From Galactobacter valiniphilus (lineage in GTDB: Bacteria > Actinomycetota > Actinomycetes > Actinomycetales > Micrococcaceae): a stretch of DNA of 64,000 bases. Shown piece after piece: positions 1 through 64,000 of this stretch (its first letter is position 1; the number at the start of each line of letters is the position of its first letter). The notes under the pieces were generated by a model, which saw nothing but the letters and a program-made list of their open reading frames with translations, was not told the origin of the DNA and ran no database searches. The position numbers and the translations under genes were made by a program. The stretch spans positions 1-64,000 of the forward strand of contig NZ_QQXK01000018.1 of NCBI RefSeq assembly GCF_003575975.1, in the 5' to 3' direction.

Positions 1-189
1 TGGCAAGACGGCGGCAAAACCAACATCACCAACGCGATCCTGCTGTGCAACTTCCACCACCACGAAATCGACCGCGGCAGACTCAAAGTCACCCACCACC
101 CAGGCACCCACGTGCGCTTCGAACACAAATACACCGTCGAACCCACCTGGGCACCGCCACACCGCGCCCACTACCGACCCACCGGGTAG
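1..189 (+). CDS. C-terminal end of HNH endonuclease (13E12/DUF222 type), partial
   Basis: Only the last 62 codons are in the window; the frame is open from base 1 to a TAG at 187-189. The peptide starts WQDGGKTNITNAILLCNFHH and continues with HHEIDRG, which is the end of an HNH nuclease domain (the N/H cluster after LLC binds the metal). This ending is typical of the large multicopy actinobacterial 13E12/DUF222-HNH family. It is rich in His, Pro and Thr and its base use is less G-rich than that of its neighbours, as is usual for these repeated genes. The substrate and role of the family are not known. The N-terminal DUF222 part would lie outside the window. Confidence 0.8.
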   Translation, partial: WQDGGKTNITNAILLCNFHHHEIDRGRLKVTHHPGTHVRFEHKYTVEPTWAPPHRAHYRPTG

Positions 190-313
190 GCGGGTTGGTT
201 GGGGCGCCGCGGCGGGGAGACCGGGTCTGCTTTCAGCCCTTCCCCTCGCCGTGAGGCTCGGGCCGGACACTCCCCCTGACCGGCCGAACGGCCGCGGACA
301 CCCAGGCTAACGC

Positions 314-347
314 CGCGCGCGCTCCGGCGCCGCGTCGGAGCGGCGCG
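314..347. terminator. GC-rich imperfect hairpin after rbsK and the HNH gene
   Basis: The arms CGCGCGCGCTCCG and CGGAGCGGCGCGCG pair with one bulge. There is no T-run. It lies between two convergent genes, so it may end both transcripts; this is inference. Confidence 0.35.
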
Positions 348-350
348 CGA

Positions 351-1253
351 TCAGGCCTCGAAGGACACCGCACCCTTGGCCGGGTAGGAGGCCTGCGCGC
401 CGGGCCGGGTCACGGTGTCGGCGGCAAAGCGGGCGGCGAAGCGCGCCGCCTCCACGAGCGTTTCCCCCGCCGCGAGCCGCGCGGCCAGGGCACCCACAAA
501 CGCATCGCCGGCGCCGGTCGCGTCCACGGCGCTCACCGAGACGGACGGGACCTCAACGGTCCCCGCGGCGTCGGACACCAACGCCCCGCGCGATCCGAGG
601 GTCATGACCACCGACGCGACGCCCTGCTCGCGCAGCGCAGCCACCACGCCCGCCTCGTCCAGCCCGGCCGGGTCCTGCCCCAGCTGCGCGAGCGTCAGCT
701 CGCCCTCGTGCTCGTTGACCACCAGCGGATCGGCGGCCAGAACGGCGGCGCGCGGAAGCTCGATCACCGGCGCCAGGTTCAGCACCACGCGTCCGCGAGC
801 CGCGGCCACGGCGGCGTCGACGCCGTCGGCCGGGATCTCGCCCTGCAGCACCACGACGCCCTCGACGACGTCCTGGCGCAGCGTCACCGCCGCGCCGTCC
901 AAGGAAGCGTTGGCGCCGGGGATCACGATGATGTTGTTCTCGCCCTGGGCATCCACGGCGATGAGCGCCGTGCCGGTGGGCAGCGCGGGATCCCGCAGAA
1001 GGTGCCCGAGGTCCACGCCGTCGGCCTCCAGCAGGGCTAGCGCCTGACTGGCGGCGGCATCGGAACCCACGGCGCTGACGAAACGCACCGACGCCCCTGC
1101 ACGCGAGGCGGCGAGGGCCTGGTTGGCGCCCTTGCCGCCCGGTGAATGCGTCAGGGTCTCCCCGAGCAGGGTCTCCCCCGGCCCCGGCAGCCGCGGCACG
1201 GTGGCCGTGATGTCCAGGTTGGTGGATCCGATGACGGTGATGTCGACGCTCAC
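351..1253 (-). CDS. rbsK: Ribokinase (PfkB family)
   Basis: Cytoplasmic sugar kinase of 300 residues that phosphorylates ribose at O5 with ATP. It has the N-terminal PfkB signature with GGKGANQALAASRAG near residue 40 and the C-terminal anion-hole and catalytic motif DATGAGDAF near residue 250, whose Asp is the general base. I chose the GTG at 1253 because GGAG sits 6 nt upstream and the protein then begins VSVDITVIGSTN, as ribokinases do. An ATG at 1289 would add 12 residues with no family counterpart. It stands alone, with no ribose transporter or LacI regulator next to it, so its inducer is unknown. Another PfkB sugar such as deoxyribose cannot be excluded. Confidence 0.88.
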   Translation of the reverse strand: MSVDITVIGSTNLDITATVPRLPGPGETLLGETLTHSPGGKGANQALAASRAGASVRFVSAVGSDAAASQALALLEADGVDLGHLLRDPALPTGTALIAVDAQGENNIIVIPGANASLDGAAVTLRQDVVEGVVVLQGEIPADGVDAAVAAARGRVVLNLAPVIELPRAAVLAADPLVVNEHEGELTLAQLGQDPAGLDEAGVVAALREQGVASVVMTLGSRGALVSDAAGTVEVPSVSVSAVDATGAGDAFVGALAARLAAGETLVEAARFAARFAADTVTRPGAQASYPAKGAVSFEA

Positions 1254-1311
1254 GCGGTGCTCCAAGGGGTCAGTGGCGGGAAGGGGCATCCCAGCCTACC
1301 GCCGCGGGTCC

Positions 1312-1740
1312 CTACGAACAGGGCCCGAGGATGGAGACGGAGAACTCGTCACCGCGGGCGCGCAGGGTCAGGGATCCGCCATCGGGGCGGCGCGCCGAGA
1401 GGATGTACCCGTCCGTGGGCGGTTCGATGATGAGCGAGTTGGTGCCATAACCCATGTCCGCCAGGAGCTCCCTGAGCGCGCGTTCGTCGAAGGGCTCGGC
1501 GGTCCTGCCGCTCGCCTCGGCCACGGCCTGGCGCTGTCCGTCTCTGGACGGGCACGTCACCGTCTTCGGCTCGGCCCGCTGCACCTGGCTCAGCGGCACC
1601 TTGTCCACCCATCGATCCAGCTCGTCCTGCACGGGCCGGGTGTCCGGCGCGGTGGCGCAGCCGGCCAGGGCCAGCCCGGCGCCCGCTGCGACGAGCGCCG
1701 CCCAGGCGCCCACGCGCCGTCGTGCTGTCTTCTCCCCCAT
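1312..1740 (-). CDS. Small lipoprotein of unknown function
   Basis: Protein of 142 residues with a clear lipoprotein signal: basic N-terminus (EKTARRR), a hydrophobic stretch of about 16 residues, then the lipobox LAGC with Cys near residue 28. It would be lipidated and held on the outer face of the membrane. The mature part has three further Cys, one in VTCPSRDG and one in the last residues LGPCS, which could form a disulfide. I do not recognise the domain; the pattern TVTC...LGPCS resembles uncharacterised actinobacterial lipoproteins. The start ATG lies 7 nt after a TAGGGT box, so the mRNA is probably leaderless. No functional link to rbsK or gatB is visible. Confidence 0.7.
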   Translation of the reverse strand: MGEKTARRRVGAWAALVAAGAGLALAGCATAPDTRPVQDELDRWVDKVPLSQVQRAEPKTVTCPSRDGQRQAVAEASGRTAEPFDERALRELLADMGYGTNSLIIEPPTDGYILSARRPDGGSLTLRARGDEFSVSILGPCS

Positions 1741-1747
1741 GCGCGCG

Positions 1748-1753
1748 ACCCTA
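1748..1753 (-). promoter_or_regulatory. -10 box TAGGGT, leaderless start of the lipoprotein gene
   Basis: TAGGGT on the minus strand is followed by 7 nt and then the ATG at 1740, placing the expected transcription start at the start codon. Confidence 0.5.
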
Positions 1754-1765
1754 CCCGGGAACGCA

Positions 1766-1825
1766 CGATCGGAGTGCCGAAAGCCGTGAAATGCCTCTTC
1801 GAGGCGACTTTTGGCACTCCGATCG
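1766..1825. repeat. Long inverted repeat with nested stem between gatB and the lipoprotein gene
   Basis: Perfect 13-bp arms CGATCGGAGTGCC (1766-1778) and GGCACTCCGATCG (1813-1825) enclose a second stem GCCTC-ttc-GAGGC, with AAAG/CTTT pairing between them. It lies downstream of gatB and upstream of the lipoprotein gene on the same strand, so it may act as a terminator, although no T-run follows. Confidence 0.6.
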
Positions 1826-1844
1826 GGAGTGGGAACGCGGAGAA

Positions 1845-3353
1845 CTAGCCCTGCACGCCGAGCTTCTCGAGGACCAGCTCGCGCACGCGGCCGGCGTCGG
1901 CCTGCCCGCGGGTGGCCTTCATGACCGGGCCGATGAGGGCGCCGATCGCCTGGACCTTGCCGGCCTTGATCTTCTCGACCACGTCCGGCGCGCCGGCCAT
2001 GGCCTCCTCGATCGCGGCGAGCAGCGGGCCATCGTCGGACACCACGGCGAGGCCCTTGGCCTCGACGATGGCGCCCGGGCGACCCTCGCCCGCGGCCACG
2101 AGCTTCAGGACCTGCTTGCCGATCTTGTCGTTGATCTTCTTCTCGGCGATCAGCGCCTCGATCTCGACGACGTCGGCGGGCAGGATGCCCTGCTCCGTGG
2201 GCTCCAGATCGGAATCCTTGGCCAGGCGGGAGATCTCGCCCATCCACCACTTGCGGGCCGCGGCCGGCGTGGCACCGGCGGTGACGGTCTCGTCGATCGC
2301 CGTGTCCAGGCCGGCGTTGACGACGTCGCGGAACTCCTCGTCGGAGAAGCCCCACTCGCCCTGCAGGCGCGTGCGGCGCGCGGCCGGCAGCTCCGGCAGG
2401 GTCGCGCGGATCTCCTCGACGCGCTCGCGCGAAGTGACCACGGGAACCAGGTCCGGCTCCGGGAAGTAGCGGTAGTCATCCGCATCCGACTTGGGGCGGC
2501 CGGAGGACGTGGTGCGGGTGTCCTCGTGCCAGTGGCGGGTCTCCTGAACCACGGACTCGCCGGCGTCCAGAATCGCCGCGTGGCGCTCGATCTCGTAGCG
2601 AACGGCGCGCTCGATGGAACGCAGCGAGTTCACGTTCTTGGTCTCCGAACGGGTACCCAGCTTGTCGGCACCGATCGGGGCCAGCGAAACGTTGGCGTCG
2701 CAGCGGACGTTGCCGCGCTCCATGCGGGCGTCGGAGACGTCCAGGGCCTTGACGATGTCGCGGATGGCTGCAACGTACTTGCGGCCGAGCTCCGGGGCAT
2801 CGGCGCCCACACCCAGGATGGGGCGGGTCACGATCTCCACGAGCGGAACACCGGCGCGGTTGTAATCAACCAGCGAGGCCGAGGCGCCCTGGATGCGGCC
2901 CGAGGCGCCGCCGAGGTGCGTGAGCTTGCCGGCGTCCTCCTCCATGTGGGCGCGCTCGATGTCCACGCGGATCACGCGGCCCGAATCCAGCTCGATGTCC
3001 AGCCAGCCGTCGAAGGCGATCGGCTCGTCGTACTGCGAGGTCTGGAAGTTCTTCGGGTTATCCGGGTAGAAGTAGTTCTTCCGGGCGAAGCGGCAGGACT
3101 CGGCGATGGAGCAGTTCAGCGCCAGGCCCAGCTTGATCGAGTACTCGATCGCCTTGCCGTTGACGACCGGCAGGGTGCCCGGCAGGCCGAGGTCCACGGG
3201 CGTGACGTTGGTGTTGGCCTCGTCGCCGAACTCGTTCGGCGCGTCGGAGAACATCTTGGTCTTGGTGTTCAGCTCCACGTGCACCTCGAAGCCCAGGGCG
3301 GGCTCGTAGCGCGTGAGGGCCTCGTCGAAGTCGACCAGAGCGTCGGTGCTCAT
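1845..3353 (-). CDS. gatB: Asp/Glu-tRNA(Asn/Gln) amidotransferase subunit B
   Basis: GatB is the tRNA-binding and kinase subunit of GatCAB. It activates the misacylated Glu-tRNA(Gln) or Asp-tRNA(Asn) with ATP and receives ammonia from GatA. The protein has 502 residues, the usual length. The N-terminal cradle carries EVHVELNTKTKMFSDAPN near residue 24, with the metal-binding residues of the family, followed by GLPGTLPVVN. The C-terminal YqeY-like tail domain runs from about residue 350 to 502. Its ATG at 3353 shares one base with the gatA stop (TGATG), so the two are translationally coupled. It is the last gene of gatC-gatA-gatB. Presence of GatCAB implies that Gln-tRNA, and possibly Asn-tRNA, is made indirectly. 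Confidence 0.97.
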   Translation of the reverse strand: MSTDALVDFDEALTRYEPALGFEVHVELNTKTKMFSDAPNEFGDEANTNVTPVDLGLPGTLPVVNGKAIEYSIKLGLALNCSIAESCRFARKNYFYPDNPKNFQTSQYDEPIAFDGWLDIELDSGRVIRVDIERAHMEEDAGKLTHLGGASGRIQGASASLVDYNRAGVPLVEIVTRPILGVGADAPELGRKYVAAIRDIVKALDVSDARMERGNVRCDANVSLAPIGADKLGTRSETKNVNSLRSIERAVRYEIERHAAILDAGESVVQETRHWHEDTRTTSSGRPKSDADDYRYFPEPDLVPVVTSRERVEEIRATLPELPAARRTRLQGEWGFSDEEFRDVVNAGLDTAIDETVTAGATPAAARKWWMGEISRLAKDSDLEPTEQGILPADVVEIEALIAEKKINDKIGKQVLKLVAAGEGRPGAIVEAKGLAVVSDDGPLLAAIEEAMAGAPDVVEKIKAGKVQAIGALIGPVMKATRGQADAGRVRELVLEKLGVQG

Positions 3354-4909
3354 CAGTTCTTGCCTTCCTTGGCCGCGGCGACGGCCTGCTCGAGATCCTG
3401 GGCCTCGGACAGCAGCGGGTGGCCCCACTGCTTCACGAGCGAGTCCTCCAGCGCGGCGGCGACGCGGTACATGCGCGCGTCCTCGTGGGCCGGGGCGAGG
3501 AACTGGATGCCCACCGGCAGGCCCTCGGAGAGGCCGCCGGGGATGGAGATGCCGGGGACGCCGGCCAGGTTGGCCGGGATGGTGGCGATGTCGTTGAGGT
3601 ACATGGCCAGCGGGTCATCGATCTTGGAACCCAGCTCGAACGCCACGGTCGGGGCCGTGGGCGAGATGAGCACGTCTGCCTGCTCGAACGCGGCGGCGAA
3701 GTCGCGCTGAATGAGCGTGCGCACCTTCTGGGCCGAGCCGTAGTAGGCGTCGTAGTAACCGGCGGAGAGGGCGTAGGTGCCCAGGATGATGCGGCGCTTG
3801 ACCTCGTCGCCGAAGCCGGCGGCGCGGGTCGCACCCATGACGCGCTCGATCGTGACGTTGCCGTCCTCGGGGAGCACGCGGTTGCCGTAACGCACGCCGT
3901 CGAACTTGGCGAGGTTGGAGGACATCTCCGAGGGCATGATCAGGTAGTACGCGGCCAGGGCGTACTTGAAGTTGGGGCAGGAGACCGTGACGATCTCGGC
4001 GCCGCGGGCCTTCAGCAGCTCCAGGGACTCCTCGAAGCGCGCCTTGACGCCCTCCTCGTAGCCCTCACCACCCAGCTCGGAGATCACACCGACGCGCACG
4101 CCGGCCAGATCGCCGGAGGCACCCTCGCGGGCGGCGTCGGCCAGGGCCGGGACCGCCTCGGGAAGCGAGGTGGAGTCCTTGGGATCGTGGCCACCGATGA
4201 GCTCCTGCAGCAGCGCGGAGTCAAGGACGGTGCGGGCCACGGGGCCGATCTGGTCCAGCGAGGACGCCATGGCGATGGCGCCGTAGCGGGAGACCGCTCC
4301 GTAGGTGGGCTTGGCGCCCACGGTGCCGGTCACGGCGCCGGGCTGGCGGATGGAGCCGCCCGTGTCGGTGCCGAGGGCCAGGGGTGCCTCGAAGGCAGCC
4401 ACGGCCGCGGCCGAGCCGCCGCCGGAGCCGCCCGGGATGCGCGAGAGGTCCCACGGGTTGCGCGTGTTGCCGAAGGCGGAGTGCTCCGTGGAGGAACCCT
4501 GGGCGAACTCGTCCAGGTTCGTCTTGCCCAGCATGGGCAGCTTGGCGGCGCGAATCTTCTCGATCACGGTCGCGTCGTACGGCGAGACCCAGCCGTCCAG
4601 CATCTTGGAGCCGGCCGTGGTCGGCTGGCCCTTCGTGACGATGAGGTCCTTGATGGCGATCGGCACGCCGGCGAGCGGGTGCAGGGCCTCGGCCTCGGCG
4701 CCACCGGCGGCGCAGATCGCGTCCACCTCGGCGGCGACAGCGAGGGCCTCCTCGGCGTTGATGTGCAGGAAGGCGTGGACGCCATGCTCGGCGTCATCTA
4801 CGGCGGCGATGCGCGCCAGGTAGGCGTTCACTGCCTCGACCGAGGTGACCTCGCCGGCGCGCAGCTTCTCGGCGAGCTCGGCCGCGGAGAGCGAAATGAT
4901 GTTCGTCAT
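3353..4909 (-). CDS. gatA: Asp/Glu-tRNA(Asn/Gln) amidotransferase subunit A
   Basis: Amidase-signature enzyme of 518 residues that hydrolyses glutamine and channels ammonia to GatB. The Ser-cisSer-Lys triad is visible: Lys in VPIAIKDLI near residue 83, the Gly/Ser-rich stretch [12 protein letters not shown], and the nucleophile Ser in [12 protein letters not shown]. The ATG at 4909 follows the gatC stop by 8 nt, and the stop overlaps gatB by one base. Length and motifs fit GatA rather than a general amidase, and the position inside a gatC-A-B operon settles it. Confidence 0.97.
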
Positions 4910-4917
4910 GAAAGTGA

Positions 4918-5214
4918 TCAGTCCTCGTCCAGAATCGCGGGCACCTTGAAACGGCCGTCCTGCTGGTCGGGGGCGCCGGAGAGCGCCTCCTCCTGCGTGA
5001 GGGTCACGCCGACCACGTCCTCGCGGAACACGTTCGTGAGCGGGATCGGGTGGCTCGTCGCGGGGACGTCGTCGCCCGCAACCTCGGACACGGACGCAAT
5101 GGCGTCGACGATGGCGTCGAGCTCGCCGGCCATGCGGTCCAGCTCCGCATCGCTCATCGCGATGTGGGCCAGCTCGGCCAGGTGAGCCACGTCGTCACGA
5201 CTGATGGCAGACAT
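4918..5214 (-). CDS. gatC: Asp/Glu-tRNA(Asn/Gln) amidotransferase subunit C
   Basis: Small subunit (98 residues) that wraps around GatA and stabilises the GatA-GatB interface. The typical opening [20 protein letters not shown] and the C-terminal region with LTNVFREDV are visible. It is the first gene of the operon. The ATG is preceded by GGGAG with a 4-nt spacer, and a TAGACT -10 box lies about 35 nt upstream, giving a short leader. The order C-A-B is the common actinobacterial arrangement. Confidence 0.95.
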
Positions 5215-5248
5215 ATCACTCCCAAGGGAAGACTTCGGTGTTGCCCTC

Positions 5249-5254
5249 AGTCTA
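5249..5254 (-). promoter_or_regulatory. Likely -10 box (TAGACT) of the gatCAB operon
   Basis: TAGACT on the minus strand, with a transcription start expected near 5242 and a leader of about 28 nt that contains the GGGAG ribosome site. The identical hexamer in the context GCGCACTAGACT lies upstream of mfd. Confidence 0.5.
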
Positions 5255-5306
5255 GTGCGCCCGGGAGCGCCGCCGCGCTGGCGGCCACGCTACGGCGTGA
5301 GCCAAG

Positions 5307-5323
5307 GCACGACGACGCGGCGG
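5307..5323 (+). repeat. 17-bp intergenic motif, copy 1
   Basis: GCACGACGACGCGGCGG, identical at 28501-28517 and 56175-56191, with variants at 34030, 41228 and 58132. All copies are between genes. The rest of the 5215-5479 gap is GC-rich, with a small hairpin (CCGGCCGC/GCGGCCGG, 5395-5413) downstream of the 5480 gene and no other signal that I can see. Confidence 0.6.
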
Positions 5324-5479
5324 GGCGCCTCGCGCGCCCGGCCCGCCGAGGCGACGTCGGGCGCCGGTCGGCGCGGGCGTCGGGAGACCACCCGCCGGCC
5401 GCCCGGCGGCCGGGGCTCCTCTGGTGCCGGGTCGGCGCGGGTCGGCTCGGGACCGGAGTGGCGCCTCTGAGGCGTGGGG

Positions 5480-6055
5480 TCAGGAGCCCTCGCCGCGCAG
5501 GACCAGGCCCGAGTGCACGCGGGCATCGTCGTCGCCGTCCCACGGCGCCACGACGCCGGGGCCCTCGGGATCGCCAGGCACCGGATGCCGGACCACGGTG
5601 GCCTCGGAGATGTCACCGGCCTCCGTGCCACCCACGAGCAGGATGGTCCGGTCGGGGGTGTTGGACTCGGTGCGGTGCTGCGGCTCGGCCTCGCCATCCA
5701 GCAGCGCGGCCACGGTGGTGCGCCAGACCGGGTCGGCCGGGCCGTCGTAGACGTAGCGCGTACCGAGGATGCCGTGCTCCATGGTGCCGAGGAAGGACTC
5801 GTCCTCGTGGCCGTTTGAACCGGGCAGCGGGGAGCCGCGGTAGGTGACCGGCACGTGGTAGATCTCGCCGTCGGCCGCGTCGCGCAGCAGGAAGAACTCG
5901 AGGCCCACCTCGCCCTCGGGATCGTCCAGGCGGAAGCCGCCGATGATCTCCAGCTCGGGCGTGATGGCGCCGCGGAACCACGGGGTGGCGCGCATCCAGC
6001 GCGCGAGCAGCTCCAACTTGGACGGAACCAGGGTCGTGTGCGTGATCTCGGCCAT
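5480..6055 (-). CDS. CG0192 family maltokinase N-terminal cap-like protein
   Basis: Protein of 191 residues that matches the stand-alone form of the actinobacterial maltokinase N-terminal cap domain. Visible family hallmarks are ITHTTLVPSKLELLARWM at the start, GEVGLEFFLLRD near residue 55, the sequence VPVTYRGSPLPGS, and GTMEHGILGTRYVYDGPADP near residues 92-111. In full maltokinases this domain precedes the kinase. Here there is no kinase part and none next door, so a role in maltose or trehalose metabolism is inferred only from the family. The ATG at 6055 is preceded by GGGAGA. It is monocistronic, with 83 nt to the divergent-looking next minus-strand gene. Confidence 0.75.
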   Translation of the reverse strand: MAEITHTTLVPSKLELLARWMRATPWFRGAITPELEIIGGFRLDDPEGEVGLEFFLLRDAADGEIYHVPVTYRGSPLPGSNGHEDESFLGTMEHGILGTRYVYDGPADPVWRTTVAALLDGEAEPQHRTESNTPDRTILLVGGTEAGDISEATVVRHPVPGDPEGPGVVAPWDGDDDARVHSGLVLRGEGS

Positions 6056-6138
6056 GGGGTCTCCCAACGGTGGGCGCGGTGTGCCCGTGCGGCACGGTTT
6101 CTGTCTACCAGAGTTCGGCGCGCGGGGGCAGGGGCGTC

Positions 6139-6918
6139 TCAGATGTCCTGCGCGTACACCACGAGGTGCAGGCCCGGCACGTCCTCCGGGAAGCGATCGC
6201 GCTCCGGGACCCGCGCGAAGCCGAGCCGCGGGTACAGGGCGTTGGGGGCCGGCCACACGGCGTTGGTCGTGAGGACCACGCGCTCGATGCCCGCGCGGCG
6301 GCGGGCCTCGTCGAGGATCTCGGCCACGATGGCCTTGCCGGCGCCGGAGCGCTGGATGTGCGGGTCAACCACGAGCAGGCGGAACTCCAGTTCTCCGGGG
6401 GCCGCGACGTCCGCCCACTCGTTCCCCGCCTCGGCCAGGGTGACGGCGGCGATGACCTCTCCCCCGCGCTCGGCGACCCACACGTCCGTCACCGCGCGGC
6501 GGGCTGCGGCGTCCTGGATCCTCAGCATGTAGCCGCTGCGGGCATCGGGGAAGTAGCCGGCCGCGAGGTACGCGGCCACCGTGATCCGGTTGACCTCGGC
6601 GTCGTCCTCCTCCGTGGCCGGCCGGATCACGAGCGGGGGCAGCTCTAGGACGCCGTCGTAGCGCGAGCCGTCTTGGGCGCGCTCGACAAGCCCGTGGTCC
6701 ACCAAGGCGCGTCGCAGCATAGCGGTGTCGGCGCTGAAGCCGCGCAGGCGCAGGTTGAGGCCGGGCTCGTCGCTCGACTCGCCCAAGGGGAGTACCTGGC
6801 GCGCCACGAGTTCAAGGAGCGCGAGCCGGTCGTCCTCGCGCTTGGGCAGGCGCTCGAGCGGACCACGGGACAGGAAGCGGGCGGCGAGCGAACGCGAGGT
6901 GGTACGGGGGTGCGACAA
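6139..6918 (-). CDS. DUF2087 domain fused to GNAT N-acetyltransferase
   Basis: About 259 residues in two parts. The first (roughly residues 15-90) resembles DUF2087: FLSRGPLERLPKREDDRLAL, then TAMLRRALVDHGLVER. The second (about 95-259) is a GNAT fold with the acetyl-CoA motif region RLLVVDPHIQRSGAGKAIVA and a C-terminal NALYPRLGFARVPE. GNAT proteins move an acetyl group from acetyl-CoA to an amine; the substrate cannot be told. The start is uncertain. No in-frame ATG or GTG lies between the TAGACT -10 box at 6990-6995 and the domain; TTG codons at 6966, 6939 and 6918 are the options, and I chose the one that gives a normal lead-in. None has a good ribosome site. Confidence 0.65.
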   Translation of the reverse strand: MSHPRTTSRSLAARFLSRGPLERLPKREDDRLALLELVARQVLPLGESSDEPGLNLRLRGFSADTAMLRRALVDHGLVERAQDGSRYDGVLELPPLVIRPATEEDDAEVNRITVAAYLAAGYFPDARSGYMLRIQDAAARRAVTDVWVAERGGEVIAAVTLAEAGNEWADVAAPGELEFRLLVVDPHIQRSGAGKAIVAEILDEARRRAGIERVVLTTNAVWPAPNALYPRLGFARVPERDRFPEDVPGLHLVVYAQDI

Positions 6919-6989
6919 GAGAGAGGCAACTTTCGACAACGAACGAACGGGACCGGCGGCACGCAAGTGAAACGCGGTGGACCACCACG

Positions 6990-6995
6990 AGTCTA
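6990..6995 (-). promoter_or_regulatory. Likely -10 box (TAGACT) for the DUF2087-GNAT gene
   Basis: TAGACT on the minus strand about 70 nt before the chosen start. The gap 6919-7375 otherwise holds the divergent ROK promoter region at 7223-7254 and, from about 7241, unannotated coding sequence of the ROK regulator. Confidence 0.35.
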
Positions 6996-7235
6996 GGGCG
7001 GAGCACCCTCCCGGCGGGCTGTCGCCCGCCACGCCCGGGGCGCTGCGACGGCGCGGCGCCCAGCCGGAGCCCCCCGTCCGGCCAGCGGCGCGCCACCCCG
7101 CGACTCCGCGACCCGGGCCCCAGCCCGAGGCGAGGCTGGGCACCCACCCGACCCACGCCGTCGTGCGCTTTTTGATAAGCCCATTGCTGATCACGGTTTG
7201 ATTACGGCGACTGTGATCTGGCTTGCAATTTGTTT

Positions 7236-7254
7236 GTTAGTTCAGTCTACTAAC
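7236..7254. promoter_or_regulatory. Operator-like inverted repeat in front of the ROK regulator
   Basis: GTTAGT-7 nt-ACTAAC (7236-7241 and 7249-7254) is AT-rich in a GC-rich setting and overlaps a plausible promoter (TTGCAA at 7223-7228, TACTAA near 7248). TTAGT/ACTAA half-sites are known for XylR/NagC-type ROK repressors, so autoregulation is a fair inference. A wider pair GATCAC/GTGATC encloses the sequence just upstream. Confidence 0.5.
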
Positions 7255-7375
7255 TGGCACGACACCGACGACGGTCCCCGAGCGCCGCAGCACCAGGTCC
7301 CAGGCCGCGCTGCCCTCGCACGGCCGTGCGCACAACCTCTCGCTGGTCCTGCGCACCCTGCATTCGCAGGGCGCC

Positions 7376-8398
7376 ATGTCCCGCGCCGACCTTTCCCGTG
7401 AGCTCGGCCTGACCCGCGTCACCGTCTCCGATCTGGTGGCCGAGCTGCAGCAGCGCAACCACGTCGTGGAGCTCGGCATGGCGGAGAAGAACCGCCCGGG
7501 CAAGCCGGCCATCCTCGTCGATGTCAACCGCACGGGCCTGCAGATCGTCGGGCTCGACCTCGCCGAGGCCAACGTCCTGCGCGCCGCCGTCATGGACCTG
7601 GACGGCAACGTCCTCACTCGCCTGCAGACCGAGCTCACCGACGAGCGTGGCGAGGCCGTCACGGCCCTCGTCCTCGAGCTCGCCGACCGCGCCGTCGCCG
7701 CCGCCACCGCACCGCTGCTCGGCATCGGCGTGGGCACGCCCGGCATCGTCGACGCCGACGGCGTGGTGCTCACCGCTCCCAACCTCGACTGGCTGGACCT
7801 GCCGCTCGGCACGCTGCTTGAGGAGCACACGAGCCTTCCCACCCTCGTCGCCAACGACGCGGACGCCGCCACGATGGGCGAGTTCACCTTCGGCGGCGGC
7901 GGGGACGACATGATCCTCGTGAAGATCGGCCGCGGCGTGGGCTCCGGCCTCATGGTCGGCGGCCGCCGCGCCCGCGGCATACACTCCGCCGCCGGCGAGA
8001 TCGGCCACGTCACGGTCGGCACCGACGGCGGCGAGCCCTGCGTGTGCGGCAAGGTCGGCTGCCTCGAGACCTGGGTCGCCGCCCCTCACCTCGGGCGAGC
8101 CCTGGCCGCGGCGCCCGACGACGCAGCGCGGGCCGCGCTCCTGGCCACGGCCGGGGAGCGCCTCGGCATCGCGCTGGCGCCCGTCGTGGCCGCCCTTGAT
8201 CTTGCCGAGGTGGTCCTCGCGGGCCCCTCGGACCTCCTGAACGGTGAGCTCGCCTCGGCGGTGGCCACCACCTTGAGAGACCGCACCCTGCAGCAGCGCG
8301 AACCGCAGCTGCTGGTGCGGCTCAGTGAGGACCCCCATGACATCGTGCTGCGCGGAACCGCGGTGCTCGTCCTGTGGGCCCAACTCGGGGTGGCCTGA
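7376..8398 (+). CDS. ROK family transcriptional regulator (start codon missing or atypical)
   Basis: Winged-helix repressor with a sugar-binding ROK domain. The annotated ATG gives 340 residues. It begins inside the DNA-binding helix: the same frame is open upstream to 7241 and encodes the expected first helix (AHNLSLVLRTLHSQGAMSRA), but that stretch has no ATG, GTG or TTG. The HTH continues as LSRELGLTRVTVSDLVAEL, followed by the ROK domain with GIGVGTPGIVDADG and the zinc site GEIGHVTVG...CVCGKVGCLE. It leads an ABC sugar cluster (binding protein, two permeases, glucosaminidase, kinase) and probably represses it until a sugar binds. Either the start codon is mutated or an unusual codon is used. 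Confidence 0.75.
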   Translation: MSRADLSRELGLTRVTVSDLVAELQQRNHVVELGMAEKNRPGKPAILVDVNRTGLQIVGLDLAEANVLRAAVMDLDGNVLTRLQTELTDERGEAVTALVLELADRAVAAATAPLLGIGVGTPGIVDADGVVLTAPNLDWLDLPLGTLLEEHTSLPTLVANDADAATMGEFTFGGGGDDMILVKIGRGVGSGLMVGGRRARGIHSAAGEIGHVTVGTDGGEPCVCGKVGCLETWVAAPHLGRALAAAPDDAARAALLATAGERLGIALAPVVAALDLAEVVLAGPSDLLNGELASAVATTLRDRTLQQREPQLLVRLSEDPHDIVLRGTAVLVLWAQLGVA

Positions 8399-8518
8399 AC
8401 GGCACCCACCACCCGGGCGGTGGCTCCCGCCGCCGCCCGATCCCCCCTCAGACCCCCCGCCCGTGCTCGCGCAGCGCGAGAGGACCGTGACCGTCACCCA
8501 CAAGAAGGAACTCTTTCG

Positions 8519-9894
8519 ATGAAGAAGAAGTTTGTATCCATCGCGGCCCTCGCCGCGACGACGGCGCTTGCCCTGTCGGCCTGCGCAGGTGGAAGCACCC
8601 CCGCCTCCTCGAGCTCGGCCGCCCCACCCGCGACCGACAAGTCGGCCAACGCCGGCAAGTCCATCACCCTGTGGCTCGCCGGCGGCGACACCTCGGATGA
8701 GCTGCGCGAGTACCTGAAGACCACCTTCAACGAGAAGACCGGCGCCACCCTCAAGATCGAGGAGTAGGCCTGGGGCGATCTCGTGGCCAAGGCGACCACG
8801 GCGATGTCCAACGCCGACACCACCCCGGACGTCGTGGAGGTGGGCAACACCCAGTCCCCGACCTTCACCTACGCCGGTGCCTTCGCCGACGTCTCCGACA
8901 TGTACGACGAGCTCGGCGGCGACAAGCTGCTCAAGTCCTTCGTCGAGGTCGGCTCCGTGGACGGCAAGAAGTTCACGCTGCCCTACTACTTCGGTTCCCG
9001 CTACGCCTTCTACCGCAAGGACGTGTGGAAGGAAGCCGGCATCACCGAGGTCCCCAGGACCTCGACGAGTTCAACACGACGGTGAAGACCATCGCCGAGA
9101 AGAACCCGCGCAACATCAAGGACTTCTCGGGCTTCTTCCTGGGCGGCCAGGACTGGCGCGACGGCATCTCCTGGATCTTCGCCAACGGCGGCGATCTGGC
9201 CAAAAAGGACGGCGACAAGTGGGTCTCCACCCTCTCCGACCCGAACTGCCTGAAGGGCCTGCAGCAGCTGTAGGAGCTGTACAAGTCCGCCTCCAACGCG
9301 CCGAATGACGCCAAGGATTCGAACCAGTACATCTTCCTGAACGACGCCGACGCCGTCCTCGACGCCGAGGGCAACGTCACCTCCAAGACCAACCTCAACG
9401 GCGCCACGATCATGGCGCCGGGCTGGGCCCACTGGTCCATCGGCGACCTGAAGAAGGTCGACGGCACGGACACCCGCGTCTGGAACGACGAGACCTTCGG
9501 CACCTTCGTGCTCCCGGGCAACGACGGCAAGCCCGCCCCGGTCTTCGCCGGCGGTTCCAACATCGGCATCTCGGCCAAGTCCAAGGAGCCGGGACTGTCC
9601 CGCGAGCTCATGAAGATCATCTTCTCCGCCGACTTCCAGAAGCAGCTCGGCGGCGCCGGCCTCGGCCCGGCCAACTCGGACTACGTCTCCTCGCTGGGCG
9701 ACGACCAGTTCGCCAAGGCCCTCATCGAGTCCGCCTCCAACTCCAAGCTGACCCCGGCCGCGCCGGGCTGGGCCACGATTGAGGCCAACTCCGTGATGGA
9801 GGAGTTCTTCTCCAAGATCGAGGGCGCCTCCGATCTGGCCACCCTGGCCAAGGAGTACGACGACAAGCTCACCCCGATCCTCAACGCTCAGTGA
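8519..9894 (+). pseudogene. Disrupted sugar ABC transporter substrate-binding lipoprotein
   Basis: Family 1 extracellular solute-binding protein. The N-terminus has a good lipoprotein signal (MKKKFVSIAALAA, lipobox LSAC). The reading frame is broken three times. TAG at 8765-8767 sits where homologues have Gln (EE*AWGDLVAK). One base is missing near 9053 (GTCCCCAGGACC, expected CCCAAGGAC). A second TAG lies at 9271-9273 after LQQL, again where Gln is expected. On either side the sequence stays protein-like to the end (PILNAQ), with sugar-binding-protein features such as PDVVEVGNTQSP and the ELMKIIFSADF region. The gene has a strong ribosome site (AAGGA) and is followed by two intact permease genes. 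Without a working binding protein the importer should be dead. Confidence 0.85.
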
Positions 9895-9984
9895 TCTTGC
9901 CGAGGGTGGTTGGGGCGCTCGCGTCCCGACCACCCTCACCCTTTTCTCTTCTTTTCCCTCGCAAGCCCCATGAAGGACGAGGTC

Positions 9985-10950
9985 ATGATGTCCGTCGACG
10001 CCCCGGCGTCCCCGGCCCCGGAGGCCGCTCCCCCCGCCACGGGAGCCACGCCCACCCGCCGCCGTCGCCGCTCCCTCACCCCCTGGCTGCTGATCGTCCC
10101 CACGCTGGTGATCGTCATCGCCGCCATGGGCTACCCGATCTTCTGGCAGCTCAAGACCAGCTTCCAGAAGTACGGACTCAAGCAGCAGTTCAACCCCGAT
10201 CTCCCGCCGGACTTCGTGGGCTTCGACAACTACGTCAAGGTCCTCACCAACCCTGACTTCCTGGCCGTCCTGGGTCGCTCGATCCTCTTCTGCTTCCTTG
10301 CCGCGTTCATCACGGTCATCCTCGGCTTCCTCCTGGCGCTGCTCATGAAGCGCGTCGGCAAGGTCGCCCGCCTCATCCTGCAGATCGCCCTCCTGCTCGC
10401 CTGGGCCATGCCCGTCGCGGCGTCCATGACCGTCTGGGTCTGGCTCGTCGACTGGCGCAACGGCGTCCTGAACTACCTGCTCGGCAAGCTCGGCCTCGAC
10501 GTCGAGGGCCACAACTGGCTCGCCGATCCCACGACCTTCTTTGTCATCGCGCTCATCATCGTCATCTGGGCGGCCGTGCCCTTCGTGGCCCTGAGCATCT
10601 ACGCCGGCCTCTCGCAGATCTCGGAAGAGGTTCTCGAGGCCGCGCAGATGGACGGCGCCACCGGCTGGCAGCGCACGCGCCACATCGTCCTGCCGCTCAT
10701 CGCCCCCGTGCTCTCCATCGTCCTGCTCCTGCAGATCGTCTGGGACCTGCGCGTCTTCACGCAGATCAAGTTCCTGCAGGACGCCGGCGGCGTCGCCAAC
10801 GCTACGGACCTGCTCGGCACGTACATCTACAAGATGGGCGTGGGCTCGGCCGACTTCGGCTCCGCCGCTGCGGTCTCGGTCATCATGCTGCTGCTGACGA
10901 TCGCCCTGTCCTGGTACTACGTCCGTTCGATCATGAAGGAAGAGGACTGA
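9985..10950 (+). CDS. Sugar ABC transporter permease (MalF/UgpA type)
   Basis: Inner-membrane permease of 321 residues with about six membrane segments. The first follows a basic run of Arg residues (LTPWLLIVPTLVIVIAAMG). The cytoplasmic EAA loop that docks the ATPase is seen as EEVLEAAQMDGATGWQRTRH near residue 215. The ATG at 9985 has AAGGA 7 nt upstream; the ATG at 9988 is also possible. It pairs with the permease that begins one base after its stop codon. The ATPase is not encoded here, so a shared MsiK-type ATPase elsewhere is likely, as is common in actinobacteria. It is intact although the binding protein in front is broken. Confidence 0.9.
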   Translation: MMSVDAPASPAPEAAPPATGATPTRRRRRSLTPWLLIVPTLVIVIAAMGYPIFWQLKTSFQKYGLKQQFNPDLPPDFVGFDNYVKVLTNPDFLAVLGRSILFCFLAAFITVILGFLLALLMKRVGKVARLILQIALLLAWAMPVAASMTVWVWLVDWRNGVLNYLLGKLGLDVEGHNWLADPTTFFVIALIIVIWAAVPFVALSIYAGLSQISEEVLEAAQMDGATGWQRTRHIVLPLIAPVLSIVLLLQIVWDLRVFTQIKFLQDAGGVANATDLLGTYIYKMGVGSADFGSAAAVSVIMLLLTIALSWYYVRSIMKEED

Positions 10951-10951
10951 C

Positions 10952-11854
10952 ATGAGCGCCACGACCTCCGCCCGGCGTTCAGCCGGCACCACCACGGTGC
11001 GCAAGCCCAAGGTCTCCACGGGCCGCCGCGTCTCCGGCTGGCTCTGGACCCTCCTCGCCGTTGCCGTCGCCCTGTGCTGGATCTTCACCGTCTACTGGAT
11101 GGTGAACTCCTCGTTCCTCTCCACCGTGACGCTGCAGAAGTCCACGCCCACGTGGCTTCCCTTCGGCGGTAGCTGGGACAACTTCAAGAACATCTTCGCC
11201 GACGGCACCTTCGTGAAGGCCTTGAGCATCTCGCTCGGCGTCACGCTGCTGACCGTGCTGGTGGCCATCGTCGTGGCCTTCCTCGGCGCCCTGGCCATCT
11301 CGCGCTTCCGCTTCAAGGGCCGCAAGTCCTTCATCCTGGCCATGCTGCTCATCCAGATGCTGCCCGCCGAGGGCATGTTCATCGCGCAGTTCAAGATGAT
11401 GGCCTCCTGGGGCCTCGTCAACAACATCCTGGGCCTGACGCTGCTCTACGCCGCGGCGGTCATCCCCTTCACGCTGTGGATGCTGCGCGGCTTCGTGGCC
11501 GGCGTGCCCGCCGAGCTGGAGGAGGCCGCCTTGGTGGACGGACTCTCTGGCACGCAGGCCTTCCTGCGCATCACCTTCCCGCTGCTGGCCCCCGGCCTCG
11601 TGGCCTCCGCCGTCTACGCGTTCCTGCAGGCCTGGAACGAGTTCACGATCGCGCTCGTGGTCATGCAGGACAACGATGTGCGCACCCTGCCGCTGTGGCT
11701 GCGCGGCCTGGTCCAGGCCTCCGCGACCCGCGAGACCCACTGGTGCCTGGTCATGGCCGGCTCCACGATGGTCGCCGTGCCCGTGATCATCTTCTTCATG
11801 ATCGTCCGGTCCAAGATGTCCTCCGGCCTCGTGGGCGGGGCGGTGAAGGGCTGA
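10952..11854 (+). CDS. Sugar ABC transporter permease (MalG/UgpE type)
   Basis: Second permease, 300 residues, six predicted membrane helices. The EAA loop reads ELEEAALVDGLSGTQAFLRI near residue 190, followed by the conserved LLAPGLVASAVYAFLQAWNE. The ATG lies one base after the stop of the preceding permease, so the two are coupled. A MalG-like segment ILAMLLIQMLPAEGMFIAQF lies in the middle. Together the two permeases would carry an oligosaccharide or amino sugar released or trimmed by the GH3 enzyme encoded next. Confidence 0.9.
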   Translation: MSATTSARRSAGTTTVRKPKVSTGRRVSGWLWTLLAVAVALCWIFTVYWMVNSSFLSTVTLQKSTPTWLPFGGSWDNFKNIFADGTFVKALSISLGVTLLTVLVAIVVAFLGALAISRFRFKGRKSFILAMLLIQMLPAEGMFIAQFKMMASWGLVNNILGLTLLYAAAVIPFTLWMLRGFVAGVPAELEEAALVDGLSGTQAFLRITFPLLAPGLVASAVYAFLQAWNEFTIALVVMQDNDVRTLPLWLRGLVQASATRETHWCLVMAGSTMVAVPVIIFFMIVRSKMSSGLVGGAVKG

Positions 11855-11911
11855 TCATGACCTCCCCCCCTTTCCCCCTCGGCGCTCGAGCGCCTCATCG
11901 CCGGCACCCTC

Positions 11912-13318
11912 ATGCCGGGCTTCCAGGGCCTCACGGTCCCGGCCTGGATCGGGGAGGGGCTCGACGGCGGCCTCGCGAGCGTGTGCCTCTACGGCGCCAA
12001 CCTCGACACCCCGGCGCAGCTCGGTGACCTCGCCGCGCGCCTGCGCGAGCTCTCCCCCTCCGCCCTGCTCACGCTGGACGAGGAGGGCGGCGACGTCACG
12101 CGCCTGCACTACCTGACGGGTTCCCCGCAGCCGGGCAACGCCGTGCTTGGCCGGATCGACGACGTAGCGGCAACCGCGGCGTCCGCGCAGCTGATCGCCG
12201 CCGAGCTGCAGGCCCTCGGCCTCAATTACGACCTCGCGCCGTCGGCCGACGTGAATTCCTCGCCGCAGAATCCGGTGATCGGCACGCGCAGCTTCGGCGC
12301 CGAGCCCGAGCTCGTCGCCAGGCACACCGTGGCCTGGGTCGAGGGCCTGCAGGCCGCCGGCGTGGCGGGGTGCGTGAAGCACTTCCCCGGCCACGGCGAC
12401 ACGACCGCCGACTCGCACCTCGCGATGCCGCGCATCGACACCGACCGCGCCACCCTGGACGCCCGCGAGCTCGTGCCGTTCCGCGCCGCCATTCAGGCCG
12501 GCGTGGCCACCGTCATGACGAGCCACATCCTCGTGCCCGCGCTGGACCCGAGCGGCCCCGCCACCTTCTCCCGCGCCATCCTCACGGAGCTGCTGCGCGG
12601 CGAACTGGGCTTCGAGGGCGTCATCGTCACCGACGCCCTCGACATGAAGGGCGCGAGCGGCGAGGTCGGCATCCCCGAGGCAGCCGTCCGCGCGCTCATC
12701 GCCGGCGCCGATCTGCTCTGCCTCGGCTCGGAGACGAGCCCCGAGCTCTACCGCGAGGTGCTGGACGCCGTGGCAGCCGCCGTGGCCGAGGGTCGCCTGA
12801 GCCTGGAGCGCCTCCGGGACGCGGCCGAGCGCACGTCTCGCCTGGCCGCCGCCTACCCGGCCGCCGTCCCCGGCTCCGCCGGTTCCGTGCCCGGGCCCGA
12901 GCGCATCGCCGAGGCGTTCCGCCGCGGCGCGGCGGTCCCGGCCTGGCTCGCGAACCCGGCCCCGGTCGCCGTCGTGCAGCTCGAGAACGAGGCCAATATG
13001 GCCGCCGGTTTTGTGCCGTGGGGCGCCGGCGCGGCCGGCGTGCCGCTGAGCACCCCCGCCGAGGTGCCCGCCGGCGCCAAGGTGGCGCTCGTGGCCCGCG
13101 GGCTCGACGCCGCCCACCCGGCGTGGGCGCTGGCCGCCGAGTTCGAGGGCGCCGGGCACCCGGTGCTCGTGATCGAGTGCGGCTGGCCGCACGACGAACG
13201 CGCCGACCTCGTGACCTTCGGAGCCTCCCGCGCCGTCGGCGAGGCCCTCGCCCTCGCCCTGCAGCTCCCCGTGGCGGCGCCCGCCGGCGCCGTGGGGGGC
13301 GGTGGGAGCGCGGGATGA
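11912..13318 (+). CDS. nagZ: Glycoside hydrolase family 3, NagZ-type beta-N-acetylhexosaminidase (frameshifted at the 5' end)
   Basis: Cytoplasmic GH3 enzyme, 468 residues from the internal ATG. The NagZ signature is seen as CVKHFPGHGDTTADSHLAMP near residue 155, with the catalytic His; the nucleophile Asp is in VIVTDALDMKGA near residue 238. Such enzymes cut beta-linked GlcNAc from muropeptides or chito-oligosaccharides. In-frame coding continues upstream as SALERLIAGTL, but the natural start, the ATG at 11857 two bases after the permease stop, is out of frame. A run of seven C at 11864-11870 with one C too many explains this. The last bases overlap the next gene (ATGA). The truncated form would lack the first strand and helix of the barrel. 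Confidence 0.8.
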   Translation: MPGFQGLTVPAWIGEGLDGGLASVCLYGANLDTPAQLGDLAARLRELSPSALLTLDEEGGDVTRLHYLTGSPQPGNAVLGRIDDVAATAASAQLIAAELQALGLNYDLAPSADVNSSPQNPVIGTRSFGAEPELVARHTVAWVEGLQAAGVAGCVKHFPGHGDTTADSHLAMPRIDTDRATLDARELVPFRAAIQAGVATVMTSHILVPALDPSGPATFSRAILTELLRGELGFEGVIVTDALDMKGASGEVGIPEAAVRALIAGADLLCLGSETSPELYREVLDAVAAAVAEGRLSLERLRDAAERTSRLAAAYPAAVPGSAGSVPGPERIAEAFRRGAAVPAWLANPAPVAVVQLENEANMAAGFVPWGAGAAGVPLSTPAEVPAGAKVALVARGLDAAHPAWALAAEFEGAGHPVLVIECGWPHDERADLVTFGASRAVGEALALALQLPVAAPAGAVGGGGSAG

Positions 13319-14202
13319 GGCGTGACATCGACATCGGCGGCACCAAGACCGCCGTCGCCGCCGTCGCGCCCAATGGCGCGGTGCTCGCGCAGCGTTCGGC
13401 CCCGTCGGGCCGCGGCCCGGCCGAGGTGACCCAGGAGGCCGCCCGGCTCGCGCGCGAGACCGTGGCCGCCGCCGGCGTCCCGGCCGACGCGGTCGGCGCG
13501 TGCATGCCCGGCATGGTGGACCCGCACTCCGGCGTGGTGCGCCACGCGGTCAACCTGGACGTGGACGAGCTCGACCTCGCGGCCGGGCTCGCGTGGGAGC
13601 TGCACCTTCCGGTCTCCGTGGACAACGACGTCAAGGCCGCCGCTCTCGGCGCTGCCCTGCACGTGGGCAACGGCGGGACGGGCGGCACCCTGGCCTACCT
13701 CAACCTCGGCACTGGCCTCGCGGCCGCCGTGGTGCGGGACGCCCGCGTGCTGCGCGGTCCGGATGGCGCCGTCGGCGAGATCGGGCACTTGCCCGTCGGC
13801 AGCGGCATCCGCTGCCAGTGCGGGCAGCTCGGCTGCCTCGAGACCCTGGCCTCCGGTTCGGCCGTGGCGCGCGTGTGGCGCCCGGCGCCCGGCCAGCGGG
13901 CCGACCCCCTCGCCGCCGCGGCGGCCGGGGATGCCGACGCCTCTCGCGCGGCGGATATGCTGGCCGACGGCGTGGCGCAGGCCCTGCAGCTGCTGGCCAT
14001 CAGCGTGGGCCCGGACCGGGTGGTCCTGGGCGGCGGTGTGGCCAAGGCCCAGGGCCTGGCCGAGGCCGTGCGCGCGGCCATCGCACGCCGCGCCGCCAGC
14101 AGCGATTTCGTCGCGTCCCTGCGGCTCGATACCCGCTTCGAGGTGCTGCCGGCCGAACTGCCGGTCGCGTCCCTCGGGGCCTCACTCCTCCCCACGCGCT
14201 GA
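13315..14202 (+). CDS. ROK family sugar kinase (probable N-acetylglucosamine or glucokinase)
   Basis: Protein of 295 residues with the ATP-binding DIGGTKTAVAAVAP at the start, the sugar-binding VDNDVKAAALGAA near residue 100, a phosphate loop GTGLAAAVV, and the ROK zinc motif CQCGQLGCLE near residue 163. It has no DNA-binding domain, so it is a kinase rather than a repressor. The ATG overlaps the stop of the GH3 gene (ATGA). Its place behind a NagZ-type glucosaminidase suggests phosphorylation of GlcNAc or a related sugar set free inside the cell; glucose is the alternative. It ends the operon. Confidence 0.82.
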   Translation: MRRDIDIGGTKTAVAAVAPNGAVLAQRSAPSGRGPAEVTQEAARLARETVAAAGVPADAVGACMPGMVDPHSGVVRHAVNLDVDELDLAAGLAWELHLPVSVDNDVKAAALGAALHVGNGGTGGTLAYLNLGTGLAAAVVRDARVLRGPDGAVGEIGHLPVGSGIRCQCGQLGCLETLASGSAVARVWRPAPGQRADPLAAAAAGDADASRAADMLADGVAQALQLLAISVGPDRVVLGGGVAKAQGLAEAVRAAIARRAASSDFVASLRLDTRFEVLPAELPVASLGASLLPTR

Positions 14203-14214
14203 CGTGGGGACGTC

Positions 14215-14250
14215 GGGGCCGGCCTTCCACACACACATCTGGCCGGCCCC
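14215..14250. repeat. Inverted repeat after the sugar cluster
   Basis: GGGGCCGGCC (14215-14224) and GGCCGGCCCC (14241-14250), perfect 10-bp arms with a 16-nt loop containing ACACACAC. It may be part of the transcription end of the operon. Confidence 0.45.
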
Positions 14251-14271
14251 GGCACCTTCTCCGCGGTCCCC

Positions 14272-14313
14272 CGCGTTCGGCCCCAAGACGAACGCGAGGG
14301 GCCGCGGCTTTTT
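14272..14313 (+). terminator. Rho-independent terminator of the sugar cluster
   Basis: Stem CGCGTTCG/CGAACGCG with a 9-nt loop, then a GC stretch and TTTTT at 14309-14313. It lies after the kinase and before an oppositely oriented gene. Confidence 0.55.
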
Positions 14314-14330
14314 GGTGCCCGCCTGCCGGG

Positions 14331-14915
14331 TCAATGCCCGCGGCGGCGGTCCTCCAGCGACCTCGCCCTGCGCAGCCCCAGTTCGTTCCACTCTCGCCGC
14401 AGCGCGTCCAGGCACCGCCCGACCCATCGGTCGAGGCGCTCCTGCGTGGAAAAGAGGGCGAGCAGCGCCTCGTCGCTCAGCTTCATCCCTGGTGTCACCG
14501 GGAGCTCTCGCCGCTCAAAGGTCTCCAGATCCACGACGGAAAGCAACAGGGCGTCCGTGTCTGCCAGGAAGTGCGCCTCGCCGTCCCCCGCCCGCAGCTC
14601 GATCAGCATCACCTGCCACCTCAGGGAGTCCAGGTCCACGGGCACCGGCAGGCGCCCGACGACGCCGTCGCGGACCAGGCGCTCGACGGCCGCGATCAGG
14701 CTCGCGGTGTTGCCAAGACCAAAGCTCACGACCGCCCCGCCGCCCACTTCGCGCAGGGACCAGGACTCGGCCGGATCCTCGATGGCGTGAAAGCTGCGGC
14801 GTGCAGCGTAGAGCACCGGATGCCCCCGCTCGACCGCGTGGCCAAGCCTTGCGTCCGCCTCGCATGCAGCACAAAACGCCGCCTCCACCGAGGCGTTTCG
14901 GGGGTCGTCCATCAT
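14331..14915 (-). CDS. Hypothetical protein
   Basis: Protein of 194 residues that I do not recognise. It is soluble and acidic with no signal peptide or membrane segment. It has three Cys near the N-terminus (AAFCAACEADAR and a later one in GRCLDALRR), a stretch SWSLREVGGGAVVSFGLGNT near residue 60, and a basic Arg-rich end (LRRARSLEDRRRGH). It starts MMDDPRN; either Met may be used. It lies 41 nt after the phosphatase gene on the same strand and may be cotranscribed with ligA and the phosphatase. Confidence 0.6.
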   Translation of the reverse strand: MMDDPRNASVEAAFCAACEADARLGHAVERGHPVLYAARRSFHAIEDPAESWSLREVGGGAVVSFGLGNTASLIAAVERLVRDGVVGRLPVPVDLDSLRWQVMLIELRAGDGEAHFLADTDALLLSVVDLETFERRELPVTPGMKLSDEALLALFSTQERLDRWVGRCLDALRREWNELGLRRARSLEDRRRGH

Positions 14916-14956
14916 GCCTCGAGGCTCGCACCCCGCCCCGACAGGAAGTGGCGTGG

Positions 14957-21424
<6,468 letters not shown>

Positions 21425-21428
<4 letters not shown>

Positions 21429-22576
21429 TTCTCGCCCTTTTCCAGCGCGAGGCGCAGGTGCTGTCCGATGGTGGTGGAGGCGACCGCGACCACCACGATC
21501 ACGAGGCCGGGGATGACCGTGAGCCAGGGCGCGTGCACGATGTAGCGGCGCCCGGCATCCAGCAGGGCTCCCCACTCGGGGGACGGCGGGGACACGCCGA
21601 GCCCCAGGAACGCGAGGCTCGAGGCCCACACGATGGACTGGCCAACCGACATGGCAAGGATCGCCACGAGAGGGCGGATCGCGTTCGGGAACACGTGCCG
21701 GCACAGGATCGCCGAGCGCGGGTGGCCGAGCGTGAGCGCGGCCTCGACGTAGCCGGAGCCGGAGGCCTGCAGGATCTGCGCCCTGACCATGCGGGCGTAG
21801 CCGGGAGCCGAGCCGACGGCCACCGCGAGCACCTGGGCCAGGGCCGAGGGGCCGGTCACAGCCACGAAGGGCTGCTTGAGCGTGTTCTCGTACTCCGTGC
21901 GCGTCGACTGCCCCATGAAGCCAGCGAGCGGGATGGCGAGGGTCAGTGCCGGCAGGACGATGCCCGCCGGCTTGTCCCCGCTGATGACGGGGAACCAGCC
22001 GAGGCCGGCGGCAAACACCACGAGGAGCAGGATGCCGAGCCAGTAGTGCGGCAGGCCCGCGGCGACGGTGTCGATGACGGCGCCCACGGAGCTCAGCCAC
22101 GGCGCGCGGCCGGCGGTCAGCGTGACCCAGAGGACCATGATGATCCAGGCGAACAGGAGCGCGAGCGCCGTGAGCGCCAGGGTGGAGGGCAGCTGCTCGG
22201 CGATGAGCGCCGCGACGGGGCGGAACTGCTGGTATGAATCCCCGAGGTCTCCGCGCAGCAGGCCGCCGAGGAACTCGACGTACTGCTGCCAGGCGGGGCG
22301 CTGCAGGCCGAACTGCTCGTTGATGGAGGCGAGCTCCTCCGGCGTGCGCTCGATGGCCTGGCCGGCCCGGATATTGAAGATGACCGTGGCCCGGTCTCCC
22401 GGCAGCGCGAGCTGCGCGAGGAAGGCGACGGTGGCGGCGCCCCACAGGGTGACGAGGGCGCCGAGGAGGCGGCCGCCCCAGCGCAGGGCGAACGCCCCGC
22501 CCCGGCGCGCGGCGGGCGCGGCGGGGGGTTCGAGTCCCTGCGCTGCGCGCTGCTCAGGAGCTGAAGTGAGCGTCAT
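21425..22576 (-). CDS. Hybrid ABC permease: DppB N-terminal half joined to DppC C-terminal half
   Basis: Protein of 383 residues that changes family in the middle. Residues 1 to about 240 follow DppB: first helix, then the FGLQRPAWQQYVEFLGGLLR region, LPHYWLGILLLVVFAAGLGW and LPALTLAIPLAGFMGQSTR. Just where DppB should continue into its own EAA loop, the sequence becomes DppC-like: VGSAPGYARMVRAQIL, EAA loop YVEAALTLGHPRSAILCRHV, then LAFLGLGVSPPSPEWGALL and the last helix. The junction is near base 21856. The usual two genes have been reduced to one in-frame ORF, lacking about 85 residues of DppB and the first half of DppC. One EAA loop remains, so a homodimer might still dock two ATPase domains; equally it may be dead. 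Confidence 0.8.
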
Positions 22577-24179
22577 GGAAGACCGGTCCCCCCTGCGAGT
22601 GCTCCTGCCACACGTCGACGACGTCCGGGGCCACGGCGAGCGTGCTCAGCCGGTCGTAGAGGCCGATCGCGTAGGCGTGATCGGCGATGTACTCCTGGGC
22701 GTCCTGGTAGGCCTTGGCGCGCTCGGCCGGGTCGCTTGCCGAGTTGCCCTTGAGGATGAACTTCTCGAGCGTCGCGTCCTGGGTGAAGGCCGAGTTGTTG
22801 CCGTTGGGGCTCTTCTCGGTGTCGGGGCGCCAGTTGATGTAGAGGATGCCGGAGGTCACCGAGGTCCAGTAGCCCGCGTAGATGTCGCGCTCGTTCGGCT
22901 TGGAGTAGGCCCCGGAGAAGAGCTCGGACTGCGGCACAGAGATCAGCGTGACCTTGAAGACCACGGCCTTGGCCTGCTCGGCCACGCCCTGCAGGATCGA
23001 GGCGCCGTCGGCGGTGACGATGGAGCCCGCGCCGTAGGGCAGCTTGGCCTCGAGGACCTTGCCGTCCTTGGTGCGGTAGCCCTCGGCGTCGCGCTCGGTC
23101 CAACCGGCGGCGTCGAGCAGCTGGTTGGCCTTGGCCGCGTCGTAGCCGTAGGCGTCGGCCGCCTTCTGGCTGTAGTCGGTGGTGGCCTGGCTGACGGAGC
23201 CGTTGCCCTCGAAGGGGATGACGTCGAGGCCCACGGTCTTCACGAGGGCCGGGCGGTCGAGGCTGTAGGCGAAGGCCTTGCGCACCGACTCGTCCTTGAA
23301 GATGCCCTCGCGGGTGTTGAAGGTCAGCGCCTGCGGGCGGCCGCCCGTGACGTACTTTTGCAGCTGGAAGCCTCCCTGCTCGAGCTGCTGCCAATCGATG
23401 GCCGGCACGTCGTAGATCGCGTCGACCTCGTCGGCCTTCAGGGCCGTGGCGCGGGTGGTGCCGTCCGGGACGAAGCGCCAGTCGACCGCCGCCAGCTTGG
23501 CCGGGCCCTGCACCTTCGCGTTGGCCGGCCAGGACGCGTACTCGTCGTTGCGCTTGAGCAGGATGTTCTGCCCGCGGTTCCACTCGGACACCGTGAACGC
23601 GCCAGAGCCGATGGGCGCCTCGCAGTTCTGCTCCGCCGTGCGTTCCTTGAGCGCCTTGGCCGACTGGATGCCGAAGTAGCCCTGGCTGATGGTCTCGGGC
23701 AGCTGCGGGTAGGGCCGCTTGAGCTTGATGGCCAGCGTCGTGGCGTCCACGGCCTTGGCGGAGTCGTAGTAGCCGCCCAGCCACACGGCGGCGGTGGAGT
23801 TGCCACCGTCCACCCAGTAGTCGAAGTTCGCGGCGACGGCGGCGGCGTCGACGGCCGTTCCATCGGTGAACTTCACGCCGTCCTTGAGGTTCAGCGTCCA
23901 GGTCAGGCCGTCGGCGGAGGACTTCCAGTCCGTGGCGAGCCACGGGACGGCCTTCCCGTTCTCGTCGAGCGAGGTGAGGCTGTCGAGCACCTGGTAGGAG
24001 AGGTAGGCCTGTTCGATCCAGCCGCCAAACACGCAGGCGGGTTCCTGCTGGTGGGCGTAGACGAGGGTTCGATCGGTCCCGGCGCCGCCATCCGCTGCGG
24101 TGGCGCCACCGGCGCACGCAGTCAGGCCCAGGGCGGCTGCCGAAAAGAGGGCGAGGGTGGACAAGTGACGGCGGGACAT
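22554..24179 (-). CDS. Peptide-type ABC transporter substrate-binding lipoprotein (SBP family 5)
   Basis: Extracellular binding lipoprotein of 541 residues. The signal is MSRRHLSTLALFSAAALGLT with the lipobox LTAC at residue 22. Family 5 features follow: the CVFGGWIEQAYLSYQVLDSL region, WTLNLKDGVKFTDGTAVDA near residue 110, and the long C-terminal lobe with AYSLDRPAL. The start ATG at 24179 gives a proper signal peptide; a longer reading from 24281 does not. The stop overlaps the permease by 23 bases. It opens the operon SBP - hybrid permease - fused ATPase - flavin monooxygenase. The ligand is unknown; the monooxygenase suggests a small S- or N-containing compound rather than a peptide. Confidence 0.9.
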   Translation of the reverse strand: MSRRHLSTLALFSAAALGLTACAGGATAADGGAGTDRTLVYAHQQEPACVFGGWIEQAYLSYQVLDSLTSLDENGKAVPWLATDWKSSADGLTWTLNLKDGVKFTDGTAVDAAAVAANFDYWVDGGNSTAAVWLGGYYDSAKAVDATTLAIKLKRPYPQLPETISQGYFGIQSAKALKERTAEQNCEAPIGSGAFTVSEWNRGQNILLKRNDEYASWPANAKVQGPAKLAAVDWRFVPDGTTRATALKADEVDAIYDVPAIDWQQLEQGGFQLQKYVTGGRPQALTFNTREGIFKDESVRKAFAYSLDRPALVKTVGLDVIPFEGNGSVSQATTDYSQKAADAYGYDAAKANQLLDAAGWTERDAEGYRTKDGKVLEAKLPYGAGSIVTADGASILQGVAEQAKAVVFKVTLISVPQSELFSGAYSKPNERDIYAGYWTSVTSGILYINWRPDTEKSPNGNNSAFTQDATLEKFILKGNSASDPAERAKAYQDAQEYIADHAYAIGLYDRLSTLAVAPDVVDVWQEHSQGGPVFHDAHFSS

Positions 24180-24508
24180 GAGCCTGCTTTCGTGCCGGGG
24201 GCCGCGGAGAGCGCGGCCTGCATAAGGGGTTGGTGTGGCGACTCTTCCAGGAAGCGGCGTGGCGTTTTTGTCCCCCGTCATGCGACGCGATGGAGCCCCT
24301 CCCAGCGGCGTCTCGGGGCGTCACGCGGCGTCGCTTTGGCCAGCATTCAGGCGGCGTTGACGCGCGGATCGTTGCGCCGGAGCCCACATGACGCGCGATG
24401 TCGTCACAGTCCCACCCCACCCGCCGCCGCCCGCGCTCCCGCCCGCGACGCGTCGTCGTGCCCCTTCAAGGGGCCAGCCGCTGGGTCTCGCCCCACCTCT
24501 TCCGGAAT
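24180..24508. other. Intergenic region upstream of the SBP operon
   Basis: No gene is visible. It should hold the promoter of the minus-strand SBP operon: a short GCCGCG..CGCGGC hairpin lies close to the start, and a TATGCA box near 24220 is a weak -10 candidate. I see no riboswitch that I can name. Confidence 0.4.
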
Positions 24509-24554
24509 CAAAAAATCGACGGGGGATCGTCGCTCAGACGATCCCCCGTCGATT
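24509..24554 (-). terminator. Strong rho-independent terminator of the adenylate cyclase gene
   Basis: Perfect 18-bp arms (AATCGACGGGGGATCGTC, 24514-24531, and its complement 24537-24554) with a 5-nt loop. On the minus strand the stem is followed by a run of T (24509-24515). Confidence 0.85.
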
Positions 24555-24600
24555 CCCGGATCTCGCGCGGGGCCGCAAGGCCTTTGCGGCGCAGTCGGCG

Positions 24601-26010
24601 TCAGTCCAGCGGCAGCGTGGCGCCCATGCCCTCGGTGAGCGCGTAGGGCGTGATGTCGCCGAAGCCGTGCAGGTGCACGGGTTCCTGTTCGGTGACGACA
24701 AAGCGGGCGTCCCCGGCCAGGACCTGCGCCGTGAGGTGGTCGGTGAGCACCTGCTGGGGCTCGGCGATCGCGGTCAGGCGCGCCGCCATGTTGACGGTGG
24801 CGCCGTAGATGTCGCCGAGGCGGGAGAGCACGCGCCCCCACACGAGGCCAACGCGCACCCGCGGGGTCTCGGGACCGGAGACGTCCTCCACGCCAAACTC
24901 GCCGGCCAAGGTCAGCGCGATGCGCGCGCCGGCCTGCGGCGTCTCGGCGACGTAGAGCACCTCGTCGCCGATCGTCTTGACGAGGCGTCCTCCGCCGACC
25001 GTGATGATCTCGGAGCAGCGCGCCTCGAAGCCCTGCACCAGCTTGGCGAGCGTGCGTTCGTCCATGCGGCGGGAGAGCTTGGTGAAGGAGACCATGTCGG
25101 CGAAGCCCACGGCGCGGGCCAGCGGCAACGCGGCGTCGTCCTCTGAACCGTCGCGGTGCTCGTTGGAGGCCTTGAGCCCCGACTCGGCGCGCACCACCTG
25201 GCGCTGCACGGCGGCTGCCAGGTTGCGCCGGTAGGCGTAGATCATGACCTCTTCGATGGGATCGATGAGGTCATCGAGCAGCAGGATCACCTGGCGCCGC
25301 GCCTCGGCGTCGCTCATGCCCTGGTTTTGGACGAGGTCCTCGACGATCGCCTCGATCTGCCAGATGACCATGCGGTCCGTGAGCTGCCCGAGCGAGCGCG
25401 TGATGGACAGCGCTGCCTCCTCGGTCAGCCGGTGCTCGCGCACCTGATCGATGATCGTCTCGAGGGCCGCCTCGTCGTTGCGCGTGTAGGCCACCTCGTC
25501 GTCGCCCACGCGAGGCAGGCCGAGGGAACGCCAGATCTTGCGAGCACTGAGCAGGGAGACACCCACGTCCGCGGCCACCTCGCGGCGGCGCAGGGTGCGC
25601 TCCCCGCCGAGCAGGCGCCGCTCGAGCTCGCGCGCCGCATTGCGCACATCCGCCTCGTCCTGGTGCTTGATCGGGACGACGGGCATCGACGTGGTGATGG
25701 GGGCGTTCTCGGGGACGGGTTCGGGCGCGGGCTCCGAAACGGTCGGCTGCGCCCGCGTGGCGGCCTCGGAGGCCGAAAGCGGGCGGGCGCTCTCGTCAGG
25801 GGCGAGGCGCGGCACCATGGGCAGCTGCGCGGTGCGGCTCAGCGTGCCCGGCCCGATGTCGCGGCCGGCGGCCGGCCCGGCCGAGACCCCGGAGGCCAGG
25901 CCGTCTCCCGCTCTCTCCACGTCGGGGCGGGACGGCGGCGGCACGGGCGGCAGCGGGGCGTCGAAGGACTCAGCCGGGGCGTGCGCGCCCGGCGTGATGT
26001 CCTCGCTCAT
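24601..26010 (-). CDS. Class III adenylate cyclase with Rv1264-like regulatory domain
   Basis: Soluble protein of 469 residues. Residues 1-110 are a Pro/Ala-rich acidic tail. Residues 120-300 resemble the autoinhibitory N-terminal domain of mycobacterial Rv1264-type cyclases (SLLSARKIWRSLGLPRVGDD). The catalytic domain follows from about 295: metal Asp in GFADMVSFTKL, second metal Asp and purine-binding Lys in VKTIGDEVLYV, and the transition-state Asn/Arg in YGATVNMAARL. The Lys/Asp pair supports ATP rather than GTP as substrate. Rv1264 senses acid pH; whether this one does is inference. The ATG has GGAAGAG upstream. It is monocistronic with a strong terminator. Confidence 0.88.
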   Translation of the reverse strand: MSEDITPGAHAPAESFDAPLPPVPPPSRPDVERAGDGLASGVSAGPAAGRDIGPGTLSRTAQLPMVPRLAPDESARPLSASEAATRAQPTVSEPAPEPVPENAPITTSMPVVPIKHQDEADVRNAARELERRLLGGERTLRRREVAADVGVSLLSARKIWRSLGLPRVGDDEVAYTRNDEAALETIIDQVREHRLTEEAALSITRSLGQLTDRMVIWQIEAIVEDLVQNQGMSDAEARRQVILLLDDLIDPIEEVMIYAYRRNLAAAVQRQVVRAESGLKASNEHRDGSEDDAALPLARAVGFADMVSFTKLSRRMDERTLAKLVQGFEARCSEIITVGGGRLVKTIGDEVLYVAETPQAGARIALTLAGEFGVEDVSGPETPRVRVGLVWGRVLSRLGDIYGATVNMAARLTAIAEPQQVLTDHLTAQVLAGDARFVVTEQEPVHLHGFGDITPYALTEGMGATLPLD

Positions 26011-26083
26011 GCTGCTCTTCCCTCTCGCGGTGGCTGGATGCGGCGCGTTCCGCGCCGGCTCCTCCATTCTTGCACTTGTGCGC

Positions 26084-26614
26084 TCAGGCCGGACCGTACC
26101 GGCCCGGCGTGCCGGGCGGCGGAACCCACGGGAGCGCGGCGTGGCTGCGGCGCACCACATCGGCTGCCCGCCGGACCGAGGGGACGTGCTTGAGGCTCGC
26201 CTGGCCGCGCTCCGTGAACAGGACAAGCGTTCCGGCGCCGTCCCGGCCGGCCCCCACGCCGGGCCGGGGGTCCACGCCGGTCAGCATGCCGAGCGGCAGA
26301 TCGCGGCGGCGACGGCCCTCGAAGGAGATGACGCGCTGATTGGTGAAGACGTAGCGGCGGCGCGTCCAGCGCCACAGCGGGCGCAGCACCCACGCGATCG
26401 CCGCGATACCCAGCACGCCCCAGAGCCCCCAGGACAAGAACGGGGCGGCCTGTTCCCAACCGCCGCCGAGCTCGGGCAGCCGGCTCGCGATGCCCTGCCC
26501 CACCCCCGCCAGGCCCGTCAGCGCGACGAAGGCCCAGGCGGGACCGAGGAGGGCGCGCGGATGCGGGCGCGTGCGCACCACGACGCACTCGCGCTCGCTC
26601 AGCTCGACCCTCAC
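26084..26614 (-). CDS. Membrane protein with bacterial PH (bPH2/DUF304-like) domain
   Basis: Protein of 176 residues. Two hydrophobic segments lie at about residues 22-40 and 58-78 (LLGPAWAFVALTGLAGVG and LSWGLWGVLGIAAIAWVL). They are followed by a PH-like domain with RRYVFTNQRVISFEGRRRRD and TLVLFTERGQASLKHVPSVR. Such proteins sit in the membrane with the PH domain in the cytoplasm; the function is unknown. GTG start at 26614. A TAGGCT -10 box at 26682-26687 gives a leader of about 60 nt. It lies between birA and the cyclase on the same strand. Confidence 0.75.
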   Translation of the reverse strand: MRVELSERECVVVRTRPHPRALLGPAWAFVALTGLAGVGQGIASRLPELGGGWEQAAPFLSWGLWGVLGIAAIAWVLRPLWRWTRRRYVFTNQRVISFEGRRRRDLPLGMLTGVDPRPGVGAGRDGAGTLVLFTERGQASLKHVPSVRRAADVVRRSHAALPWVPPPGTPGRYGPA

Positions 26615-26681
26615 GTGGCGCTCCTTGCCCGTCCGTTGCGTCGCGGCCGGGGCGCCGCAGCGCCCGGCCAGCGGGGCCTTC

Positions 26682-26687
26682 AGCCTA
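26682..26687 (-). promoter_or_regulatory. Likely -10 box (TAGGCT) of the PH-domain gene
   Basis: TAGGCT in the context GATAGGCT on the minus strand, just downstream of the birA stop codon. Confidence 0.45.
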
Positions 26688-26692
26688 TCGGC

Positions 26693-27562
26693 TCAGGCGT
26701 AGCCACCGTCCGAGCGACGCAGGTGCACCACGTCACCGGCGTGCACGTGGTGCACCTCGCCGGAGGCGTCCGTGACCATGAGACAGCCATCCGCGTCCAG
26801 GTCGGTGGCGACGCCCACGAGCTCGTGGCCGCCCGGCAGATGAACGCGGACGTCGTTGCCCAGGGTGGAGCTTGCCTCGCGGGCCGCCTCGAGCACGCTC
26901 GCGCCGCCGAGGCTAGCCAGCGGCGTCGTCACCGACCCGCCAGCGGCAAACCACTCGGCGCTCACCACGCCGAGCTGGCCCCACAGGGTGCCAAGCAGCT
27001 CGTCGCCGCCGATGCTGACGCCGGCCAGGGCCAGCGAGGTCGCGGTGCCGACGGGCAACTCCTCGCGGCTCTGGTCCAGGTTGACCCCGATCCCGACCAC
27101 CACGGTGTGCCCCTCGCCCGGCGCGCCGGGAACCAGACGGGCCAGGATGCCGGCGCACTTGGAGCCGCCGACCAGAAGATCGTTTGGCCACTTCACCCCG
27201 GCCACGCGCTCCCCGGCCAGGTGATCCACCGTGCGGGCGGCCACGAGGGCCACCAACACGGTGGCCCAGCCGAGGGCGTCGGGGGCCATGGAGGCCGGCG
27301 CCCGCAGCAGCGTGCTCATCGCCAGGCAGGCCCCGGGGGGCGCCACCCACGAGCGGTCAAGCCGACCGCGCCCGGCCACCTGGTCGAGCGTCGCGACGAG
27401 GCTCAGGTTCGCGGCACCGGCCCCGAGGGCCACGAGGTCCTCGTTCGTCGATCCGGTCTGCGCGGGCAGAAGCGGCGCCGGCCACGCGAGGCGATCCGTG
27501 CCGGGCGTGGCCCGGCGCGCCTTGGCGACCGCGGCGGCGTCGAGCACCAAGGTGCGGCTCAC
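26693..27562 (-). CDS. birA: Biotin--[acetyl-CoA-carboxylase] ligase
   Basis: Enzyme of 289 residues that makes biotinyl-AMP and attaches biotin to the carrier Lys of carboxylases. The biotin-binding loop GRGRLDRSWVAPPGA near residue 65 and KWPNDLLVGGSKCAGIL near residue 125 are typical. A small C-terminal SH3-like domain ends the protein. There is no N-terminal HTH, so it is the ligase-only form and not a repressor. The GTG start overlaps the stop of the SDR gene (GTGA). Its obvious client in this window is the carrier domain of the 37956-39737 protein, Lys 556. Confidence 0.93.
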   Translation of the reverse strand: MSRTLVLDAAAVAKARRATPGTDRLAWPAPLLPAQTGSTNEDLVALGAGAANLSLVATLDQVAGRGRLDRSWVAPPGACLAMSTLLRAPASMAPDALGWATVLVALVAARTVDHLAGERVAGVKWPNDLLVGGSKCAGILARLVPGAPGEGHTVVVGIGVNLDQSREELPVGTATSLALAGVSIGGDELLGTLWGQLGVVSAEWFAAGGSVTTPLASLGGASVLEAAREASSTLGNDVRVHLPGGHELVGVATDLDADGCLMVTDASGEVHHVHAGDVVHLRRSDGGYA

Positions 27563-28437
27563 GCCATGCCCTCGCTCGCGCTCGGGGCGCCGTCGAGGAA
27601 GATGTCCGGCGTGCGAGGGGCGTCCGGGTTGCCCACGGCGTAGCCGCTCAGGTCGTGGATGCCCTCCTGCGCCAGCACCTCCTCGTCGATCGCGAAGTGG
27701 CCCGTGTACTCGCGGGGGTCGCGCGTCAGGATGGCGTGCGCTGCGTCGGCGACGATCTGCGGCGTGCGCGCCCCGGAGAGCAACGGCGCCCCGCCGGGCA
27801 GGTTCCGGATGGCCGCCGTCTCGATGATCGTGGCGGGCCAGAGCGAGTTCACGCCGGTCCCGTCGCGGGCCAGCTCGCGGGCCAGACCGAGGGTCGTCAG
27901 GCTCATCCCGTACTTGGCCATGGTGTAGGCGAGGTGGTCGCCGGCCCAGCGCGGATCGAGGTTCAGCGGCGGCGAGAGCGTCAGGATGTGAGCGGACTCG
28001 GAGCGGCGCAGGTGCGGCAGCGCCGTCTTGGAGAGCAGGAAGGTGCCGCGCGCGTTGATGTTCTGCATGAGGTCGTAGCGCTTCATGTCCACGGCGTCCG
28101 TGGGGCTCAGGTCGATCGCGGAGGCGTTGTTGATGACGATGTCGAGGCCCCCGAAGGTCTCGACGGCGGCCGCGACGGCACGCTCCACATCGGCGTCGAT
28201 GCGGACGTCGCCCACCACGGCGAGCGCGCGCCCGCCGCTGGCCTCGATCTCGGCGGCGGCCGTGTGCACGGTGCCCTCGAGCTTGGGGTGGGGCTGGTCG
28301 GTCTTGGCCAGCAGCACCACGTTGGCGCCGTCGCGGGCGGCCTTCAGGGCGATGGCCAGGCCGATGCCGCGGCTGCCGCCGCTCATGATGATGGTGCGCC
28401 CGGCCAGCGAGCGTGTGGGCTGGGTCTCGTTGCTCAT
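27559..28437 (-). CDS. Short-chain dehydrogenase/reductase (HSDL2-like)
   Basis: NAD(P)-dependent oxidoreductase of 292 residues. It has the cofactor loop GGSRGIGLAIA, the NNASAIDL motif near residue 107, and the catalytic YTMAK near residue 175. The pattern TLSPPLNLDPRWAGDHLAYT matches the HSDL2-like group, which lacks the usual catalytic Ser in its normal context. The substrate is probably a fatty-acyl or steroid-like alcohol or ketone, which fits lipid genes nearby but is unproven. The ATG lies 6 nt after a TACGCT box, so the mRNA is probably leaderless. It is followed directly by birA. Confidence 0.85.
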   Translation of the reverse strand: MSNETQPTRSLAGRTIIMSGGSRGIGLAIALKAARDGANVVLLAKTDQPHPKLEGTVHTAAAEIEASGGRALAVVGDVRIDADVERAVAAAVETFGGLDIVINNASAIDLSPTDAVDMKRYDLMQNINARGTFLLSKTALPHLRRSESAHILTLSPPLNLDPRWAGDHLAYTMAKYGMSLTTLGLARELARDGTGVNSLWPATIIETAAIRNLPGGAPLLSGARTPQIVADAAHAILTRDPREYTGHFAIDEEVLAQEGIHDLSGYAVGNPDAPRTPDIFLDGAPSASEGMA

Positions 28438-28443
28438 GAGGCC

Positions 28444-28449
28444 AGCGTA
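28444..28449 (-). promoter_or_regulatory. -10 box TACGCT, leaderless start of the SDR-birA operon
   Basis: TACGCT on the minus strand followed by 6 nt and then the ATG at 28437. Confidence 0.5.
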
Positions 28450-28469
28450 GCGGGAGAAGGCCCCATTTG

Positions 28470-28483
28470 TTACCCATGAGTAA
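28470..28483. promoter_or_regulatory. Imperfect palindrome in the divergent SDR/accD region
   Basis: TTACCCATGAGTAA: TTAC and GTAA arms around CCATGA. It lies about 20 bp upstream of the SDR -10 box, near its -35 position, so it may be an operator. No regulator is assigned. Confidence 0.3.
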
Positions 28484-28500
28484 TGTTTCGCGTTTGACCC

Positions 28501-28517
28501 GCACGACGACGCGGCGG
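28501..28517 (+). repeat. 17-bp intergenic motif, copy 2
   Basis: GCACGACGACGCGGCGG, identical to 5307-5323 and 56175-56191. Confidence 0.6.
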
Positions 28518-28574
28518 CGCGCCACGGCGCCCGGCCGCCGGTATGCGCGCCTCCCCACGAGGGCGCGCCGGCTT

Positions 28575-28593
28575 TTTGTGCGATTCCCCCAAA
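28575..28593. promoter_or_regulatory. Operator-like palindrome upstream of the carboxylase beta gene
   Basis: TTTGTGCGATTCCCCCAAA matches the perfect palindrome TTTGTGGGAATCCCACAAA in front of the alpha subunit gene (37838-37856) at 16 of 19 positions. It lies just upstream of, or touching, the -35 position of the TAGACT promoter. Confidence 0.65.
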
Positions 28594-28614
28594 GGCGCCC
28601 CGCCGGGGTGGGCC

Positions 28615-28620
28615 TAGACT
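28615..28620 (+). promoter_or_regulatory. Likely -10 box (TAGACT) of the carboxylase beta gene
   Basis: TAGACT about 22 nt after the palindrome; the expected start site near 28627 leaves a 90-nt leader. Confidence 0.5.
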
Positions 28621-28716
28621 GTCCAGCGGCGGCGTTGCGGTTGTTCCTTTCCACCAAGACGTCCGCGCCGAGAACCCTCGGCCGCCAGCACCTCAACACA
28701 GGAGCCTCACCTCGTC

Positions 28717-30318
28717 ATGATCGAGAGCCAGGACGCCCCGTTCGACCTGACCACCACGGCCGGCAAGCTCGCCGACTTCCGCGCCCGCCGCGAGGTCGGG
28801 CTGGCCCCCAACGGTCAGGCGGCCATCGAGAAGCAGCACGCGCGCGGCAAGCACACCGCCCGCGAGCGCATCGAGATGCTCCTGGATCCCGAGTCCTTCG
28901 TGGAGTTCGACGCGCTGCGCGTGCACCGCACCCACGCGTTCGGCATGGAGAAGAAGAAGCCCCTCGGCGACGGCCTGGTCTCCGGTTACGGCACCATCGA
29001 CGGCCGCCTCGTGGCCGTCTACTCGCAGGACTTCACGGTCTACGGCGGCTCGCTCTCCGAGATCAACGGCCAGAAGATCGTCAAGGTGCAGGAGTTCGCG
29101 CTGCGCAACGGCTGCCCCGTGGTGGGCATCAACGACGGCGGCGGCGCGCGCATCCAGGAGGGCGTGGCCTCCCTGGCCATGTTCGCCGACATCTTCCGCG
29201 GCAACGTCCACGCCTCGGGTGTGGTCCCGCAGATCTCCGTCATCATGGGCCCCTGCGCCGGCGGCGCGGCCTACTCCCCCGCCCTGACCGACTACATCGT
29301 CATGGTGGACAAGACCTCCCACATGTTCATCACGGGCCCCGACGTCATCAAGACCGTCACGGGCGAGGACGTGGACATGGAGACCCTCGGCGGCGCGCGC
29401 CACCACAACCAGGACACCGGCACCGCCACCTACCTGGCGCCGGACGAGGAGGACGCGCTCGACTTCGTGCGCGAGCTCCTCTCGTACCTGCCCTCCAACA
29501 ACCTGGCCGAGCCCGCCCTGGAGCCGGCCGACCAGGAGCTCTTCATCACGGACGAGGACGAGGAGCTGGACACGCTCATCCCCGACTCCGCCGCGCAGCC
29601 GTACGACATGCGCACCGTGATCGAGCACATCATGGACGACGCCGCCTTCTTCGAGGTGCAGGCGCTCTACGCCCCCAACGTCATCATCGGCTACGGCCGC
29701 GTGGAGGGCGCCACGGTGGGTGTCGTGGCCAACCAGCCCATGCAGTTCGCCGGCACGCTGGACATCAACGCCTCCGAGAAGGCGGCGCGCTTCGTGCGGC
29801 ATTGCGACGCCTTCAACATCCCGATCCTGACGCTCGTGGACGTCCCCGGCTTCCTGCCCGGCAAGGACCAGGAGGACCTCGGCATCATCCGCCGCGGCGC
29901 CAAGCTGCTCTACGCCTACGCCGAGGCCACCGTCCCCAAGCTCACGGTCATCACGCGCAAGGCCTTCGGCGGCGCCTACATCGTCATGGGCTCCAAGAAG
30001 CTCGGCGCCGACCTGAACTTCGCCTGGCCCACCGCCCAGATCGGCGTCATGGGCGCCCAGGGAGCCGTCAACATCCTCTTCCGCCGCGACCTCGCCGCGG
30101 TGGAGGCCGAGGGCGGCGACGTCGAGGCGCACCGCGCGCAGATCGTGGCCGACTACGAGGCCGAGCTGCTCAACCCCTATCAGGCGGCCGAGCTGGGCTA
30201 CCTGGACGCCGTCATCGCGCCGAGCGAGACCCGCCTGCAGATCGTCAAGGGCCTGCGCGCCCTGCGCGATAAGCACTCCTCGCTGCCCGCCAAGAAGCAC
30301 GGGAACATCCCGCTGTGA
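28717..30318 (+). CDS. accD: Acyl-CoA carboxylase beta subunit (carboxyltransferase, AccD/PccB type)
   Basis: Protein of 533 residues that moves the carboxyl group from carboxybiotin to acetyl- or propionyl-CoA. It has two crotonase-like halves: the first with [18 protein letters not shown] and the oxyanion-hole [17 protein letters not shown] near residues 185-200, the second with [20 protein letters not shown] and the [18 protein letters not shown] stretch. Its length and sequence style fit the biotin-dependent beta chains that partner with fused BC-BCCP alpha chains, such as the one at 37956. The upstream GGAG is 12 nt from the ATG, which is rather far. It is followed with a GTGA overlap by an epsilon-type subunit. 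A palindrome shared with the alpha gene lies in its promoter. Confidence 0.95.
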
Positions 30319-30578
30319 GCGCCGCCCGCCGGCCCTGGGCCGAACCGGACGAGGCGTCCTCGAGCGAGGACGTCCCCTTCCTGCGCGTCGTGCGCGGCGA
30401 GCCGACCCCCGAGGAGCTCGCCGCCGTCACGGCCGTGCTCGTCGCTGCGGCGGCCTCCGCGTCCCACGAGGACGAGGAGCCCAAGGAGGCGACCCGCTCG
30501 GACGTGCTGCGCCGCAGCGCCCGCCTGCGCTCGCGCCTCATGGCCGTCCCGGGCGCGTGGCGCGCCCGCGGAAGGTGA
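30315..30578 (+). CDS. Acyl-CoA carboxylase epsilon-type subunit
   Basis: Small protein of 87 residues whose GTG start overlaps the beta-subunit stop (GTGA). The middle segment [27 protein letters not shown] is the conserved core of AccE/PccE epsilon subunits, which bind the beta ring and raise activity. The rest is charged and low in complexity (EDEEPKEA, then Arg-rich). Position and core motif together make the call. Confidence 0.88.
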
Positions 30579-30609
30579 GCCAAGCCACATCCAGTGCATT
30601 AGGCTGAAG

Positions 30610-30657
30610 CGCCCCGGCACCGCCGCCCCTCGGGGGGTGCGGAGCCGGGGCGTTTTC
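30610..30657 (+). terminator. Terminator of the carboxylase beta-epsilon operon
   Basis: Arms CGCCCCGGC (30610-30618) and GCCGGGGCG (30644-30652) followed directly by TTTTCT. Confidence 0.8.
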
Positions 30658-30686
30658 TCGTCGATACGGCCGGTTCAGGGGGCAGC

Positions 30687-32306
30687 GTGGGCACAGAGCG
30701 GGTGATCGACGCGGGCTCGGCCGCGGGCGATGGCTCGGGCCATCCAGCGGGACACGGCGCGCGCACGACCGGCAGTGCCGGCCGCGCTCTCCGGCTTGCC
30801 GCCGCTGTGTCCGTCGCCGGCCTGCTGGCGGCCTGCACCACCGGCGGCCAGGACGCCGCTTCCTCCCCGCCCACCTCCGCACTCCCCTCATCGTCCGCTT
30901 CCCCAGCAACGCAGCCGGGCGCCGCCGACTCCGGGGACGACGTCTCGGCCTCCGGCGGCGACTCCACGGTCGTCGGGATCGCCACCGAGGAGGCCTCCAC
31001 CGCCACCCCGCTGCCCGATTCCTTCGACCACCCCGAGCTCGGCCGCGGCTCCGGCACACCCCTGTCCACCGGCACGCAGAGCGCGGGGCTCACCTGGGCA
31101 GACGGCACGCCCGTCCGGCTCGACGTCCTGCGCCTCTCCCAGGCGCGGCCGCACTCTGCGGAGGAGCTCCATCAGGAGGCGAACGAGCGCTGGTCCTCCG
31201 ACATCCCGGGCACCCCTGAGGGCTTCTCTCTCATGCCGGTCTCGACGGCGGGCGCCGACGGCGCCCTCGGGCGCGGCTATGCCGTCGCCTTCTCCGACGC
31301 CACCTACTCGGAGGAGGAACAAAAGATCCCCGTCCCCCGCGTCGGCTACGTCGACGACGCCGGGTGGCATGCGGGCCCCGAGGCCGCCGTGAGCCCGTAC
31401 TACGGCGGCTTCCCGACCTGGACGGGCGGGGGGCGCCTCTTCTGGATCGGCGACGGCTCGGCCTCCGACCCGGAGGCAGAGTCCGGGGACTGGAGCATCA
31501 GCAGCTGGGAGCCCGGCGAGAAGCGCCCCACCGTCGTGGTCGACGGCAAGGACCACGGTTCCCTCGCGGTGCCGACCACCGGCGTCGTAATCGGCGACTC
31601 CCTCTACTTCGCGGCGGACAACATCGAGGACTACAGTGCCCCGAGCTCGCTCTATTCCGTCCCCGTGAGGGGAGGGAAGCTGACCACGGTGGCCCGCAAC
31701 GCCGGCAAGCCGCAGGCGGCCGGCCGGGCCGTGGTGTTCGAGCGCTACTTCGAGGGCCGCACCGCGGAGGAGATCGCCTTCAGCCCGAACGCACTCCTGG
31801 CGTCGGTACAGAAGCTCGTGCCGGGCGGCACGCCGCAGACCCTCGTGGCCTTATCGCGGGCGGAGGTGATGCGCGGCCTCAAACAGTCGGAGTCGGCCGA
31901 CGAATCCGTCGCCACGGATGTTGACGGCCTGCCGATTTCGGCCGTGAGCCTGCTCTCCGCAGACGCCGACACCGTGGTGATCCGCCAGCGCGGCCAGGTC
32001 CTGGTCCTGCACCCGGGCGAGCGCATCGGGACGCGCCTCTTCCCCCTCCTGCGCCCCAGCCCCGAGTACGGGCTGAGCATCGCCGCGACCGCGTGCAAGG
32101 GCGGCACCGCCGTGCTCCTGGAGAGCGACAGGGCGCTCGACCCGGTGCTGTTCTGGCTTCCGGCGAGCGGGCGCCAGCTCGGGTGGCTCGGCGACGCCTC
32201 CCCCTACTCCAAGCTGAGCTGCACAGGGAACGTCATCACGGCCCTCGTCGCCGACCCCTTCATGGAGGGCGGCTCCGTGGTGCGCGCGATCCGTCCGGAG
32301 GTCTAG
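30687..32306 (+). CDS. Large putative lipoprotein, possible beta-propeller
   Basis: Protein of 539 residues with a lipobox LAAC near residue 50 after a hydrophobic stretch (ALRLAAAVSVAGLL); the first 30 residues before it are unusually long. A Ser/Pro/Ala-rich low-complexity linker of about 60 residues follows. The rest contains several repeating blocks of the form strand-turn-strand (FPTWTGGGRLFWIGDG; VVIGDSLYFAADN; GRAVVFERYFEG), suggesting a beta-propeller. No enzymatic motif is recognised. It would be anchored outside the membrane. The GTG start has GGGGGCA upstream; a later start nearer the hydrophobic segment is possible. Confidence 0.65.
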   Translation: MGTERVIDAGSAAGDGSGHPAGHGARTTGSAGRALRLAAAVSVAGLLAACTTGGQDAASSPPTSALPSSSASPATQPGAADSGDDVSASGGDSTVVGIATEEASTATPLPDSFDHPELGRGSGTPLSTGTQSAGLTWADGTPVRLDVLRLSQARPHSAEELHQEANERWSSDIPGTPEGFSLMPVSTAGADGALGRGYAVAFSDATYSEEEQKIPVPRVGYVDDAGWHAGPEAAVSPYYGGFPTWTGGGRLFWIGDGSASDPEAESGDWSISSWEPGEKRPTVVVDGKDHGSLAVPTTGVVIGDSLYFAADNIEDYSAPSSLYSVPVRGGKLTTVARNAGKPQAAGRAVVFERYFEGRTAEEIAFSPNALLASVQKLVPGGTPQTLVALSRAEVMRGLKQSESADESVATDVDGLPISAVSLLSADADTVVIRQRGQVLVLHPGERIGTRLFPLLRPSPEYGLSIAATACKGGTAVLLESDRALDPVLFWLPASGRQLGWLGDASPYSKLSCTGNVITALVADPFMEGGSVVRAIRPEV

Positions 32307-32334
32307 GCTCGGCCCCTGCGCCCGCCCCACCCGA

Positions 32335-32340
32335 TAGGCT
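32335..32340 (+). promoter_or_regulatory. -10 box TAGGCT, leaderless start of the DUF885 gene
   Basis: GATAGGCT, then 7 nt, then the GTG at 32348. Confidence 0.55.
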
Positions 32341-32347
32341 GGCGGAC

Positions 32348-34018
32348 GTGAGCCACACCACCGCGCATCGCGCCCCCACCGCCGTCGACGCCATCGCGAA
32401 CGACTTCCTGACCGCTTCCCTCGCCCTGAGCCCCGAGCTGGCCACCGCCCTCGGCCGCCCGGACGCCCCCGACAGCTACGACGATCACTCCCCCGCGGGC
32501 ACGGCCGCCCGCCGCGCCCTCGTGGTGCGCACGCTCGAGGCCCTGTCCACCGCCACGCCCGTGGACACGGTCGACGAGGTGACGATCGACGTCATGCGCG
32601 AGCGCCTGGGCCTGGAGGTCGAGATCATCGACACGGGCGTCACGCCGCTGAACAACCTCGAGTCCGTCCCGCAGCTGCTGCGCAATCTGCTCGACCTCAT
32701 GCCGCAGGAGAGCGCCGAGGACTGGGCGCACGTTTCCGCGCGCCTCTCGCACCTGCCCCAGGCCCTCGCCGAATTCACGGAGTCCCTCGAGGCCTCGCGC
32801 GCGGCCGGCAAGGTCGCCGCCGTGCGCCAAGTGGACGAGGTCGCCTCGCAGTGCCGCGCCTACGCCGAGGATGGCGGCTACTTCGACCAGCTGCTCTCGC
32901 AGGCCCCCACGGCCGACGCCCAGTTCGCCGTGAACTTCGCCTCGATCGTCGCCGCCGCCAAGGTCGCCTACCTGGAGCTGGCGGGCTACCTGAGCGAGGA
33001 CCTGCGCAAGCACGCCCCCACCAAGGACGCCGTGGGCCGCGAGTACTACTCGCTCATGTCCCGGGAGTTCCTGGGCGCCGAGGTGGACCTGGAGGAGACC
33101 TACGCCTGGGGCGTCGCGGAGCTCGAGCGGATCATCGCCGAGCAGGAGGCCGTGGCCCAGGAGATCGAGCCGGGCGCCAGCCTCGAGCGCGCCCGCGAGA
33201 TCCTCAACACCGACCCGGAGCGCGTCCTTCACGGCACGGACGCGCTGCGCGAGTGGATGCAGGCCAAGTCGGACGCGGCCCTCAAGGACCTCGCCGCCAC
33301 CCACTTCGACATCGTTCCCCCCATGGACCGCCTCGAGTGCATGATCGCGCCCACGCAGGAGGGCGGCATCTACTACACGCCGCCGAGCGCCGACTTCTCG
33401 CGCCCGGGCCGCATGTGGTGGTCCGTTCCCGAGGGCGAGACCGAGTTCCTCACGTGGGCGGAGACGAGCACGGTCTACCACGAGGGCGTGCCCGGCCATC
33501 ACCTGCAGTGCGCCACGGCCCTGCTGGCCGACGACGAGCTCAACGAGTACCGCTCGCAGGCCGTGTGGGTCTCGGGCCACGGCGAGGGCTGGGCGCTCTA
33601 CGCCGAGCGCCTCATGGAGCAGCTGGGCTACCTCGCCGATCCGGGCGATCGCCTCGGCATGCTGGACGGCCAGCGCCTGCGCGCGGCGCGCGTGGTCTTC
33701 GACATCGGCGTGCACCTCGAGCTCGAGGTCCCCGAGCGTTGGGGTTCGGGCACGTGGGACGCCGACAAGGGCTGGGAGTTCCTCAAGGCCAACATGTTCG
33801 AGTCCGAGGGACGCATCCGCTTCGAGTTCCTGCGCTACCTCGGCTGGCCGGGCCAGGCCCCGTCCTACAAGATCGGCCAGCGCCTCTGGGAGCAGATCCG
33901 CGACGAGGTGGCGCGCCGCGAGGGCGAGGACTTCGACCTGAAGGCCTTCCACACCCGCGCGCTGCGCCTGGGCTCCATGGGCCTGGATTCCCTGCACCGC
34001 GCCCTCCTGGGCGCCTAG
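32348..34018 (+). CDS. DUF885 family zinc-peptidase-like protein
   Basis: Protein of 556 residues. The hallmark VYHEGVPGHHLQCA near residue 378 (HExxPGHH) is the zinc-binding motif of DUF885, a group related to M3/M32-like metallopeptidases. YRSQAVWVSGHGEGWALYAE follows and supplies the third ligand region; the C-terminal YLGWPGQAPSYKIGQR is also typical. No signal peptide is present, so it acts in the cytoplasm. The substrate is unknown, probably peptides. The GTG start sits 7 nt after a -10 box. Confidence 0.88.
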   Translation: MSHTTAHRAPTAVDAIANDFLTASLALSPELATALGRPDAPDSYDDHSPAGTAARRALVVRTLEALSTATPVDTVDEVTIDVMRERLGLEVEIIDTGVTPLNNLESVPQLLRNLLDLMPQESAEDWAHVSARLSHLPQALAEFTESLEASRAAGKVAAVRQVDEVASQCRAYAEDGGYFDQLLSQAPTADAQFAVNFASIVAAAKVAYLELAGYLSEDLRKHAPTKDAVGREYYSLMSREFLGAEVDLEETYAWGVAELERIIAEQEAVAQEIEPGASLERAREILNTDPERVLHGTDALREWMQAKSDAALKDLAATHFDIVPPMDRLECMIAPTQEGGIYYTPPSADFSRPGRMWWSVPEGETEFLTWAETSTVYHEGVPGHHLQCATALLADDELNEYRSQAVWVSGHGEGWALYAERLMEQLGYLADPGDRLGMLDGQRLRAARVVFDIGVHLELEVPERWGSGTWDADKGWEFLKANMFESEGRIRFEFLRYLGWPGQAPSYKIGQRLWEQIRDEVARREGEDFDLKAFHTRALRLGSMGLDSLHRALLGA

Positions 34019-34033
34019 CGTCCTCCAGTACGA

Positions 34034-34075
34034 CGACGCGGCGGCGCCTTTCGAGCGAAAGGCGCCGCCGCGTCG
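34034..34075. terminator. Bidirectional terminator hairpin between convergent genes
   Basis: Perfect 20-bp arms (34034-34053 and 34056-34075), inner part GCGCCTTTCG/CGAAAGGCGC. The outer stem carries the 17-bp motif (15 of 17 bases, 34030-34044). It lies between the DUF885 gene and the flavoprotein gene. Confidence 0.75.
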
Positions 34076-34091
34076 AAAGTGCTGTGGAGTC

Positions 34092-35363
34092 CTAGTCCGG
34101 CGGGGCCGGGGGGATCTCCTGATCCGCCGTGGTCTCCGCCCACGGGATGCTCGGGTCCGCGAGGCGCTTCGGGCACAGCTTCACGCCGGAGCGGATAAGC
34201 GGGAGCACCTCGTCCACGACGTCCCACACGTTGACGTTCATGGAGGCCAGGAGCGCGTCCTGCTCCGAGAGCCACAGCGCCACGAACGCGCGCGCGGCCA
34301 GGTCCCCGCGGATCACGAGCCGCGTGCCGGCCGGGTCGGGGACGTGGCCCACGTACTCCATGCCCACGTCGTACTGGTCGGAGTAGAAGTACGGCTCGTG
34401 ATCGTAGGGTTCCGGAGCACCGAGGATCGCTGCGACGGCCGTGGCAGGCTGATGCAGCGCCGCGTCCCAGTGCTCCACCCGGATCCGGCCGTGCCGCGGG
34501 TGCGGGTAGTTGGCGATGTCGCCCACGGCGTAGATCGCCGGGTCCGAGGTCTGGAAGAGCTCGTTCACGAGCACGCCGTCGCCGAGCTCGAGGCCCGCCT
34601 CGCGGGCGAGCTCCGTGGCCGGGTCCGCGCCGATGCCGAAGAGCACGAGGTCGGCCGGCAGCCGCTCCCCCGAACCCAGGAGCACCCCGGTCGCGGCGCC
34701 GTTCTCGCTCAGCACCTCCTCGACCCGCTCCCCGCGCAGCAGGCGCACGCCGTGCTCCGCTTGGAGATCGGCGTAGAAGCGCCCCAGCTCGGGGCCAAGC
34801 ACGCGGGCGAGGGGTTCCTGCCCGCGCAGCACCACGGTGACCTCGGCCCCCAGCGCGCGCGCCGAGGCCGCGGCCTCCAGGCCGATCCAGCCCCCGCCCA
34901 CCACCACGAGCCGCGCGCCCTCCTTGAGTGCGCCGCGCAGGGCGTCGGCGTCCTCCTTGCTGCGCAACACGTGCACGCCGGCGGCGTCGGCACTCGGCGT
35001 GGCCGGCAGCCGCGGCACGGAGCCGGTCGCGAGGACGAGCGCGTCGTAGGCGAGCTCCTCCCCGCTCTCGAGGACTAACTGGCGGGTGTCACGGTCGATG
35101 CGCGCCGCCCGCACGCCCCGCCGCACGTCGACGAAGCGCCCCTCGTACCAGGCGTCGTCGTGCACCACCTGCGCCGAAAACTCTGCCTCTCCGCGCAGGT
35201 ACTCCTTGCTCAGCGGGGGCCGCTCGTAGGGAAGGTGGGCCTCGGCCGTGACGAGGACAGTGTTGCCCTCGAAGGTGCAGCCGCGGGCGGCCTCGACGGC
35301 CTTGGCCGCCGCGAGTCCGCCACCCACGATCACGAGCCGACCGTTCTGGGGAAGCGCGCTCAT
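34092..35363 (-). CDS. Ferredoxin/rubredoxin reductase-like FAD oxidoreductase
   Basis: Protein of 423 residues. An FAD dinucleotide fold (LVIVGGGLAAAKAVEAARG), the ERPPLSKEYLRG motif near residue 47 typical of ferredoxin and putidaredoxin reductases, an NAD fold (LVVVGGGWIGLEAAASAR), and the second FAD site YAVGDIANYPHP are all seen. The C-terminal domain of about 90 residues matches the reductase C-terminal fold. It should pass electrons from NAD(P)H to a small iron-sulfur protein serving an oxygenase or P450; no such partner is adjacent. The ATG overlaps the stop of a 33-codon ORF upstream (ATGA). Confidence 0.88.
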   Translation of the reverse strand: MSALPQNGRLVIVGGGLAAAKAVEAARGCTFEGNTVLVTAEAHLPYERPPLSKEYLRGEAEFSAQVVHDDAWYEGRFVDVRRGVRAARIDRDTRQLVLESGEELAYDALVLATGSVPRLPATPSADAAGVHVLRSKEDADALRGALKEGARLVVVGGGWIGLEAAASARALGAEVTVVLRGQEPLARVLGPELGRFYADLQAEHGVRLLRGERVEEVLSENGAATGVLLGSGERLPADLVLFGIGADPATELAREAGLELGDGVLVNELFQTSDPAIYAVGDIANYPHPRHGRIRVEHWDAALHQPATAVAAILGAPEPYDHEPYFYSDQYDVGMEYVGHVPDPAGTRLVIRGDLAARAFVALWLSEQDALLASMNVNVWDVVDEVLPLIRSGVKLCPKRLADPSIPWAETTADQEIPPAPPD

Positions 35364-35461
35364 CGGTGGATCAGCCCCTCGCCCGGTTCGTTGCCGTGCG
35401 CGAGCGGGCGTTCCCCGCCGCCCGGTGCCGCAGCGTCATAGTCCTGGGCCTCGATACTCAC
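35360..35461 (-). CDS. Short ORF (33 codons) coupled to the ferredoxin reductase gene
   Basis: GTG start with a GGGGAAA ribosome site at good distance. The peptide begins VSIEAQDYDAAAPGGG and ends GEGLIHR, with its TGA overlapping the ATG of the reductase gene (ATGA). It has no Cys, signal or membrane segment and is mildly acidic. It could be a real small protein or a leader whose translation couples ribosomes to the reductase gene. I know no family for it. Confidence 0.5.
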   Translation of the reverse strand: MSIEAQDYDAAAPGGGERPLAHGNEPGEGLIHR

Positions 35462-35645
35462 GTGTTTCCCCTTTCCCCGCGTCGCCCCGGCCGCTCCCAG
35501 CCAGTCTCCCCGGACGGGCCCCGGCGGTCTACCCCTCACCACGCCGCCATGTGACGATTTATTCCCTAGGAATTGCCGGGGAGACCCACTTCACCTGAGC
35601 GTCACATTTGGACACATGGAGTTGATCTGTGCTAAAGGCGCGGCT

Positions 35646-35651
35646 TAGCGT
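35646..35651 (+). promoter_or_regulatory. -10 box TAGCGT, leaderless start of the DAACS symporter
   Basis: TAGCGT, 6 nt, then the GTG at 35658. A small palindrome ATTCC-CTA-GGAAT lies further upstream at 35571-35583 and could be an operator. Confidence 0.5.
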
Positions 35652-35657
35652 TCTGCG

Positions 35658-37058
35658 GTGACCTCGACTAGCACCCCCACCAAGAAGCGCCGCCTTCCCG
35701 CCTGGACCGGGAACTTCGGCTACCAGATCATCGCCGGCCTCGTGGTCGGCTTCCTGCTCGGCCTCCTCGCGGTGGCCACGGGCTCCACGGCCAAGGCCCC
35801 TAACGGCTGGGGCCAGCTGCTCCAGATCGTCGGCTCCAGCTACGTGAAGCTGCTCATGGCCGCCGTGCCGCCGCTGATCTTCTTTGCCGTGGTGGCCTCC
35901 ATCGCCAACCTCGCCAAGGTGACCAACGCGGCCCGCCTCGCCTGGAAGACCATCCTGTGGTTCGCCATCACCGCGCTCATCGCGGTGCTGGTGGGCATCG
36001 TCATCGGCCTGGTCTTCCAGCCCGGTTCCCACACGGGCCTCGAGACCCCCAAGGCCTACGAGGGCAAGACCGGCGACTGGCTCGCCTTCATCCAGGGCCT
36101 CATCCCCTCCAACTTCCTCGGCCTGCAGGCCGCCGTGAAGACCGACTCCGCGACGGGCGCCCTGAGCGCCTCCGTGTCCTTCAACGTGCTGCAGATCCTC
36201 GTGATCTCCATCGCCATCGGCATCGCCGCCCTCAAGCTCGGCAAGAAGGCCGAGGGCTTCGTGAGCTTCTCCCGCTCGGCCCTCAAGGTCGTCCAGAAGG
36301 TGCTGTGGTGGATCATCCGCCTGGCGCCGATCGGCACCGCCGGCCTCATCGGCAACGCCGTGGCCACCTACGGCTGGACCACCATGGGCACGCTCGTGAA
36401 GTTTGTCGTGGCCATCTACGTCGGCCTTGCGATCATCCTCTTCGTGGTGTACCCGGTGCTCGTGAAGTTGCACGGCCTCTCCGTGAAGCAGTACTTCTCC
36501 GGCGTGTGGCCCGCGGTCCAGATGGGCTTCGTCTCGCGCTCCTCGATGGGCACCATGCCCCTCACGCAGCGCGTGACCGAGCGCAACCTGGGCGTCCCCT
36601 CTGCCTACGCCTCCTTCGCCGTGCCGCTGGGCTCCACGACCAAGATGGATGGCTGCGCCGCGATCTACCCGGCCATCGCCGCGATCTTTGTTGCGCAGTT
36701 CTACAACATCGACCTGAGCCTCATGCAGTACATCCTCATCGTGGTGGTCTCGGTGCTCGGCTCCGCCGCCACCGCCGGCACCACGGGCGCCACGGTCATG
36801 CTGACCCTGACCCTCTCCACCCTGGGCCTGCCCCTGGACGGCGTGGGCCTGCTGCTGGCCATCGACCCGATCATCGACATGGGCCGCACCGCCCTGAACG
36901 TGGCCGGCCAGGCGCTCGTCCCCACCCTGGTGGCCAAGCGCGAGGGCATCCTCGACCTGGACCTCTACAACGCCAAGCGCACCAACGACGTCTTCTCCTC
37001 CGACGACGAGGACGAGACCGAGGCGGAGCAGGCGCAGGACGCCGCTGCCACCCGCTGA
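35658..37058 (+). CDS. Dicarboxylate/amino acid:cation symporter (DAACS family, TcyP-like)
   Basis: Membrane transporter of 466 residues with about eight helices and two re-entrant loops. The hairpin-1 Ser region SRSSMGTMPL near residue 295, the NMDGT-equivalent STTKMDGCAA near residue 327, and the C-terminal LLAIDPIIDMGRTALNVAGQ mark the family. The last two match the cystine/glutamate branch (TcyP/GltP). Substrates may be cystine, glutamate or C4-dicarboxylates. The C-terminal tail is highly acidic (SSDDEDETEAEQ). A hairpin at 37099-37135 follows. Confidence 0.9.
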   Translation: MTSTSTPTKKRRLPAWTGNFGYQIIAGLVVGFLLGLLAVATGSTAKAPNGWGQLLQIVGSSYVKLLMAAVPPLIFFAVVASIANLAKVTNAARLAWKTILWFAITALIAVLVGIVIGLVFQPGSHTGLETPKAYEGKTGDWLAFIQGLIPSNFLGLQAAVKTDSATGALSASVSFNVLQILVISIAIGIAALKLGKKAEGFVSFSRSALKVVQKVLWWIIRLAPIGTAGLIGNAVATYGWTTMGTLVKFVVAIYVGLAIILFVVYPVLVKLHGLSVKQYFSGVWPAVQMGFVSRSSMGTMPLTQRVTERNLGVPSAYASFAVPLGSTTKMDGCAAIYPAIAAIFVAQFYNIDLSLMQYILIVVVSVLGSAATAGTTGATVMLTLTLSTLGLPLDGVGLLLAIDPIIDMGRTALNVAGQALVPTLVAKREGILDLDLYNAKRTNDVFSSDDEDETEAEQAQDAAATR

Positions 37059-37098
37059 CACCACCCTCGGCGGCGCCGCCCGCCGACGCGAGGCACGC

Positions 37099-37135
37099 AG
37101 GGCCGGCCCCGGGACACGCTCCCGGGACCGGCCCT
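37099..37135 (+). terminator. Hairpin terminator after the DAACS gene
   Basis: Arms AGGGCCGGCCCCGGGA and TCCCGGGACCGGCCCT (one mismatch), 5-nt loop, then TTCC. It is just upstream of the maf promoter. Confidence 0.6.
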
Positions 37136-37141
37136 TCCGCG

Positions 37142-37147
37142 TAGCCT
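37142..37147 (+). promoter_or_regulatory. -10 box TAGCCT, leaderless start of maf
   Basis: TAGCCT, 6 nt, then the ATG at 37154. Confidence 0.5.
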
Positions 37148-37153
37148 GAGGCC

Positions 37154-37792
37154 ATGACCAGCACTCCCCCGCTCCTGCTCGCCTCCACCTCGCCCTCGCG
37201 CCGCAGCATCCTCACGTCCACGGGCTTCGCCTTCGGGACGCAGGCGCCCGAGGTGGACGAACGCGCCGAGGTCGAGGCCCTGCGGGCCGCCGGCGAGCTC
37301 GTGAGCCCCGGCCAGGAGGCCCAGCTGCTCGGCACCGCCAAGTCGCGCGCCGTCGCCGCCACCCCGGAGGCCGCGGGCCGCGTGGTGCTCGGCTGCGACT
37401 CGGTCTTCGAGCTGGACGGCGTCGCCTACGGCAAGCCCCACCTGCCCGAGGTCGCGCTCGAACGCTGGCGCGGCATGAGCGGGCGCACGGGCGTGTTGCA
37501 CACGGGCCACCACCTCGTCGACGTCTCCACTGGCCGCGAGGCCTCGCGTCTCGTCTCGACGGCCGTGACGTTCGCCGAGGTGAGCGAGGACGAAATCCGC
37601 GCCTACGTGGCGAGCGGCGAGCCGCTCGAGTGCGCCGGCGCCTTCACCGTGGACGGCCTCGCCGCGGCCTTCGTGACCCGGTTGGAAGGCGACGTCCACG
37701 CCGTCGTCGGGCTCTCCCCCGCCGCCCTGCGCTCCATGGCGAGCGAGCTCGGCATTCCCCTGGCCGCCCTCTGGGCGGCCCCGGCCGCCTGA
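37154..37792 (+). CDS. maf: Maf family nucleoside triphosphate pyrophosphatase
   Basis: House-cleaning pyrophosphatase of 212 residues that removes non-canonical or excess dTTP/UTP-type nucleotides. The signature LLASTSPSRRSIL is at the N-terminus, followed by the acidic DER motif, VVLGCDSVFELDG with the catalytic Asp near residue 79, and a Lys in YGKPHLPE. The actinobacterial form next to the acyl-CoA carboxylase alpha gene is a common arrangement. The operator palindrome of the downstream gene begins 46 bases after its stop. Confidence 0.92.
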   Translation: MTSTPPLLLASTSPSRRSILTSTGFAFGTQAPEVDERAEVEALRAAGELVSPGQEAQLLGTAKSRAVAATPEAAGRVVLGCDSVFELDGVAYGKPHLPEVALERWRGMSGRTGVLHTGHHLVDVSTGREASRLVSTAVTFAEVSEDEIRAYVASGEPLECAGAFTVDGLAAAFVTRLEGDVHAVVGLSPAALRSMASELGIPLAALWAAPAA

Positions 37793-37837
37793 GCCCAGCG
37801 CCCGACGTCGGGAGGCCGGCTCCAGCGCAGCCTCACC

Positions 37838-37856
37838 TTTGTGGGAATCCCACAAA
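37838..37856. promoter_or_regulatory. Perfect operator-like palindrome upstream of the carboxylase alpha gene
   Basis: TTTGTGGGAATCCCACAAA: perfect 9-bp arms around one base. A near copy precedes the beta gene (28575-28593) and a degenerate copy lies at 37892-37910. Confidence 0.75.
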
Positions 37857-37891
37857 ATTCTCCCCTATGCGCCGTGAGAGCGGCGGCGCGA

Positions 37892-37910
37892 GACGTGGGA
37901 ACCACACAAA
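37892..37910. promoter_or_regulatory. Second, degenerate copy of the carboxylase palindrome
   Basis: GTGGGAA...CACAAA; 14 of 19 positions agree with the perfect copy. It covers the -35 position of the promoter whose -10 is TAGGCT at 37915-37920. Confidence 0.5.
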
Positions 37911-37914
37911 TCCG

Positions 37915-37920
37915 ATAGGC
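37915..37920 (+). promoter_or_regulatory. Likely -10 box (TAGGCT) of the carboxylase alpha gene
   Basis: GATAGGCT 36 nt before the ATG; the leader contains AGGAG. Confidence 0.55.
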
Positions 37921-37955
37921 TCCCAGGCGTCCCGAGTGAAGGAGTAGGCAGACCC

Positions 37956-39737
37956 ATGCCGTCACTGACCAAGGTCCTCATCGCCAACCGTGGCGAAATC
38001 GCCGTTCGCGTCATCCGCGCAGCGCGAGACGAGGGCATCGCCTCCGTCGCCGTGTACGCCGATCCCGACCGGGACGCGTTGCACGTGCGCCTAGCCGACG
38101 AGGCGTTCGCGCTCGGCGGCAACACCGCGGCCGAGTCGTACCTCGACATCGAGAAGGTCCTCGCCGCCGCCAAGAAGTCCGGCGCCGACGCGATCCACCC
38201 GGGCTACGGCTTCCTCTCCGAGAACGCCGACTTCGCCCAGGCCGTTATCGACGCCGGGCTCACCTGGATCGGCCCCTCCCCGGCCGCCATCGACCAACTC
38301 GGCGACAAGGTCAAGGCCCGCCACCTGGCCGAGAAGGTCGGCGCGCCCCTCGTGCCCGGCACCAAGGACCCCGTGACCTCCACGCAGGAGGTTCTGGACT
38401 TCGCCGACGCCCACGGCCTGCCCTTGGCCATCAAGGCCGCCTACGGTGGCGGCGGCCGCGGCATCAAGGTCGTCCGCGACCGCAGCGACATCCCGGAGCT
38501 CTATGAGTCCGCCGTGCGCGAGGCGACCGCCGCCTTCGGCCGCGGCGAGTGCTTCGTCGAGCGCTTCCTCGACGCGCCGCGCCACGTCGAGACCCAGTGC
38601 CTCGCGGATCAGCACGGCAACGTCGTGGTCGTCTCCACGCGCGACTGCTCCCTGCAGCGCCGCAACCAGAAGCTCGTCGAGGAGGCCCCGGCCCCCTACC
38701 TGAGCGAGGAGCAGCTGGACCGCCTCTACTCGGCCTCCAAGGCCATCCTCAAGGAGGCCAACTACGACGGCGCTGGCACGTGCGAGTTCCTCGTGGGCCA
38801 GGACGGCGTCATCTCCTTCCTCGAGGTCAACACCCGCCTGCAGGTGGAGCACCCCGTCTCCGAGGAGGTCTCCGGCATCGACCTCGTGCGCGAGCAGTTC
38901 CGCATCGCCCGCGGCGAGGAGCTCGGCTACGAGGACCCGGTCCTGCGCGGCCACTCCTTCGAGTTCCGCCTGAACGGCGAGGACGCCGGCCGCAACTTCA
39001 TGCCGGCCCCCGGCACGCTGACCAAGCTGCGCTTCCCCGCCGGCCCCGGCGTGCGCGTCGACACGGGTGTCGAGGAGGGCGAGAAGGTCTCGGGCAACTT
39101 CGACTCGATGATCGCCAAGCTCATCGTCACGGGTTCCACGCGCCGCCAGGCCGCCGAGCGCGCCCGCCGCGCGCTGGGCGAGCTCGTCATCGAGGGCATG
39201 CCCACCGTGGCCCCCTTCCACCGCGCCGTCATGAACGACCCGGCGTTTGTCCCGGCCGACGACGAGAAGCCGTTCTCCGTCCACACCCGCTGGATCGAGA
39301 CCGAGTTCAAGAACACGATCGTTCCCTTCAAGGCTGTCGCGGCCGAGGAGGAGGACGAGGACGAGCTGCAGCGCATCACCGTCGAGGTGGGCGGCAAGCG
39401 CCTCGAGGTCACCCTCCCGGGCTCCCTCGCCGTGGCAGCGGGCAAGCCCGCCGCCGCCTCCGCGAAGCCCAAGCGCAAGCGCTTCGGCGCCAAGACCGCC
39501 GGCGGCGCCGCGGGCGGCGACGAGCTGACCTCGCCCATGCAGGGCACCATCGTCAAGGTGGGCGTCAAGGAGGGCCAGAAGGTCTCCGAGGGCGACCTCG
39601 TGGTGGTCCTCGAGGCCATGAAGATGGAGCAGCCCCTCACCGCGCACAAGTCGGGCGTCATCAAGAAGCTGCACGCCGCCCCCGGCGGCACCGTCACGGC
39701 CGGCGAGACGATCGCCGTGATCGAGGACGCCGAGTAA
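37956..39737 (+). CDS. Acyl-CoA carboxylase alpha subunit: biotin carboxylase plus biotin carrier domain
   Basis: Protein of 593 residues. Residues 1-450 are biotin carboxylase: [20 protein letters not shown] at the start, the ATP-grasp loop [14 protein letters not shown] near residue 160, and [17 protein letters not shown] near residue 290 with catalytic Arg and Glu. A linker rich in Ala and Lys follows. Residues 520-593 are the carrier domain with EAMKMEQPL; Lys 556 is biotinylated. It makes carboxybiotin for the beta subunit encoded at 28717 and perhaps others. The ATG has AGGAG upstream. BirA (26693) is its modifying enzyme. Two palindromic sites in front suggest a dedicated repressor. 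Confidence 0.96.
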
Positions 39738-39742
39738 GGCCC

Positions 39743-39807
39743 CCGCCAGCGTGGTGCCGAGCGCCCGGCGTTCCCTTGCGGGAAGGCCTGGCGCTCGCGC
39801 GTTGGCG
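39743..39807 (+). terminator. Extended hairpin after the carboxylase alpha gene
   Basis: Nested stems CCGCCAGC/GTTGGCGG, GAGCGCC (39759-39765)/GGCGCTC (39790-39796) and TTCCC-ttgc-GGGAA (39771-39784). There is no long T-run. Confidence 0.5.
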
Positions 39808-39879
39808 GAGGATGGCCCCGTCGCGAGGCCCACTAAGCGGTCCGGTCGCGTGCCCCTGTCGCGAGGCCCGCTCGCGGCG

Positions 39880-39885
39880 TAGCGT
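39880..39885 (+). promoter_or_regulatory. -10 box TAGCGT, leaderless start of the FAD hydroxylase
   Basis: TAGCGT, 7 nt, then the ATG at 39893. Confidence 0.45.
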
Positions 39886-39892
39886 GCCGCGC

Positions 39893-41154
39893 ATGGACAC
39901 GTGCGACGTTGCCATCGCCGGCGCGGGACCCGCCGGCCTCGTCTCCGGGCTGATCCTCGCGCGGGCCGGGCTGCGGGTCACGGTGATCGGAAAGCACACC
40001 GACTTCCTGCGCGACTTCCGCGGGGACACCGTGCACCCCTGAATGCTCACCCTCCTCGACGAGCTGGGGCTCGGCGAGGACTTCGCGCGCCTCGGGGCCC
40101 ACCACGTCCAGGGCGCGAGCATCCCCGTGGCGGGTGGCGGGGAGCCCGTGACCGTCGTGGACCTCTCGCGCCTGCGCGTGCAGCACCCCTACATCGCCAT
40201 GGCCCCGCAGTGGGACGTGCTGACGCTCCTGGCGGAGGCCGCCGCCCGCGAGCCCGGCTTCGAGCTGCGCACCAACGCGGAGGCCCTCGGGCCCGTCGTG
40301 GAGGGCGGTGCCGTGCGCGGCGTGCGCTGGCGCCCGGTGCCTCCCGGTTCGCCGGCTGGCACCGGCGATCGGCCGGAACCCGAGCGCGAGCTGCACGCCA
40401 CCGTGACCCTCGTCTGCGACTGGCGCGGCTCGGCCCTGCGGCGCGAGGCCGGGATGGTTCCCCGCTCGTGGCCCGTGCCCTTCGACGTGTGGTGGGTGCG
40501 GGTGCCCGGACACTCGGCGCTCAGCGAGACGCTCGCGCCCCGCGGCGGGCGCGGGCTCCTGTACGTGCTCATCCCCCGCGGCGACTACGTGCAGGCCGGG
40601 ATCATCTTCCCGCGAGGGGGCGGCCCCGGCTTGCTGGCCGGCGGCATCGAGGCCCTGCGCCGGCGCTTCTCCGAGGACCTCCCCGAGCTCGCGGCCGGCC
40701 TCGCCGGACTGGCCGAGGAGGACCTCAAGTTCTTGCGGGTCGAGCTCTCGCGGCTACGCACCTGGTACCGGCGCGGGCTGATCTGCCTCGGCGACGCCGC
40801 CCACACCATGTCCCCCCCTCCCCCCCCGTGGGCGGGGTGGGCGTGAACCTCGCGATCCAGGACGGCGCGGCCGCCGGCCGGATGCTGGCTCCCGCCCTGC
40901 TGGACGGGACGCTGAGCGACCGGCACGCGCTCGCGCTGCAGCGCCGGCACGCTCCCGTCGCCGTTGCCACCCAGGCCGCCCAGCGACTCATGCACCGCGG
41001 CGTGGCGCGCCTCCTGCGCTCCGAGACCGCGTTGACCCTCCCGCGGCCCGCCGCCACACTCCTGCGAGCCGCACCCGGCCTCACCGCACTGCCCGCGTGG
41101 TTGCTGGGCGTGGGGCCGCGGCCGGAGCACGCGCCCGAGTTCGCGCGCCATTGA
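39893..41154 (+). pseudogene. Disrupted FAD-dependent hydroxylase (aromatic monooxygenase type)
   Basis: About 420 codons of a class A flavin monooxygenase. The N-terminal FAD motif (VAIAGAGPAGLVSGLILARA) and RDFRGDTVHP are intact, but a TGA at 40040-40042 follows directly, where the family has two more residues before LTLLDELGL. After that the frame is clean through the second FAD motif ICLGDAAHTMSP. There an odd run of C7-T-C8 (40812-40827) inserts extra Pro codons and shifts the frame. The true continuation VGGVGVNLAIQDGAA is in another frame and runs to the TGA at 41152-41154. So one stop and one frameshift break it. It may have hydroxylated an aromatic compound taken up by the MHS transporter encoded next. 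Confidence 0.85.
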
Positions 41155-41227
41155 GCGGTGCCAGGCCGAACCAACGCGATGCTCACACCTCGCCGGCGCC
41201 CACCGTTCCCGGCCGCCCGAGGCGGCC

Positions 41228-41244
41228 CCGCCGCGCCGTCGTGC
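41228..41244 (-). repeat. Variant copy of the 17-bp intergenic motif
   Basis: The minus strand reads GCACGACGGCGCGGCGG, 16 of 17 bases matching the motif at 5307. Confidence 0.45.
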
Positions 41245-41284
41245 ACCGCCTCCCGGCCCGCAACGTGACCAGTCCCAGCGTCAT

Positions 41285-41307
41285 GCGGTCTCAAATAATG
41301 AGACCGC
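41285..41307. promoter_or_regulatory. Operator-like palindrome upstream of the MHS transporter gene
   Basis: GCGGTCTCA (41285-41293) and TGAGACCGC (41299-41307), perfect 9-bp arms with AATAA between. It lies about 20 bp upstream of a possible TAACGT -10 box (41331-41336). No regulator gene is adjacent. Confidence 0.6.
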
Positions 41308-41377
41308 GTGACCAAGGAATGAACCACGCAGTAACGTATGACCAATCAAGCGCTCCCTCGCACCCGAAGGACGGAAC

Positions 41378-42754
41378 ATGTCCGCCACCCCAGGCTCCGC
41401 CGCAGCGACCAAGAACCAGACGCCCCGCTCGCGCGTCATCCTTGCCTCGCTCATCGGCACCACCATCGAGTTCTACGACTTCTACGTCTACGCCACGGCC
41501 GCCGTCGCCGTCTTCCCCGCGCTCTTCTTCACGGGCAACGACGACACCGCCAAGCTCCTGGCCTCGATGGCCACCTTCGCCGCGGCGTTCATCGCCCGCC
41601 CCATCGGCTCGATCATCTTTGGCCACTACGGCGACCGCATCGGTCGCAAGGCCACGCTGATCGGCGCCCTACTGACCATGGGCATCGCCACCTTCCTCAT
41701 CGGCCTCCTGCCGACCTACCAGCAGATCGGCCTGTGGGCCCCCGCCATGCTGACGATCCTGCGCTTCTGCCAGGGCCTCGGCCTGGGCGGCGAGTGGTCC
41801 GGCGCCTCCCTGTTGGCCACCGAGTACGCGGAAGAGGGCAAGCGCGCTCGCGCCGCCATGTGGCCCCAGCTCGGCGCGCCGTTCGGCTTCATCATCGCCA
41901 ACGGCTTCTTCCTGATCCTGACGATCGCCTTCGGCTTCAACTCCGCCGCCAACCCGGACGGCGTCTCCCACAGCTTCCTCATCTGGGGCTGGCGCATCCC
42001 GTTCCTGGCCTCCATCGTCATGGTCGCGATCGGCCTGTGGGTCCGCTTCAAGCTGGAGGAGACCCCGGTCTTCGCCGAGGTACAGGAGGCCAAGAAGGTC
42101 GTCAAGGCCCCCGTCGCCGAGGTCTTCAAGAAGAACTGGCTGCAGCTCATCCAGGGCACCTTCATCATGCTGGCCACCTACGTGCTCTTCTACCTGATGA
42201 CCGCGTGGATCCTCTCCTACGGCATCGGCAAGCCCTCCGCCGGCATGCTGGGCATCCCGTACCAGGAGTTCCTGATCCTGCAGCTCATCGCCGTGCTGCT
42301 CTTCGCCGCCTTCGTGCCGGTCTCCGGCTGGCTCGCGGACAAGTACGGCCGCCGCTCCTCGCAGCTCGTCATCACGGCGTGCATCGCGCTGTTCGGCCTG
42401 ACCTTCAAGTTCCTCATCGACCCCGCCCTGACGGGCACGGGCGCCGACGTCTCGGTGTGGCGCGTCCTGGTCTTCCTCTGCATCGGTATGACGCTCATGG
42501 GCCTGACCTTCGGCTCCATGTCCGCCATCCTGCCCGAGCTTTTCCCGACCAACGTTCGCTACACGGGCTCCGGCATCGCGTACAACGTCTCCTCGATCCT
42601 CGGTGCCGCCATCACCCCGTACATGGCCGTGTGGCTCAACGCCGACTTCGGCGTGGGCGCCGTGGGTCTCTACCTCACGCTCGGCGCCGTCCTGACGCTG
42701 ATCGCCCTGTTCTTCTCCCCCGAGACGAAGAACGTGGACCTGGCCAAGCTCTGA
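41378..42754 (+). CDS. MFS transporter, metabolite:H+ symporter (MHS) family
   Basis: Membrane symporter of 458 residues with 12 predicted helices. The opening LIGTTIEFYDFYVYATAAVA and the loop 2-3 motif GHYGDRIGRKATL are those of the MHS family (ShiA/KgtP/ProP-like); the family-specific GLGLGGEWSGASLLATEYA near residue 130 and LPELFPTNVRYTGSG near residue 385 are clear. Likely substrates are organic acids such as shikimate, dicarboxylates or aromatic acids, or betaine. It follows the broken hydroxylase with its own palindromic upstream region. A terminator follows. Confidence 0.92.
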   Translation: MSATPGSAAATKNQTPRSRVILASLIGTTIEFYDFYVYATAAVAVFPALFFTGNDDTAKLLASMATFAAAFIARPIGSIIFGHYGDRIGRKATLIGALLTMGIATFLIGLLPTYQQIGLWAPAMLTILRFCQGLGLGGEWSGASLLATEYAEEGKRARAAMWPQLGAPFGFIIANGFFLILTIAFGFNSAANPDGVSHSFLIWGWRIPFLASIVMVAIGLWVRFKLEETPVFAEVQEAKKVVKAPVAEVFKKNWLQLIQGTFIMLATYVLFYLMTAWILSYGIGKPSAGMLGIPYQEFLILQLIAVLLFAAFVPVSGWLADKYGRRSSQLVITACIALFGLTFKFLIDPALTGTGADVSVWRVLVFLCIGMTLMGLTFGSMSAILPELFPTNVRYTGSGIAYNVSSILGAAITPYMAVWLNADFGVGAVGLYLTLGAVLTLIALFFSPETKNVDLAKL

Positions 42755-42776
42755 TCCTCACCGCTTGAATGCACGA

Positions 42777-42806
42777 CGCCGCCCCGGTCACCTGACCGGG
42801 GCGGCG
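42777..42806 (+). terminator. Terminator between the MHS gene and the phosphoribosyltransferase gene
   Basis: Perfect 14-bp arms CGCCGCCCCGGTCA / TGACCGGGGCGGCG with a 2-nt spacer, then TTGCGTT; it can serve both convergent genes. Confidence 0.75.
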
Positions 42807-42823
42807 TTGCGTTGGGCGGTGGA

Positions 42824-43327
42824 TCAGGCCTGGGCCGTGACCGGGGGCTGATCCGACCAGGGGAAGACGATCCACTCGTCGGTGCGGCGCCACACGTAGT
42901 CGGGGTCCACGACGGAGGCGGACTTGGCGTAGATCACGGCGGAGCGGCACTCGGCGCCCTGCTTGCGCAGCAGCTCGAGGACCAGCGCGAGCGTGCGGCC
43001 CGAGTCGGCGACGTCGTCCACCACGAGGAGGCGCTTGCCCTGCAGGGAGGCCGTGTCCAGCATGGGCTCGAGCAGCACCGGGTCCGGGAGCGTCTCGTTG
43101 ACGTCCGTGTAGAACTCCACGTTGATCGCATCCGAGAGCTTGACGCCGAGCGCGTAGGAGAGGTGGCCGGCCGGCAGCAGACCGCCGCGGGCCACGGCGA
43201 TGATGATCTCCGGCTCGTAGCCGGAGTCTGCGATGCTCTGGGCGAGTTCGCGCCCGGCGGTGCCAAAGAGGTCCCAGGTCAGGACCTCCTTCTGAACAAG
43301 ATCTGCTGAGTCAGCGTGGTAAGCCAT
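42824..43327 (-). CDS. Phosphoribosyltransferase family protein (Gpt/xanthine-type)
   Basis: Protein of 167 residues. The PRPP-binding loop RLLVVDDVADSGRTLALV near residue 110 is clear, and IIIAVARGGLLPAGHLSYALG near residue 45 is the usual N-terminal part. The length and the central VEFYTDVNE segment fit purine (xanthine/guanine) phosphoribosyltransferases of actinobacteria, although the base is not certain. It would salvage free bases such as those released by the purine nucleoside phosphorylase at 46525. The ATG at 43327 is preceded by an A-poor, CCC-rich stretch with weak ribosome binding. Confidence 0.85.
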   Translation of the reverse strand: MAYHADSADLVQKEVLTWDLFGTAGRELAQSIADSGYEPEIIIAVARGGLLPAGHLSYALGVKLSDAINVEFYTDVNETLPDPVLLEPMLDTASLQGKRLLVVDDVADSGRTLALVLELLRKQGAECRSAVIYAKSASVVDPDYVWRRTDEWIVFPWSDQPPVTAQA

Positions 43328-43439
43328 GGGGAAAGGGTAATGGCACGAGCTCGTGACCTCCGACGGGGTCCGCGCTACGCTCGGCCCGGGCGCCGTCCGG
43401 CGTGCCGGAGCACACAGCAACACGTGAGGGGACACACGC

Positions 43440-43874
43440 ATGGGAGCTTGGGGTCACGAGCCGTTCGAGAACGACACGGCGCTGGATTGGGTCTTCGAGC
43501 TCGAGGCGGCGGACAGCCCGGAGCCCTTGCTTCTGACGCTCGCGGCCGCGCTGGATCCGGGTGGGGTGGAGGATGCCCGCGGCGGTACCGAGGCCGTCGC
43601 CGCCGCGGCCGCCCTGGCCCGCCTCGGCCACGCCGGGACAAGCGTCACCGGTAAGCTGCCCGACGAGGTGCTCGAGTGGGTGGGCCGCGTGAAGTCGCCG
43701 CTGCGGCCGGAGGCGGCCGAGCTCGCCGTGAAGGCCCTCGAGGCGGTGCTCAACGCCGAGGACTCCGAACTCGCCGAGCTGTGGGACGAGGCCGAGGAAC
43801 CAGCCTGGCGTGAGCACACCGCCGCTCTCCGCGACTGGCTGCGCAACGCCGCCGCGCTCGCGGACGCCCAGTAG
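43440..43874 (+). CDS. DUF4259 domain protein
   Basis: Protein of 144 residues beginning MGAWGHEPFENDTALDWVFE, the hallmark of DUF4259. It is acidic, helical, soluble and has no Cys. Function unknown; some relatives are found near immunity or stress genes, but nothing here supports that. The ATG has GAGGGG upstream. Confidence 0.82.
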   Translation: MGAWGHEPFENDTALDWVFELEAADSPEPLLLTLAAALDPGGVEDARGGTEAVAAAAALARLGHAGTSVTGKLPDEVLEWVGRVKSPLRPEAAELAVKALEAVLNAEDSELAELWDEAEEPAWREHTAALRDWLRNAAALADAQ

Positions 43875-44021
43875 CGCCGCCCTTGGGCAGCCCGGCGCCT
43901 GGGCGCCTCACGTGTGGCGCCACCCCACCCACCGCAGCCTCGAGACGCGCGGCGTCGGTGGCGATCGCCGGCCGCCGCCCCGTTGGAGCAAACTCGCAGA
44001 GAGCCGGAGCAGGATGGGCCC

Positions 44022-44948
44022 ATGGTTGATTCACGGACGCCCTCCGGCGCTGCCCGCCTGCTCCCCCTCGCCCTCGCTGCAGCCCTCGGGCTGAGCGCGT
44101 GCACCGGCGCGGGCGAACCTGCCGCTTCCTCGGCGGCACCCGGCACCTCCGCCGCAACGACGGGCACACCCGCGGCGAGCGCGTCGCCGCCGGCCACCCC
44201 CTCGACTGCGTCATCGGCTCCGGCCGCACCGGCCTCGTCCCCGGCGCCCAAGACCGGCATGAACGGTGTGGACGCGGCGGCCGAGGTCACGCCGGCCTTC
44301 CCCGAGGGCACTCCCGTGAAGCAGGGCAAGCCGGCGCAGGTCAAGGACACGAGCGGCATCGAGGGCGTGCTCGCGTGGGACACCGCCGGCTACCCGGCGC
44401 CGGGCCAGGCCAACGCCGGCACCCTCACGCACGAACACGTCACGACCCCCGTGGAGTACGCCGTGAAGCCGGCCGTGGGCGGCCCCCACGCGCCCGTCTG
44501 GATGAACGCGGGCGTGTACTCCAAGCCGGTTCCCACGGAGCGGGCCGTGCACCTCATGGAGCACGGCGCCATCTGGATCACCTACAACGCCTCGCTTCCG
44601 GCGCAACAGGTTGAGGCCCTGCGCGCGTTCTTCAAGCAGCAGGACTACCCGGCAGGCGTGCCCGACACCCCGGGCGGCGGCAACCGCTGGATGGTCATGA
44701 GCCCGTGGGCAGACGACTCGCTCCCGAGCCCCATCGTGATCTCCGCCTGGGGCCGCCAGCTGCGCGTCGACGACCCGGCGGATCCGCGGCTGCAGAAGTT
44801 CGTCGACGAGTTCAGGGCCAACCCGAAGTACTCGCCCGAGTCCGCGGCGGTGGACCAGGTGCCCACGGGCACGGGGGGCAACCCGGCCATGTACGGCTCC
44901 GAGGCCGTCAATCCCCCCGGCATGCTGTCCCCAGACGCCGGGATGTAG
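44022..44948 (+). CDS. DUF3105 lipoprotein
   Basis: Protein of 308 residues. A signal with the lipobox LSAC near residue 25 is followed by about 55 residues of Ala/Ser/Pro/Thr linker. The globular part then has the DUF3105 core: GGPHAPVWMNAGVYSKPVPTE near residue 155, VHLMEHGAIWITYN near residue 175 with its conserved HxxEHG, and a WMVMSPW strand. It is secreted and membrane-anchored. Function is unknown. It is monocistronic with a perfect terminator after it. Confidence 0.85.
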   Translation: MVDSRTPSGAARLLPLALAAALGLSACTGAGEPAASSAAPGTSAATTGTPAASASPPATPSTASSAPAAPASSPAPKTGMNGVDAAAEVTPAFPEGTPVKQGKPAQVKDTSGIEGVLAWDTAGYPAPGQANAGTLTHEHVTTPVEYAVKPAVGGPHAPVWMNAGVYSKPVPTERAVHLMEHGAIWITYNASLPAQQVEALRAFFKQQDYPAGVPDTPGGGNRWMVMSPWADDSLPSPIVISAWGRQLRVDDPADPRLQKFVDEFRANPKYSPESAAVDQVPTGTGGNPAMYGSEAVNPPGMLSPDAGM

Positions 44949-44962
44949 ACGCAGCACAAGAA

Positions 44963-44998
44963 CGGCGGGCCCGTCACCGCAAGGTGACGGGCCCGCCG
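44963..44998. terminator. Terminator between the DUF3105 gene and lpdA
   Basis: Perfect 16-bp arms CGGCGGGCCCGTCACC / GGTGACGGGCCCGCCG with loop GCAA; the genes are convergent. A 12-bp fragment of the 18-bp motif (GCCGTCGGGCAC) follows at 45011. Confidence 0.8.
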
Positions 44999-45037
44999 TG
45001 GTTCCCGGGCGCCGTCGGGCACCCGCTCACGAAAACG

Positions 45038-46444
45038 TCAGACGTGCACGTGGAGGCGGCGCGCCGCCTCGGACACCGAGCCGGAGAGCGAGGGGTACAC
45101 GGTGAAGGTCTCGGAGAGATCGTCGACGTGCAGGCGCTTGTGCACGGCCAACGCGATCGTGTAGATGAGCTCGGAGGCGCGCGGCGCGACCACCACGCCG
45201 CCGATCACGGTGCCGGATCCCTTGCGGGAGAGGATCTTCACGAAGCCGGCCTCGACGTTCATCATCTTGGCGCGCGGGTTCGTTGTCAGATCCAGCTTGA
45301 GGATGTCCGCCTGGTACTTGCCATCCAGCACCTGCGCCTCGGTCACGCCGACCGTGGCGATCTCGGGCGAGGTGAAGATGTTCGAGGAGACCTCGTGCAG
45401 CTTGAGCGGGGACACGGCGTCGCCCATGAGGTGCGCCACGGCGATGCGGCCCTGCATGGCGGCCACGGAGGCCAGCGCAAAGACGCCGGTGCAATCGCCG
45501 GCTGCGTAGATGTTCGGGGCCGTGGTGCGCGAGACGCCGTCGGTGACGATGTGCCCGGAATCCTTGACCTTCACGCCGGCGGCCTCGAGGCCCAGCTCGG
45601 CGGTGTTCGGGATGGCGCCGACGGCCACGAGGCAGTGGCTGCCCTCGATGGTGCGGCCGTCGCCGAGCGTGACGGACACGCCGTCCTCGGTGCGCGTCAC
45701 TGCCTCGGCGCGGGCGCGGGAGACCACGTTGACGCCGTTCGCGGCAAAGACCGACTCGAGCAGCTCGGCGGCGTCCTTGTCCTCGCCGGGCAGCACGCGG
45801 TCGCGCGAGGACACCAGGGTGACCTTGGTGCCGAGCAGGTTGTAGGCGGAGGCGAACTCCGCGCCGGTCACGCCGGAGCCCACCACGATGAGGTGCTCGG
45901 GGAGCTCCTGCATCTTGTAGAGCTGCTTCCACGTGAAGATGCGCTCCCCGTCCGGCACGGCCGTGGGCAGCTCGCGCGGGTGGGCACCGACGGCCAGGAG
46001 GACGTAGTCGGCCTCCAGCTCGGTCACACCCTCGGTCGCGGTGACCTTGACGCGCGTGGGAGACAGGAGCGTTCCGCGGCCGATGATGACGCGGACGCCG
46101 GCGCGCTCGAGGCCGGAGCGGATGTCGTCCGATTGGCTGTGCGCGAGCTTCATGAGGCGCTCGTTCACGAAGCCGAGGTCGACGCGCCCCTCCTCCGGGT
46201 CCGAGTCGGCCATGCGCACGCCGAGCTTGGCCGAGCCGATGACGCGGCGCACCGAGTCGGCGGTGGCGATGAGCGATTTGGAGGGCACCACATCGGTGAG
46301 GACGGCGGAGCCGCCCATGCCGGCGTCCTCCACGATCGTCACCTGGGCGCCGAGATGGGCCCCCACCATGGCTGCCTCGTAGCCACCGGGGCCACCTCCG
46401 AGGATCACCAGGCGGGGCGAGCTGAGGTCCACTTGAGTCGTCAC
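45038..46444 (-). CDS. lpdA: NAD(P)H-quinone dehydrogenase (LpdA/Rv3303c-like flavoprotein)
   Basis: Flavoprotein disulfide reductase fold, 468 residues, but the redox-active CxxxxC pair is absent: the place reads GGSAVLTDVVPSKSLIA, as in mycobacterial LpdA, which reduces quinones with NAD(P)H. FAD site LVILGGGPGGYEAA, NAD site LIVVGSGVTGAEFA, second FAD site IYAAGDCTGVF and a C-terminal dimer domain are all present. The GTG at 46444 gives the usual N-terminus and lies 6 nt after a GAGAAT box, so the mRNA may be leaderless. It is divergent from punA. Confidence 0.9.
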   Translation of the reverse strand: MTTQVDLSSPRLVILGGGPGGYEAAMVGAHLGAQVTIVEDAGMGGSAVLTDVVPSKSLIATADSVRRVIGSAKLGVRMADSDPEEGRVDLGFVNERLMKLAHSQSDDIRSGLERAGVRVIIGRGTLLSPTRVKVTATEGVTELEADYVLLAVGAHPRELPTAVPDGERIFTWKQLYKMQELPEHLIVVGSGVTGAEFASAYNLLGTKVTLVSSRDRVLPGEDKDAAELLESVFAANGVNVVSRARAEAVTRTEDGVSVTLGDGRTIEGSHCLVAVGAIPNTAELGLEAAGVKVKDSGHIVTDGVSRTTAPNIYAAGDCTGVFALASVAAMQGRIAVAHLMGDAVSPLKLHEVSSNIFTSPEIATVGVTEAQVLDGKYQADILKLDLTTNPRAKMMNVEAGFVKILSRKGSGTVIGGVVVAPRASELIYTIALAVHKRLHVDDLSETFTVYPSLSGSVSEAARRLHVHV

Positions 46445-46450
46445 TCCCCC

Positions 46451-46456
46451 ATTCTC
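46451..46456 (-). promoter_or_regulatory. -10 box GAGAAT, possible leaderless start of lpdA
   Basis: GAGAAT on the minus strand, 6 nt, then the GTG at 46444. The hexamer is weaker than the others. Confidence 0.35.
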
Positions 46457-46511
46457 ACGCACGTGAGCAAGGGAACCCAACCACACCGCTTCCCCGCGGA
46501 CGCCTCGACGG

Positions 46512-46517
46512 TAGGAT
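46512..46517 (+). promoter_or_regulatory. -10 box TAGGAT, leaderless start of punA
   Basis: TAGGAT, 7 nt, then the GTG at 46525. Confidence 0.5.
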
Positions 46518-46524
46518 CCAGGGC

Positions 46525-47352
46525 GTGACTGCCTTCGAGAATGCCTCTGCCCAGATGCCAGAGCCCTTTGCCGCCGCCGCCGAATCCGCCGCCGCCATCG
46601 CCGCCGCGACCGGCGTGGAGCGCCACGACATCGCCCTGGTCCTGGGCTCCGGATGGGGCGAGGCCGCCGAGCTGATTGGTGAGACGACTCACACGCTCTC
46701 GGCCGCCGACATCCCGGGCTTCCATGCCCCCGCCGTGGTCGGCCACCCCGGCACCATCCGCTCCGTGCTCACTCACACGGGCAAGCGGGCGCTCATCATC
46801 GGCGCCCGCACCCACTTCTACGAGAAGCGCGGCGTGCGCGCCGTGGCCCACGGCGTCCGCACCGCCGCCGCCGCCGGCTGCGCCCAGGTCGTCCTGACCA
46901 ACGGCTGCGGCGGCCTGCGCGAGGAGTACGGGCCGGGCTCGCCCGTCCTCATCTCCGACCACATCAACCTCACCGCGGATTCGCCGCTCGAGGGTGCCAC
47001 CTTCGTGGACCTCACGGACCTGTACTCCTCGCGCCTGCGCGACATCGCCCGCGAGGTCGACCCCACGCTGCCCGAGGGCGTCTACGCCCAGTTCACCGGC
47101 CCGCACTACGAGACCCCGGCCGAGGTCCAGATGGCCAAGGTCATGGGCGCCCACCTCGTGGGCATGTCCACGGCGCTCGAGGCCATCGCCGCGCGCCACG
47201 CCGGCCTGGAGATCCTCGGCATCTCGCTCGTGACCAACCTCGCGGCCGGCATCTCGCCCGTGCCGCTGAGCCACGCTGAGGTCATCGAGGCCGGCCAGGC
47301 GGCCGGCCCGCGCATCTCGCGCCTGCTCGCCGACATCGTCGCCAAGCTCTAA
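46525..47352 (+). CDS. punA: Purine-nucleoside phosphorylase
   Basis: Trimeric-type PNP of 275 residues that splits inosine, guanosine or their deoxy forms with phosphate. LVLGSGWGEAAELIGE near residue 32 gives the phosphate loop, VVLTNGCGGLREEYGPGSPV near residue 115 the base pocket, and FTGPHYETPAEVQMAKVMGA near residue 190 the conserved purine and ribose site. It leads a salvage operon with a phosphopentose or phosphohexose mutase and deoxyribose-phosphate aldolase, so the sugar phosphate it releases enters central metabolism. GTG start, probably leaderless. Confidence 0.94.
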   Translation: MTAFENASAQMPEPFAAAAESAAAIAAATGVERHDIALVLGSGWGEAAELIGETTHTLSAADIPGFHAPAVVGHPGTIRSVLTHTGKRALIIGARTHFYEKRGVRAVAHGVRTAAAAGCAQVVLTNGCGGLREEYGPGSPVLISDHINLTADSPLEGATFVDLTDLYSSRLRDIAREVDPTLPEGVYAQFTGPHYETPAEVQMAKVMGAHLVGMSTALEAIAARHAGLEILGISLVTNLAAGISPVPLSHAEVIEAGQAAGPRISRLLADIVAKL

Positions 47353-47368
47353 GGCTCACCGGTCTTTT

Positions 47369-47411
47369 TGGTGCCCGACGGCGGGTGGTCACCACCCGCC
47401 GTCGGGCACCA
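47369..47411. repeat. 43-bp palindrome made of two copies of the 18-bp intergenic motif
   Basis: GTGCCCGACGGCGGGTGG (47371-47388) and its exact complement (47392-47409) with a tiny loop; the arms extend to 47369 and 47411. It lies between punA and the mutase gene and is preceded by TTTTT. Single copies occur at 49191-49208 and 61337-61354. Confidence 0.8.
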
Positions 47412-47442
47412 CCGTCTCTACTTACGTTTGCAAAGGGGAAGC

Positions 47443-49173
47443 ATGAAGCACCACAGCATCGAGGAACTGACCGTCCGCGCCGCGGAGTGGGCCGCCGCGG
47501 ATCCGGACCCGGCGACCGCCGCCGAGCTGCGCGAGGTGCTCGCCGCCGTGGAGCGCGGGCAAGACGGCGCCGAGGCTGACCTGCGCTCGCGCTTCTCCGG
47601 CCCGCTCGAGTTCGGCACGGCCGGCCTGCGCGCCGCGATCGGCGCCGGCGAGTCCCGCATGAACATCGCCGTGGTGCGCCGCACCGCGGCCGGGATCGCA
47701 CGCTTCCTCACCGGTGCGGCCGAGGGTGCCTACGTGCCACGCGTCGTGATCGGCTACGACGCCCGCTACCGCAGCCACGACTTCGCCGTGGAGTCCGCCG
47801 GGGTGTTCGCCGCCGCGGGCTTCGAGGTGCTGCTCATGCCCACGCACCTGCCGACCCCCGTGCTCTCCTGGGCCGTGCGCGCCTTCGACGCCGACGCCGG
47901 CGTCATGGTCACCGCCTCCCACAATCCCAAGGAGGACAACGGCTACAAGGTCTACGTGGGCGGGCGCGTGGAGCCCGGCGTGGGGCGCGGGGCGCAGATC
48001 GTGCCGCCCATCGACGGGCTGATCTCAGAGGCCATCCACTGGGACGAGGACCTTGCGGGGATCGCGGTGGCCGACTCCGGCTGGACCGTGCTGCCCGCCG
48101 CCGGCGAGGAGGGCGACGTCGAGGCCCGCTACGTGGCCGACATCGTCGCCTTGTCCCCCGCCCCGGCCGACGGCGCGCGCGACCTGTCCATCGTCTCCAC
48201 GGCGCTGCACGGCGTGGGTGGGCACACCCTCGCCGCCGTGCTCTCCGGGGCCGGCTACTCGGCCCTGCACCCCGTGCTGGAGCAGGAGACGCCCGATCCC
48301 GACTTCCCCACGGTGGCGTTCCCGAACCCCGAGGAGAAGGGCGCCATGGACCTGTCCCTGGCGCTGGCCGAGCGCGTGGGCGCCGACCTCGTGGTCGCCA
48401 ACGACCCCGACGCCGACCGCTGCTCCGCCGCCATCCCGACCCCGGGCGGCGGCTGGCGCCAGCTGCGCGGCGACGAGGTCGGCGTGTTGCTTGGCTCCTA
48501 CCTGATCCGGCGCGATGCCGCCGCCGGGCGCACCTCGATCATGGCCAACTCCATCGTCTCCTCCCGCCAGCTCGGTGCCGTGTGCGCCGCCGCGGGCGTG
48601 GAGCACCACCAGACGCTCACGGGCTTCAAGTGGCTCGCCCGCGTCGAGGGGCTGACCTTCGGCTACGAGGAGGCGCTCGGCTACGACGTGGCCCCCGCCC
48701 TGACCAACGACAAGGACGGCATCTCCGCCTCCCTGCTGCTGGCCGAGCTGGCGCAGGCCTTGAAGGACGAGGGGCGCTCCATCCAGTCCGAGCTTGACCG
48801 GATCAACGTGGGCACCGGCATCTACGCGACCGACCAGATCTCGATCCGCGTGGCTGAACTCTCCGAGCGCGATGTGCTGCTGGGCCGCCTGCGCTCCGCC
48901 GCTCCAGCCACGCTCGGTGGCTCCGCCGTGGTCTTCGTTGATGACCTCGCCGATGGCGTGGACGGCCTGCCGCCCACCACGGGCCTGCGCCTGCTCACCG
49001 AGGACAACACCCGCGTGATCGTGCGCCCCTCCGGCACCGAGCCCAAGCTCAAGTGCTATCTCGAGGTCGTCGTTGCCGTCGCCTCGGAGTCCGGCCTCGA
49101 GGCCGCCGACGCGGCGGCCGACGCCCGCCTCTCGGCGGTGCGCACCGACCTCGGCGCCGCGCTGGGGCTCTAG
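47443..49173 (+). CDS. Phosphopentomutase/phosphoglucomutase family protein (phospho-sugar mutase)
   Basis: Alpha-D-phosphohexomutase superfamily enzyme of 576 residues. The phosphoserine loop is [19 protein letters not shown] near residue 160, the metal loop [13 protein letters not shown] near residue 320, the sugar-binding loop GYEEALGY near residue 410, and the phosphate-binding [13 protein letters not shown] near the end. Length and the [18 protein letters not shown] opening match the long PGM2/phosphopentomutase-like group. In this operon it most likely turns (deoxy)ribose-1-phosphate from PunA into the 5-phosphate used by DeoC; glucose-1-phosphate is the alternative. Ribosome site AAAGGGGAA. 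Confidence 0.9.
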
Positions 49174-49190
49174 CCCCCGCGCCCGGCCGG

Positions 49191-49208
49191 CCACCCGCCG
49201 TCGGGCAC
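49191..49208 (-). repeat. 18-bp intergenic motif, single copy before deoC
   Basis: CCACCCGCCGTCGGGCAC on the plus strand, identical to 47392-47409. Confidence 0.7.
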
Positions 49209-49249
49209 CCCTTCACGTTTCAACCCCAACGCTTCAAAGGAGCACCGCG

Positions 49250-49939
49250 ATGACCACCACCCTGGGCCCGCGCGAGATCGCCGCCTACATCGACCACACC
49301 CTCCTCAAGCCCGAGGCCTCCCGCGAGCAGATCCTCCAGGTCGCCGCCGAGGCCCGCGAGTACGGCTTCGCCTCCGTTTGCGTGAACCCCGTGTGGGTCT
49401 CCACCGTGGCCGAGGCCTTGGCCGGCTCCGACGTCAAGACCTGCACCGTGGTGGGCTTCGCCCTCGGCGCCTCCACGACCGCCACGAAGGCCTTCGAGGC
49501 CTCCAACGCGATCGACAACGGCGCCGACGAGGTCGACATGGTCATCGACATCGCTGCAGCCCGCGCGGGCGAGCGCGAGCGCCTCGTCACGGACATCCGC
49601 GCCGTCGCCGAGGTCGCCCACGCCAAGGGCGCGATCCTCAAGGTGATCATCGAGACCTCGCTGCTCGACGACGCCGCCAAGGCCCTCGCTTGCGAGGCCT
49701 CCGTCGAGGCCGGCGCCGATTTTGTGAAGACCTCCACCGGTTTCAACGGCGGCGGGGCGAACGTCGCCGACGTCGCGCTCATGCGCGCGACCGTGGGCCC
49801 GGACCTCGGCGTGAAGGCCTCCGGCGGCGTGCGTTCCTACGCCGACGCCGGGGCCCTCATCGAGGCCGGCGCCACGCGTCTCGGGGCGAGCTCCGGCGTT
49901 GCTATTGTTAACGGTGGAGAGTCCGGCGCGAACTACTGA
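49250..49939 (+). CDS. deoC: Deoxyribose-phosphate aldolase
   Basis: Class I aldolase of 229 residues that splits deoxyribose-5-phosphate into glyceraldehyde-3-phosphate and acetaldehyde. [16 protein letters not shown] at the start, the catalytic Asp region in [10 protein letters not shown] and VDMVIDI, the Schiff-base Lys in FVKTSTGF near residue 160, and a second Lys in [14 protein letters not shown] near residue 189 are all present. It completes the chain PunA, mutase, DeoC. The ATG has AAAGGAG upstream. Confidence 0.95.
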
Positions 49940-49981
49940 TTCACTCGCCCTCGCGTCGGAGACAAACGAAGGAGAACATCC

Positions 49982-50302
49982 GTGTACTCGGCCAATGGAA
50001 AGAACCGCGCTCACTCTGGTGAAGGCCACGGCGTCTCGAACGTCATCATCTTCGTGGTGCTGTTCGCCGTGCTGTGCGCCGGCTTCTACCTGACGAGCTT
50101 TGCCGACCTGTTCTCCCACGCCGCCGCGTGGTGGCCCATGATCGCCGTCATCGGCTCTGGCATCATCGCCTACGGCGTGGGCATGCACGTCTTCGGTCGC
50201 TCCGACGCCCACCCGGACCGCACGGCCAACGAGGCCGCCGCCGTCGCCGAGGTGGACGCGGAGTACGCGCAGGCGCTCAACGCCTCCGCCCGCAAGCACT
50301 GA
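49982..50302 (+). CDS. Small membrane protein, two helices
   Basis: Protein of 106 residues with two hydrophobic segments (VIIFVVLFAVLCAGFYL at about 20-36, MIAVIGSGIIAYGVGMHVF at about 53-71). The N-terminus is polar and the C-terminal tail charged (VAEVDAEYAQALNASARKH). No family is recognised. The GTG has GGAG upstream. It lies 42 nt after deoC and may be cotranscribed with the salvage operon; a terminator follows it. Confidence 0.7.
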   Translation: MYSANGKNRAHSGEGHGVSNVIIFVVLFAVLCAGFYLTSFADLFSHAAAWWPMIAVIGSGIIAYGVGMHVFGRSDAHPDRTANEAAAVAEVDAEYAQALNASARKH

Positions 50303-50327
50303 CGCTCGCTTTTTTGTAGCGCGTCCG

Positions 50328-50371
50328 CGAGGGCGCCGCACGCTCGGGTTTCCGAGCGCGCGGCGCCCTCG
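50328..50371 (+). terminator. Terminator after the salvage operon
   Basis: Stem CGAGGGCGCCGC/GCGGCGCCCTCG with inner CGCTCGG/CCGAGCG, followed by TTTGCGTTT. Confidence 0.65.
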
Positions 50372-50448
50372 TTTGCGTTTCCGCCCTGCCTGCGCGCCTG
50401 CCCTCCCGAGCGCGCCCTCCGCCCGCTCAGCCCGGCACGGTGCTCTCT

Positions 50449-50511
50449 CATCCCGCCTTTTTCGTTGAGTCCCGCACAGTCTGTGCGGGACTCAACGAAA
50501 AAGGCGGGATG
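50449..50511. repeat. 63-bp perfect palindrome beside the AbiEi-like pseudogene
   Basis: 31-bp arms (50449-50479 and 50481-50511) around one T. The core reads TTCGTTGAGTCCCG and its complement. A related element lies on the other side of the pseudogene at 51594-51652. Confidence 0.85.
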
Positions 50512-50516
50512 GGCAC

Positions 50517-51497
50517 TCAACGAAGGCGCGAGCGGCGAAGGGGATCCACGTCAACGCCGGCCCGCACGAGGCGCTCGCGGAGCACCTCCGGCCGCTGCAA
50601 GTCCTCGCTGGTCCAGCGCACGACGGCATTCGCTACCTGCAAGAGCTCCACTTGACGCTGCTTCTCCTTTCGAAGCACGTCCCAGGTGTTCCCCTGCCCT
50701 ACCAGGTCTGGGTCAAGGTACTTCCCTCGTCCGTCGAACTCTCCTGCGACCCCGGCCTTGCGCCACCAGTAGTCGGGGCGAACCAGGCGTCCGGAGGGAA
50801 CCACCAACTCCACCTGAAGTTCCGGCGGCTCCACGCCCAGCCGGAGCATGACGGCCCGGGACGCGGACTCGCCGGGAGATTCGCTGCGACCGTCGGCGAG
50901 CTTCAGAACGCCTTTGCCCTGCCGGCGCGAGGTCCCCTCAGGCATCGCCTCGATGGCCGCGAGGAGGGTGCCGTCAGAGATACCGAACGTGCCGCTCCGA
51001 AGCAGGGCATCCGCGAGGGGCAGCGCAATCTCCAGCGTGGTGCGGCCGAGCACTCGCGCAGCGGCGTGGGCCGCGGCGACGACACGAAAGTCACCGGCTC
51101 GCACGGTCTCGGGCGTCGGCAGATGAAGGTGCCCCACCGTCCTCGCGGCCGGCGGCACGTCCGGGTCAACACATCGAAAGGTCCGCGCCCGAACACCGGA
51201 AGCATGCGGCACCGTGGCCAGCGTCTGCACCTGTGGTGGGACGCGCCAGGCGGGCAGGCCCATGATGAACATGGCCGTCTCGCAACAGAACACGCTGCGT
51301 GGCGCCCGTAGCGCCTTGGCCGACACCGCGAGAGCGAAACGATCCCACGGGCTGGCACCGAGTCACTCATCGATGGAGACGTAGTACCCCGAGGTGAGAC
51401 GAACAAACTCTCCCCGTTCCCAGCGCCTCGACAGACCCGGTGACAAGGCGGCGTCGAGCAGTGCGGCGGGAACTCTAAGCGCGGTCGGCTGGATCAT
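50517..51497 (-). pseudogene. AbiEi-like/DUF559-like protein broken by a stop codon
   Basis: Reading from the ATG at 51497, the frame begins MIQPTALRVPAALLDAAL and runs into the N-terminal winged-helix region (RRWERGEFVRLTSGYYVS). A TGA at codon 45 (51363-51365) interrupts it, probably from TGG, since Trp is usual after the acidic pair. The same frame continues without a break for 282 codons: GASPWDRFALAVSAKAL, then PEVQ-type middle, then a C-terminal nuclease-like part with RPDYWWRKAGVAGEFDGRGK and VRWTSEDLQRPEVL. Such proteins are common in actinobacteria as AbiEi-antitoxin-like or DUF559 nuclease-like genes of unknown function. An internal TTG at 51326 could give a shortened protein. Long palindromes bracket the gene. 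Confidence 0.75.
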
Positions 51498-51593
51498 GCC
51501 GAGAGCATGCCTCACACCGCGCCGGCGTGCATGGCGTTATCCACAGGCCGACACCCAAGCGAGCCCCTGCAGGCGCTCCGATGCCCCCGCCGA

Positions 51594-51652
51594 TCCCGCA
51601 CTTTTCGTTGAATCCCGGACAGAATGTGCGGGATTCAACGAAAAGTGCGGGA
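51594..51652. repeat. Second long palindrome, upstream of the AbiEi-like pseudogene
   Basis: Perfect 24-bp arms (51594-51617 and 51629-51652) with an 11-nt loop; it shares TCCCGC, TTCGTTGA and TCCCG blocks with 50449-50511. The rest of the gap to mfd (51653-51805) is G-rich and holds no gene that I can see. Confidence 0.8.
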
Positions 51653-51805
51653 GGGAACGGTACACAGTCGCGGGTCGGCGTGGGGGCGGGACAGCACGAC
51701 GGCGGGAGGCCGGGTCATGCGGGCCGGTTTCGTTGGGCGCGAATCCGTTGGGCGGGGCGGGGCGAGTTCGACCGTGAGAAAGCGACCTTGCCGCGCCGCG
51801 CTGGC

Positions 51806-54800
51806 TCAGCGCTCCGGGGCCGGCTCCGAGGAGAAGATCACGTCGATGACGTGCTGCACCCACGCCAGCAGCTCCGAGTCCTCCAGCTTGGCCCCGCCCA
51901 CGCCCGACTTCTTGGGGAAGGGCACCAGCACGGAGTTCAGCGCCGGCTTCACCAAGGACCCCGGGAACATGCGCTTGAGGCGCAGCTGCCGGGACTCCGG
52001 CAGGTCCGCGGGCGCGAAGCGGATGAAGTTGCCCTGGGCGGCGATGTCGCCGAGCCCCGCCGCGCGCGCGGAGATCCGCAGCCGCGCGATGTCCACGAGC
52101 AGCAGCGCCGGTGTCGGCAGCGCCCCGTAGCGGTCCTCGAGCTCGTCGATCACCGAGAGCACCGCCTCCTCCGAGGCCGCGGAGGCCAGCTTGCGGTAGG
52201 CCTCGAGGCGCAGGCGCTCGCCCGGCACGTACTCCTCGGGCAGGTGCGCATTCAGCGGCAGCTCGATCTTCATCTCGGCCGGCGCCGTGGAGGCCTCGCC
52301 CTTGTAGTCGGAGACCGCCTCCCCCACGAGGCGCAGGTAAAGGTCGAAGCCCACGCCGGCGATGTGGCCGGACTGCTCGCCGCCGAGCAGATTGCCCGCG
52401 CCGCGGATCTCAAGGTCCTTCATCGCCAGCTGGTAGCCGGAGCCGAGCTCGTTGTGCGCCGCCACGGCCTTCAGGCGCTCGAGCGCCACCTCGCCCAGCG
52501 GCTTCTCGGCGTTCCAGAGGAAGTAGGCGTACGCACGCTCGCGTCCGCGGCCCACGCGCCCGCGCAGCTGGTGCAGCTGCGAGAGGCCGTACATGTCCGC
52601 GCGGTCCACGATGAGCGTGTTGGCGTTGGCGATGTCCAGGCCCGTCTCGATGATCGTGGTGGAGACCAGCACATCGAACTTGCGCTCCCAGAAGTCAACC
52701 ATGATCTGCTCGAGCCGAGACTCCGACATCTTGCCGTGCGCCACCGCAACGCGCGCCTCGGGCACCAGCTCGCGCAGCTGCCCGGCCACGGACTCGATCG
52801 AGGACACGCGGTTGTGCACGTAGAAGACCTGGCCCTCTCGCATGAGCTCGCGCCGGATGGCCGCCCCGACCTGCTTGTCGGTGTACGGGCCAACGTACGT
52901 GAGGACGGGGTGGCGCTCCTCGGGCGGGGTCGCGAGCGTGGAGGTCTCGCGGATGCCGGTCAGCGACATCTCCAGGGTGCGCGGGATGGGCGTCGCGGAC
53001 ATGGCAAGCACGTCCACGTCGGTGCGCATCTTCTTGAGCGCCTCCTTGTGCTCCACACCGAAGCGCTGCTCCTCGTCGATGATGACGAGCCCCAGGTCCT
53101 TGAACTGCACCTCGTTGGAGAGCAGGCGGTGCGTGCCGATCACGACGTCAACGGAGCCGTTCTTGAGCCCCTCGACCGTGTCCTTGGACTCGGCGGCGCT
53201 CTGGAAGCGGGAGAGCGCCCGCACGCGCACGGGGAAGCCCGCGTAGCGCTCGGAGAAGGTCTCGAAGTGCTGGCGCGCCAACAGCGTGGTCGGCACCAGG
53301 ACGGCCACCTGCTTGCCTTCCTGCACGGCCTTGAACGCGGCGCGCACGGCCACCTCGGTCTTGCCGAAGCCCACGTCGCCGGAGACGAGCCGGTCCATGG
53401 GGACCTCGCGCTCCATGTCGGCCTTGATCTCGTCGATCGTCGTGAGCTGATCCGGCGTCTCCACGAAGGGGAACGCCGCCTCGAGCTCGGCCTGCCATGG
53501 GGTGTCCGGCGCGTAGGCGTGCCCGCGGCTGGCCATGCGCGCCGAGTACAGGCGGATGAGCTCGCCCGCGATCTCCTTGACGGCCTTCTTGGCCTTGGAC
53601 TTGGTGTTGGCCCAATCGGAGCCGCCCATCTTGGACAGCGACGGCGTCTCGGCGCCCACGTAGCGCGTGATCTGATCCAGCTGGTCGGTCGGCACGAACA
53701 GCCGGTCGCCCGGCTGGCCCCGCTTGGAGGACGCGTACTCGATCACGAGGTACTCGCGCGAGCCGCCGCCGGCCTTGCGGGAGGCCAGCTCCACGAAGCG
53801 CCCGATGCCGTGGGCATCGTGCACCACAAAGTCGCCCTCGGTGAGGGACAGGGGGTCGACGGCGTTGCGTCGCCGTGCGGCGAGCTTCTTGCCTCCGCGG
53901 GCGAGGGCTGAGGAGGCCCGTCCGAGCACGTCGGCCTCGGTCAGGAAGCCAAGCTTCAGCTCGTCGAAGACGAAGCCGTGCCCGGCGGGCGCCTGCGTGA
54001 TCTCGATGAGCCCGGGCGTCGGCGCGCCGGAGACGGACTCCACGCGCTGGCACGGGATGTCCGCCTCGTGGAAGAGCTCGGCGAGGCGCTGGGCCGGGCC
54101 CGGGCCGTCGGTCACGAGCACCACGGACCAGTCATCCGCCATGCGGGAAGCGACGAAGGAGAGCATCTGCCCCACGTCACCCTTCCACGCCTGCGGCTCG
54201 CGCGCGGCGATCCGCTGGGTCACGCCCTCCTGCTCCAGCTCCTCGTCGCCGCCGAGCGACGTGAGCGTCCACCAGGCCATGCCCGCCGCGAAGACGTCGG
54301 CGCGGGTCTGCCCGAGCGTCGCGAAGCCGGTGTCGGCCGCCCCGGCCTGGCTCAGATCCACCGGCGCCTCGCCGCCGTCGGAGGCCGTGGACCAGGCCGC
54401 CTCGAGGAACTCGCGGTTCGTTTCGAGCAGGTCCTGGGCGCGCGAGGAGACCCGCTCGGGATCGGTCACGAGCGTCACGGAGCCGGCGGGGAAGAGCGAG
54501 GCCACGGGGACCAGGCGCTCCACGAGCAGCGGCGCGAGGGACTCCATGCCCTCCACCGCGATGCCCTGGGAGATCTTCTCCAGCATGTCGCGGCTGGCCG
54601 GCATGGAGTCGGCCAGGCGGCGCGCCGTGGAGCGCACGTGCTCGGTGAGCAGCATCTCGCGGCACGGCGGGCACGTGAGCTCGCGCAACGCCGCGTCCTC
54701 GCCGAGCAGCGAGCGCTGATCCGCCACCGAGAAGTAGGTCAGCGAGTCCACCTCGTCGCCGAAGAAGTCGATGCGCACGGGGTGGTCCTGCGTGGGCGGG

Positions 54801-55402
54801 AAGACGTCGATGATGCCGCCGCGCACGGCAAACTCACCCCGGTGCGCCACGAGGTCCACGCGGGCGTAGGCGGCGTCGGCCAGCGCGCGCACGGAGGCCT
54901 CGAAGTCCAGCTCCTCCCCCACGGCAAAGCGCACGGGTTCCAGCGCCCCGAGCCCCTCGACGACGGGTTGCAGCACGGAGCGCACGGGCGCCACGACGAC
55001 GCGTAACGCCGGGTCGGCGATGTGCAGGCGGCGCAGCACGCTCAGGCGCCGGCCCACGGTGTCCGAGCGCGGCGAAAGCCGCTCGTGCGGGAGCGTCTCC
55101 CACGCGGGGAACTCCTCCACGGCACCGGCGGGGAGGTAGGAGGAGAGATTGGCGACGAGGTCGCTCGCCGCGCGCCCCGTGGGCGTCACGACGAGGGCGA
55201 TGGGGGCCGACCCCGCGCCGCCGCGCGCATCAAAGCCCTCGAGCAGGCCGTCGGCGATGTCGGCCACGAGCGGCGGGCGCAGGCCCTCCGGCGCGGCGAT
55301 CTCGCGCTCGTCCTCGGGGCCCGGACCGCGCGTCGCGGCGGTGCGAACGCGCGCATAGGTGGGATCGGCGAGCAGCGCGGAGCGCAGTCCGTTCAGCGGC
55401 AC
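51806..55402 (-). CDS. mfd: Transcription-repair coupling factor
   Basis: ATP-driven translocase of 1198 residues that pushes stalled RNA polymerase off damaged DNA and recruits UvrA. An N-terminal UvrB-like region (VTPTGRAASDLVANL, EFPAWETLPHERLSPRSD) is followed by the polymerase-binding CarD-like domain (LTEGDFVVHDAHGIGRFVEL near residue 520). The helicase core follows with Walker A in VSGDVGFGKTEVAVRAAF and Walker B in VIIDEEQRFGVEH; then motif VI LHQLRGRVGRGRERAYAYF and the C-terminal TRCF domain. GTG start with GAAGG upstream. It is monocistronic with a TAGACT -10 box. Confidence 0.97.
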   Translation of the reverse strand: MPLNGLRSALLADPTYARVRTAATRGPGPEDEREIAAPEGLRPPLVADIADGLLEGFDARGGAGSAPIALVVTPTGRAASDLVANLSSYLPAGAVEEFPAWETLPHERLSPRSDTVGRRLSVLRRLHIADPALRVVVAPVRSVLQPVVEGLGALEPVRFAVGEELDFEASVRALADAAYARVDLVAHRGEFAVRGGIIDVFPPTQDHPVRIDFFGDEVDSLTYFSVADQRSLLGEDAALRELTCPPCREMLLTEHVRSTARRLADSMPASRDMLEKISQGIAVEGMESLAPLLVERLVPVASLFPAGSVTLVTDPERVSSRAQDLLETNREFLEAAWSTASDGGEAPVDLSQAGAADTGFATLGQTRADVFAAGMAWWTLTSLGGDEELEQEGVTQRIAAREPQAWKGDVGQMLSFVASRMADDWSVVLVTDGPGPAQRLAELFHEADIPCQRVESVSGAPTPGLIEITQAPAGHGFVFDELKLGFLTEADVLGRASSALARGGKKLAARRRNAVDPLSLTEGDFVVHDAHGIGRFVELASRKAGGGSREYLVIEYASSKRGQPGDRLFVPTDQLDQITRYVGAETPSLSKMGGSDWANTKSKAKKAVKEIAGELIRLYSARMASRGHAYAPDTPWQAELEAAFPFVETPDQLTTIDEIKADMEREVPMDRLVSGDVGFGKTEVAVRAAFKAVQEGKQVAVLVPTTLLARQHFETFSERYAGFPVRVRALSRFQSAAESKDTVEGLKNGSVDVVIGTHRLLSNEVQFKDLGLVIIDEEQRFGVEHKEALKKMRTDVDVLAMSATPIPRTLEMSLTGIRETSTLATPPEERHPVLTYVGPYTDKQVGAAIRRELMREGQVFYVHNRVSSIESVAGQLRELVPEARVAVAHGKMSESRLEQIMVDFWERKFDVLVSTTIIETGLDIANANTLIVDRADMYGLSQLHQLRGRVGRGRERAYAYFLWNAEKPLGEVALERLKAVAAHNELGSGYQLAMKDLEIRGAGNLLGGEQSGHIAGVGFDLYLRLVGEAVSDYKGEASTAPAEMKIELPLNAHLPEEYVPGERLRLEAYRKLASAASEEAVLSVIDELEDRYGALPTPALLLVDIARLRISARAAGLGDIAAQGNFIRFAPADLPESRQLRLKRMFPGSLVKPALNSVLVPFPKKSGVGGAKLEDSELLAWVQHVIDVIFSSEPAPER

Positions 55403-55497
55403 AACAGAACCTTCTTTGGGGCGTCGGGGCGGTCGCAGGGCAACACCAACACCCGGTCGGAAGGCATCCGGCCGGGTCGGTACCCAAAGTCTAGTGC

Positions 55498-55503
55498 GCG
55501 CCC
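55498..55503 (-). promoter_or_regulatory. Likely -10 box (TAGACT) of mfd
   Basis: TAGACT in the context GCGCACTAGACT, the same as upstream of gatC; the leader is about 90 nt. Confidence 0.5.
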
Positions 55504-55538
55504 CCGACGCGTCCAGGCAAGCCTCAGCCCACTCTCTG

Positions 55539-55544
55539 TAGGCT
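55539..55544 (+). promoter_or_regulatory. Likely -10 box (TAGGCT) of the DUF2505 gene
   Basis: TAGGCT 65 nt before the ATG at 55610, divergent from the mfd promoter. Confidence 0.45.
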
Positions 55545-55609
55545 TAAGGGCGGCACGCCGCCACCCGGCGTCGTGCGCTAGAAACCCGTACCCAACGAAA
55601 AGGTGCCTC

Positions 55610-56092
55610 ATGGCTCTGTCCTCGTCCCGCTCCCTCGACGCCTCCCCCGAGGCGGCCTTCGCCGCCCTCATCTCCCAGGAGAACGCGCAGGCCGTGGCCG
55701 ACCGCGTCGGCGGCGGCCTCGAGTCCCACGAGGTGACCACCCAGGGCGAGAGCACCACCACGGTCACGGTCTTCACGCTCCCCTCGGATCGCCTGCCCGA
55801 GATCGTGGCCAAGCTCATGAGCAACGGCGTGGCCGTGACCCTCGAGGAGACCTGGGGTCCGGCCGCCGCCGACGGCGCGCGCACCTCCACCATCTCCGCC
55901 TCCGTCAAGGGCGCCCCGGTCAAGGTCTCGGGCTCCGAGACCCTGAGCGCGGACGGCACGGGCTCCGTCCTGGCGCTGGAGGGCGAGGTCTCCTCGTCCA
56001 TCCCGTTCCTGGGCGGCAAGATCTCCAAGGCCGCCGAGCCCTTCCTCGACCGCCTGCTGGCGGTGCGCTGCCAGGCCATCGAGGCCGCCTGA
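55610..56092 (+). CDS. DUF2505 domain protein (START-like fold)
   Basis: Protein of 160 residues matching the actinobacterial DUF2505 family, whose SRPBCC/START-like fold binds hydrophobic ligands. It begins SSSRSLDASPEAAFAALISQ, continues with VTVFTLPSDRLPEIVAKLM and VTLEETWGP, and ends with GKISKAAEPFLDRLL. It has no signal or Cys. Function is unknown. Ribosome site AAAAGG. A strong hairpin follows. Confidence 0.82.
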   Translation: MALSSSRSLDASPEAAFAALISQENAQAVADRVGGGLESHEVTTQGESTTTVTVFTLPSDRLPEIVAKLMSNGVAVTLEETWGPAAADGARTSTISASVKGAPVKVSGSETLSADGTGSVLALEGEVSSSIPFLGGKISKAAEPFLDRLLAVRCQAIEAA

Positions 56093-56107
56093 GCCGGCCC
56101 AGCTCCG

Positions 56108-56157
56108 GGGGCGTGTCCCGGGATCCCGCGCTGACGCGGGCTCCCGGGGCACGCCCC
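56108..56157 (+). terminator. Strong hairpin after the DUF2505 gene
   Basis: GGGGCGTG/CACGCCCC outer arms, then CCCGGGA/TCCCGGG and CCCGC/GCGGG inner stems; almost fully paired over 50 bases with no clear T-run. Confidence 0.6.
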
Positions 56158-56174
56158 TCGGCGTCTGAGAACCA

Positions 56175-56191
56175 GCACGACGACGCGGCGG
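56175..56191 (+). repeat. 17-bp intergenic motif, copy 3
   Basis: GCACGACGACGCGGCGG, identical to 5307-5323 and 28501-28517. Confidence 0.6.
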
Positions 56192-56199
56192 TCGCCACG

Positions 56200-56631
56200 G
56201 TGCGCGTCCTCGCCACCTTCATCACGGCCGTGGTGATCGGGCTCATCACGCTGGGGCCGCAGCCCGGGGACCCGAACCAGCCGGGTGGGCTGCAGGAGCT
56301 CTTCACGCGCTGGCACGGGGCCGGTTTGCCGGCGTGGATCGATCTGCCGCTCCTCGAGTTCTGCGCGAACATCGCTCTGTTCGTTCCCGTGGGCGCCGTG
56401 GCGGCCTCGTGGCTTGGATCCTGGGGCGCCTCGGTGTTCGCCGGCGCGGCGGTCACGAGCTTCATCGAGTGCTTCCAAGGCGTCTTCCTGCCCGATCGTG
56501 TGGCGGACCCCCGGGACCTCCTCTCCAACACGCTCGGTGCCGCCCTCGGAGCCGCGGCCCTCCTGGCCCTGCGCCGACGCGCCGCGCGCGGGCACGCCGG
56601 AGCCTCACCCCATCGGCACCCTCGGGGTTAG
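56200..56631 (+). CDS. VanZ family membrane protein
   Basis: Protein of 143 residues with four hydrophobic segments. The VanZ features are FCANIALFVPVGAVAASWLG and FIECFQGVFLPDRVADPRDLLSNTLGA, the last with the conserved R-D-x-x-D/S-N-x-x-G pattern. VanZ itself confers low-level teicoplanin resistance, but most family members are uncharacterised. I chose the GTG at 56200 because an earlier in-frame GTG at 56113 lies inside a strong hairpin. No good ribosome site is seen before either. Confidence 0.72.
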   Translation: MRVLATFITAVVIGLITLGPQPGDPNQPGGLQELFTRWHGAGLPAWIDLPLLEFCANIALFVPVGAVAASWLGSWGASVFAGAAVTSFIECFQGVFLPDRVADPRDLLSNTLGAALGAAALLALRRRAARGHAGASPHRHPRG

Positions 56632-56703
56632 ACTCGAGGCAGGTGTGCAGGGAAGTCTGGTCTGCGAGTCCCAGCCCCGCTGTGCCTTTGAGGAGGCCGC
56701 CGC

Positions 56704-58068
56704 ATGACCCAGCCCACGCCGCACCACCCCTATGACGACGTCGCCCGCCTGGACCCGCGCCCCGATGCTCACCCCGAAGGCCGCGGCCTCGCGCACCGGC
56801 TCGGGAACCTCCTGCGCTCCGAATCCTCCGGCGGCCTGCTCCTGATTCTCGGCGCGGTGATCGCGATCGTGTGGGCCAATACCCCCGCCGCCGCGGCGTA
56901 CTTCGACCTCCGCGATCTGCACGTGGCGCTGCCGCTCGGCTTCACCACGATCGACCTCTCGCTTGGCCATTGGGCCGCGGACGGCCTGCTCGCCGTGTTC
57001 TTCTTCATCGTGGGCGTGGAGCTCAAGGAGGAGTTCGTCGTGGGCGAGCTGCGCAGCCCGCGCAAGGCACTCACCCCCGTCGCCGCGGCGTTCGGCGGCG
57101 TGGCCGTCCCGGCCCTCATCTTCGTGGCGATCAACGCCGGTGCCCACGCCGACACCCTGCGCGGCTGGGCCATCCCCACGGCCACCGACATCGCCTTCGC
57201 CGTGGCCATCCTGGCCGTGGTCGGCAAGTGGCTGCCCAGCCCGCTGCGGCTCTTCCTGCTCACGCTTGCCGTGGTGGATGACCTCATCGCGATCGTCATC
57301 ATCGCGATCTTCTACGCCAACGACCTCTCCCCCGCGTGGCTGGCCCTGGCCCTGCTGCCCGCCGCCGCGTTTGGCCTGCTCGTGCAGCTGGCCCCCGACT
57401 TCTTCCGCGCGCACCGGTGGGCCCCGTGGCTCATCCTGCTGCCGCTGGGCTTCGCCACCTGGGTCTGCGTCTATGAGTCGGGCATCCACGCGACCATCGC
57501 CGGCGTGGTGCTGGGCTTCCTGGTCCCCGCCAAGCGCCGCCGCGGCGAGCCGGGCGAGGGCCTGGCCCAGGCGCTCGATCACCGCATCGGCCCCCTCTCC
57601 GCCGGCTTCTGCGTCCCCGTCTTCGCCTTCTTCTCCGCCGGCGTGGCCATGGGCGGCTTCGAGGGGATGCGCGCCGCGCTCGGCGATCCCGTGGTCTGGG
57701 GCATCGTCCTTGGACTCGTCTTCGGCAAACCGCTCGGCATCCTCGCCGCCACGTGGCTCGTGACGCGCACGCCCGCCGCCGAGCTGGACCCCCGCATCAA
57801 GTGGGGCGAGCTGCTCGGCGTCGGCATCCTGGGTGGCATCGGCTTCACCGTGGCCCTGCTCGTCGCCGAGCTCAGCTACGGCCAGGGCAACGCCCACGAC
57901 GACCACGCCAAGATCGCCATCCTCGTGGCCTCCGTCCTCGCCGCGCTCCTCGCGGCGGCCTGGCTCGCCCCGGCGAACCGCCGCTACAAGGCCGAGGCCC
58001 TCGCCGAGCGGTCCGCGGCCCAGGGCTCGGGTGCCGCTGCAGCGGGTGCCGAGGACGCGAGCCGCTGA
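56704..58068 (+). CDS. nhaA: Na+/H+ antiporter NhaA
   Basis: Antiporter of 454 residues with about 12 helices that expels Na+ in exchange for protons. The family motifs are [18 protein letters not shown] near residue 100, [16 protein letters not shown] near residue 158 with the helix IV Asp, [19 protein letters not shown] near residue 190 with the two ion-binding Asp, and [15 protein letters not shown] at the end. The ATG has GAGGAGG upstream. A bidirectional terminator follows. Confidence 0.95.
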
Positions 58069-58092
58069 CGCGGCAGCCGGCCTACACACGCC

Positions 58093-58143
58093 ACGACGAC
58101 GCGGGCCCGCCTTTCCTTGCGAAAGGCGGGCCCGCGTCGTCGT
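58093..58143. terminator. Bidirectional terminator between nhaA and sufU
   Basis: Perfect 23-bp arms (58093-58115, 58121-58143) with a 5-nt loop, inner GCCTTTC/GAAAGGC as in 34034-34075. The minus strand of the right arm holds 14 bases of the 17-bp motif. Confidence 0.8.
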
Positions 58144-58154
58144 GCGGTGGGAAC

Positions 58155-58616
58155 TTAAGCCGAGGCGCGCGCGATGGCGTCCTTGGCTGCCTCCCAGCTC
58201 AGGAGCGCGCACTTGATGCGCGCGGGGAACTTGGAGACGCCGGCAAACGCGGCGGCGTCGCCGAGGCGCTCCTCCAGCTCCTCGTCGGCGGCGAGCTTGC
58301 CGCGGCTGCGCATGAGCTCATGGAAGGTCTCGTTGGCCTCGGCAAACTCGCTCACTGCGTGGCCGCGCAGGGTCTCGGAGAGCACCGAGGCGGAGGCCAT
58401 GGAGATGGAGCAGCCGTCGCCCTGCCAGGCGAGGGACTCGATGACGCCGTCGCCGGAGACGCGGGCGCGCAGCGTGATGTCGTCGCCGCACAGCGGATTG
58501 TGCTGGTGCGATTGCCCCTCGTGCGCGCCCGGCTCGCCCTCGAGGGCGGCCGCGCCGACGCGGCGCTTCGAGTGGTCCAGGATGATCTCCTGGTAGAGCT
58601 GTTCGAGCGGATTCAT
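58155..58616 (-). CDS. sufU: Fe-S cluster assembly sulfur-transfer protein SufU
   Basis: Zinc protein of 153 residues that accepts persulfide from SufS. The three Cys ligands are in HNPLCGDDITL near residue 43, GDGCSISMAS near residue 69, and RIKCALLSWEA near residue 135; the Asp after the first Cys is also present. The opening LEQLYQEIILDHSKR is typical. It lies one base after sufS and is its partner. The remaining suf genes (BDC) are not in the window. Confidence 0.94.
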   Translation of the reverse strand: MNPLEQLYQEIILDHSKRRVGAAALEGEPGAHEGQSHQHNPLCGDDITLRARVSGDGVIESLAWQGDGCSISMASASVLSETLRGHAVSEFAEANETFHELMRSRGKLAADEELEERLGDAAAFAGVSKFPARIKCALLSWEAAKDAIARASA

Positions 58617-58617
58617 G

Positions 58618-59916
58618 TCACTTCACCCCAAAGAAGCCGCGGACGTCGGCGACGGCCTGCAGGAGGGCGTCGACGTCCGAGGTCGTGTTGTAGAGATAGG
58701 CCGAGGCGCGGGTCGAGGCCGTGACGCCGAGGAAGCGGTGCAGCGGCTCGGCGCAGTGGTGGCCCACGCGCACGGCCACGCCGCGGGAGTCGAGGAACTG
58801 GCCCACGTCGTGCGGGTGGACACCCTGCACCTCGAACGGGACGGTGCCCGTGCGCCGCACGCCGGAGTCCGCGGCGGGGCCGAGGATCCGCACGCCGGGG
58901 ATCGAGGCGAGGCCGGTGAGCATGCGCTCACCCAGCGTCTCCTCCCAGGCCTGCACGCGGTCCATGCCCACCTCGGAGAGGTAGCCCACCGCGGCGGCGA
59001 GGCCCACGGCCTGCGCGATCTTCTGCGTGCCTGCCTCGAAGCGCGGCGGCGCAGGCAGGTACTCGGCCTTCTCCATGGAGACCGTGGTGATCATGGAGCC
59101 GCCGTAGAGGAAGGGCGGCATGGCGTCCAGGAGCTCGGCGCGGCCGTAGAGGGCGCCGATGCCCGTGGGGCCGAGCATCTTGTGGCCGGAGAAGGCAGCG
59201 AAGTCGACGTCGAGGCCACGCAGGTTCAGCGGCAGGTGCGGCGCGGACTGGCAGGCATCCAGCACCGTGAAGGCTCCCACGGACTGGGCGAGCGCCACGA
59301 GCGGGGCCGGGTCGTTGACCGTGCCGAGGACGTTGGAGACGTGCGTGAACGCGAGGATGCGGGTCTTGGCGTTGACGATCGTGGCGGCTGCCTCGAGGTC
59401 GAGGCGCGCGTCCGGCGTGAGCGGGATCCAGCGGAAGGTCGCGCCCGTGCGGGCGGCGAGCTCCTGCCACGGGATGAGGTTGGCGTGGTGCTCCATGCCG
59501 GTCGCGACGATCTCGTCGCCCGGGCCCAGGCGGAAGGGCTGTGCCTCCGGGCCGCCAGCGCCCAGCGAGGCGTTGAGGAAGGAGTAGGCGATTAGGTTCA
59601 GGGCCTCGGTCGCGTTGGCCGTCCAGACGATGTCCCGCTCACCGGCACCGACGAAGCCAGCCACGGCGGCGCGGGCGTCCTCGAAGCGGTCGGTGGCCTC
59701 CACGGCGAGCGTGTGCGCGCCGCGGTGCACGGCGGCGTTGGCCGTCTCGTAGAAGTGCTGCTCGGCCTCCCACACGCACTCGGGCTTCTGGGAGGTGGCT
59801 CCGGAGTCCAGATAGACGAGCTGTGCGTCGCCGATCCTCGTTTCGAGGATCGGGAAGTCGGCGCGCAGGCGCGCGGCCTCGGTGTCGTCGAGCGGGGGGA
59901 GGTCAGACGCGGCCAC
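58618..59916 (-). CDS. sufS: Cysteine desulfurase SufS
   Basis: PLP enzyme of 432 residues that takes sulfur from cysteine for Fe-S clusters. The opening DFPILETRIGDAQLVYLDSG, the PLP Lys in AAFSGHKMLGPTGIG near residue 240, and the catalytic Cys in VRVGHHCAEPLHRFLG near residue 380 define group II desulfurases. GTG start. Together with sufU it forms a two-gene unit. About 50 bases separate it from pth upstream on the same strand. Confidence 0.95.
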   Translation of the reverse strand: MAASDLPPLDDTEAARLRADFPILETRIGDAQLVYLDSGATSQKPECVWEAEQHFYETANAAVHRGAHTLAVEATDRFEDARAAVAGFVGAGERDIVWTANATEALNLIAYSFLNASLGAGGPEAQPFRLGPGDEIVATGMEHHANLIPWQELAARTGATFRWIPLTPDARLDLEAAATIVNAKTRILAFTHVSNVLGTVNDPAPLVALAQSVGAFTVLDACQSAPHLPLNLRGLDVDFAAFSGHKMLGPTGIGALYGRAELLDAMPPFLYGGSMITTVSMEKAEYLPAPPRFEAGTQKIAQAVGLAAAVGYLSEVGMDRVQAWEETLGERMLTGLASIPGVRILGPAADSGVRRTGTVPFEVQGVHPHDVGQFLDSRGVAVRVGHHCAEPLHRFLGVTASTRASAYLYNTTSDVDALLQAVADVRGFFGVK

Positions 59917-59965
59917 GGGCGATCCTTTTCAGACTCGAGCGGCCCCGGACCGGGGCCGGAAAAAG

Positions 59966-60550
59966 CTAGCGTGCGTTGAGGCGATCGGCCGCTGCGGCCG
60001 GGCCGTCGTTGACGATGGCCTCGACGGCGTCCGCCGCCGCATCCAGGACGAACGGCAGGGTCTTGCGCTCGGTCGAGGAGAAGTTGGCGAGGACATAGTC
60101 GGCCGTCTGCTGGCGGCCCGGCGGGCGGCCCACGCCGACGCGGACGCGCTGGTAGTCGCGCGTGCCGAGGGCCTTGGTCATATCGCGCAGGCCGTTGTGG
60201 CCGTTCTCGCTGCCGCCGGTGCGCACGCGCACGGCGTCGAAGTCGACGTCCACCTCGTCGTGCACGGCGATCACGCGATCGGCCGGCACGTTGAAGTACT
60301 TGCTCAGGGAGGAGGTGGGACCCCCGGAGAGGTTCATGTACGAGGTGGGCTTGGCCAGCACCACCTTGGGGCCGCCCATGCTCAGGCGACCCTCCAGGAC
60401 CTGGGCACGGTGGCCGGGGGTCGCCTTGAAGCGACCCCCGACGCGCGTCGCCAGCTCGTCGAGGACCATCTGGCCCACGTTGTGGCGGTTCGCGGCGTGG
60501 CCGGGCCCGGGGTTACCGAGCCCGACCACAAGCCACACGTCCTGAGACAT
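59966..60550 (-). CDS. pth: Peptidyl-tRNA hydrolase
   Basis: Enzyme of 194 residues that frees tRNA from stalled peptidyl-tRNA. The opening VVGLGNPGPGHAANRHNVGQM has the substrate-binding Asn and the catalytic His. PTSYMNLSGGP near residue 75 and VHDEVDVDFDAVRVRTGGSENGH have the second Asn and Asp of the family. The ATG at 60550 gives the usual N-terminus. It lies 7 bases after rplY, the standard rplY-pth pair. Confidence 0.95.
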   Translation of the reverse strand: MSQDVWLVVGLGNPGPGHAANRHNVGQMVLDELATRVGGRFKATPGHRAQVLEGRLSMGGPKVVLAKPTSYMNLSGGPTSSLSKYFNVPADRVIAVHDEVDVDFDAVRVRTGGSENGHNGLRDMTKALGTRDYQRVRVGVGRPPGRQQTADYVLANFSSTERKTLPFVLDAAADAVEAIVNDGPAAAADRLNAR

Positions 60551-60557
60551 CGGGACC

Positions 60558-61139
60558 TTACTCGGCCTCGGCCTCGGCGGCCTCCTCCTCCGGCAGATCC
60601 TGCTCCTCGGGCTCGGCAACGACGGCAACGACGACGTCCGCCTCGAGCTCGAGCTCGGCGCCCTTGGGCAGCACGAGGGCGTCAGCGGTCAGGGTGCCGG
60701 CCTCGGCGCCCTCGACGTTCAGCGTGACGTTCTCGGGGAGGTTGAGGGCGTCGGCCAGGACCGGCACGGTGTTCAGCTCGAGGTTGAGGACCAGACCGGA
60801 GGCGACCTCACCCTCGACGTGCACGTTGACCTCGACCTGGACCTTCTCGCCCTTCTTGACGGTCAGGAGGTCGAGGTGGTCCACGGTCTGGCGCAGCGGG
60901 TGACGCTGGATGTCCTTCACCAGGGCGATGTGCTCCTGGCCGTCAACCACGAGGTCGAGCACGGCGTTGGCGGTGCGGACGGCCAGGGTGGTCTCGCGGG
61001 CCGGCAGCAGGATGTGAATCGGGTCGGCGCCGTGGCCGTAGATGACGGCGGGAATCTTGCCGTCGCGGCGGGCCTGGCGGGCGGAGCCCTTACCGAAATC
61101 GTCGCGGGTCTCGGCCGCGATCTTCTGAGTCTCGCTCAT
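60558..61139 (-). CDS. rplY: 50S ribosomal protein L25/general stress protein Ctc
   Basis: Protein of 193 residues that binds 5S rRNA. It has the L25 core (AAETRDDFGKGSARQARRDG, then IPAVIYGHG) and the longer Ctc-type C-terminal domain (NVTLNVEGAEAGTLTADALV), followed by an acidic tail (PEEEAAEAEAE). The ATG has GGAG upstream. A TAGGCT -10 box about 175 bases upstream implies a long, structured leader. It leads rplY-pth, just after prs as in many actinobacteria. Confidence 0.95.
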   Translation of the reverse strand: MSETQKIAAETRDDFGKGSARQARRDGKIPAVIYGHGADPIHILLPARETTLAVRTANAVLDLVVDGQEHIALVKDIQRHPLRQTVDHLDLLTVKKGEKVQVEVNVHVEGEVASGLVLNLELNTVPVLADALNLPENVTLNVEGAEAGTLTADALVLPKGAELELEADVVVAVVAEPEEQDLPEEEAAEAEAE

Positions 61140-61308
61140 GAGCTTTTCTCCTTGGTCGATGAGATCGAACCCGGTCTGGGTTCGAAGATCGGCCCTTAAG
61201 ACGCTCGGCTTGGGTTCCGTCTCACCGCCTCCCGCTTTACGCGGGGAAAGCTAACGGCCCTCGTCGATGACGGAGTCACCGTCAACGGTGCTCCCTCGCC
61301 TGGGCAAC
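61140..61308 (-). promoter_or_regulatory. Long structured leader of rplY
   Basis: Between the TAGGCT -10 box (61315-61320, minus) and the rplY start lie several hairpins: GAACCC/GGGTTC (61167-61183, 25-30 nt before the start), CCCCGC/GCGGG near 61235-61255, and CACCG/CGGTG near 61270-61291. The first could sequester or expose the ribosome site. No known leader family is recognised. Confidence 0.45.
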
Positions 61309-61314
61309 GTCACT

Positions 61315-61320
61315 AGCCTA
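61315..61320 (-). promoter_or_regulatory. Likely -10 box (TAGGCT) of rplY-pth
   Basis: TAGGCT on the minus strand; the 18-bp motif at 61337-61354 overlaps the -35 region. Confidence 0.5.
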
Positions 61321-61336
61321 CCAGCGGATGGTGGCA

Positions 61337-61354
61337 GTGCCCGACGGCGGGTGG
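61337..61354 (+). repeat. 18-bp intergenic motif upstream of rplY
   Basis: GTGCCCGACGGCGGGTGG, identical to 47371-47388. Confidence 0.7.
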
Positions 61355-61371
61355 CACAGCTCACGTTCCCT

Positions 61372-61460
61372 CGCTTCCTCACCCTGGTGGCACTTCTGCA
61401 CCCCCGCGCGGTCCGTGCACCGTCCCGGGGCCGGTGCACAGACGCCGAGAGGGTGAAGAA
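61372..61460. repeat. Palindromic repeat element, copy A
   Basis: Contains TGCACCG-loop-CGGTGCA (61416-61438) flanked by TTCCTCACCCT on the left and AGGGTGAAGAAAC on the right. About 36 of 42 bases around the core agree with copy B at 63379-63435. It lies beyond the 3' end of the membrane protein gene. Confidence 0.6.
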
Positions 61461-61479
61461 ACCGCATCGCGGGCAGCAC

Positions 61480-63096
61480 TCAGCCCCGCGGCGCGGACTC
61501 CGGGCCCAGGGGCACGCCGAGCCGTTCGGCGGCCACGGCCTCGATGCGTCCGAGGCGCTCCCGCACCTCGGCCAGGTCCGCCTCGACGTCCTCGCCGACG
61601 AGGTCGGTGCCCGGGAGGTGCTCCACCGAGGCGACGCGGCGCAGGAGCTGAACGTGTTCGAGCTCCACGACGGCGCGCGCCCGGGCCCCGTCGCCTCGGC
61701 CGCTGTTACGGTCACGACTCACCGCGGCCAGGTCGAGGTCCTCCCCCAGGAGGGAGATCCGATCGAGGCGGCGCCGCAGTTCCTCCGCCTCGCCGCGGCG
61801 GCGTGTGCGCAGCGCGCTGTCCGCGAGCCGGCCGCCCTCGCGCCAGGCGAGGCCGAGGGCCGTGGCAACGATCGCGCCGGTCGCCAAGAGCAGCCCGAGC
61901 AGCGCGCCGGCCCAGGGCCCGTTGCGCTCCCCCAGCCAGGCCGCGCCGACCTCCGAGAGAAACGCGGAGATCGCCACGCCGGCGAGACCCCCGAGCCCCG
62001 CCAAGACCAGGCCGCCGAGCAGGAGCGAGGCGGCGAGGAACTCGGGCGCGCTCTGGTGCAGGGGCGGCTCGTCGACGCCGCCCTGGCTCGGGCGGCGGAC
62101 GTTCGAGCGGATCCTGTCGTGAGCGATGGCGGCGCTCATGGCCTCCGCGCCCTCGGCGCGCGCCGTGGCCTGCGCGGCCTCCCCATCGGCGACGGCGTCG
62201 GCGCCCGCCAGCGCGAGGGCGGCGTCCGCGTTCGCGAGCCGGCTCCGGGCCGCCTCCACCGCCGCCGCCCGGTCGCAGGCGCGGCGCGTCGGGTCGGCCG
62301 CCACGTCGGCGGCCGCCGCGGCGTTGCGGAAGGCCGCCAGGATGCCTCCCGGGCGCCAGGAGGGGTCCAGCGAGCGCGCCGTCCGGTCGGCGAAGGCGCG
62401 GCGCTGCCGCTCGCTCAGATCCGCCTCCAGCTCGGCGCGTGCGCGGGACCAGCGGCGCTCCCCTGCCTCGACCTCCGCCGGCGAGACGGGAACGGACGCG
62501 CCGCCGGGGCCGGCGCTCGCTGCCGACTCGGGGCGCACCCGGAAGGGCCTGGCGGCGTCCAGGATCGCGCCGGTGCGTGCTTCCGTCGGCGCAGCGCTTC
62601 GGGGCGCCTCCGGCGTGCCGGCCAGTGCCGCGAGCGCCGCCGACTCCGTCTCGAACGCGGCAACCAGGCCGGCGACCTCGCCCAGCGGGCCGCCGTACGC
62701 CGCCTCCGGGCGCGAGCGCAACCCCTCGCGCGCGCCGTCGATCGCGGCGATCGCACGCAGCCCCCGCGACTCCAGGACCCGGGCCGTCTCGGCGCCGCCA
62801 GCCGAAGCGTGCGCCGTCAGCCCCGCGAAGTCGGCGTGGATCACCACCCCGGCAGCCAGCCCGCCCGAGCGCACGAGGCTCAGGTCCCAGCGGCGCCGTC
62901 GGCGGCGGCCGGCGGTCCGCCGCATGAGCGCCGCGACGGCCAGGGCGGCGGAAGCCGCCATGAGGGCAGGGAGGGCCGCATTGAGCAGATCGAGGAACGG
63001 GGCGAAGTCATCCCCCGCCCGCGCCGCCGTGGACGGATCCCACGGCGTGCCGACGCCGGGCACGCCGGCCCGCAGGACCACGGAGCCAAGCCCCAA
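61480..63096 (-). CDS. Large Ala-rich membrane protein, unknown function
   Basis: Protein of 538 residues from a TTG start. A hydrophobic segment near residues 38-58 (LNAALPALMAASAALAVAAL) precedes an Arg cluster. Then comes a long, Ala/Glu/Arg-rich coiled-coil-like region (about 120-320), two hydrophobic segments near 350-380 and 390-415 (LAASLLLGGLVLAGLGGLAG; GALLGLLLATGAIVATALGL), and a helical C-terminus rich in charged residues. The layout resembles actinobacterial TPM/DUF-type membrane proteins, but I cannot name the family. The start is doubtful: coding-like sequence with a further hydrophobic stretch (AAWWWAGLTLALGLGSVVL) continues upstream to a TGA at codon 3 of an ATG ORF, so a lesion near the 5' end is possible. 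Confidence 0.65.
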   Translation of the reverse strand: MGLGSVVLRAGVPGVGTPWDPSTAARAGDDFAPFLDLLNAALPALMAASAALAVAALMRRTAGRRRRRRWDLSLVRSGGLAAGVVIHADFAGLTAHASAGGAETARVLESRGLRAIAAIDGAREGLRSRPEAAYGGPLGEVAGLVAAFETESAALAALAGTPEAPRSAAPTEARTGAILDAARPFRVRPESAASAGPGGASVPVSPAEVEAGERRWSRARAELEADLSERQRRAFADRTARSLDPSWRPGGILAAFRNAAAAADVAADPTRRACDRAAAVEAARSRLANADAALALAGADAVADGEAAQATARAEGAEAMSAAIAHDRIRSNVRRPSQGGVDEPPLHQSAPEFLAASLLLGGLVLAGLGGLAGVAISAFLSEVGAAWLGERNGPWAGALLGLLLATGAIVATALGLAWREGGRLADSALRTRRRGEAEELRRRLDRISLLGEDLDLAAVSRDRNSGRGDGARARAVVELEHVQLLRRVASVEHLPGTDLVGEDVEADLAEVRERLGRIEAVAAERLGVPLGPESAPRG

Positions 63097-63321
63097 GGCG
63101 AGCGTCAGCCCGGCCCACCACCACGCGGCGGAGCTCTCCCGCCACGCGTTCTCCCCTCAACGCATGCGCACATTTCACCACAGCGGGTCCGCACTTCGGA
63201 GGGCCCCGTTTCGGACGGCCCCGGTGCCGCGAGCCCCGCGGCGGGAAACCCCGAGCTGGGGCGTCCGAGCGCCGCACGCGAGTGATGCCGGGGCCCCGCG
63301 CCGTGCCCGGCGGCGCCGACG

Positions 63322-63332
63322 CGCCGTCGGGC
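63322..63332 (-). repeat. Fragment of the 18-bp intergenic motif
   Basis: CGCCGTCGGGC, 11 bases of the motif. The surrounding gap 63097-63532 holds no gene; it contains this fragment, palindromic element copy B and the prs terminator. Confidence 0.35.
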
Positions 63333-63378
63333 CTTCCGCCCTTCCTCCCTCGCCTTCTCATCCTTCTACCGTTTCTTC

Positions 63379-63435
63379 ACCCTCCCGACGCCTCTGCACC
63401 GTCCCGGGGACGGTGCAGAGGCCACGAGCGGGTGA
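63379..63435. repeat. Palindromic repeat element, copy B
   Basis: Perfect 13-bp arms CCTCTGCACCGTC (63391-63403) and GACGGTGCAGAGG (63409-63421), with outer flanks TTCACCCTCCCG and CGAGCGGGTGAG that pair partly. The left flank GTTTCTTCACCCT is the exact complement of the right flank of copy A. Confidence 0.65.
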
Positions 63436-63462
63436 GTATTCGCGTCGGAGCGAGCCGGGGTG

Positions 63463-63501
63463 AAAAAGCGCGGCCCCGCCGATCGTGCAGATCGGCGGGG
63501 C
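63463..63501 (-). terminator. Rho-independent terminator of prs
   Basis: Perfect 12-bp arms GCCCCGCCGATC / GATCGGCGGGGC (63473-63484, 63490-63501); on the minus strand the stem is followed by CGCGC and TTTTT (63463-63467). Confidence 0.8.
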
Positions 63502-63532
63502 GGCGCTAGGTGGCGAGGGTGGTGCGGAAGCC

Positions 63533-64000
63533 TCAGGCGCGGCCGTCGAAGAGGCTCGTCACGGAGCCGTCCTCGAAGACCTCCTTGATCGCGCGGGCGA
63601 TGAGCGGCGCGATGGAGAGCACGGTGAGGTTGGAGAAGCGCTTCGCGGCCGGGACCGGGAGCGTGTTCGTCACGACGACCTCGCGGGCGCCGCACTCGGC
63701 CAGGCGCTGCGCGGCCGGGTCGGAGAACACGGCGTGCGTGGCGGCGATGATGACGTCCTTGGCGCCGGCCTCCTTGAGGACGCGCACGGCGCCGGCGATC
63801 GTGCCGCCGGTGTCGATCATGTCGTCGATCAGGACGCAGGTGCGACCCTCGATCTGGCCCACCACGGTCTTGGACTCGGCCTTGTTCGGCACGGTCAGAT
63901 CGCGGGACTTGTGCACGAACGCGAGCGGCACGCCGCCCAGGCGGTCCGCCCACTGCTCGGCGACGCGGACGCGGCCCGTGTCGGGCGAGACCACGGTGAT
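63533..64000 (-). CDS. prs: Ribose-phosphate pyrophosphokinase, C-terminal part
   Basis: The last 155 residues of PRPP synthetase; the gene runs off the window end. It makes PRPP from ribose-5-phosphate and ATP for nucleotide, His and Trp synthesis. Visible parts are VVSPDTGRVRVAEQWADRLG, the KSRDLTVPNKAE flexible region, and the ribose-phosphate loop VLIDDMIDTGGTIAGAV, with NLTVLSIAPLIARAIKEVFE near the C-terminus. It is followed by a terminator, a large intergenic repeat region and the membrane protein gene. Confidence 0.95.
   Translation of the reverse strand: MTVVSPDTGRVRVAEQWADRLGGVPLAFVHKSRDLTVPNKAESKTVVGQIEGRTCVLIDDMIDTGGTIAGAVRVLKEAGAKDVIIAATHAVFSDPAAQRLAECGAREVVVTNTLPVPAAKRFSNLTVLSIAPLIARAIKEVFEDGSVTSLFDGRA

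Follow-up and report, generated by a model that had tools for sequence, protein, structure and literature searches.

The stretch of DNA analysed here (the window) comprises bases 1-64,000 of contig C9 (71,977 bases) in the draft genome of Galactobacter valiniphilus (3.4 Mb, 99 contigs, completeness 100), and carries on its forward strand a sugar-uptake operon in which the gene for the binding protein is broken. Upstream lies an open frame for a ROK-family regulator (NagC/Mlc-like; 7376-8398; Pfam ROK, 126 bits), with homology that begins at about 7262 and matches to the NCBIfam Mlc and NagC models that fall under their cut-offs. The damaged gene (8519-9894), which most probably once encoded the sugar-binding lipoprotein of an ABC transporter, is followed by two ABC sugar permease genes, permease 1 (9970-10950; the longer frame 9910-10950 scores 65 bits against Pfam BPD_transp_1) and permease 2 (10952-11854), and then by a GH3 glycosidase (11912-13318; Pfam Glyco_hydro_3, 241 bits) and a ROK-family sugar kinase (13315-14202; Pfam ROK, 157 bits over 13327-14199), the ATG of which overlaps the GH3 stop. 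A first-pass annotation, made from the sequence alone, had described the permeases, glucosidase and kinase downstream of the break as largely readable, and all of these frames are indeed open; a lost kinase start and a broken GH3 end were entertained as further lesions and dropped on alignment. The glycosidase is possibly a NagZ-like beta-N-acetylhexosaminidase, as judged from a score of 190.3 bits against the NCBIfam beta-N-acetylhexosaminidase model (cut-off 207 bits) that belongs to the copy of a close relative (G003, below) and not to the window's own.

The reading frame of the binding-protein gene runs from an ATG at 8519 to a TGA that ends at 9894, and its N-terminus is recognisable by eye as a lipoprotein-type signal peptide. 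When translated with X at the breaks, the product matches the Pfam profiles SBP_bac_8 (92.8 bits, cut-off 27) and SBP_bac_1 (75 bits, cut-off 26), both well above threshold, which bears out its initial identification as a sugar-binding protein gene. Three lesions disable it relative to intact orthologues. Two are in-frame TAG codons (8765-8767 and 9271-9273) that occupy sites where an intact relative has CAG (Gln82 and Gln251, respectively), just as the first-pass annotation had proposed; glutamine is found at the first site in four of five aligned homologues and at the second in all five, and conservation of both columns is 95% or higher in homologue sets of n = 16 and n = 40. The third is a net -1 frameshift at approximately 9052-9061. 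A missing A near 9053 had been suggested for this lesion, and the net loss of one base stands, whereas the exact site is one possibility among several, as alignment to the intact relative leaves the lost base unfixed. The stretch before the gene measures 120 bases (8399-8518) against 153 in the same relative, and is hence 33 bases shorter; a promoter lesion was considered, but over roughly 65 bases immediately upstream of the ATG the two sequences differ at a single place, and no conclusion was drawn. No plasmid match to 8300-14000 was found.

The intact relative is the same-genus MAG Arthrobacter sp. Pcu381_bin21 (JAITLQ010000007.1; G003:C8; locus L097), which encodes an orthologue with 92% protein identity. 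In both genomes the ROK regulator is followed by the binding protein, the two permeases, the GH3 glycosidase and the ROK kinase in that order; in Pcu381_bin21, however, the binding-protein frame is unbroken, CAG stands at both TAG sites and the changes along its lineage are rich in third positions. Among the three other genomes of the genus that were compared, this is the one with an intact orthologue, the best matches in the remaining two being 28% and 23% identical. Within the G. valiniphilus genome itself there is no close substitute for the binding protein, as the longer of its other matches are 24-30% identical and the short N-terminal ones reach at most 49%. A separate observation concerns the window further downstream, where 18214-24586 (approximately 6.4 kb) lacks a counterpart at the same place in Pcu381_bin21, which implies an insertion in this genome or a loss from that of the relative.

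A scan of bacterial genome contigs returned 42 loci, of which one (L138, 28% identity) was left out. In all 41 remaining loci, a set that includes Pcu381_bin21 itself and that was seeded with conserved peptides such that heavily decayed copies may escape it, the best match to the binding protein is without internal stop and is followed by both permeases, and in 40 of them the binding protein lies in one frame. The exception, a Cryobacterium MAG (L127), has one frame change at about 4336, which may be a draft error, and its permease 1 and GH3 glycosidase match only partly. Single stops occur in matches to other genes of the operon in four loci (L101, L103, L104 and L133). One of these contigs (L103) is titled Sporosarcina beigongshangi and carries the operon at approximately 72% identity; Sporosarcina is not an actinobacterium and the operon is otherwise seen in actinobacteria, which suggests contamination or a mislabelled record.

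To assign substitutions to the G. valiniphilus lineage or to that of Pcu381_bin21 (hereafter the sister), we used the codons of outgroups, which share only ~70-75% protein identity, so that third-position changes are undercounted, equally in both lineages. The binding-protein gene has accumulated 13, 6 and 5 changes at codon positions 1, 2 and 3 in its own lineage as opposed to 3, 2 and 16 in the sister (p = 0.0003). With the two nonsense changes set aside, positions 1 and 2 together against position 3 give 17 and 5 here and 5 and 16 in the sister (p = 0.0007), and a second script that also counted the codons at the frame break gave 15, 7 and 5 here against 3, 2 and 16 (p = 0.0001). Residue counts with single outgroups range over 12-20 changes here and 5-9 in the sister. 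Purifying selection on this gene has thus been lost in its own lineage, with the change concentrated in the 3' part: dN/dS against the sister is 0.49 in the 3' part and 0.095 in the 5' part. The two permeases have values of 0.11 and 0.14, and the median over the remaining matches of the window is 0.13. In a stricter count, all nine own-lineage changes fall at residue 199 or later; a looser count places two changes in residues 1-82, none in 83-177, two in 178-251 and eleven in 252-457, so that 13 of the 15 lie from residue 178 onwards (p = 0.056, first versus second part). Uniform drift would not predict such a concentration, and a recombined 3' part is possible.

Relaxation is also apparent in permease 2, which has changed at positions 1, 2 and 3 by 9, 2 and 9 here and by 1, 0 and 13 in the sister (11 and 9 against 1 and 13 for positions 1 and 2 versus 3, p = 0.009) and by 7-12 residues here against 1-4 in the sister with single outgroups. 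On these counts the gene looks relaxed, more mildly than the binding protein. Its lineage-specific changes include some at conserved residues, two of which fall in what we take to be the EAA loop. The first-pass annotation had held that all flanking sequence resembles a well-kept coding region, which is true of the 5' part of the broken gene and fails for its 3' part and for permease 2. Five control genes, pooled, show 29 changes at positions 1 and 2 and 111 at position 3 here, and 34 and 103 in the sister (p = 0.47), and the codon-position shift is absent from the regulator, permease 1, the kinase, GatB, the amidase and DNA ligase (the last three compared with 1-3 outgroups). Indeed, permease 1 is constrained (96% identity to the relative; own-lineage changes of 2, 0 and 7 at positions 1, 2 and 3; 1-4 residue changes here and 2-4 in the sister with single outgroups), and the regulator, 93% identical to its same-genus orthologue, shows no relaxation (3-8 residue changes here, 3-6 in the sister). 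The GH3 glycosidase is equivocal: its changes do not differ from those of its own sister (p = 0.67) yet exceed the pooled controls (p = 0.0006), with single-outgroup counts of 16-27 here and 10-17 in the sister. The kinase leans slightly to its own lineage with single outgroups (8 to 4 and 7 to 3; that is, 7-8 changes here and 3-4 in the sister).

We hold with high confidence that a genuine pseudogene of fairly young age occupies 8519-9894, in an operon that is starting to decay; the feature is annotated as such on its lesions, its family match, the intact relative and the relaxed selection in its own lineage, and the early impression that the damage is recent fits a pseudogene of this age. 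The loss of the binding protein might instead have been useful, for example by escaping a phage or toxin that uses the protein, while the rest of the operon serves another binding protein. Permease 1, the regulator and the kinase, all without a codon-position shift, are compatible with this scenario, as are the nine of ten SBP_bac_1 matches that lie outside the broken gene (two within same-length frames on contig C17). However, the relaxation seen in permease 2 as well is more readily explained by general decay, and the other binding proteins are as distant as described above; we regard a useful loss as improbable. We likewise consider it quite improbable that the loss was selected or tolerated with the constrained genes (permease 1, regulator and kinase) being reused, for instance with a different binding protein.

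Another explanation is that the cell carries an intact gene, misrepresented by wrong bases in the draft. To examine this, 382 kb of the G. valiniphilus genome (the window contig and 310 kb of three others) were compared with 470 kb of Pcu381_bin21, 80 kb of the latter from contigs whose counterparts lay outside the sampled DNA; 209 of 317 Pcu381_bin21 frames were matched (identity of 65% or more across 70% or more of the frame), for a total of 248,499 coding bases. Within these 209 orthologue pairs the binding-protein gene contains three lesions, and 17 other genes were flagged. Six of the 17 were inspected, yielding one convincing frameshift and five over-extended starts by appearance; in the other 11, every stop but two (residues 135 and 159) falls among residues 1-90, a region in which predicted starts are not dependable; one of these 11 genes may carry a real lesion, a TAG at residue 37 in a protein of 96% identity. 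In the reverse comparison 11 of 214 Pcu381_bin21 frames were flagged, and such flags are hence common on both sides. For the window gene at 4918-5214, where a TAG aligns close to the start, over-extension of the relative's start was likewise taken as the probable explanation. The convincing frameshift is on contig C77: Pcu381_bin21 encodes a 764-residue kinase-like/aminotransferase fusion (so named by eye), and here its counterpart is split at ~61589-61598 (about residue 229).

The fragmented state of the draft (99 contigs), the one other convincing frameshift in the sampled part of the genome and the 11 flagged genes beyond those inspected lend some credence to error. Nevertheless, random error would be unlikely to strike a single 1.4 kb gene three times: the chance of three lesions in one gene is ~1.4e-4 over 209 genes if the total is four lesions, a figure that hinges on dismissing the flagged genes other than the C77 frameshift. 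Errors would also not push substitutions to positions 1 and 2 in the binding protein and permease 2 while leaving five controls normal. On clustering and codon-position bias we reject random sequencing error, which we rate as very improbable, and the suggestion of the first-pass annotation that the damage might be artificial is not supported, given the clustering of the lesions in one gene and lineage-specific substitutions that point to relaxed selection.

In-frame TAG codons at conserved glutamines can hint at a changed genetic code, and the first-pass annotation had noted that their recurrence at glutamine sites would point to suppression. Among all 60 tRNA matches in the genome, scanned with ARAGORN, none was read as having a CUA anticodon; the glutamine tRNAs present are the ordinary UUG and CUG, and one poor match (L095) lacks a clear anticodon call, its loop reading GTTAC by eye. 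When the 209 pairs were screened without the 15 residues at either end, the only Gln-to-TAG changes flagged were the two in the binding-protein gene; the remaining internal TAGs stand opposite Tyr, Ala, Met, Gly or a gap. This genome uses TAG as an ordinary stop: the codon ends 30 of the 180 genes with aligned C-termini (TGA ends 131 and TAA 19) and in 25 of these 30 falls exactly at the end of the Pcu381_bin21 gene, where the stop is TAG in 20 and TGA in five. That both TAGs sit at conserved glutamine codons notwithstanding, amber suppression or reassignment of TAG to glutamine, which together with frameshifting would leave the gene expressed, is rejected as having next to no probability, given the tRNA content, the use of TAG as a stop and the lack of recurrence across these pairs, and it accounts for neither the frameshift nor the relaxed selection. 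The tRNA content, stop-codon use and codon-position statistics thus indicate plain gene decay in place of a code change.

A pseudogene of the ordinary kind therefore remains the most likely identity of 8519-9894, artificial damage and suppression not being supported. In the ancestor, the lipoprotein would have caught a sugar and passed it to the two permeases encoded downstream, with the GH3 glycosidase cleaving and the ROK kinase phosphorylating the product; the substrate was probably a beta-linked, perhaps N-acetylglucosamine-containing, oligosaccharide. We propose that this uptake function ceased to matter in the G. valiniphilus lineage, that one disabling mutation inactivated the binding protein and that two more, along with amino-acid changes, then accumulated by drift, the order of these events being our reconstruction. 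Translation would end at codon 83, after 82 residues of which over half are signal peptide and linker by eye. An ABC importer depends on its binding protein as the substrate receptor, and translation that ends at this codon would leave no working binding protein and an importer presumably unable to work normally. Permease 2 appears to have begun to lose constraint as well, and possibly the GH3 glycosidase too.

With nonsense changes left out, the gene carries an excess over the sister of 12 changes at positions 1 and 2, where 57-110 would be expected if the whole branch had been neutral (dS 0.125-0.24); by this very rough reckoning, the gene may have been inactive for between a tenth and a fifth of the period since the lineages parted. 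The two nonsense changes imply 8-249 neutral substitutions, a range too wide for dating. The evidence comes from one assembled genome of the species, for which the loss of one sugar-uptake route is predicted; the outward-facing binding protein is the broken part of the operon, with permease 2 the next to show relaxed constraint.

A literature search for papers combining pseudogene, transporter and Arthrobacter terms returned none. Among solved structures, the best match is Lin1841 (5ysb), which the protein of the intact relative matches at an E-value of 3e-20. Like members of the SBP_bac_1 and SBP_bac_8 families (PF01547 and PF13416), the pseudogene, with X at its breaks, scores above the Pfam cut-offs; unlike them, the copy here would be translated no further than residue 82. 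Bacterial pseudogenes can arise via nonsense and frameshift mutation, and the present case differs from them in no notable respect, the sampled part of the genome being without signs of genome-wide decay. As in such pseudogenes in general, a single gene bears several disabling mutations and shows relaxed selection, and its surroundings are conserved.

Follow-up and report, generated by a model that had tools for sequence, protein, structure and literature searches.

The broken nuclease gene studied here and the two long palindromes around it form, in our reading, a one-gene cassette of a widespread REPtron-like actinobacterial system, in which a restriction-type nuclease would recognize and spread its own palindromes; we put the probability of this reading at roughly 60%. 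Our data show that the palindromes bracket the gene, are dispersed, vary together with the protein, and have been gained and lost between species, and that one cassette has replaced another. The same layout with other palindromes is present in about half of the related actinobacterial genes sampled, suggesting a family of selfish or mobile elements not described before.

The locus lies in the window, the whole 64,000-nucleotide stretch of Galactobacter valiniphilus DNA under analysis, with mfd on one side and an open reading frame for a 106-aa membrane protein, beside deoC, on the other. Two long palindromes around a broken gene had been described in an earlier note on this DNA, and both were confirmed (Table 1). 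The arms of the downstream palindrome P1 (2 x 31 bp) are 100% complementary around a center of 1 nt, and those of the upstream palindrome P2 are perfect over 24 bp and 96% complementary over 28 bp; 5 bases separate the stop codon from P1, and about 96 bases separate the ATG from P2. When aligned in register, P1 and P2 are 84% alike, and most of the differing arm positions are altered in both arms, which agrees with the compensating changes claimed earlier. Chance can be ruled out for this pair, because the window contains 6 occurrences of TTCGTTGA, where 0.5 would be expected, and only 1 of 2,000 random intervals was bracketed in this way. No Rfam model matched the palindromes at the gathering score; the only hits were sub-threshold matches to microRNA hairpins, a kind of match that perfect hairpins tend to give. 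Elsewhere in the window, a 59-bp near-palindrome at 63377-63435 (TCACCCTCCCGACGCCTCTGCACCG...) has a direct repeat at offset 19 and appears to be a solo member of another family, and a palindrome at 24500-24560 resembles, with about 77% similarity across 48 bp, the pair that brackets another nuclease gene of this genome (contig C19).

Table 1. Features of the cassette locus (window coordinates)
Feature	Position	Strand	Remarks
AbiEi-like wHTH + DUF559/Vsr-like nuclease gene	50517..51497	-	326 codons; ATG 51497, stop 50517; one in-frame TGA
In-frame TGA, codon 45	51363..51365	-	Trp in relatives (invariant W45 column, 20-member protein-family alignment)
SESPGES motif	50865..50885	-	Putative nuclease helix with conserved Glu
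GEFDGRGKY motif	50718..50744	-	Putative PD-(D/E)XK active-site strand
Downstream palindrome P1	50449..50511	no strand	63 bp, 31-bp perfect arms; 59-bp family core 50451-50509
Upstream palindrome P2	51594..51652	no strand	59 bp, 25+9+25; ~96 bp 5' of ATG
Outer arm-motif copy TCCCGC in P2	51594..51599	+	Inner copy TCCCGG begins 51613, exactly 19 bp on
Outer arm-motif copy TCCCGC in P1	50451..50456	+	Inner copy begins 50470, 19 bp on; longest run 6 at offset 19
Extra partial half-site TTCGTTGAGTGCCC	50511..50524	-	Adjoins P1, overlaps stop of nuclease gene

The window was compared with its own genome (G000) and with three sister Galactobacter species (G001, G002, and G003). The genome search revealed at least 22 full copies of the window palindrome family in G000, including the two in the window, and at least 9 copies in G002; a pattern search found none in two other Galactobacter species. 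The build of the copies is fixed at 25+9+25 bp (59 bp), with one 58-mer as the exception. Nearly all copies are extragenic, and most lie near the end of a gene, in many cases the 3' end, often beside ordinary terminators. The alignment of 31 copies starts with TCCCGC, which together with TTTTCGT and TCCCG makes up the near-invariant blocks of the family, while columns 7-8 and 16-19 vary in a way that tends to preserve complementarity (paired cells, 92.1%). Double changes in the arms numbered 39 versus 19.7 +/- 4.2 in shuffles, which ignore relatedness, and this covariation supports the selection on a symmetric structure that the earlier note had proposed. Among other families, the G001:C14 palindrome was found in 12 places of G001 and nowhere in its three sister species, an exact-pattern search of G003 gave two copies of the G003:C8 family beyond the bracketing pair, and exact-pattern searching for the G002:C84 family gave the bracketing pair and nothing else. 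A DUF3883-like gene is bracketed by two dispersed members of the G001:C14 family (L200 8811-8878 and 10419-10486, G001:C13). The idea that the palindromes carry other genes as cargo was not adopted; other close pairs flank ordinary genes.

By comparing orthologous sites, we found several copies common to G000 and G002 and absent in G003, and others present in G000 only. One site has the form of a near-bare insertion, reading GACGCTTCCC/TGCCCGACGGC in G003 and showing similar flanks around the 59-mer in G000. In G002, a palindrome sits in frame inside a patatin-like gene (L093 4812-4870) that is uninterrupted in G003, and in G000 the 5' part of the patatin-like gene is deleted up to the palindrome (L042 4979-5037, G000:C15), a loss that could stem from breakage or recombination there. 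No clear target duplications were seen at the orthologous sites or beside the inverted repeats, where divergence is too high to judge. At the mfd-deoC site itself, the flanks are about 94% (G002) and 90% (G003) identical to those of the window, and the cassette proteins share 37% identity between the window and G003 and 52 to 55% between G002 and G003. The G002 cassette is bracketed by its own 59-bp pair (TCATCCGCAC..TTTTGCACCC) and the G003 cassette by another (TCACGGCG..TTTCTCACGG), both with the 25+9+25 build and both unrelated in sequence to the window pair. That one site carries different proteins, each with its own palindrome pair, bears out the earlier suggestion of a one-gene exchange cassette with palindromes as its ends, and the empty site that was to be sought exists in G001, where only a short spacer, with no gene or cassette, lies between mfd and deoC. 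The word "non-autonomous", also used in that suggestion, does not suit the cassette, which encodes a nuclease likely acting on the palindromes, and is better kept for the solo palindromes. In three other loci (L305, L306, and L293), at what is apparently the same chromosomal site, the element has opposite orientations relative to its neighbors between species, with inverted repeats of 77 to 90 bp.

Homologs of the cassette nuclease were found in 190 of the 346 sampled genomes of the class. In 60 homologous Micrococcaceae loci, a strict detector (a pair of similar palindromes, each at most 350 bp from its gene end) recognized bracketing in 14, compared with 1 of 2,000 random 920-bp intervals from genomes of the same family; 40 of these loci and 158 of the intervals had a long palindrome on one side or both. 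An alignment test, which required the two flanks to resemble each other in direct as well as in inverted orientation, was positive in 29 of 63 members of the family set, in 13 of 25 other actinomycete loci, and in 13 of 19 loci fetched after the test had been fixed. The total of 55 bracketed genes among 107 homologs across Actinomycetes stands against 2 of 1,200 controls, these being random intervals rather than genes matched for position. About half of the homologs have no recognizable palindrome pair. Palindromes are shared between proteins of at least 79% identity, and sharing is no longer clear at about 67% identity or less; the low score of the closely similar pair L139/L140 arose only because the comparison had taken a terminator in place of the L139 palindrome, and the palindromes of this pair are in fact 85 to 88% alike. 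In G000, six more paralogous nuclease genes lie on contigs C11, C19, C22, C33, and C44, and four of them, on C11, C19 (at 12.3 kb), C22, and C44, are each flanked by their own matching pair of palindromes.

Although palindrome sequences are locus specific, the arms of 33 families have in common a direct repeat with its two copies exactly 19 bp apart. The summed longest match at this offset was 136 versus 56 +/- 5 in shuffles (z = 15.8), a formal count made after the offset had been spotted by eye in some of the 33 families; offsets 18 and 21 gave nothing and offset 20 a weak echo. A later held-out set gave z = 8.4, partly from one tandem-repeat locus, and the repeat is absent from control hairpins of the same genomes. 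In other actinomycete lineages, the palindrome lies inside inverted repeats of roughly 55 to 90 bp with outer tips TGATCAYGTT, and this tip occurs at both ends of 8 loci and once in 400 kb of control DNA. In the flanking repeats at L174, L286, and L308, the arm motif is repeated in tandem, a pattern that expanding arrays of binding sites might give.

The gene is broken, as had been claimed, by a single TGA, and its AbiEi-like and DUF559-like assignment, also proposed earlier, has weak Pfam matches and motifs in its favor. The window protein aligns over its full length with the two sister-species proteins from the same chromosomal site. Invariant residues in the 20-member alignment follow the order S..E-S-x-x-R ... 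D-x-x-W ... E-x-D-G-x-x-K-Y ... E-x-x-R, and are read as those of a putative PD-(D/E)XK nuclease of the Vsr/DUF559/MTES_1575 type, a fold suggested by the motifs and weak Pfam scores. At the N terminus, the AbiEi_4 DNA-binding domain (PF13338) matched the window protein with an E value of 0.089 and the relatives with 3e-5 at best, below the curated cut-off; PF04480 and PF18741 gave weak matches in some relatives only. None of the Pfam and NCBIfam models matched the tight homolog group, and neither set placed a transposase domain, Y1 included, in the cassette gene. AlphaFold, run on the single read-through sequence without an alignment, reached a pLDDT of 38, too low for use, and a PDB profile search returned nothing meaningful. 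Searches of plasmid and phage collections were negative for the cassette at the DNA level and at the protein level, and viral contigs contained no relative.

In the mechanism that we propose, the N-terminal wHTH domain would read the arm motif, present twice per arm 19 bp apart, with protomers arranged symmetrically over both arms. The binding sites of Rv2827c, an AbiEi relative, consist of 23-bp inverted repeats with a 13-bp gap and span 59 bp in total (PMC7319586), a geometry that fits such a reading of the palindrome. The C-terminal PD-(D/E)XK-like domain would cut or nick DNA at the palindrome, and break repair or strand transfer would then copy the palindrome, sometimes the whole cassette, to new sites; protein and palindrome would diversify together, and cassettes would replace one another at a fixed site. 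Binding, cutting, and movement by the nuclease are predictions from sequence. Because the window gene is broken, the dispersed palindromes of G000 would be relics or be served by another copy. Counting against the nuclease as mobilizer are this broken gene, the G002 genome, which keeps many window-family palindromes yet has another cassette at mfd-deoC, and the G002:C84 family, which lacks dispersed exact copies, as well as the lack of clear target duplications, the weak Pfam scores behind the nuclease fold, and the share of homologs, about half, in which no pair was recognized.

Alternatively, the palindromes may be operators, the AbiEi-like protein repressing its own and other genes via the 59-bp sites and the nuclease-like domain serving another purpose, for example, defense. 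AbiEi-type antitoxins do bind inverted repeats in their own promoters, those of Rv2827c having the same 59-bp span (PMC7319586), and the position of P2 about 96 bp 5' of the ATG would suit this role. We nevertheless consider it unlikely, since a matching copy also lies 3' of the gene in about half of the loci, most solo copies neighbor the end of a gene, often the 3' end, copy positions vary among close species with one copy inside a gene, and the inverted tips of other lineages resemble element ends. Another scenario is a homing-type drive, in which the nuclease cuts cassette-free sites and the cassette is copied in by repair, leaving palindromes as leftovers of gain, loss, and exchange rather than as mobile units. 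The replacement of cassettes at one fixed site with conserved flanks agrees with homing, and homing enzymes are known among the Vsr-like nucleases (the EDxHD family); however, homing to one site leaves dozens of gene-free dispersed palindromes and the near-bare insertions unexplained, and we give this scenario only a slim chance. Defense or self-marking, with the nuclease attacking incoming DNA and the chromosomal palindromes acting as anti-targets or storage sites, seems very improbable. AbiEi-like and restriction-like domains are common in defense proteins and PADLOC returned a weak AbiEi match, but there are no partner genes, the bracketing layout and inverted tips would be unexpected, and separate palindrome families for each paralog within one genome suit selfish diversification better. 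Plain transcription terminators or ordinary gene-end hairpins unlinked to the gene are hardly credible, because although most dispersed copies are close to gene ends, 50200-51900 contains no T-run and no terminator-like site, ordinary terminator hairpins adjoin the dispersed copies, and the 19-bp repeat is absent from control hairpins. The earlier note would have taken palindromes at many gene ends, unlinked to cassette-like genes, as a sign of such terminators; they do lie at many gene ends, but this build is tied specifically to the one nuclease family.

The reading of a nuclease that spreads its own palindromes can be set against several known systems. The AbiEi/Rv2827c antitoxins of type IV toxin-antitoxin systems have an N-terminal DNA-binding domain of the type that the cassette protein may carry (PF13338, weak in the cassette) and inverted-repeat sites of similar span (PMC7319586), whereas the cassette has a C-terminal nuclease-like domain and sites on both sides of the gene as well as dispersed; no AbiEii/DUF1814 toxin gene adjoins the cassette gene, whose neighbors are those named above. 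With the DUF559/MTES_1575/Vsr-like nucleases, including the EDxHD homing endonucleases, the cassette shares the C-terminal motif E..R..D..ExDGxxKY and weak Pfam matches, and the literature searched gave no earlier link between DUF559/Vsr-like nucleases and palindromes. Rickettsia palindromic elements and MITEs are likewise dispersed palindromic units that can sit in frame inside a coding gene (once here), but the units described here are mostly extragenic and linked to a specific nuclease gene family. As in a classical insertion sequence, terminal inverted repeats match at both ends of the cassette, with shared tips in some lineages, yet a known transposase domain is absent. The open literature, with subscription papers outside its scope, yielded no earlier description of a nuclease-palindrome system and nothing relevant that linked REPIN/RAYT to Actinobacteria or Vsr to palindromic repeats.

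The closest parallel in logic seems to be the REPtron (RAYT/TnpA-REP with REP/REPIN), which, like TIRtrons, has a single gene bracketed by palindromic repeats (PMC3733652, PMC8266576), and whose repeats are also dispersed between genes, with enzyme and repeat apparently co-diversifying. However, the REPtron enzyme is an HUH/Y1 transposase and that of the cassette a putative PD-(D/E)XK nuclease with an AbiEi-like domain, and REPs are 20 to 40 bp and GTAG tagged, whereas the cassette repeats are near-perfect palindromes of 52 to 75 bp with a 19-bp internal repeat. The HUH/Y1 transposase (PF01797) had no match in the whole G000 genome, control genomes being positive as expected, and the 31-copy alignment has neither a GTAG nor a CGTC tag at the foot of the stem. 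The system would therefore resemble a REPtron without being one, having no Y1 transposase in the genome and no REP hallmarks. Every known element family tested has some defining feature that this system lacks; whether it makes a new class of mobile or selfish element, common across Actinomycetes, in which an AbiEi-like reader with a restriction-type nuclease propagates its own long palindromes and gives REP-like families and replaceable specificity cassettes, is in our judgment evenly poised. REP-like palindromes are common in bacteria, the engine proposed to spread them is an HUH-type REP transposase, and CGTC REPs have been reported without a dedicated transposase (PMC3733652). A nuclease-linked system as widespread as this one would supply a second REP-spreading engine and explain what a large set of hypothetical AbiEi/DUF559-like proteins does, with dozens of protein-palindrome pairs on hand for learning and testing the rules of recognition.
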